This document shows positions 1-20,924 of a stretch of DNA of 20,924 nt, one piece after another; position 1 is the first letter of the stretch, and each line of letters opens with the position of its first letter. This stretch comes from a virus. The notes beneath the pieces are model-generated. The model made no database searches. It was given only the letters and a program-made list of their open reading frames with translations, and had not been told where the DNA came from. The translations under genes were made by a program, and so were the position numbers. The stretch is taken from positions 1 through 20,924 of IMG/VR virus record IMGVR_UViG_3300009502_000237; one strand, given 5' to 3'.

Positions 1-186
1 ACAGTATGAGTACCCTGTGGGTACAATATAATTATTTAGTATCTGCATTGCATTTGCATCACAAGATATAAAACCATTTCCCATCGGATTTGCATTTGCT
101 TTACCATTAGGATTAAATGTGTACGTTGCGGCATCTGATATATCAATCCAAATAAAAACCAACGCGAACAATAAAATTTTAAACAT
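1..186 (-). CDS. Partial exported protein of unknown function
   Basis: A reading frame starts at ATG 184-186 and stays open for 62 codons to the window edge, so the C-terminus is missing. A good Shine-Dalgarno (AGGGGGT) lies about 5 bases before the ATG. The N-terminus begins MFKILLFALVFIW and continues to an ISDAA-type site near residue 20, which looks like a Sec signal peptide with signal peptidase I cleavage. The visible mature part is Asn-, Pro- and Gly-rich (TYTFNPNGKANANPMGNG) and has Cys near residues 44 and 62. It follows two small membrane-protein genes with an 18-bp gap, in the same direction. I do not recognise the family. It is the third gene in this area with a signal-peptide-like start. 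It could be another surface or fibre-like protein, or an exported lysis protein. Confidence 0.6.
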   Translation of the reverse strand, partial: MFKILLFALVFIWIDISDAATYTFNPNGKANANPMGNGFISCDANAMQILNNYIVPTGYSYC

Positions 187-203
187 GCAACCCCCTAAAT
201 GTT

Positions 204-386
204 TCATTTTGCTTCCCTTCGTAATCCTGCATGAGTTTCTGAGATCATAGTTTTATACTCTTTCGATTCGGTGTCGATATGGTGGCGGTGAAAGTGCCTG
301 CCAATGTTGTCCTTGTTGCATAATCCAATAAGCGCGATTACCAATGACACAATAGTAATTAGCAATTTTATAGCATTGTCGCTCAT
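204..386 (-). CDS. Small one-helix membrane protein, possible holin
   Basis: A 60-aa protein with one strongly hydrophobic segment at about residues 5-23 (IKLLITIVSLVIALIGL), followed by a polar tail with a His-rich HFHRHH patch and several Lys and Arg. It overlaps the upstream gene by ATGA, so the two are probably translationally coupled. Small membrane proteins just after tail genes are commonly holins or other lysis-cassette parts, but one helix and no recognisable family motif make this an inference from position. No endolysin is visible; it could lie left of the window. The next gene starts 17 bp after the stop with its own strong ribosome-binding site. Confidence 0.65.
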   Translation of the reverse strand: MSDNAIKLLITIVSLVIALIGLCNKDNIGRHFHRHHIDTESKEYKTMISETHAGLRREAK

Positions 387-661
387 CTTCGCCCTCTCGC
401 AAGCATCAAAAGAGTATCAAGTTTACCATTATTTTCTTTTATCAATTTTATATCTGATGCAATCAAGTCGGTTTTTACTCCCATAGATGTAATTGCTGCA
501 TCCTGCGCATTTTGCTCTTTGGCGTACTTATTATTAACCCCTATTGCGCCTCCAAATAAAACAATCATAATACCGATAAACCATGGCCACGAAATGTAAA
601 CCTTGTCACACTCTTCTCGCATTTCCTTAAAGCAATTAACGTCTTTTTGCTGCTTATTCAT
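383..661 (-). CDS. One-helix membrane protein with coiled-coil tail, lysis-cassette candidate
   Basis: A 92-aa protein with a charged N-terminus, one hydrophobic segment at about residues 25-42 (WPWFIGIMIVLFGGAIGV) and a polar helical C-terminus with heptad-like spacing (IASDIKLIKENNGKLDTLLMLA). This is the general build of small phage holin-associated or XhlA-like membrane proteins, but I see no diagnostic motif. The start at 661 is preceded by GGGAGA about 8 bases away. It lies 18 bp after the last fibre-like gene and overlaps the next small membrane gene by ATGA. The pair may act together, for example as holin and a modulator. A virion or exclusion role cannot be excluded. Confidence 0.65.
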   Translation of the reverse strand: MNKQQKDVNCFKEMREECDKVYISWPWFIGIMIVLFGGAIGVNNKYAKEQNAQDAAITSMGVKTDLIASDIKLIKENNGKLDTLLMLARGRR

Positions 662-679
662 CGCTGCATTCTCCCGTTG

Positions 680-2251
680 TTATTGTGTGATATATGTAAA
701 CGACCCCTGAATTATTTTTGTTCCACCTATACCCCATGTCCCTGCTCCGGTTATTCCAGGATTAAAGCTTACAATAGCAGTTGCATCAACAATTCCAGTA
801 CACAGTTCAAAAGCTCCGCCATTCTCGCTTCCATTCCGTGCTCTACATAAAAACAATTCTCCGTTTCCTGTCGCAGAAGGCCAAGGCAGGGAAAATGTTG
901 CTTTTGAGGTATAGCTATCCCCTGCAATCTGAAACGAGCAATGCGCAAGTTTCCCTATTTTGTAAACATTCAAATAACTATATCCATAGGAAGACCACCC
1001 AGTAATAGTGGAATATGCTAGATAATCGATTGCACTTCCACAACCACCTATTGTTTTTGGAGTATAAATAGAATCAATTCGCACATTTCTTCCAATTGCT
1101 CTAAAACATCCACTATCTGCTGTAAACGTTTGGGGAATCGCTGCATTACCATTGCTCCATACTGTAAACGAGTTTACAGATGAGTCCCCGCTTTTACATT
1201 GCAAAACCTTATCATTCTCATTGTTGCCACCGGAAGAAATCCACGCGCCTCTCGATTTAGTTGTCGGGTTCCTCATTGTAAAATCACCCATAACGGTAAG
1301 TTTTGATTCGGGGTCAGTGGCGCCGATGCCGACTTTGCCGGAGCCAACAATTCGCATTATAGGCGTTGTCGGTGTTCCACCTTCTGAAAAATCAATATTA
1401 GTATTAGCAGAATTTGCACCAGAACCGGAAGCAAGTATCCGCATGTCGTAAGTATTGGATACTGGCCGCATCATTATATTAACACCTGATCTAAATTGCA
1501 TCGATTGTGATGATGTTCCGTCAATTGTAACGAGAGATGACGGCGCAGAAGTCCCAACACCCATATACCCGTTTTTCTGTATCACCGTCCCATGCACATT
1601 TAAACTATCAATATTAGCTGTGCCTAATGTTGATATACCAGATACTCTTAGTTTTAAAGACATTACAGAATCATCGAAAATACCAGAGGAATATCCATGT
1701 ATTTTATTTACAAATACATTACTATCCGTATTTATAAATAATTTTTTTGCTGCTATGTCCATATCTCTTAGATTATTGTTTGTATCTGTAAATGCAATTG
1801 AATTTATTCCGACACCGCTGAAAGGGGCAAAACTAACAGAATCATTAAGATTCACTCTAAATCGCGTGGCTGATTGTCCAGCGTGTCTTTTACCTATAAG
1901 CAATGTATCTAATCTTAAAGAATTTCCAATAATTCCCTTTGCACTGTCCGTTAACTCTTTGTATATGTACCATCCATCATTTCCGAGCGTTCTGCTTTGT
2001 AGTTGATATGTAATATTGTGAGACACGCAATACACTAGCATTCCAACTGATCTATAACCTATCGGTATTAAATCCCTAACAGTTTCATTTAATACCGATC
2101 TGTACCCCCCGCGATTCCACTCTTCTGCCGTGGCTGGATAGGGTGAATTGCTGTCAACTGGTACGACCACGCTTTGCACATTAGTTCCTAGTGGAGCACC
2201 CGAAAAAGATCCTGTCGCAATTATCAATCCGATTAATATTGTTTTTATCAT
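680..2251 (-). CDS. Fibre-like protein with N-terminal signal peptide
   Basis: About 523 aa from the ATG at 2251. I prefer this start to the one at 2290 because GGGG lies about 8 bases before it, it follows the upstream stop at 2253, and the protein then begins with a typical signal peptide (MIKTILIGLIIATGSFSGA). The mature part opens with a region containing RSVGMLVYC and TYQL motifs seen in phage appendage proteins. Two 'VGxGxxxP...L.V.G' elements follow near residues 230-245 and 307-323, typical of repetitive fibre or adhesin shafts. The C-terminus, from about residue 415, has YKIGKLAHCSF and TFSLPWPSATG, resembling beta-rich receptor-binding heads. It probably binds a cell surface. A signal peptide is odd for a virion protein assembled in the cytoplasm, so a surface-exported adhesin is an alternative. 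Confidence 0.75.
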   Translation of the reverse strand: MIKTILIGLIIATGSFSGAPLGTNVQSVVVPVDSNSPYPATAEEWNRGGYRSVLNETVRDLIPIGYRSVGMLVYCVSHNITYQLQSRTLGNDGWYIYKELTDSAKGIIGNSLRLDTLLIGKRHAGQSATRFRVNLNDSVSFAPFSGVGINSIAFTDTNNNLRDMDIAAKKLFINTDSNVFVNKIHGYSSGIFDDSVMSLKLRVSGISTLGTANIDSLNVHGTVIQKNGYMGVGTSAPSSLVTIDGTSSQSMQFRSGVNIMMRPVSNTYDMRILASGSGANSANTNIDFSEGGTPTTPIMRIVGSGKVGIGATDPESKLTVMGDFTMRNPTTKSRGAWISSGGNNENDKVLQCKSGDSSVNSFTVWSNGNAAIPQTFTADSGCFRAIGRNVRIDSIYTPKTIGGCGSAIDYLAYSTITGWSSYGYSYLNVYKIGKLAHCSFQIAGDSYTSKATFSLPWPSATGNGELFLCRARNGSENGGAFELCTGIVDATAIVSFNPGITGAGTWGIGGTKIIQGSFTYITQ

Positions 2252-2252
2252 T

Positions 2253-3056
2253 TTATAACCCCGTAGCTGAAAATATGAATGATCCGACATTAGTTGTCGC
2301 GGTTATATATACATAATAGTCTCTTGTATCACCATACGCATTTGTTATACTAACGGTAGATTTTACCCATGTAACTGCAAAACCATTAGCAAATAATTGC
2401 ACATCGCCCCACGATTTAGGATATGCATAGTACACATATTTGCTATATCCGTTCACAGAAATTGATGTTTGTGCTCTATACGCAGCATTCTGATACTGCC
2501 AGTTTTTAATCCCCCTATTTACGTCTGCGGCTGCCGGAGTTTCCGCCGAGGTGGTGTCAAGATATTTAGCAATCAAAAAATACACCCATGTATTCGCACT
2601 AGTCGGTGTTGTTCCGTCTGTTATTGCCAACGTGTAATACTTGTCTGTTGTCAAAGATAATCCAGTAAAGGCGTGCGCACGATCGCTAAGAGCAGGGGTG
2701 CAGTCAGTCAATGTTTGCGAAGTGATTGGCGCGCCTATCAACGTCCAGTTTACCGTAAGCGCCGTTACCGTTTGCCCTGTGTATAGGGCCCCGGTCGTAT
2801 TCGTTAATGTGGCAATCGTTGGAGGTGTGTAACGCTTTTTAATCACTCCATTTTGTATCACCAAGGCACTGTCCGCGCTGTAGGACGTGGCGATCGGTGC
2901 GGCGGTCAACGTCACGCTTTTTATACTTGCCGTTGCGGTATCGGCTTTGATGTGTTTGCGTGCTTGCAAAGTATCGCTTGTAAGAGGGGCACTATAAATA
3001 ATGCCACATGACACAATCAAAAAAACTAAGCTAAAACATTTTCCGTGTCTACCCAT
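2253..3056 (-). CDS. Fibre-like protein with N-terminal signal peptide
   Basis: A 267-aa protein. The N-terminus (MGRHGKCFSLVFLIVSCGIIYSAPL) has a short basic part, a hydrophobic core and a YSA-APL-type cleavage region. An IVSC stretch could be read as a weak lipobox. The mature region has short Thr/Ala-rich repeats, then an Ig-like or fibronectin-like stretch (about residues 90-165), and a C-terminal domain with KYVYYAYPKSWGDV, NGFAVTW and NAYGDTRDYYVY, a pattern I associate with phage tail or appendage proteins. The start overlaps the upstream 97-aa gene by 31 bp and has GGTGAG just before the ATG. It stops 1 bp before the ATG of the next fibre-like gene, so the two are probably co-translated. 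Virion fibre and exported surface protein are both open. Confidence 0.7.
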   Translation of the reverse strand: MGRHGKCFSLVFLIVSCGIIYSAPLTSDTLQARKHIKADTATASIKSVTLTAAPIATSYSADSALVIQNGVIKKRYTPPTIATLTNTTGALYTGQTVTALTVNWTLIGAPITSQTLTDCTPALSDRAHAFTGLSLTTDKYYTLAITDGTTPTSANTWVYFLIAKYLDTTSAETPAAADVNRGIKNWQYQNAAYRAQTSISVNGYSKYVYYAYPKSWGDVQLFANGFAVTWVKSTVSITNAYGDTRDYYVYITATTNVGSFIFSATGL

Positions 3057-3319
3057 GTCTCACCAACTTTCTTTTTAATACCAAGGTTTCCTTCTGTAGT
3101 TTCAAACAAAGCAAAATTAGGGGTTATCTCTATCATACCATCAATAAATGCAGCGCAAGTATGATAATCCCCGTTTATATCTTTATATGCGATAATAAAA
3201 TTATCAGTTTCAATTCCTATTTGATGTATTCCCATATTCTCAGTTAAATCTTCTCTGGTATTATTTAACCTAAAAACATGTTTTCCTACGCTTCCCGGTT
3301 CGTTTTTTACATTTCCCAT
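3026..3319 (-). CDS. Small tail-region protein of unknown function
   Basis: A 97-aa soluble protein, acidic overall, with no signal peptide or membrane segment. It begins 1 bp after the stop of the large tail hub gene and overlaps the first fibre-like gene by 31 bp. Predicted character is mostly beta (HQIGIETDNFIIAYKDINGDYH, then MIEITPNFALFETTEGNLGIKK). Position suggests a tail-tip accessory or a connector between hub and fibres. I recognise no family, so the role is inferred from context only. The GTGGAT stretch about 8 bases before the ATG is a moderate ribosome-binding site. Confidence 0.65.
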   Translation of the reverse strand: MGNVKNEPGSVGKHVFRLNNTREDLTENMGIHQIGIETDNFIIAYKDINGDYHTCAAFIDGMIEITPNFALFETTEGNLGIKKKVGETWVDTENVLA

Positions 3320-3320
3320 T

Positions 3321-6300
3321 TTATATATCCACAGCTCTTCTATCTTGTATTACTTCATACAAGTCTGGGTTTCTGTAATAATCTTGCCATTTTTCTAACG
3401 TGTCAATTTCAACATAGCAATCTTGTATTTTTGACAAAAAGAAATTAGATATAATATCATCAAGTAATATAACTTCGATATTAATAATGTTATTGTTTTT
3501 ATCTTTTACAATGCTTTCGATAACGCATTCGATATCTCCACCATTTGTTTGATGAGGCAAATTAATATTTATATGTTGGGCAACGTGCCAATCTCTCGCC
3601 CACGAATCATCTGAAGCAACATATACATACGGGATATTAAAAGATACCCTACGCAACCCCATGCGGTTTACCCATTTTGTAATATAGGCAAGCGCATCAG
3701 AATATGTTGTTATCATTTCGCAATCGGTCAAGTCAGAAGGGGCAAGCTCGATCTGTCGGAATCTATTCCAAAGCGCATGGCACGCTTCCCAAACTTCTTG
3801 GCCGTCAGTCCCCTGAAACCCCGGCGTCAATTCTGGTTCCCATCCGATTCCCGCTGTGTGTATCGTTCCGTCTGTTTTCGTGTAGGTGGAATCTGCGCTA
3901 TTTAATACCTGCAAATTCTTATCAAACTTTTGTGATCCTGGGTTATACGAATAATTTATAAGAGGATTTACAAAAACGTCTTGTGATTTAGGCTCCTTCG
4001 TTGCGCCAATATCATCTACAATTGCACTTAGTGAAATAGTGGCAAGTGTCGAAGCAACCCCGATAGTGTTCTTTTTTGTGAATACATCCTCTACGCACTC
4101 ATACCCGTCTTTGTCTTGATATGTGCAAAGTCCGTAACGCTTACAAATGAGTTCTGCGATTTTATCAGTGCCCGCTTTGTCCCTGTCGAAGATCTGAAAT
4201 GCTGGGCGATAGGTATACAATTCAGCGGGAAGGTTGTCGTATGATCCATCCACCGCACCGATTCTTATTTTGATAGAGGGAGAATATTCTTTCCCAAAGT
4301 CAACAGCATCACCATACTCTGAACCGTTCTGCAATCGTTTTACGTGTTCCAATATGGCAACTGGGTTGTCTATAAGATCCGTAGCAACAGCACCGTATCG
4401 AGTTGCAAAAGCAGTGTCATTATAAATGCGACCGCCGAACATTGCATAAATATCTTTTGAAATAGAATAGGATTTTTCACAGATGAGAGCCAGTTCGTAA
4501 AGACGCTTTATTATTGTATGACTATCTATCTGAATTACTGGTGGCGACCCCATGCTAATAGCAACAGGATGCTCGAATCCTTGCAAAAAATACATCTTAT
4601 GAATAGATTTTAAATTTTCTTTTGATTCTATTGGAATTTTGAAATTTTTGTGATATCCAATATCTGTTGACATTTCATTTATTAATAAATTATAATAAAA
4701 ATGCTTATTATTATCATTGTCTGTTCTTGTTAAATAATAAAAATCAGGAAGATTTTTTATTGTTGAAAAACCATCATTTATAGATAAAACAGTATCAGAA
4801 TAATAAACAGTATCTACGCTGCCTATTTTAGATGCGTATTCACTCGATGCTGTTTTTAGGCCAATAAATCTTTTATATAAAATTTTTGAAAAATGCTTAA
4901 TTATTATAGGAGGAGCAAACTCATTAGTTATTGCTGTTTTTGATTTAAAATCAATTCCTAAATAAAACGAATCATAATTAATAAGTATTTTATCTTTTGG
5001 AATATCAAATTCCCATACAGCTATGACCGTTCTAGTTGATAATGATGTAGCGTGCGAATGTACTTTTTGTTCATAATACGTAGAATCATTTCTATCTACA
5101 CAGTCAACAGATAATGATCCAGAATATTCATCTGCCGACAATGTTGATTTCTCACCAAACCAATTAGTATTTGCGATAAGGTTTGTATATGCTCCATTAA
5201 TTTCCTTTACAATATCATCATTAGTATATTTAATTATATTTTCCATTTGGAAAAAATCATACGTCACCAACTGGTTAGGATCATTCTTGAATAGTTTTAA
5301 ATCAATAATAAGTTTATTTTTCAGCGCGTCAACTACACTGGAGTATCCGTATTGCGGTATGAGAGTACAACCTACTTGATCAAGTGATCGTTCTTCGGTT
5401 GTTACTAAGTCAGCTGTAGTAGTAAACTTGCTTGTGTATTTGCCTGTTGAATCGCTATTGTAAACAGCAAGACGCGGATAATCGGTTGCTGCTATTGCGT
5501 CACCGTTCTCATCAATAAACCCCTTGCACGGCCATGTATCAGCTGTAAACTCAAACGGAATATCTACAATCATTACCCATGCGTTATTCTCTGCCGTTGC
5601 ATCGCTACTTACGCAAAGATTTTTTTCAAAGAACGAATCAAGACAAATAATAATTCCAAGTCCACTATAATCAATTACATACCCTTGTCGTATTGTAACC
5701 GACGTATTGGATATTGCATTTGCGGAAACGGTAATTGTGTCGATTGTTTTGTCAAGGACTGTCCAGTCAAATAAATTAGCACTAGCTGAAGCAAATCCGG
5801 CGTTTAATGTCACGCGTGAACCAGTAACTATGTTTGACGTATCGGATACTTCCGTTATTATCGGAGAACCACTTGTTGTTGTTCCGATTATTTGTGCATA
5901 CTTTCCTATCTTTCGGTATACACCTATAAACGAATCGTTTCCATCAGCAATCGAAGCGCCGCCCACTGTTATTTTTATATACTTTTCACTTGGATTAAAT
6001 GCGTTGATAATAGTGGTAAGGGGATCACCGCTTGTCCCTCCAGTTCCAAACTTTAACTTATAGGCAAGATGCGGGGAATTAGTATCCCCAACGGCTACTA
6101 CAGGAAATGTATTCGTTCCCTTTGGGGTCAAATAGACTGTGTCACCCGAAAAATCATTTGTAAATACTGTTTGTTTTGCGGAAACACGATTAAACTTTGC
6201 ATAAGATTTCACTTGTGTTGCAGGATCAACACTATCATTTACATAAAATTTCCCAAACGTCAAAGGAACTATTATTCCGTTTTGATCGTCGAGAGCTTTT

Positions 6301-7220
6301 TTAAAGTTGCCGTTCACTGCATCATTGTTTACTATTACGCCACATTCAGCACGTCTTTTATATTTGTTGTTCGGGCAAGAAAGTGAAAGTATTGTCTCAT
6401 TCCATTCGGGGTCTTGAATACTACCTGTAAATATTATATCCGCGCTTGTCGAATCGTTGTCGGCCTCTGTTCCCCTAAATTCCCAAAGCTCAACAGTAAA
6501 GCCATTCAATACTATTCCTAATTCCTGCAATCGCAAAATGTATTGATTAGTGTTAAGTATCGAAACATTAATTCCATCATATTGAACCGGTGATCCACTT
6601 CTTGACCCATCAAAACTTTGCTTGATAGTCGATATTCCATTTTTAGCAAGTATGCCAGTTGCCCAATCAAGAACAGTTCCAACAAGCAGATTTTCACATA
6701 ACCGTATTTCCGACTTACTCTTATATATTACCGTTTCTGTAACACTTGTCGCAGTTGCGTTTGTACCAAGCTTTATCCAAGTATTGCCAACGTCTATGAC
6801 TGTCCGATCTGTCGAATCTTCCCAACCTGTAGGACATTGTACCAACGTGCCTATACTTATCCCTGTAGTGCTATCCATAGCACAAACGCAAGGCGAACCA
6901 GTTACAGTAGCCAAAAGAGAAAGCCCGCCCATTCCGCTACCGCTCGCATTTGTTGAAACAGTGATCGTATTGATTGTTTTTGTTAAAACAGAAACATATC
7001 CACCATACATAGTTCCATAAACTTTACATCCGATAGGGATGCTGTTTATGTCCCCTGTTGTTACTGTAAAGATAGGCGAACCGTCCGAATATGTCCCACC
7101 AAATGCAAGCGTAGAAGCAGATTTTGTTCCCGAAGAAGAATATAGTCCTAACTCTGTATGTTCTTCGTAAAGATCATCACATATTATTTTAATTGCCTGT
7201 ACTATTTTATCATGACTCAT
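3321..7220 (-). CDS. Large tail hub / tail-tip protein
   Basis: At 1299 aa this is the largest gene here. It overlaps the distal-tail-like gene by ATGA, and it lies where siphoviruses encode the central hub (J or Tal-like) protein. About residues 230-295 (ELWEFRG, IIFTGSIQDPEWNE, LSCPNNKYKRRAECG) resemble the start of hub proteins that describe a shifted surface plus its conversion. The last 150 residues (WARDWHVAQHININLPHQ, then IECVIESIVKD) look like the C-terminal hub beta domain. Three copies of a small beta module (GSP....G..V....KTI.TITVS.NA) occur at about residues 47-93, 104-160 and 448-508. The stretch coding for about residues 650-890 is far more A+T-rich than the rest. There is no obvious peptidoglycan-hydrolase motif. 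The hub role is inferred from position, size and these patterns. Confidence 0.75.
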   Translation of the reverse strand: MSHDKIVQAIKIICDDLYEEHTELGLYSSSGTKSASTLAFGGTYSDGSPIFTVTTGDINSIPIGCKVYGTMYGGYVSVLTKTINTITVSTNASGSGMGGLSLLATVTGSPCVCAMDSTTGISIGTLVQCPTGWEDSTDRTVIDVGNTWIKLGTNATATSVTETVIYKSKSEIRLCENLLVGTVLDWATGILAKNGISTIKQSFDGSRSGSPVQYDGINVSILNTNQYILRLQELGIVLNGFTVELWEFRGTEADNDSTSADIIFTGSIQDPEWNETILSLSCPNNKYKRRAECGVIVNNDAVNGNFKKALDDQNGIIVPLTFGKFYVNDSVDPATQVKSYAKFNRVSAKQTVFTNDFSGDTVYLTPKGTNTFPVVAVGDTNSPHLAYKLKFGTGGTSGDPLTTIINAFNPSEKYIKITVGGASIADGNDSFIGVYRKIGKYAQIIGTTTSGSPIITEVSDTSNIVTGSRVTLNAGFASASANLFDWTVLDKTIDTITVSANAISNTSVTIRQGYVIDYSGLGIIICLDSFFEKNLCVSSDATAENNAWVMIVDIPFEFTADTWPCKGFIDENGDAIAATDYPRLAVYNSDSTGKYTSKFTTTADLVTTEERSLDQVGCTLIPQYGYSSVVDALKNKLIIDLKLFKNDPNQLVTYDFFQMENIIKYTNDDIVKEINGAYTNLIANTNWFGEKSTLSADEYSGSLSVDCVDRNDSTYYEQKVHSHATSLSTRTVIAVWEFDIPKDKILINYDSFYLGIDFKSKTAITNEFAPPIIIKHFSKILYKRFIGLKTASSEYASKIGSVDTVYYSDTVLSINDGFSTIKNLPDFYYLTRTDNDNNKHFYYNLLINEMSTDIGYHKNFKIPIESKENLKSIHKMYFLQGFEHPVAISMGSPPVIQIDSHTIIKRLYELALICEKSYSISKDIYAMFGGRIYNDTAFATRYGAVATDLIDNPVAILEHVKRLQNGSEYGDAVDFGKEYSPSIKIRIGAVDGSYDNLPAELYTYRPAFQIFDRDKAGTDKIAELICKRYGLCTYQDKDGYECVEDVFTKKNTIGVASTLATISLSAIVDDIGATKEPKSQDVFVNPLINYSYNPGSQKFDKNLQVLNSADSTYTKTDGTIHTAGIGWEPELTPGFQGTDGQEVWEACHALWNRFRQIELAPSDLTDCEMITTYSDALAYITKWVNRMGLRRVSFNIPYVYVASDDSWARDWHVAQHININLPHQTNGGDIECVIESIVKDKNNNIINIEVILLDDIISNFFLSKIQDCYVEIDTLEKWQDYYRNPDLYEVIQDRRAVDI

Positions 7221-8083
7221 GCTATTTTTTCTTTCATGTAAAACGATAAAGGCAAAACAAATTGATTAAACCCAACGTGCTTTATATTTAAAATTATCTC
7301 TTTTGAATCGTAAGAAGTGCCAAGTTGTTTCGTTGAATATGTGCCTGAACTTAACTGATCCATTCCGAATGAAAAATAGTTGTTTTGCGTAATTATATCA
7401 ATGTCAAAATCTCTAATTTTTGTCAAATAATTAACTATTGCAGCCGCATTGCTGTAGTTAAGCTCTAATTCAAAACCCGTTTCCCAAGAATCACCAGAAA
7501 GTCCATTATCTAAAGTATACGGCATTCCGTTTCTTGTCTTTACTAATTTTAAACTATACATTGTTTTGGGATTAAATTGCACCCACCTCAACCCGTCGAT
7601 ATCGCCAATTTTTAATTTGCCTTGCTTAATACGTTGTTGAAAAGTATAACTCGGAAGCGTTGTATTGGGCACTAATTGCAAAACTATGTTTTCCTCAAAC
7701 CATTTATAAGGAGTATAAAGTATTCCGCTTTGAATTCGCTCCATTACTCGTACTGTAAAATCTCCAACATCTCCGTAATCTGGCCCGAAAGGATAAAATC
7801 CTGTAGGCTCATTCCCCAAAGACATCACCACATTTTCGGCGCGACCCTTTGCAGCATTGCGGAAAAATTCAGCAATAGCTGTTTTCTGAGTTGTATTAAA
7901 AAGAAATTGCGAGAGAGATAATAACCTGTAATCATATTCTGATCCGTTATCCCAAAAACCATACGAACCGTCGCAAGCTTGCGCTGTTTGTATTGCCATG
8001 TGAATTTCACACTCATACCCATAGCGCGGACGGTTTACCGTTATGCTGCTTTCGCCCGCCGTGAATGTGAGAGTATAGCCCAT
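7217..8083 (-). CDS. Distal-tail-like minor tail protein
   Basis: A 288-aa, beta-rich soluble protein between the tape measure and the hub, the usual place of the distal tail protein (Dit, or lambda M/L). It starts 3 bp after the tape-measure stop with an AGGG ribosome-binding stretch close to the ATG, and its stop overlaps the hub start by ATGA. Visible features are an N-terminal TLTFTAGESSITVNRPRYGYE segment, an aromatic-rich middle (WDNGSEYDYRLLSLSQFLF) and several Tyr/Phe/Trp strands near the C-terminus. No single motif proves the family, so the call rests mainly on gene order. In the particle it would form the ring joining tail tube to hub. Confidence 0.6.
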   Translation of the reverse strand: MGYTLTFTAGESSITVNRPRYGYECEIHMAIQTAQACDGSYGFWDNGSEYDYRLLSLSQFLFNTTQKTAIAEFFRNAAKGRAENVVMSLGNEPTGFYPFGPDYGDVGDFTVRVMERIQSGILYTPYKWFEENIVLQLVPNTTLPSYTFQQRIKQGKLKIGDIDGLRWVQFNPKTMYSLKLVKTRNGMPYTLDNGLSGDSWETGFELELNYSNAAAIVNYLTKIRDFDIDIITQNNYFSFGMDQLSSGTYSTKQLGTSYDSKEIILNIKHVGFNQFVLPLSFYMKEKIA

Positions 8084-8086
8084 GCC

Positions 8087-9886
8087 CTATCGTCCCGCCG
8101 TTACCAGATAGTCAACCAACTTTTGTACGCCACGATCACCTGATCGCAATTCCTGATATAAATTTTCCGCTGTAGATTTTGACCCGTTTATTGTCACATT
8201 GAACGTATGACCACTTGTCATACTCTTTGTCGTGCTGTTGTTTATCACTTGTGAACCGCGCGGCAAGTTAATCATTTCCGGCCCGCGCTCTCCGACAAGC
8301 GACATGCCACCAGGAGCGTTGTATGTGCCAAGGGCGAATTGAGTTGATTGTATCGTTGCAATATTAGTTGCCGTTTCTGCCGCCGCCACTACTCCTCCAG
8401 CAATTGCCAGCGCGGCTTTATCGTAGAATGTAACTCCTGTATCCCAACCCGCCTTTACAGCAGTTACAATTGATGCTGCGCCTTCAGCAATAGCTATACC
8501 AGTAAGAATATTCTTTTTTTCTTGAGCTTGCATTTTGGATTGATTTACAGCAAATTTTCCAAGCTGGACAAGTGCGTTAGTTGTTTTATATGATGCTGTC
8601 CACATGCTCTCTTTTATTTTTTTATCTTGATCTGCTTCCCAAATAGATATTCTTACTCTTCCCTCTGCTTGCTCTGTTAGCAATTTAGTTTTATTTACTT
8701 CTATTTGTGCATCTAAATCGGCAGACGTAGCAATTGATTTTAAATAATCTTGATTTTCTTTGTACCTTATTTTATGCATTTTCGTTATATGCTTCATGTA
8801 ATCGTCTTGCTCTGCTTTATATCTCGATTGTCTTTCTATCTCTTCTTTGTCTTTTTTTGGATCTTTAAAATCACTAGAACTATACAAAGATTTATTATTT
8901 TCTGATTCTTTATTATCAATTTTACTTATTGCCGATTCATTCATTTTAATTTGTGATTTTATCGCGTCAGCTTCAGCTTGAGCGATAGCTATACGTTCGC
9001 GCCTCAACGCTCCTGTTTTATCACTCCAAACCGCATACCCATTTGAAGCGTTTTTAATAGCAGAATCGATAGCTATAATTTCATTCTTGTTTGCTGCAAG
9101 CTCCCCTTCTGTTATACTCTTTTTAACGTCATCCCTATCGTCTCCATGCAATGTTTTAAAAAATGCCGCAAGTGCTGTTGTCCCCGCAATTATTGCAGGC
9201 GTAAACGTAACCGAGAACTCCGCCCCTAAAACCTGAGTAGCTTTTTTAAGCCTTGTTTGCGCTTCTTCTGCATCATGCAATCTTCGGATTGTTTCCTTGC
9301 TAAGCAGCAACCCATACTTGTCAACTTCTTCGTATAGCCCTTGTATTTCTTCTTTGCCTTTTCCGGCAATCCCCATTACTTCATTCATGCCTTTGCCAAA
9401 TAACTTATTGGCAATTGCAGCGCGTTCTGTCGTGTTAGGTATTTCGGAAAGCTTTAAAAGCGTATCTTTAAATATATCGCCAACTTCTCGCATCCCGCCG
9501 TTTTGATCTTTTACTGATATGCCAAGCACCTTAAATGCCTTGTTATTATCATAGGCTTTTACAGCCATGTCTTTCAATGCTTTTTGTAAATTCTCGACAG
9601 AGGATCCTGACATTTTTGCGACATAGTCAAGTTTTTGAACCGATTCTACGCCCAACCCTGTACGGTTTGCCATGTCAGTTACGGTTGCGCCGTATTCAAC
9701 ACCAGCCTGAACAAAATCCTTGATTTTGTCAACAGCAAAAAGACCAGCAAAAGCTCCGGCCACTTTCGTTATAGTGCTTGATACACCTTCTATTTCTCTC
9801 CCGAATTGCTTGACTCCAGTTTCAACACCTGTCAACCGTTTTGAGAAATCATCAACCAGAGTTAATACAACTTTTAAATCACTCAT
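8087..9886 (-). CDS. Tail tape measure protein
   Basis: A 599-aa protein with long helical, Lys/Glu/Ala-rich stretches (about residues 240-460), hydrophobic segments near 40-52 (KVAGAFAGLFAV) and 470-510 (ILTGIAIAEGAASIV and AALAIAGGVVAAA), and the C-terminal signature GGMSLVGERGPEMI with a following RGSQVI, very common in tape measures. It sets tail length and is ejected ahead of DNA. Its start overlaps the tail-chaperone extension by ATGA, the standard position. By the rule of roughly 0.15 nm per residue, 599 aa would give a tail of about 90 nm, shorter than lambda's. That length is an estimate from family behaviour and not read from sequence. Confidence 0.9.
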   Translation of the reverse strand: MSDLKVVLTLVDDFSKRLTGVETGVKQFGREIEGVSSTITKVAGAFAGLFAVDKIKDFVQAGVEYGATVTDMANRTGLGVESVQKLDYVAKMSGSSVENLQKALKDMAVKAYDNNKAFKVLGISVKDQNGGMREVGDIFKDTLLKLSEIPNTTERAAIANKLFGKGMNEVMGIAGKGKEEIQGLYEEVDKYGLLLSKETIRRLHDAEEAQTRLKKATQVLGAEFSVTFTPAIIAGTTALAAFFKTLHGDDRDDVKKSITEGELAANKNEIIAIDSAIKNASNGYAVWSDKTGALRRERIAIAQAEADAIKSQIKMNESAISKIDNKESENNKSLYSSSDFKDPKKDKEEIERQSRYKAEQDDYMKHITKMHKIRYKENQDYLKSIATSADLDAQIEVNKTKLLTEQAEGRVRISIWEADQDKKIKESMWTASYKTTNALVQLGKFAVNQSKMQAQEKKNILTGIAIAEGAASIVTAVKAGWDTGVTFYDKAALAIAGGVVAAAETATNIATIQSTQFALGTYNAPGGMSLVGERGPEMINLPRGSQVINNSTTKSMTSGHTFNVTINGSKSTAENLYQELRSGDRGVQKLVDYLVTAGR

Positions 9887-10278
9887 TTTTTATTCTCTTC
9901 CTGTTGCTTTTTGATCTGGTTGTATAACTTTTCCCAAAGCCCGAACACTTGTAAAAGTTTCTTCTGTTGCTTTATTCTGCTTTGTCCGTTTGGGTAAATA
10001 TGATGTTGAATGTAAGAATAAAAATGAGGTAGCCAAAACGATACTTCCGGCGTTATTATAGATCGGGGACACCGTTTCAGATAGATTTTGTTTTTCCCTT
10101 TGCAATATTCGCATTTTTTATTCTCTCCATCGCAAATAGGACATTTAAACTCTATCTGAACCCGCCGAGTCGGTCTCACGCATCCTTTGCTTTTTTTATC
10201 TTTACCAGTGCAACCGAGACAATTATACTCAGCCGCCATGTTGGTATCAAAAAAGCAAATCCATGCAGCCGATACTAT
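9883..10278 (-). CDS. Tail-assembly chaperone extension (T-like), made by -1 frameshift
   Basis: This frame is open without a stop from the slip site at 10278 to 9883 and would add about 131 residues to the upstream chaperone, giving a fusion of about 251 aa. A free-standing start at ATG 10239 is possible (118 aa), but nothing like a Shine-Dalgarno precedes it, which favours expression by frameshifting. Counted from that ATG, Cys at 7, 10, 20, 33, 36, 43, 46 and 57 form CxxC pairs in a DnaJ-like zinc-binding pattern (FKCPICDGENKKCEYCKGK). The C-terminus is helical and basic. In lambda, G and GT chaperones hold tail tube protein on the tape measure, and this gene sits between the same two partners. 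Its stop overlaps the tape-measure start by ATGA. Confidence 0.8.
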   Translation of the reverse strand: MVSAAWICFFDTNMAAEYNCLGCTGKDKKSKGCVRPTRRVQIEFKCPICDGENKKCEYCKGKNKIYLKRCPRSIITPEVSFWLPHFYSYIQHHIYPNGQSRIKQQKKLLQVFGLWEKLYNQIKKQQEENKK

Positions 10279-10637
10279 TTTTTTAGGTCATCGCCCGATA
10301 TAAAATTCCCGCTTTTCCAGAAGCCCAATATATCAAGCCGAAGCGGATACGGTAATTTTTCCGCGCTTGATCCGGCTGTAAATTCCGGTATCATTACGCC
10401 TTCGGGTGCTTTCCAGCCGCAAAGAATAATATTCAAATGCCCACTTACCCACTTGCGCAATTCAATCGGGTTTTCCTCGAAAAGTTTGTTACGTTCTTCT
10501 CTTATTGTCGGATACGCCTTTTCATATTCTATCAATGCAATGTCAACCTCGTCTGTAGGCTGCTTTAATAGATACTTTATTCCGGTGTCCTTATCAGTAT
10601 ACGCTATAGGATCGTCTCCGAAAGGGATAAAAGCCAT
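10275..10637 (-). CDS. Tail-assembly chaperone (G-like)
   Basis: A 120-aa protein directly after the major tail tube gene (1 bp gap) and before the tape measure, the standard position of the G-type tail assembly chaperone. The N-terminal half is a compact mixed domain (IKYLLKQPTDEVDIALIEYEKAY), followed by helical and acidic segments. The last codons read CTA AAA AAA TAG, so the stop directly follows an A_AAA_AAA heptamer, and the -1 frame then runs without a stop into the zinc-finger frame. Most ribosomes would stop here and make G alone; a fraction would make GT. GGGG lies about 8 bases before the ATG at 10637. Family assignment rests on context and the frameshift design more than on residue motifs. 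Confidence 0.8.
   Translation of the reverse strand: MAFIPFGDDPIAYTDKDTGIKYLLKQPTDEVDIALIEYEKAYPTIREERNKLFEENPIELRKWVSGHLNIILCGWKAPEGVMIPEFTAGSSAEKLPYPLRLDILGFWKSGNFISGDDLKK
10278..10284 (-). promoter_or_regulatory. Programmed -1 frameshift slippery heptamer A_AAA_AAA
   Basis: On the minus strand the zero frame reads CTA AAA AAA TAG. Slipping back one base gives ATA GTA TCG, in phase with the downstream zinc-finger frame (codon starts at 10278, 10275, ... 10239) and with no stop between. GTATC (10275-10271) and GATAC (10248-10244) could pair, with two extra G-U pairs, but this stem begins only 2 bases after the heptamer and may not be the stimulator. Confidence 0.8.
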
Positions 10638-10638
10638 G

Positions 10639-11622
10639 TTATACCCCGATTCCTATTGTAAAGTCATTTCTGTTCAATTGACCCTTAATATCAAACGCCG
10701 CAATATTGTTTTCGTCGCTCGATTTGCGTTCTGTAATCTGCATATAATTTCCGAGCAACTGTATATCCTTCGGGCTTGTTCCCCATTGGATTTTAAACGC
10801 GCCCTCGCTCTGATTACGCAACGCAACAAGCGGATCCACTGTTGCCTTTGTCATGGCATAGCACTTGATAGACACTTTTATTTTTCTGTCCGTAACATCA
10901 CTATACCCCGCGCCATTTTGTTCGCTCGGATCTTCACGGTTTACAGTTGTTTGAGATCCATCAACTTCAAATGACTTTATCTTGTAAAGAGAGCTGCCTA
11001 TCACAAGGATTGTTGCACCCTTGAGAGAATACGGAGTTTCCCGCGCCTTGGCGCTTGATATATCTGGCTGCGTTGCATCAGTCTCGCTGTGAAAAGCCCC
11101 GTCCATATCAAACGTAATTACCGGAACTTTATTTGCTTCACCAGCGATCTTAAATGTTCCAGCTAAGTTATAAAATCGTTTTTTCAGAGCACCGCTTGTC
11201 TCTTGAGACCCTGCATAATGATCCAATACTCCACTAGTAGAAAAAACTGAAGCCGGGGCTAAAGAAAATTGTGATGGAGCAGTCCCGCCGGGAGCCGTAG
11301 AAGTTAATGCAAAATTACAGGAGCCATACAGCACCTTTCCCCATTGTGGCAATACTTGGTTATTTCCCGAAGCAGGATTCATTGCGAATTGCAAAGATAC
11401 TTTTCCTGTTTCTTTACCGGGGACTGCTGAATATTGATCAAATCCCCCTGCAACTATTTCTATCGGCTCAATAGAAACATTCAAATCAGCATTTGACCCT
11501 TTCAACACTTGCGCAATATCACTTGCCGCCAAAGTTAATGCTCCTGCTGTAGAATAATCCATGCCCGGAGTAGTTTGTGGCTGATAAAGAAATAGCTCCC
11601 TTAACTTGTGCATTGCTGACAT
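10639..11622 (-). CDS. Major tail tube protein
   Basis: A 327-aa protein rich in beta strands, Thr, Ser and Gly, with no membrane segment. Features typical of siphovirus tail tube subunits include an N-terminal helix-loop region (MSAMHKLRELFLYQP), a long middle beta region (ETGKVSLQFAMNP, FYNLAGTFKIAGE, VPVITFDMDG) and a C-terminal segment (TERKSSDENNIAAFDIKGQL). It has the canonical place just before the G/GT chaperones and tape measure, and a strong Shine-Dalgarno (AAGGAGA, 6 bases from the ATG), fitting a high-copy structural protein. It would polymerise around the tape measure to form the tail tube. It is longer than the lambda V protein (about 246 aa), so an added surface domain is possible. 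Confidence 0.8.
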   Translation of the reverse strand: MSAMHKLRELFLYQPQTTPGMDYSTAGALTLAASDIAQVLKGSNADLNVSIEPIEIVAGGFDQYSAVPGKETGKVSLQFAMNPASGNNQVLPQWGKVLYGSCNFALTSTAPGGTAPSQFSLAPASVFSTSGVLDHYAGSQETSGALKKRFYNLAGTFKIAGEANKVPVITFDMDGAFHSETDATQPDISSAKARETPYSLKGATILVIGSSLYKIKSFEVDGSQTTVNREDPSEQNGAGYSDVTDRKIKVSIKCYAMTKATVDPLVALRNQSEGAFKIQWGTSPKDIQLLGNYMQITERKSSDENNIAAFDIKGQLNRNDFTIGIGV

Positions 11623-11632
11623 TTTAATCTCC

Positions 11633-11932
11633 TTATTCTACAATCAACATGATTTGTGTTGCGCCTGTTCCTGTTTTATAAATCTTTGCTATTCCGTCAA
11701 TTCCATTCCAGCAAGGTGAATTTAAATATCCCGTTACTGTTGATCCATCGGAATTTAGAAAATCGCATTTTATAACCCCGTCACCGGATGCGACAATTCC
11801 TTTTACTCTTGTTCCATCAGGTACGGTATAATCAGTGCTTGCTAATGATACAATAATCTTATTCCCGTTTCCTGTTATAGCATAAAGCATTTCGGGAGTT
11901 GATCGCGCTTTACTTGCCGGTTTTGCTGCCAT
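11633..11932 (-). CDS. Small virion-associated protein of unknown function
   Basis: A 99-aa soluble protein between the tail terminator-like gene and the tail tube gene. The N-terminus is Ala/Lys-rich (MAAKPASKARS). The rest looks like short beta strands with Gly-Thr-Ser turns (NKIIVSLASTDYTV, GTRVKGIVASGDG, ATQIMLIVE). AAAGG about 7 bases before the ATG is a usable ribosome-binding site, and only 3 bp separate it from the upstream stop. Its place suggests a tail or head-tail decoration or accessory part, but I recognise no family. Confidence 0.6.
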   Translation of the reverse strand: MAAKPASKARSTPEMLYAITGNGNKIIVSLASTDYTVPDGTRVKGIVASGDGVIKCDFLNSDGSTVTGYLNSPCWNGIDGIAKIYKTGTGATQIMLIVE

Positions 11933-11935
11933 ATT

Positions 11936-12406
11936 TTAGCCTTTCTGATATGGATTATTTGAATCAATATGTGTTTCAACTTCAAATATGACATATGATC
12001 TGTAAAATGTACTTCCATTCTCATCTATCACATCATCATCAAAATCAACAACCTTTGTTAACGATGCAAGCCCGCCACATGTTCTATCAACCATCCACGC
12101 TTTTACAATATCTGCATTGACGTTTCGGAAGTGATATATAATTTCATCGCCACTTGTTGATTCATCATTGTAAACATCCTCATACAATACAGCGTACATT
12201 ACTTTTATATGATCTAAATCATTTAATTCGTTTTCAACTACTACAGATTTTAGAAGCTGTATATATGGATACCGTCCATTGATATTTAATATAGTTCGTT
12301 TCTCTTCGACCGCTCCATAGGTGAATGAATAACCATTTGCAATAGTCAATAGTTTTAATGCTGCTTTTCGGTTTGCTGTTAATTGCGCAAGTATACAATC
12401 ACTCAC
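11936..12406 (-). CDS. Tail terminator / head-tail joining protein (U-like by position)
   Basis: A 156-aa protein starting with GTG, whose start overlaps the upstream stop as GTGA, with GAAGG about 9 bases before. The layout is an N-terminal helix (AQLTANRKAALKLLTIA), then strands (YPYIQLLKSVVVE, HIKVMYAVLYEDVY) and a C-terminal strand (SYVIFEVETHID), matching the alpha/beta plan of tail terminator proteins of the lambda U type and placed as expected, between a Z/gp10-like gene and the tail tube. It would cap the finished tail and join it to the head. The family call is an inference from length, order and secondary-structure character. Confidence 0.6.
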   Translation of the reverse strand: MSDCILAQLTANRKAALKLLTIANGYSFTYGAVEEKRTILNINGRYPYIQLLKSVVVENELNDLDHIKVMYAVLYEDVYNDESTSGDEIIYHFRNVNADIVKAWMVDRTCGGLASLTKVVDFDDDVIDENGSTFYRSYVIFEVETHIDSNNPYQKG

Positions 12407-13137
12407 AGTATGTCACCTTCTTTTATCATCTTTTCAACCTTGCGCGTTGCCCTATCCATTGATACTTGTCCCCGGTGCATTATTCTTGGCAGTCTTTTAT
12501 TCCACAACTCTTGAAATTTATATTGACGTTTAATTTTAGCTTCTCTCTTTGCCGTAAACACACGAACGTAATCTTGATTTTTTATGTTTCCGCCGTTCTT
12601 GTCGCCTTTTCCGTATTGCTTTGCTTTCCTATCTTCTATTCCATTTGTGGATAATAGATAAACAATAGATCCAGTTTTTGATTTTATAGAGCGAAAGTTT
12701 TTAATATTCTGTTTAAAATATTCAAGGGCTTCTTCTTGTTTATATATTCCGAAATATTTTAACGCCTTAATATTCGGTATTATCATCCAGTCGCCTTGAA
12801 CCTTGCCACCCGTCTCGAAAAGCTCCAAGACCTTGTTTGCTTTCGAGTCGTTTCCTACTGCTCCCATAACTAATTGGGAGTGCATTGTTTTTGCATCATT
12901 TTTAAATGATGTCAATTTTTCAACAATACTATTAGGCCAACCTTCAAACCCTGCCGCTGTTTCCTTGTGATATAATTTGCCTTTTATTCCCGATGTACTA
13001 TCGCGCTTCTTTTTCCTTCCAAGGAAACCTATTCTCTCTTTGTTTAACCAGTAATCCATCTCTTCCGCGAATACGCTAGGCATTTTCTTAAATGCAAACA
13101 ATACCCTGCCTGCGTCATAACTTGTTTGCTTTGGCAT
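12403..13137 (-). CDS. Tail completion protein (gp10/Z-like by position)
   Basis: A 244-aa, strongly basic, mostly helical protein. The N-terminus (AGRVLFAFKKMPSVFAEEMDYWLNK) resembles the first helix of HK97 gp10 or lambda Z-type completion proteins, where a helix precedes a basic loop (GFLGRKKKRDSTSG). The middle has strands (DWMIIPNIKALKYFGIYK and SIVYLLSTNG), and the C-terminus a basic helical segment (FQELWNKRLPRIMHRG). It starts by TAATG overlap with the connector gene and ends by GTGA overlap with the terminator-like gene. It would help form the head-tail interface. Confidence 0.6.
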   Translation of the reverse strand: MPKQTSYDAGRVLFAFKKMPSVFAEEMDYWLNKERIGFLGRKKKRDSTSGIKGKLYHKETAAGFEGWPNSIVEKLTSFKNDAKTMHSQLVMGAVGNDSKANKVLELFETGGKVQGDWMIIPNIKALKYFGIYKQEEALEYFKQNIKNFRSIKSKTGSIVYLLSTNGIEDRKAKQYGKGDKNGGNIKNQDYVRVFTAKREAKIKRQYKFQELWNKRLPRIMHRGQVSMDRATRKVEKMIKEGDIL

Positions 13138-13496
13138 TACACAAGCCCCAAGCGAAAAGCCCCCGCGTCCATTCTGATAATTCCCGCTACGTTAAATGTC
13201 GTATTCGTCGTGTCGCCCGGATACTTTTTAAAAGACACCTTATCAGAATTTATTTTTATAATTGGTAAATAAGTACGTGAAACATATATTTCTGTTTCGT
13301 AAATTTTCCCCGCATCACCCGATTGACCTTTAATATTCAAATTCAACCGCTTTTCCGTACCACGAAAAATAACTGCATCAATAGTTTTTACTACTGCCGC
13401 ACCTGTTGCCATTGAAGTATAGGATACGCTTTCCTCGAATCCACTATCAAGGAAAGCGTTGTCCATATCTGTTGCTAAATCATCAAGAAGAGACAT
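13137..13496 (-). CDS. Head-tail connector protein (FII-like by position)
   Basis: About 119 aa from ATG 13496, which I prefer because it follows the upstream stop at 13499; a TTG at 13505 in the same frame would add three residues. The protein has an acidic N-terminal helix (LLDDLATDMDNAFLDSGFEE) followed by beta strands (AVIFRGTEKRLNLNIKGQ, YETEIYVSRTYLPIIK, NTTFNVAGIIRMDAGA). Small mainly-beta proteins of this length after the decoration gene are often the lambda FII-type connector to which the tail docks. The stop overlaps the next start as TAATG. The ribosome-binding site is weak (TTTGGT), so coupling to the upstream gene is likely. Confidence 0.55.
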   Translation of the reverse strand: MSLLDDLATDMDNAFLDSGFEESVSYTSMATGAAVVKTIDAVIFRGTEKRLNLNIKGQSGDAGKIYETEIYVSRTYLPIIKINSDKVSFKKYPGDTTNTTFNVAGIIRMDAGAFRLGLV

Positions 13497-13498
13497 TG

Positions 13499-13915
13499 TT
13501 ACCAAACGTAAAAAGCTGTCGGCCCAAAATTCAGGTCAACCTTTACGAATGAATCACCACTTGCCACAGCTTCGACGCACATTCCCACACCGTAAAGGCC
13601 TGTTGCTGTTCCTCCGGTTGTCGCTGCTGCTGCCGATGCAGCATATTGCACATCGCAACCCTGAGTAAATGCTACAGCGGCCTTTTCAATGCTCACAATA
13701 CCCTTAATAATAAGGCTATACTGAGCACTTGCCGCAACCGTACCGCCAACGCTTCCAGCGTCGACAACTCCAACATACCCTTTGTTTGTTCCGGTTCCTA
13801 CGGTGATAACTTCGTTATGATACAACGTTCGACCTGTATCATTTGTCATCAATCGGACATCCGACATTTCAATGTCGGCAATTCTCCGACTTACTACCAC
13901 GTTTTGTGCTGCCAT
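13499..13915 (-). CDS. Capsid decoration / stabilising protein (DUF2190-like)
   Basis: A 138-aa, Gly/Ala/Val/Thr-rich small beta protein directly after the capsid gene. The pattern of short strands and Gly turns (TLYHNEVITVGTGTNKGYVG, SAQYSLIIKGIVSIEKAA, GDSFVKVDL) is that of DUF2190 proteins, which decorate and stabilise capsids like lambda D. A strong Shine-Dalgarno (AAAGGAGA) lies about 7 bases before the ATG, fitting high-copy expression. A GC-rich hairpin lies between it and the capsid stop. Its stop is 2 bp from the preferred start of the next gene. Confidence 0.75.
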   Translation of the reverse strand: MAAQNVVVSRRIADIEMSDVRLMTNDTGRTLYHNEVITVGTGTNKGYVGVVDAGSVGGTVAASAQYSLIIKGIVSIEKAAVAFTQGCDVQYAASAAAATTGGTATGLYGVGMCVEAVASGDSFVKVDLNFGPTAFYVW

Positions 13916-13942
13916 TTGAAATTCTCCTTTTAAAATTATGAA

Positions 13943-13964
13943 GCGGGGTATTTTTCAACCCCGC
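13943..13964 (-). other. Intercistronic hairpin between capsid and decoration genes
   Basis: On the minus strand GCGGGGT (13964-13958) pairs perfectly with ACCCCGC (13949-13943) around an 8-base loop, within the 65-bp gap after the capsid stop. No run of T follows, so it is at best a leaky terminator. An RNA-stability or processing hairpin that sets relative expression of capsid and decoration protein fits better. Confidence 0.6.
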
Positions 13965-13980
13965 ATATTTAACTTAACAA

Positions 13981-16104
13981 TTAAGCACCGGCATTCTTTC
14001 CGATACCGCGCCAATCGGAAGCTCCCACAGCAAATATTGACATAAGATCCCAGACGATTCCGCGAGCCTGTCCGATTTCGGATGGTGCCGAACGAATCTG
14101 AGGGGCTTCTTCACCTGCGAGAGTCGCAAGTACAAGATGCTGCGCAACATTCGAATCCGCTGCGAAATACCATGCAGTTGTTGACACTTCGTCAATGTAC
14201 GGCGTGGTAATAAGCTCGATACCCATAGATGCGAACGGATTGACAATTGCAGGGTTTGTCTGGCTGTTGCTCCCGGTAGAGTTTGTATATGCTGCGGGTG
14301 AACCGAGAACCTGCTGCCACTGCGACCACTGGGTTTCACCGGTGATGATATACTTGATAGGAGCTTGCGTATACTGTGCCTTGCTCACGCCATCTGGTGC
14401 AGGCAGTTTGATCGAGCGCAACAGTTTTCGGGCTTCGGCAAGCGACGGCGTAGAAGGTGCCGCACTTGATCCGATGTTCGCATGTGTCGAATGAAACATT
14501 GGCTGTGAATCTTCGTTCATTGTCGGGCCAACAACTCCGGAGCCTGTTCCTTCGGAATTTCCGCGAATGAGGAAGTTATACGTTGCGCGATCTTTCTTGC
14601 GTGCAACCGCTCCACCCATGGCGGAAGGGATGCGAGAGAATGCCGATTTGTCGTCGTTGACAATCGCCTCAAATGAAATCGAAAATGCTTTCATGTATTT
14701 GTAAAGCGTGATCAGTTCGCCCTTATCGGCGAACCGGCCCCATTCAGGATTTTTGCCTTCAGGAACCCAGTCGATATCCGAGAAATTGGACATGTTGACA
14801 AGTTTATTCTGTTTGAAATCGTTGAGAGATTGACGACCGATCCAACGATCATACGTTGTCTGAATCTCGTCGTAACCCTTCATCAAAAACTTGTTTGCAG
14901 CAGCGGCAAGAATATACGCAAAGTCGCCGGAAGCCTGAGCAATCGCGCCGCGTGAACCAAAATTGCCTCCCATTATTTCGCGCGCAATTTCGTTTGCGGA
15001 CATTGTGAGAACGCCCTTTGCGCCGGAACGCTCGAGACAAACTTTTGCAAGTGCCTGGAGCCCGTCAACGCCGCGAATCTCTGAGCCTTCAACCTTTTTT
15101 GCGCTTTCGGAATCGATGCGGCTTGCTCCGATTGCGTTCCGAATACATATCGCAGTTGTCGCAACTTCACGGAATTTATCGGCTTCATCTGCTGTGATTG
15201 CAATGTTGCCGCCCTGTTCCCCGGGGTTCTTTGCAGCGACCATACGTTTCTGCGCTTCGACGATAAGTTTGCGCTGTACGTCAAGAGCGGGTGTCAATTT
15301 CGAGAGATCTTCTCTCACGAAATCAATTTCGATTCCAAGCTCACGGCAAGAATCTTCGATCTGATTTCTGCGCGAACCTTCAGCCTCAAGAGCTTCCTTG
15401 ACTGCTGCTTTCCGAATGTTGTCCACGTCAACTGTATTTGCAGTGGGCGCGGGTGTCTGACCTTCTACGTTGTCGGCCATGAGAGCCTCTCTTTCTTTGA
15501 TGTTAGAGTTACGGTCACGGAACTTGCTTCTCGCATCCGCGCCAATTGGAGTCGTAGATATTTCAAAAGGTTTCCAAATTGTTCGAACAGCCATTCTCAT
15601 TTTGCTGTTTGTGTTATCGTACTCTTTTCCGTTCACTGTTCCACGCTGTCCCGGCTCAATCCATGATGTTGCATCCGAGAATGTCTGATACCCGACTGAT
15701 AAATCAGTCAAGTGGCCCTCACGCGCAAGTGTCGCAATATCATCGGCAAGCGAAGAGAAATAAACGTCTGTCTCACTTGTCCCATTGTTCATGTTTTCCA
15801 TATTGCGGCATGAACCGCGAACAGAGCAAGACCCTTCGCCGCGACTATGATTGTCAAGTAATGGCACTTGTCTATTTTCTGGCAACTGCATACCATCCAT
15901 ACAAAGAACTTCACGTATGAGATCGTCTTGGCTCCAATCGTATACAGTTACAGGCTCTTCACTTGAGAAAATAGCGCGGCATTTGCGTTGCGTAACGCTT
16001 CCCTTCTCGTCTTTCTCTTCCACATAAGAACCTGGAGCAAAAGAACGATATAAACCGCCATCAATTAAATTTTCCTGCTTGTTTTCATTATTGTTCTTCG
16101 GCAT
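13981..16104 (-). CDS. Prohead protease - scaffold - major capsid fusion protein
   Basis: A 707-aa protein with two recognisable parts in one frame. Residues 1 to about 200 look like an S78 (HK97-type) prohead protease: PLLDNHSRGEG with His86, LTDLSVGYQ with Ser136, and WKPFEIST with Glu181 followed by PIGADARSKF, the order His, Ser, Glu expected for the active site. Residues about 209-310 are helical and charged, like a scaffold (delta) domain. Residues about 310-707 are the capsid subunit (KDRATYNFLIRG, APIKYIITGETQWSQW, TTPYIDEVSTTAWYFAAD). The gene overlaps the portal by 17 bp and starts after AAGGAAG. It is clearly richer in G+C than its neighbours. An in-frame ATG at 15480 with good ribosome binding could yield capsid alone. 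Confidence 0.85.
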   Translation of the reverse strand: MPKNNNENKQENLIDGGLYRSFAPGSYVEEKDEKGSVTQRKCRAIFSSEEPVTVYDWSQDDLIREVLCMDGMQLPENRQVPLLDNHSRGEGSCSVRGSCRNMENMNNGTSETDVYFSSLADDIATLAREGHLTDLSVGYQTFSDATSWIEPGQRGTVNGKEYDNTNSKMRMAVRTIWKPFEISTTPIGADARSKFRDRNSNIKEREALMADNVEGQTPAPTANTVDVDNIRKAAVKEALEAEGSRRNQIEDSCRELGIEIDFVREDLSKLTPALDVQRKLIVEAQKRMVAAKNPGEQGGNIAITADEADKFREVATTAICIRNAIGASRIDSESAKKVEGSEIRGVDGLQALAKVCLERSGAKGVLTMSANEIAREIMGGNFGSRGAIAQASGDFAYILAAAANKFLMKGYDEIQTTYDRWIGRQSLNDFKQNKLVNMSNFSDIDWVPEGKNPEWGRFADKGELITLYKYMKAFSISFEAIVNDDKSAFSRIPSAMGGAVARKKDRATYNFLIRGNSEGTGSGVVGPTMNEDSQPMFHSTHANIGSSAAPSTPSLAEARKLLRSIKLPAPDGVSKAQYTQAPIKYIITGETQWSQWQQVLGSPAAYTNSTGSNSQTNPAIVNPFASMGIELITTPYIDEVSTTAWYFAADSNVAQHLVLATLAGEEAPQIRSAPSEIGQARGIVWDLMSIFAVGASDWRGIGKNAGA
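15478..15491 (-). promoter_or_regulatory. Internal ribosome-binding site and start inside the protease-capsid gene
   Basis: GAGAGG at 15491-15486 stands 5 bases before an in-frame ATG (15480-15478, Met209). It lies exactly between the protease part and the scaffold part. Starting here would make a 499-aa scaffold-capsid protein without protease, giving many capsid subunits per protease, as nested genes do in lambda (C/Nu3). Confidence 0.55.
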
Positions 16105-17620
16105 TTACTTCTTCCTTCGGTGAAAAGTTATTTTCCTTTGCCGCAATCTGGGGAATCACTGCGATTCCCATTTCTTCACGCATTTTCTTTTCTTCTGATA
16201 ATTCAGCGTACAGTACATCGCGATTTTTACCAGTCTGTTCGCATATGTCGTTATCAGATACCCACCCCGCATTCTTTTCTGCAATAAGCGCCTGCATATC
16301 CTTGAGCGGGTCAACCCATGCCCAACGATCAGGCGTCCAAACAGCGCGGCAAAAGCCCCATTTATTCTGTCTGAAATCTGATATTGTTTTACCAGAAATA
16401 AAGCCAGACAAAAAAGCCCACTGTACAAATTTATCGTATACTGGTTGGCAAAATGTACGCTTAACAAATTCCTGTTTCTTCTGGTAATATCTGCGCCGAT
16501 CCTGTACGGTTGTACGCGAGCTGGAAAAAGTTGCGCCCCGGGTGTCCGTTGTCAATTCCTGAAAAGAGATTCCCATTCCAACCGCAACTTGCTGCAAATA
16601 CAAATCAAGCATTGCGCCATATGTGTCTTTTATGCTATCAGATGCCTGTATAATCTCGGGCTTGACTTTACTTTTAAAGACTTTACCGGGAGACAAAGAA
16701 ATGTTTCCATCGTTGTTTTTTTGTGATGGATTAAACGCTTTGCTGTCTTCACTTACCCATAAAGCAATTGCAGCTTGTATCCTGCTTGCAATTATCCTAT
16801 CTTCCTGCAATTGCGAAAGATCCCATAGGGTAGTGAGAACCGGAGCAAGCCAAGGAATACCGATAAATTGATTGAAATGCCATTTTTCATACCCGTGAAT
16901 CATGTTATTTGCGGGCATGTCAAAAAACATCCAAGTCAACAAATCTTGGAAGTAATAATGCTGTGCTTCACCGAACTCATTTACTTGCACGCCGTTGAAA
17001 ATCATCGGCATTACCGGCATTGCAAAATTATCATGTGAAAATTCTATGTATGATTGGTCAATCTGTTGAAAAGCGAAAGGAAATTTATTGCCTTTTTGAG
17101 ACGGGACATAATTAAGAAAAAGTCCACCGGAGATACAGCAATTTCCCACATACTTATACTGGACATCATAGAACGAATCATGATCTGGACGAAAACATTG
17201 ATCATTGAATATTTGCCAAAGAGAATCGAGTTCTTTTCCGAGTGCTTTTGTGCCTTCATCTTCGACACCGTCTTTATTTAGCGGTCTTGCTCTTGGAGAA
17301 ATTCCGCGCCCGACTATCTGCGATTGCAAAGCGCGTACTGCATTCCGTGCATATGGATCTGTATCGTATGCTTTCTTTGCACGCGCGTATATTCGTCGAT
17401 ACTCAAGGCGCAAAACATTTTGATCGACAAGTACGGAAGGGTTCCAATCTTGACGGCTTACACTCACGTCCGCTGCTGGATAGTATCTTTCCGCAATACG
17501 CCCTATTTCGCGGCTGAAATGAGCGTCAAAACGCGGATCGGGAGGCATGATTCCTTTACGGAACATACTATAATTGCTTACATGCTCACGAATTGACGCA
17601 ATAGGATTTTTAAACGCCAT
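16088..17620 (-). CDS. Portal protein, lambda B family
   Basis: A 510-aa protein of the lambda-type portal family (lambda B is 533 aa). Indicators are an N-terminal region with RIYARAKKAYDTDPYARNAV, typical of the family, the VGRGISPRARP segment, a stem-type region (QQVAVGMGISFQELTTDTRGATFSS), and the later YQKKQEFVKRTFCQPVYDKF helix. It forms the dodecameric DNA channel at one capsid vertex and is the site where terminase docks. The start shares one base with the gpW-like stop (TAATG). The C-terminus overlaps the protease-capsid start by 17 bp and is acidic (PKEEVNAEEQ). Nothing looks truncated. Confidence 0.9.
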   Translation of the reverse strand: MAFKNPIASIREHVSNYSMFRKGIMPPDPRFDAHFSREIGRIAERYYPAADVSVSRQDWNPSVLVDQNVLRLEYRRIYARAKKAYDTDPYARNAVRALQSQIVGRGISPRARPLNKDGVEDEGTKALGKELDSLWQIFNDQCFRPDHDSFYDVQYKYVGNCCISGGLFLNYVPSQKGNKFPFAFQQIDQSYIEFSHDNFAMPVMPMIFNGVQVNEFGEAQHYYFQDLLTWMFFDMPANNMIHGYEKWHFNQFIGIPWLAPVLTTLWDLSQLQEDRIIASRIQAAIALWVSEDSKAFNPSQKNNDGNISLSPGKVFKSKVKPEIIQASDSIKDTYGAMLDLYLQQVAVGMGISFQELTTDTRGATFSSSRTTVQDRRRYYQKKQEFVKRTFCQPVYDKFVQWAFLSGFISGKTISDFRQNKWGFCRAVWTPDRWAWVDPLKDMQALIAEKNAGWVSDNDICEQTGKNRDVLYAELSEEKKMREEMGIAVIPQIAAKENNFSPKEEVNAEEQ

Positions 17621-17823
17621 TAAAAGTACCCTTTTGGTGCAAAAGTAGCCTGATATATCCCGCCGTTCTCTTCTTCTGCCATTTTCCGCTTCGCGTCTAT
17701 CAAGTCGCTTGCTTTTGTATAATCAATGCGCCTGTCTCCAATTGTTAAAGAAGATATGCCGCGCCCTGCGTTTTTTGCCGCTGCGTCGTCGATTGCATTC
17801 AATTCTTCAGGCGTTATTGTCAT
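17620..17823 (-). CDS. Head-tail joining protein, gpW-like
   Basis: A 67-aa protein with the length and layout of lambda gpW: an N-terminal helix (TPEELNAIDDAAAKNAG), a short beta hairpin with SLTIGDRRIDYTKAS, and a second helix (LIDAKRKMAEEE). It sits between the terminase region and the portal as in lambda and overlaps the portal start by TAATG. gpW closes the filled head so the tail can attach. The ribosome-binding site is weak (AGGT about 4-5 bases before the ATG). A strong terminator ends 18 bp before its start, so it needs read-through, antitermination or another promoter. Confidence 0.8.
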   Translation of the reverse strand: MTITPEELNAIDDAAAKNAGRGISSLTIGDRRIDYTKASDLIDAKRKMAEEENGGIYQATFAPKGYF

Positions 17824-17841
17824 TTTTACCTATTTTTAAAT

Positions 17842-17905
17842 AAAAAAAAGGCGGTTTTCGGGCATTTAAAAACGTAAAAACGCTTCTAAACAACCGAAAA
17901 CCGCC
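17842..17905 (-). terminator. Strong intrinsic terminator between terminase and gpW/portal
   Basis: A perfect 12-bp stem, GGCGGTTTTCGG (17905-17894) with CCGAAAACCGCC (17861-17850), is followed on the minus strand by eight T (17849-17842), then ATTTAAA. The loop region has an inner stem, GCGTTT (17883-17878) with AAATGC (17867-17862), stacked on the outer stem. The T run is only on the minus-strand exit side, so it acts leftward. Confidence 0.85.
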
Positions 17906-17930
17906 CAGAAATACAAAGAACATCCTTGTC
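17842..17930 (-). ncRNA. Candidate short RNA (about 90 nt) in the terminase-portal gap
   Basis: A promoter-like pair of boxes at 17965-17937 predicts transcription from about 17930, and the strong terminator ends it at about 17842. The product would be about 90 nt, mostly the compound terminator hairpin with a 25-nt leader and an unpaired 10-base bulge (TTGTTTAGAA). It contains a 38-codon frame from 17923 with no properly spaced ribosome-binding site, which I do not accept as a gene. Function is unknown and existence is a prediction. Confidence 0.4.
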
Positions 17931-17965
17931 CGATTAAGTATAATATATACTAAAATCGGTCACAA
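17930..17965 (-). promoter_or_regulatory. Sigma70-like promoter over an operator-like palindrome
   Basis: On the minus strand TTGTGA (17965-17960) and TATACT (17942-17937) are 17 bp apart, close to sigma70 consensus. The -10 and spacer lie inside an imperfect palindrome at 17930-17959: outer arms CCGATT and AATCGG, inner arms AGTATA and TATACT, with a 3-bp centre. A dyad placed like this often is a repressor site. The terminator begins 25 bp beyond the predicted start. Confidence 0.55.
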
Positions 17966-17991
17966 TGCCACATTTGTTTTATATTTTTTTA

Positions 17992-18204
17992 TTATTTCTC
18001 AAATATAAGAATTACCCTCAGGCCTGATTGCTCAATTTTACCTATGTATTTCGCCCCATTTGCCCACTGTTTTTCGAGTTCCGCGCTCACGTTGCCTTGC
18101 TCCACATCGACCTTGTATTGTCCTTGCTTGTTGATACGCAACCCGTCATGTTGCGGTCGGTTTTGATGTTGTTGCACCTGTGGCCTGTTGTTTGATTGCA
18201 TCAT
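17992..18204 (-). CDS. Gln-rich 70-aa protein between terminase and gpW
   Basis: A 70-aa protein that begins MMQSNNRPQVQQHQNRPQH, a low-complexity Gln/Asn/His/Pro-rich region, and then has a short ordered part (INKQGQYKVDVEQGN, WANGAKYIGKIEQSGLRVILIFE). AAGAAGGTG lies about 7 bases before the ATG at 18204, and 36 bp separate it from the large terminase stop. Lambda has no gene here, between A and W. The large terminase C-terminus is likewise Gln-rich (EQRQQQQRSTEQQ), so an interaction or shared expansion is possible. I do not recognise a family. Packaging accessory or head completion are guesses from position. Confidence 0.6.
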   Translation of the reverse strand: MMQSNNRPQVQQHQNRPQHDGLRINKQGQYKVDVEQGNVSAELEKQWANGAKYIGKIEQSGLRVILIFEK

Positions 18205-18240
18205 TTTTTCACCTTCTTGATAATTTTTGATAGTTCTGAT

Positions 18241-20214
18241 TCATCTCATACCCCCTGATTTATTCCACCGATCTTGTATGCCGCTTAGAAAATTATCGCT
18301 TTGCTGTTCAGTTGATCTCTGTTGCTGTTGCCTCTGCTCCTGTTCCTCTCCTTTAACCTTTACATATTGATCATCTTTCAACGTTTCGATATTCTCAACA
18401 TTAAATAGATAGTTGTCAAGCTCTATAAACACATATGCCGCCTGAATATAGTTTTCACAATCGCGCATATGGTCATCGTCGCCGTGTATCCAAACCTTCT
18501 TTGTATTCCCTTCCTTATCGCGCTCTTCCCTGTCATACTGCTTTACAAATTGTCTTATATAGTCGTTGCTTATGTTCTCCGGCAAATGCCAGTTATCTTT
18601 TGCACTGTCAACCGCCACAATGCGAGATAAATTCTGAGTATTTCCAAGGTATAGACCATTGTTTCCTTCACGGATAAGCGGATTTATCTTACTTGCAGAC
18701 CCGATATAGGCATATAAAAACGGTATTGTTGCAACAATATGATCTACAAATTTCTGTTTATGACCGCCTCTATCGATAAACCCCGCCGATATTTCCAGCT
18801 TTCGGTTATCTTTTGTAATCAATTCCTTGCCGTAAAGACGCTTTTTTACCTCTTCTGTGACGTATTCCGGTGATTGATCTTGCCCCATTTCGCAACGAAT
18901 GAGCCCGCAATCAAGCAACCATGATTCTTTTCCGTATCCGAAGCCTCGCAGGACAAAATAAAACTCCGCGTCCTGTGTATCTATACCACACAACACACAT
19001 AAAACGCCTTCCGGTATACGCGCATCATGCGTATTATAAGATCCACATTTTCCCCGAAGCCATTCGGTAGATTCTTTCTCTGTTGTTATGCTTGCGAACT
19101 CTCCCATATCCTCATTTAGAAAGGTTCTGATCTTTACAATATCACTCGTCTTTTGCGCTTCGAACCAACGCGCCAACCCCTCAGAAAACTTAAACGAATA
19201 GTCAACGAACCGGTTCCATTGAAACGAAACAGAATTATAATCGCGCCGCTGCGTTATTTCCCCGGCATTGCTTATCGTCTCACCCTTTGCACCCCATACC
19301 ACCCTTTGCCCCATATCGATACGGTCACGCTCTTGTATTGTGTTTTGACAATGAACACACTCGTAATATGCGGCCTCTGTTTGCCGGATCCTGTCCGGGT
19401 CGTGGTCGCATACTTTTTGCTGGTTAGGGATCTCTTTTATCTGCTCAAGTTTAAACTCCTGGTATCGTCCGCATTTAGGGCAAGGAAATTGCGGCCGCAA
19501 ATTGAGAACGCCACTCTTGAACATTTCCTTATGTAAAACATCACCCTCTTCTATCGGGGACGATTCGAGTATTTCTTTTTTCTTACCGATCATCCCGTAT
19601 GCTTCTTGCCGTCCGCGTAATTGTTTTATCACATCGAAATTAGACCGCTCCGAATCCTTGTCCGCTGTGGGATATTTGCATACTTCACTTGCATATATCA
19701 AACCGGCTGAAAATGTCGCTATGTCACTTTTGACTAATGCAGACGCTACTCTGATAATACAATTTCGAAGCGTGATCTTTTCTTTTGTAAGGTGATCCGG
19801 ATTGCCATCCCATAAACGGGCAAGGCGTGGCACCTGTTCAATAGTCGGCTTAATTCTATCCTGAAAAACATTCTCCACCGTGTCGCGCTTGGCATAACAG
19901 AACATCCCATGAAACCCGTATGTATCTACGCAGTACCATACTGCAACCTCCGCAATAAGTGATTTTCCCGTTTGCACCGGCCCGCAATAAATCACAGAAT
20001 TATACTTTGCAATCGCATTCAACGGCTCGATCTGCCACGGATACAATACAAGTTTTCCAGTACTTGCGTATCCAGCCCCAGGCATGAGTATAAAGTATTC
20101 TTCGGCCCATGCAGAAGGGAGTTTCGGCTCTTCCATTGCAAATGAGTCGCGCTCTCCCTCAACGAATTTATGATCGTCTTTTGCTGTAGGAAATATCAGT
20201 GTGTTCTCAGTCAT
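18241..20214 (-). CDS. Large terminase subunit, GpA family
   Basis: A 657-aa protein of the lambda A type (641 aa), the ATP-driven packaging motor and cos-cutting nuclease. The N-terminus has LPSAWAEEYFILMPG, then a Walker A box GPVQTGKS at residues 78-85. The Walker B position reads GLIYASEV (residues 171-178), with Ser176 where Asp is usual and Glu177 as the likely catalytic acid. Zinc-type CPKCG and CVHC pairs lie near residues 240-285. The nuclease part has LCGIDTQDAEFYFVLRG, with the Asp expected in GpA enzymes. The C-terminus is Gln-rich. The start overlaps the small subunit by 8 bp. Confidence 0.92.
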   Translation of the reverse strand: MTENTLIFPTAKDDHKFVEGERDSFAMEEPKLPSAWAEEYFILMPGAGYASTGKLVLYPWQIEPLNAIAKYNSVIYCGPVQTGKSLIAEVAVWYCVDTYGFHGMFCYAKRDTVENVFQDRIKPTIEQVPRLARLWDGNPDHLTKEKITLRNCIIRVASALVKSDIATFSAGLIYASEVCKYPTADKDSERSNFDVIKQLRGRQEAYGMIGKKKEILESSPIEEGDVLHKEMFKSGVLNLRPQFPCPKCGRYQEFKLEQIKEIPNQQKVCDHDPDRIRQTEAAYYECVHCQNTIQERDRIDMGQRVVWGAKGETISNAGEITQRRDYNSVSFQWNRFVDYSFKFSEGLARWFEAQKTSDIVKIRTFLNEDMGEFASITTEKESTEWLRGKCGSYNTHDARIPEGVLCVLCGIDTQDAEFYFVLRGFGYGKESWLLDCGLIRCEMGQDQSPEYVTEEVKKRLYGKELITKDNRKLEISAGFIDRGGHKQKFVDHIVATIPFLYAYIGSASKINPLIREGNNGLYLGNTQNLSRIVAVDSAKDNWHLPENISNDYIRQFVKQYDREERDKEGNTKKVWIHGDDDHMRDCENYIQAAYVFIELDNYLFNVENIETLKDDQYVKVKGEEQEQRQQQQRSTEQQSDNFLSGIQDRWNKSGGMR

Positions 20215-20683
20215 GCGTTCTCGAATACGTGTTCATTGCTTCCCTTACAAAATGTTCAAACAATGGCCGCAACGCCTCAACACTCTTAAATGCAAACATG
20301 TGGACATTACGCATACAGGTTTCCGTTAGAAAGTTTTTTAGAGAATCGGCGCGGGAACAAAGAATTTTATTCATATCCGCAATTGGAATATTCTTACTCT
20401 TCATATCGTCAATATCAATTCCTAATTTCTCGTTTTGCAAACTGAGCTTTTGTATTTCCAATTCCAATTTACCACTCGGAGAACTGTTCTTCTCTTGACG
20501 CTCATCCCGCCACTTGCGAACCTCTCGCACATCATACATTCCGTCCGCATTGCGCGGACACCCTGCCCACTGGCATACAGCCGCCGGTGTCAATCCGAAT
20601 ATCTCCGCTATCTCTTTTCCGGTGTAAAGATAGTTCGGGGCAGGTTCCGGCTTCTTGCCGCGTGCGTCACGTAGCTTTTTCAT
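20207..20683 (-). CDS. Small terminase subunit, Nu1-like
   Basis: A 158-aa DNA-binding protein with the lambda Nu1 plan: a winged helix-turn-helix near residues 18-60 (YTGKEIAEIFGLTPAAVCQW, then MYDVREVRKWRDER), a helical segment with heptads (LELEIQKLSLQNEKLGIDIDDM), and a C-terminal part (FAFKSVEALRPLFEHFV) that may bind the large subunit. It recognises the packaging site. GGAG lies 4 bases before the ATG at 20683. It is the first gene of the visible operon and overlaps the large subunit by 8 bp. Confidence 0.88.
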   Translation of the reverse strand: MKKLRDARGKKPEPAPNYLYTGKEIAEIFGLTPAAVCQWAGCPRNADGMYDVREVRKWRDERQEKNSSPSGKLELEIQKLSLQNEKLGIDIDDMKSKNIPIADMNKILCSRADSLKNFLTETCMRNVHMFAFKSVEALRPLFEHFVREAMNTYSRTHD

Positions 20684-20924
20684 TTAACTCCATTTAACTA
20701 AAAATATATTTGCTTTTTATGCTTGGTCTAAATTATGTTGAGCATGTCCTATGCAAAACAATCCTGCGAAACACAAGGCCAGCTAAGCCACCGATCTTTT
20801 AACTATGCAATTTTTACCGCTTTCATAGCTAAACATACACCATTTTCAATGTTTTCTATTCCTTTTTCAATAAATAGCCAATTTTAAAAATTTTTCATGG
20901 AGTTTTTGAGAGGCCGTCGAATGC
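20684..20924. other. Non-coding stretch upstream of terminase, possible cos/packaging region
   Basis: No acceptable gene lies here. On the plus strand CATTTAACT occurs twice in tandem 10 bp apart (20681-20689 and 20691-20699), overlapping the terminase start, and TTTAACT recurs at 20798-20804. Two TTTTCAAT copies lie near 20843-20871. In lambda-like phages with Nu1/GpA, cos with Nu1-binding repeats lies just upstream of Nu1. A minus-strand frame enters from the right edge and stops at about 20868, too short to judge. Confidence 0.3.
20822..20849 (-). promoter_or_regulatory. Weak candidate promoter for the terminase operon
   Basis: On the minus strand TTGAAA (20849-20844) and TATGAA (20827-20822) are 16 bp apart. 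The region is A+T-rich, so such matches arise by chance, and it could equally lie inside the packaging site. It is the best sigma70-like pair I see before the small terminase. Confidence 0.25.

Follow-up and report, generated by a model that had tools for sequence, protein, structure and literature searches.

Introduction

Assembly of tailed phages is taken to be an entirely cytoplasmic process, and to our knowledge there is no tailed phage whose fibres pass through Sec; our search for a published precedent for Sec-exported phage fibres found none in the open-access papers searched, subscription journals being outside its coverage. The superinfection-exclusion lipoproteins Cor and Llp are small, phage-made, exported proteins, the genes of which lie outside the tail block. 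Two fibres of Cellulophaga phage phi18:1, gp60 and gp61, carry the N-terminal domain discussed below, have no signal peptide and are encoded after the gene in the hub position. According to the record they, gp61 in particular, are virion proteins by MS/MS, and the sequences of the phi18:2 counterparts were also examined; this evidence shows that the domain is tied to virion proteins, and covers peptide-free copies only.

The present analysis concerns a linear IMG/VR record of 20.9 kb from an uncultured siphovirus (the window, i.e. the whole stretch of 20,924 nucleotides), with its genes on the minus strand, in which three genes at the fibre end (A, B and C) have signal-peptide-like N-termini.

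Results

Gene order and close relatives

The gene order starts with a small terminase-like gene and continues, likewise on the minus strand, with a GpA-type terminase (18241-20214), a lambda-family portal (16088-17620; PF05136, E 1.6e-46), a capsid/protease fusion (13981-16104; PHROG 4523, E 7e-91), tail genes and the tape measure (8087-9886). The large protein of 1299 residues encoded after the tape measure gene (3321..7220, minus strand) is tail hub-like by this position, and PHROG and Pfam profile searches gave no family match for it; neither this protein nor the 97-residue product of the gene between hub and fibres (3026..3319, minus strand) has a signal peptide. The sole other copy of this virus found, L003, spans the head genes. 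Scans of viral contigs with gene B, terminase, portal and hub, and of genome contigs with the capsid, returned only L003 or distant repeats, whilst the relatives in the capsid alignment were at most 31% identical and none of them shares the fibre end. The Methylococcaceae MAG contig L187, a 4.4-kb piece, gives no indication of the host.

Hydrophobic N-termini

A hydropathy scan of the 24 genes found a strongly hydrophobic N-terminus in five of the last six and in none of the other 18 (Fisher P = 1.4e-4); besides A, B and C, the five include two small one-TM genes that lie between the latter two. The starts of A, B and C share one layout, in which a basic n-region precedes a hydrophobic core and a cleavage zone of small residues follows; the three signal-peptide-like N-termini reported in a first-pass annotation are thus confirmed, and those of A and B are kept in relatives. 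A fixed rule of our own, which differs from SignalP, recognises the Sec/SPase I features (basic n-region, uncharged core, small residues at -3 and -1) in A and B, and gene C has the same layout by inspection only. The rule is positive for 11 of 684 ORFs of at least 150 residues (1.6%) in 80 capsid-related phage contigs and at 3 of 562 internal Met sites, compared with two of the roughly 14 window genes of at least 150 residues (P = 0.02 on its own). Two adjacent matches are unusual but not decisive alone; conservation in relatives, described below, provides stronger sequence support for the signals.

The starts of the three genes are well supported by an in-frame stop just upstream of the gene A ATG, by the junction at which the gene B ATG lies 1 nt past the gene A stop (TAA A ATG, with the same spacing in L113, L187 and L199), and by the ATGA overlap of gene C with the upstream gene at 204-386, which makes 207 a more likely start for gene C than the 186 first assigned. 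The cleavage regions originally read as YSA-APL and SGA-APL are in fact YSAPL and SGAPL; the cuts proposed there would leave Pro at +1, which is disfavoured by signal peptidase I, and these sites therefore need correcting.

Genes A, B and C

Gene A (2253..3056, minus strand; 267 residues) encodes a fibre-type protein that begins MGRHGKCFSLVFLIVSCGIIYSAPL and combines a signal peptide, assigned by hydropathy and the rule-based scan to residues 1-22 (MGRHGKCFSLVFLIVSCGIIYS; 2991..3056, minus strand), with a C-terminal region containing a YAYPKSWG motif. A large tail protein of a fecal phage (L004) matches residues 83-250 with its C-terminus, and a PDB sequence search with gene A gave no match; the AlphaFold model of gene A (pLDDT 41.5) was set aside. 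The cleavage sites are ambiguous. One, IVSC17, is lipobox-like, fitting the consensus [LVI][ASTVI][GAS]C that closes a lipoprotein signal peptide, yet hydrophobic residues come after the Cys; processing by SPase II is conceivable from this motif. The A-type counterparts have IASC13 (G001), FISC (G002) or no Cys (G004).

Gene B (680..2251, minus strand; 523 residues; beginning MIKTILIGLIIATGSFSGAPLG) matches PHROG families 23630, 25379 (tail protein) and 24134 (virion structural protein), and has homologues in L113 and L187. Together with the tail-protein C-terminus of gene A, these matches bear out the earlier view that two of the three proteins are fibre-like. Scans and the register described below place its signal peptide at residues 1-17 (MIKTILIGLIIATGSFS, followed by GAPLGTNV; 2201..2251, minus strand), with a cut between S17 and G18 suggested by relatives. 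Directly behind the hydrophobic segment lies an N-terminal fibre domain (residues 18-98; 1958..2200, minus strand), defined by a pattern survey and a structure model, and the rest of the protein contains GVGT/GIGT fibre repeats. Codon 25 is GTG, preceded by AGGA (window 2177-2190), and is a potential start for a peptide-free B; an equivalent is not present in L113, L187 or L105.

Gene C (1..207, minus strand) is cut by the contig end, leaving 69 visible residues that begin MKHLGGCMFKILLFALVFIWIDISDAATY; the signal-peptide start is MKHLGGCMFKILLFALVFIWIDISDA followed by A, and no homologue was found in the loci searched. The visible mature part holds two Cys. Between B and C lie a small one-TM, holin-like protein (204..386, minus strand; hydropathy, and a weak Pfam Hol_Tox match at E 0.018, below the cut-off) and a small TM and coiled-coil protein, probably of a lysis/holin cassette (383..661, minus strand), in the position of small TM genes in L113, L195 and L004. 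These two genes look like a lysis cassette.

The N-terminal domain and its register

The pattern R-D-x-I-P-x3-R-x2-G-M-x-V-Y...W is invariant in the B domain, an invariance due in part to the search pattern. In the AlphaFold model (window 1892-2188) the core of the domain has pLDDT 89-96. The modelled fold weakly matches that of the collagen XVIII trimerisation domain (probability 0.97 and E 0.09 in Foldseek), and its likeness to phage Mtd and a CBA120 tailspike is weaker again; a PDB sequence search with the domain gave no match. From the model, the domain is possibly a common trimerisation module of phage fibres.

A DNA pattern for the motif, checked on the window, matched 83 stretches of viral contigs and 17 of genome contigs, and about 80 phage copies of the domain are without a signal peptide. 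Nearly all phage copies begin just ahead of the domain (e.g. M..IKGTNV.APVVP.DT.D.YPTH), with no hydrophobic segment, and in peptide-free copies, once Met is removed, the Asp of RD.IP is residue 43 in 44 of 83 rows and residue 29 in 9 of 83. Alignments and the register count place the RD.IP..GM.VY motif of window B near the mature N-terminus and in this register: Asp falls at 43 after cleavage in the window (SFS/GAPLGTNV), L187 (YA/GTPNG) and L113 (FA/GTPSG), and at 29 in L105 (QA/GIPLS), itself a member of the 29 subtype. Only in L105 and L187 is the cut behind this register the top-ranked site, its rank being second in L113 and joint second in the window; L172 and the Bacteroidota copies, with Asp at 38-43, fit more loosely. 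As cleaved window B and its nearest kin start where peptide-free copies start, in the window, L113, L187 and L105 the signal peptide seems, from these comparisons, to be prepended to a complete, ordinary fibre N-terminus.

The first-pass annotation had held that relatives starting downstream of the hydrophobic segments would refute export signals. The peptide-free copies are relatives of just this kind, but the signal itself is not refuted by their majority, because the nearest kin (L113, L187) and the separate subtype represented by L105 have the peptide, and because its removal leaves the N-terminus of the peptide-free copies.

Signal peptides in other phages and in host genomes

Gene A has only one other carrier in a scan of viral contigs, the 43-kb G001 (IMGVR_UViG_3300050033_000283), where its homologue (L113 6945-8081) is 50% identical and likewise has a signal peptide (MKKLLLIIAIASCAFGYT; the counterpart of the gene A peptide is MKKLLLIIAIASCAFG). 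The A-B tandem recurs in G001 with diverged signal peptides, about 30-40% identical to those of the window with their character kept, in a phage whose portal (PHROG 156) and terminase (PHROG 38) belong to other families. The G001 B homologue is 42% identical over the N-terminal domain of window B, and a lysozyme gene and small TM genes lie behind the pair. Signal-peptide fibre-type genes also stand where tail and lysis genes meet in G002, G003 and prophage G004. G002 (78 kb) has three signal-peptide genes in tandem and then small TM genes; of the trio, the middle gene encodes the B domain and the last has a match to a virion-structural PHROG. None of the A-type neighbours in G001, G002 and G004 was selected for this feature, yet all have a signal peptide (3/3; at the base rate the chance of this is about 4e-6). 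Window A shares only 22% identity with the G002 neighbour and 15% with that of G004, so the kinship of these two to A is supported by position and a similar C-terminal end.

In G003 (38 kb), which PHROGs 332 and 376 mark as T7-like, a signal-peptide protein of 1097 residues with a tail-fibre-family match is encoded between a peptide-free fibre-like gene and an endolysin, and in the chromosomal prophage G004 signal-peptide genes come after the tail genes. Two small signal-peptide genes (L199:10494-11203) lie behind the putative exported fibre genes of this prophage. A 585-residue gene with a clear signal peptide (MKYILCFLFSTIAFAQ; L156:2437-4191) stands between a peptide-free fibre, which carries the B domain, and small lysis-type genes.

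Signal-peptide copies of the B domain were found in viral contigs (L113, L105 and L172), in genome contigs (L187, L183 and six further Chitinophagaceae/Bacteroidota contigs) and in one additional locus, L219. A tblastn search with seven such proteins found no isolated phage with a signal-peptide copy; in Flavobacterium 11b and the other records examined, the fibres lack the peptide. Signal peptides appear in three places in a tree of the N-domain, which has so few columns that one origin is also compatible with it.

On the host side, Chitinophagaceae MAG contigs L200-L204 encode giant proteins (600-2583 residues) with a signal peptide and the B N-domain, beside gldL and gldM (identified by GldL_N and the GldM C-terminal domain); these proteins may be surface fibres of phage-related type with a link to gliding/T9SS loci. 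They are often two or three in tandem (e.g. L203:308-18216), and those of L203 lie near a protein with an FGE-sulfatase domain. Among 395 Bacteroidota genomes sampled, two have the B domain, the query genome included. No T9SS sorting domain (NCBIfam) was found in the proteins of the window, G001, G002 or G004, nor in the host proteins.

Discussion

We consider it very probable that the export signals of A, B and C are real, and likely that the proteins are exported. That the hydrophobic starts are an artefact, of wrong start choice or chance hydrophobic segments, would be in keeping with a rule that is not a trained predictor and matches at a rate of 1.6%; the translational-coupling junctions, the clustering of the genes and the conservation across phages, including the unselected neighbours, render this very improbable. 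It is also unlikely that the hydrophobic starts are functional without export, being either left uncleaved for a role in cytoplasmic assembly or skipped through an internal start such as GTG25 of gene B. Most homologues of the N-domain do lack the peptide, and this GTG with its preceding AGGA does exist in the window; however, the internal start has no counterpart in L113, L187 or L105, the n/h/c layout is maintained despite sequence divergence, and the Bacteroidota-related copies finish in typical ...NAQ or ...LGQ sites.

As to the fate of exported proteins, the first-pass annotation had weighed surface display against an unusual route of fibre attachment, and we lean slightly towards attachment. 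Tentatively, the most likely destination is still the virion, with exported fibres joining it at lysis, since the peptide stands before a complete, ordinary fibre N-terminus; the genome position, the late-block context and the preserved N-terminal register favour this reading. On this proposal A, B and probably C, bearing genuine Sec signal peptides and, in A and B, of fibre type, would be expressed late, at the same time as the tail and lysis genes, and would be carried across the inner membrane. The gene B peptide would be cut after Ser17, giving a mature N-terminus equal in length to that of never-exported fibres; the fibres may then fold and trimerise in the periplasm and dock onto tails once lysis mixes the compartments.

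The preserved N-terminus may nevertheless serve trimerisation rather than tail docking, as host surface proteins keep it too, and a somewhat less likely alternative is that the exported proteins remain outside the virion as fibre-like proteins, either on the infected or lysogenic cell or set free in the lysate, acting as an adhesin, a receptor mask, an exclusion factor or an aid in glycan binding or degradation. The signal peptides themselves are compatible with this, as are the host-secreted appearance of the Chitinophagaceae giants by gldL/gldM, the chromosomal location of prophage G004 and weak carbohydrate-related Pfam matches in G002, G003 and G004; the lipobox-like motif in A of both the window and G001 also fits, and gene A might, through IVSC17, be a surface lipoprotein. 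In contrast, the genes occupy the usual receptor-binding position in a late tail/lysis block, the window has, the hub aside, no other obvious fibre gene, the mature N-terminus is in register with virion fibres, and neither a T9SS sorting domain nor another surface anchor was detected in the proteins.

Recurrence of the signals across several phages that are otherwise unrelated points to passage of some phage fibres through the host secretion machinery. If these are virion-bound, receptor-binding proteins would have a second assembly route, in the periplasm, of relevance to disulfides, glycans and post-lysis attachment; if they are displayed, infected cells would bear a class of fibre-based surface proteins made by the phage. 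A split assembly, in which the adsorption fibres of some tailed phages are Sec-exported, matured in the periplasm and joined to tails at lysis, the fibre pair being movable between different heads and tails, is a possibility that we put forward with more reserve than the virion destination itself.

The G001 fibre pair resembles that of the window in its genes, order, junction and signal peptides, and differs in having a longer fibre B and a portal and terminase of other families. The N-domain of window B is that of phi18:1 gp60 and gp61 and of the tail fiber protein of Pseudomonas phage HRDY3, and the phi18:1 fibres, like window B, sit behind the hub; however, peptide-free fibres start directly at the N-terminal strand of the domain, whereas window B adds a signal peptide. 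This combination of signal peptide and N-domain is shared with the Chitinophagaceae giants, which reach 2583 residues and are chromosomal, in a gliding/T9SS neighbourhood, whilst window B belongs to a phage late block. Finally, gene A resembles Cor and Llp in being phage-made with an export signal, to which it adds a lipobox-like motif, but those proteins are small and encoded outside the tail block, whereas gene A lies inside it.

Follow-up and report, generated by a model that had tools for sequence, protein, structure and literature searches.

A very probable -1 frameshift in a phage tail assembly chaperone gene pair with an unusually cysteine-rich extension

Two overlapping open reading frames, G and T, very probably encode a tail assembly chaperone pair that is made in two lengths by a -1 frameshift at the heptamer A_AAA_AAA. 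They lie on the minus strand of a complete IMG/VR record of 20,924 bases (IMGVR_UViG_3300009502_000237), all of which was analyzed and is referred to here as the window. A programmed -1 frameshift similar to that of lambda G/GT had been proposed in the first-pass annotation of this DNA. The proposal is supported by the position of the genes, the phase of the heptamer, the missing ribosome-binding site of T and, above all, by a distant relative (L026), in which the same architecture is found with another heptamer, no ordinary start codon for an intact T and a strong hairpin. Judged from the sequence of this uncultured phage, the frameshift is of the ordinary G/GT type; what is unusual is T, which is richer in cysteine than the T proteins that we compared. 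The relevant features are as follows.

Gene order, minus strand: terminase GpA, lambda-type portal, fused head protein, several connector genes.
13981-16104, minus strand: fused head protein with a Phage_capsid_4 C-terminal part (domain match).
Gene order, minus strand, continued: probable major tail protein, G, T, tape measure protein, further tail genes.
10639..11622, minus strand: probable major tail protein, 327 aa (position; PHROG 290 tail protein, 9.6e-6; L026 homolog at the equivalent place, 2.2e-32).
10275..10637, minus strand: G open reading frame, 120 aa, zero-frame product (ORF call; Shine-Dalgarno duplex, -6.3 kcal/mol).
10284-10278, minus strand: slippery heptamer A_AAA_AAA, in the right phase for a -1 shift and adjoining the G stop codon TAG (10277-10275).
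10230..10271, minus strand: possible 3' stimulatory hairpin, beginning 6 nt past the heptamer (-11.6 kcal/mol).
10237..10239, minus strand: internal ATG of the T frame, without a Shine-Dalgarno sequence and within the 3' arm of the possible hairpin.
10278-9883, minus strand: T part, 131 aa, as continued in the -1 frame from the slip site (L026:3941-4348 is homologous, phmmer 2.9e-19).
10069..10221, minus strand: cysteine-rich domain of T, C20-x2-C23...C33...C46-x2-C49-x6-C56-x2-C59...C70, numbered from the first residue after the slip (eight cysteines conserved in L026).
8087..9886, minus strand: tape measure protein, 599 aa (PHROG tape-measure families, best 5.9e-24).

The gene order on the minus strand of the window is that expected for a long-tailed phage. 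The overlapping G and T sit between the genes for the major tail protein and the tape measure protein, and the ATG of the latter, at 9886, overlaps the stop codon of T (TGA, 9885-9883). This position had been claimed to match that of lambda G/GT, and the claim is borne out, as lambda G and T likewise lie between the major tail protein and tape-measure genes. Among long-tailed phages, a split chaperone arrangement in front of the tape measure gene is widely conserved (PMC5009743). Besides its PHROG matches, the tape measure protein has a match to Pfam PhageMin_Tail that stays under the cutoff (1.1e-6). The capsid protein of the window is distantly related to that of the Rhodobacter phage RcOceanus, and a tail protein of 1299 aa, encoded at 3321-7220, has no Pfam or PHROG match.

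The 3' end of G reads GAT GAC CTA AAA AAA TAG; the heptamer touches the stop codon, as the first-pass annotation had stated. After a TGA at 10290-10288, the -1 frame is open from 10287 and ends at the TGA at 9885-9883, which agrees with the earlier statement that it runs on without a stop (131 codons, 10278-9883), and the predicted G-T fusion has 120 + 131 = 251 aa. A productive -1 shift is possible across only about 3-4 zero-frame codons, and the heptamer falls within them. It should be noted that the heptamer by itself is modest, not compelling, evidence, because 45 of the 6,753 codons of the window genes (0.67%) carry a classical in-phase X_XXY_YYZ site (Y = A or T), which corresponds to a chance of approximately 2-3% for such a heptamer in G alone. 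Across all 23 genes there are 283 usable positions, at which about 1.9 in-phase heptamers are expected and one, the G site, was found. It is the comparison with a relative that decides.

This comparison is with two IMG/VR records of nearly identical sequence, 3300046006_002605 (L026) and 3300044987_002646 (L027), which together count as one independent relative and were reached via the conserved tape measure motif ERGPEMIN. No independent relative was obtained when G, T and the major tail protein were themselves used as queries against IMG/VR, searches of phage collections with the same three proteins gave no match, and neither did alignment-based scans of genome contigs. The tail modules of the window and L026 are homologous: T, the major tail protein and several connector genes have L026 homologs in matching order, the tail protein that follows the tape measure (2.9e-29) keeps its place, and the record also has a homologous capsid protein. 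The T proteins are 35% identical and share all eight cysteines. In L026, G ends GTA AAA AAC TAA, so that a slippery heptamer, A_AAA_AAC, adjoins the stop codon, and T is again in the -1 frame. The likeness of the ten residues after the slip in the two phages is suggestive, not significant (permutation p of about 0.09). With regard to conservation of the heptamer in relatives, the slip site and its position are kept in one relative, whereas the sequence is A_AAA_AAC and not A_AAA_AAA. We consider the comparison with L026 to be the strongest, and the decisive, sequence evidence for the predicted frameshift. L003 and L004 have only head genes in common with the window; they have a different kind of tail module, apparently a contractile one.

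The two phages also differ in several respects, one of which is the RNA downstream of the slip site. The possible hairpin of the window is not significant alone (z = -1.0). The hairpin of L026 is stronger; it also begins 6 nt past the heptamer, and folding of 88 nt gives -26.8 kcal/mol (z = -4.0), with none of 200 shuffles as stable. The spacing is equal in the two phages, and the CGGCTG 5' arm is common to both. An Rfam search gave no match. Stimulatory RNA elements are frequent, not universal, in G/GT-type frameshifts. Another difference concerns the capsid protein, to which a ClpP-type protease is fused in L026/L027. The N-terminal parts of the capsid proteins differ accordingly: that in the record of L026 (L031) consists of a ClpP-type protease and a zinc ribbon, and that of the window has no protease by Pfam, although its relatives are annotated as fusions of major capsid protein and protease.

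The third difference is that L026/L027 have no ordinary start codon early in T, and it bears on the possibility that T is a separate protein, translated by re-initiation at the ATG at 10239, about 36 bases past termination at 10275, with no fusion formed. Termination-reinitiation across short gaps is known, and the T frame of the window has this ATG just ahead of the cysteine-rich part. However, the ATG had been described as lacking a ribosome-binding site, and our calculation bears this out: it has no Shine-Dalgarno sequence, its duplex energy of +0.6 kcal/mol is the worst of the 23 genes, most of which are at -3 to -9, and it lies inside the possible stem. In L026, moreover, the T frame opens at 3899, and the stretch from there to 4106, which extends beyond six of the eight conserved cysteines, contains no ATG, GTG or TTG; therefore, the whole domain would need a shift from G (or a very unusual start). 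We regard re-initiation as very unlikely.

Transcriptional slippage, in which RNA polymerase would slip on the seven A's so that some mRNAs gain or lose one A, is less probable still. The window does have a run of seven A's, a length near the lower limit for this process, yet the corresponding AAAAAAC of L026 has six, which is too short for efficient transcriptional slippage but makes a classical ribosomal slip site, and in both phages the phase of the heptamer is that of ribosomal X_XXY_YYZ slippage. A homopolymer error in sequencing or assembly, with one open reading frame (or two unconnected ones) in reality, is the least probable explanation because the split recurs in the independent L026 at the equivalent place and there involves another heptamer. 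Errors of this kind do typically arise in such A runs, and L002, the sole near-identical record, stops short of the G/T region, but the arrangement ahead of the tape measure gene is, as noted above, widely conserved. All three alternatives were judged unlikely.

The cysteine-rich character of T, pointed out in the first-pass annotation, was confirmed in both phages, with a correction: instead of four CxxC-type pairs, the conserved set of eight comprises three CxxC pairs and two single cysteines (C33 and C70). The DnaJ-like pattern that had been suggested is present as a resemblance and does not amount to a family match. CxxCxG motifs and eight cysteines are common to T and the DnaJ/Hsp40 zinc-finger domain (PF00684, DnaJ_CXXCXGXG); however, T scores 13.8 bits (E = 0.073) and misses the gathering cutoff of 32.7, and PF00684 has four CxxCxGxG motifs, whereas only two of the three pairs of T are followed by xG. 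Judging by these cysteines, the domain probably binds zinc, and the eight of them would fit two four-cysteine zinc sites.

Neither G nor T is covered by a family in Pfam, PHROG or NCBIfam. G has no significant sequence match to known chaperone families, and hhalign comparisons of G with those of Loki, IME_AB3 and RcOceanus were not significant. AlphaFold models of T and G (pLDDT of about 46) were too poor for structure comparison, and no meaningful match came from searching the PDB by sequence.

Several known systems can be compared with the window. The lambda G/GT tail assembly chaperones, reportedly the subject of Xu, Hendrix and Duda 2004, are alike in (i) their place between the major tail protein and the tape measure protein, (ii) the -1 frame, (iii) a slip near the 3' end of G and (iv) a T without start signals of its own. 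The lambda slip site is G_GGA_AAG and lies some codons ahead of the stop, whereas A_AAA_AAA in the window touches it; in addition, the T of the window is cysteine-rich, and neither G nor T of the window has detectable sequence similarity to known families. A closer parallel for the slip site is found in the Acinetobacter phages Loki and IME_AB3, where A_AAA_AAC adjoins the stop of the upstream open reading frame and T is in the -1 frame (PMC5313236). For Loki, AAAAAAC is described as touching the stop of gp12 (PMC5313236), and we confirmed A_AAA_AAC at the stop in the Loki sequence. In contrast to the window, Loki T has no cysteine, and Loki G belongs to PHROG 313, outside which the G of the window falls.

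With respect to the T domain, the Rhodobacter phage RcOceanus group, the Nostoc phage Nsp-JY21 and the Synechococcus phage Sc-Yong805-1 are of interest. Their T is also in the -1 frame, and about 15 residues after the slip it has CxxC...CxxCPR, followed by a longer C-terminal part; these T proteins have four cysteines in a short knuckle, compared to eight in the window. RcOceanus is annotated with a joined tail assembly chaperone. The heptamer of Nsp-JY21 is A_AAA_AAA, identical to that of the window. Comparison of the window T to profiles of the four-cysteine T proteins was not significant (hhalign E = 0.098); common descent is no more than a possibility. In the Nsp-JY21 record (L060), positions 26038-26735 hold two open reading frames annotated as separate tail assembly chaperones, with an in-phase A_AAA_AAA and a -1 continuation that contains CxxC...CxxC; this pair is probably an unrecognized frameshifted fusion.

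The slip sequence is all-A, as the first-pass annotation had emphasized, although this is not unusual, since the heptamer is shared by Nsp-JY21 and by the contigs of another phage group. In that group (L007-L023, L038, L040-L043 and L046), which shares only tape measure similarity with the window, A_AAA_AAA is found in the overlap of open reading frames before the tape measure gene in 23 of 23 IMG/VR contigs. It is located 27-39 nt upstream of the stop of the open reading frame preceding the tape measure gene, and the -1 frame T is well conserved and has no CxxC. These 23 loci are a good independent set to study all-A slip sites.

The preferred reading, a -1 frameshift at A_AAA_AAA, can be represented as follows. 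Most ribosomes would terminate at the TAG (10275) and yield G, of 120 aa. When Lys-tRNAs occupy AAA AAA, a minority would slip one base back at A_AAA_AAA before the stop is read; we infer both the shift and this efficiency. The slipped ribosomes would continue in the -1 frame and yield G-T (251 aa), whose C-terminal domain is rich in cysteine and probably binds zinc. Chaperones of the G/GT type are characterized by an infrequent shift that sets the ratio of G to GT, and neither protein is part of the virion. In lambda, the tape measure protein acquires a coat of G, the major tail protein is recruited by a few G-T molecules, and both are gone before the tail is completed (PMC5009743). By analogy, the same roles would be expected in the window: coating of the tape measure protein by G and recruitment of the major tail protein by the T part.

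The slip mechanism and the all-A and A_AAA_AAC sites are already known in phages; the cysteine-rich extension is less usual, and a search of the open literature gave no description of cysteine-rich T domains. We can only tentatively suggest, and consider it rather doubtful, that the T domain constitutes a separate, zinc-binding type of recruitment module in tail chaperones, with eight- and four-cysteine forms, which would replace the usual cysteine-poor T and make recruitment of the major tail protein zinc-dependent. The accepted picture of tail assembly is unchanged by these results. They show that a slip site touching the stop codon is recognizable from sequence even where the chaperones have no database match, and they point to cysteine-rich T domains as a variant that recurs among frameshifted tail chaperones.

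Follow-up and report, generated by a model that had tools for sequence, protein, structure and literature searches.

A conserved promoter-leader-terminator unit between terminase and gpW that may gate a phage head operon

The terminase-gpW junction

The stretch of DNA analysed here (the window) comes from an IMG/VR virus record and spans 20,924 bp. Its late operon lies on the minus strand and carries, in order, genes for TerS, a gpA-type TerL, a 70-aa ORF (ORF70), a gpW-like adaptor, a lambda-family portal protein, a protease/major-head fusion, and the tail genes. The protease and major head protein form one fused ORF (13981-16104), as they likewise do in Rhodobacter phages. Immediately before gpW is a gap of 168 nt (17824-17991), whereas the remaining operon junctions range from -38 to +65 nt. 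An earlier sequence-only reading had drawn attention to a gap of this length in an otherwise nearly gapless operon, and both observations hold. That reading had set the gap directly after terminase, but ORF70 (18204-17992) intervenes. Read 5′ to 3′ on the minus strand, the gap holds TTGTGA-17-TATACT, a dyad around the -10 element, a leader with a 7-bp hairpin, a terminator hairpin, and a T8 tract, after which gpW begins at 17823 (Table 1). The gap sequence is present in a single copy in the contig, and an origin from a repeat or mobile element was rejected for this reason.

Table 1. Features of the terminase-gpW junction in the window
Feature	Position	Strand	Evidence or remark
Terminase large subunit TerL (gpA type), upstream neighbour of the unit	18241..20214	-	Pfam GpA_ATPase E 7.6e-24, GpA_nuclease E 4.8e-22
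ORF70, small ORF between TerL and the unit	17992..18204	-	no Pfam or PHROGs match
-35 hexamer TTGTGA	17960..17965	-	counterparts TTGACA (L015), TTGACT (L176)
-10 hexamer TATACT, spacer 17, predicted start about 17930	17937..17942	-	counterparts TATATT in L015 and L176, spacer 17 in both
Imperfect dyad CCGATT..AATCGG around -10, possible regulator site (weak)	17930..17959		fold
Leader hairpin ACAAGGA-TGT-TCTTTGT	17913..17929	-	fold
Long terminator hairpin, 26-nt arms, 4-nt loop	17850..17906	-	fold, hairpin scan
T8 tract of terminator; predicted RNA 3′ end	17842..17849	-	sequence
gpW-like head-tail adaptor, first gene behind the putative gate	17620..17823	-	phrog_2545 head-tail adaptor Ad1 E 1.5e-4
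Portal protein, start of head operon	16088..17620	-	Pfam Phage_portal_2 E 1.6e-46

The terminator is the top hairpin of the entire 20.9-kb contig, with a score of 24 compared to 15 for the next hairpin and 19 for the best of 20 shuffled sequences. The gap as a whole folds with a z-score of -6.85, and none of 200 shuffles folds as well. The two arms are 81% complementary, and the stem-loop is followed directly by the T8 tract, as in an intrinsic (Rho-independent) terminator. Thus, the T8 run noticed in the earlier reading does follow a hairpin, but the 12-bp stem described there is in fact a far stronger structure with 26-nt arms.

The promoter proposed in that reading is present on the minus strand at 17965-17937. 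It scores 9/12, a value equalled in 7% of equivalent windows. A dyad does surround its -10 element, but the 30-bp palindrome (CCGATTTTAGTATATATTATACTTAATCGG) is imperfect and unremarkable. Specifically, it forms 12 pairs with an asymmetric internal loop, its fold is equalled by 2.7% of the contig's segments, and the ungapped dyad is equalled in 10% of 55-nt windows. Taken alone, the palindrome is close to chance, and was rejected as an operator because it is no better than that. Elsewhere in the window, a near-perfect promoter match between two tail genes (TTGATA-17-TATAAT, 11/12; 10250-10222, minus strand) is possibly a second internal late promoter.

Conservation of the unit with sequence turnover

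When used as single-sequence queries, TerL and the portal protein returned only L003, a near-identical contig (99.99%) that represents the same virus, and a genome-contig search for relatives gave no match. A profile scan found two diverged relatives, L015 and L176, whose TerL, portal, and capsid proteins are 50-59% identical to those of the window depending on the alignment method (56-58% for TerL), and whose gpW-like adaptors are 54-61% identical. Contigs L177 and L187 belong to the L015 virus (100% identity over 18.8 kb) and were not counted as independent. In this same virus, genes judged from their sequences to be glycosyltransferase-like lie just upstream of the packaging genes (L185, 889-5590). 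The window (at 20924) and L003 (at position 1) share an exact end base 241 bp upstream of TerS, and L187 begins 168 bp upstream of its own TerS, whereas L185 runs on past that point. Such coinciding ends may reflect a physical end of the genome of the cos type, or may come from mere re-assembly of the same reads.

Both relatives keep the order TerL, small ORF, promoter, short leader, long hairpin with a T run, and gpW. In L015, an ORF of 69 aa is followed by TTGACA-17-TATATT (11/12) and by a hairpin with 24-nt arms and T8 before gpW. L176 has an ORF of 93 aa and a 503-nt gap, in which TTGACT-17-TATATT (10/12), with an extended -10, stands directly before gpW together with a hairpin of 27-nt arms and T6. 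The hairpins of the two relatives span 23-27 bp with T6-T8, and in all three genomes (3/3) the terminator before gpW is the strongest hairpin of the sequence searched. The joint probability of the three promoter scores at the same place is about 1.6e-4 relative to AT-rich windows, and the weaker promoter of the window is credible only because of its two counterparts. The predicted RNAs are 84-98 nt long, with about 89 nt for the window.

Primary sequence has not been kept to the same extent. The DNA of the three units cannot be aligned beyond short motifs, the stem sequences are entirely different, and the longest stretch common to the three RNAs is a GYTCTTT core. With only three distinct members known, covariation is not countable in this clade. 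Near the start site, the relatives share with the window at most a short CCGAWTA-like motif, and the palindrome is not kept. Thus, of the dyad and hairpin for which conservation had been sought, the hairpin persists in structure and place whereas the dyad does not persist as a palindrome. The repressor control suggested earlier is not supported: its one positive sign is this dyad, itself weak and not kept as a palindrome by the relatives. The window also carries TTGTCCGATTAAG at 17926-17938 (plus strand), resembling TTGACCGATTAAA of L176. The latter is an exact repeat that occurs twice in the L176 gap (3327-3339 and 3503-3515), and is a possible regulator site. A match between Clostridioides phage DNA and the L176 promoter region is surrounded by unrelated genes and was discounted as a chance similarity of AT-rich DNA.

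The leaders also share a boxA-like site ahead of the terminator hairpin. The core GYTCTTTA is exact in L015 (GCTCTTTA) and L176 (GTTCTTTA) and has one change in the window (GTTCTTTG, 17921-17914), with a joint probability of 5e-4 relative to AT-rich windows. Compared with the boxA consensus GYTCTTTAANA (PMC5725501), the match is 8-9/10 in the two relatives and 7/10 in the window, a copy matched by 18% of windows, and it is only suggestive because the site was spotted before the consensus was looked up. In the window the site overlaps the 3′ arm of the leader hairpin, where GTTCTTTG could base-pair with ACAAGGA of the 5′ arm; L015 allows pairing of CTTTAT with ATAAGG. The small leader hairpin may therefore be an alternative reading of the boxA-like bases. 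As a sole explanation boxA is weakened, since the window copy deviates exactly where pairing with the 5′ arm of the leader is possible. The likeness to lambda nut sites and rrn boxA antitermination (NusB-S10) extends to the GYTCTTTA core ahead of a hairpin in L015 and L176. The differences are the deviating window copy, the lack of a recognised N-type protein or boxB, and the hairpin, which is here a terminator.

ORF70 matches no family in Pfam or PHROGs, and its structure model is unusable (pLDDT 56). Its positional counterparts in L015 and L176 are 22-27% identical, have a similar C-terminus ending F-x-K, and match DUF4177 weakly (E 0.02 and 0.08).

An analogous unit in a second phage group

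In a set of 133 diverse TerL-portal loci, the interval separating the two genes is enriched in terminators (7 in 57 kb versus 16 in 605 kb downstream, P = 0.0026), although the independent part of this signal is smaller because the count takes in L015 and L176 themselves. The terminators of this interval lie 244-330 nt before the portal match. Starting from three loci (L096, L098, and L102), a gpW scan assembled a second group of 64 loci with 47 distinct upstream regions, 44 of them alignable. In these 44 distinct loci the order is dyad, promoter, hairpin P1, CCCAATA, terminator hairpin, TTATTGGG, and gpW. The dyad, TTACYA..TRGTAA, is centred near -53 as estimated by eye, and the P1 loop is palindromic (TGATCA or TGGCCA). 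A strong terminator folds in 44/44, in 25 distinct versions, and its outer CCCAATA/TATTGGG pairing is exact in 41/44. Compensatory changes that alter both sides and keep the pair occur in four P1 pairs and three terminator pairs.

A covariance model of this group recovers L097, which is absent from the model, with an E-value of 6.6e-12, but gives no match to the units found in the window, L015, and L176. Thus, the two groups share architecture and locus rather than a sequence family. Neither group matches Rfam, at the gathering score for the window or at E <= 1 for seven relatives. The two-hairpin leader RNA with its promoter and dyad (L188-L251), situated about 170 nt upstream of gpW beside a zinc-ribbon ORF, is apparently undescribed.

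The unit of the second group is usually preceded by this small zinc-ribbon ORF (39 distinct proteins), for which a fold search gave weak matches only, none at E <= 0.001 and the best to Rpb9-type zinc ribbons. In L191 and L231 the unit persists with no such ORF directly upstream, and the type of small ORF varies between phage groups (zinc ribbon, HTH_17, DUF4177-like). A small zinc-binding protein gene beside a promoter with a dyad near -53 recalls, for the second group only, the late activators P2 Ogr and P4 delta. Ogr sites lie near -55. However, the Pfam Ogr_Delta match is below threshold (E 0.09), a leader terminator follows the promoter, and the feature is absent from the window.

Cultured relatives, MinM1, RcOceanus, and Pd_22F among them, leave 0-61 nt from TerL to the head gene that follows, and most (MinM1, RcOceanus, S-CBS3, and others) are without any such unit, so that expression of head genes does not generally depend on it. 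Our literature search found nothing on a unit between terminase and portal.

A candidate gate for the head-and-tail operon

A promoter, a short RNA, and a terminator had been proposed to form a self-contained unit, and this proposal is borne out by its retention at the TerL-gpW junction of both diverged relatives and by the analogous unit of the second group. Judged by these sequence comparisons, a conserved promoter-leader-terminator unit is real. From its architecture we infer promoter activity, termination, antitermination, and a responsible factor. Because the unit is kept in diverged relatives and the arrangement recurs in other phage groups, it probably serves to make a short default RNA and to time the reading of the capsid genes.

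We consider the chances about even that the unit is a regulated leader/terminator gate for the head-and-tail operon, by analogy with lambda pR′-tR′. Transcription would begin at a sigma-70-type promoter and, about 25 nt further on, meet a very strong intrinsic terminator, immediately followed by the gpW ribosome-binding site. RNA polymerase would by default make the short RNA and then stop, and transcripts arriving from terminase would also be halted. A phage or host factor might render polymerase termination-resistant, permitting read-through into the gpW, portal, capsid, and tail genes. Because polymerase would stop at the gate unless termination-resistant, the packaging genes would be uncoupled from the structural genes. 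No recognised Q, N, or other antiterminator is present among the proteins scanned from this incomplete contig; candidates are the adjacent small ORF and boxA-binding host Nus factors.

Lambdoid pR′ yields a short RNA that ends at tR′ unless Q is present, and in Stx phages this leader RNA, StxS, is also a regulator that functions as an sRNA (reviewed in PMC12101431). Like pR′-tR′ (6S RNA/StxS) with Q, the window and its two relatives have a promoter followed within about 200 nt by an intrinsic terminator, with a short predicted default RNA and late genes behind. The unit differs in being placed between TerL and gpW rather than before lysis genes, in its unusually long hairpin, and in that neither a Q homologue nor a Q-binding element was identified here.

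The main rival, which we regard as rather unlikely, is a gene for a trans-acting small RNA whose targets would be host or phage mRNAs or a protein, and whose place before gpW would be a convenience. A promoter and terminator do bracket a compact structured RNA in the window, L015, and L176, the nearly invariant loops and CCCAATA/TATTGGG stem of the second group suggest a specific partner, and StxS offers a precedent (PMC12101431). However, the window-clade RNAs share no stretch longer than their GYTCTTT core and so have no conserved base-pairing seed, and in every case gpW follows shortly after the end of the terminator. Persistence of promoter, hairpin, and place despite turnover of primary sequence favours a cis-acting gate. 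Among the regulatory RNA, decoy, antitermination site, and checkpoint put forward in the earlier reading, an antitermination site or checkpoint best fits the strict placement before gpW, whereas the differing stems speak against a conserved base-pairing target.

Phage moron cassettes are a further comparison, since here too an extra small ORF and a terminator separate genes that are neighbours in relatives. An insertion of this kind, with the promoter-like match arising by chance in AT-rich DNA, is less probable still, even though ORF and gap are both absent from cultured relatives, the small ORF differs between phage groups, and the window promoter is weak by itself. Morons have their promoter before their own gene. 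Here the conserved promoter lies between the ORF and the terminator in the window, both relatives, and the second group, and L191 and L231 have the unit with no small ORF directly before it. Ahead of ORF70 are only weak promoter matches, which lie inside TerL (best TTGACA-17-GAGAAT, 10/12, 18419-18391). A simple attenuating terminator, which would lower head-gene transcription relative to terminase without regulated read-through, is very improbable: the hairpin and its T8 tract would suffice for it by themselves, but a dedicated promoter just ahead would not be needed, and full termination would silence the abundant capsid genes.

More broadly, and with somewhat less assurance than for the gate itself, we suggest that several phage groups acquired a promoter-leader-terminator gate at the terminase-gpW junction, whether independently or through very old descent, and often beside a small putative regulator gene. 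If so, the gate would be a widespread checkpoint of late transcription that has gone undescribed, and the roughly 110-nt two-hairpin RNA of the second group would define a new RNA family in phages.

The usual picture of a head operon is a single uninterrupted late transcript. A dedicated start-and-stop signal within one, retained through sequence turnover and met again at this junction in other phages, suggests that control is exerted between the packaging of DNA and the production of capsids. These units also offer compact promoter-terminator parts amenable to testing, and a candidate for a new family of phage RNAs that numbers dozens of members.
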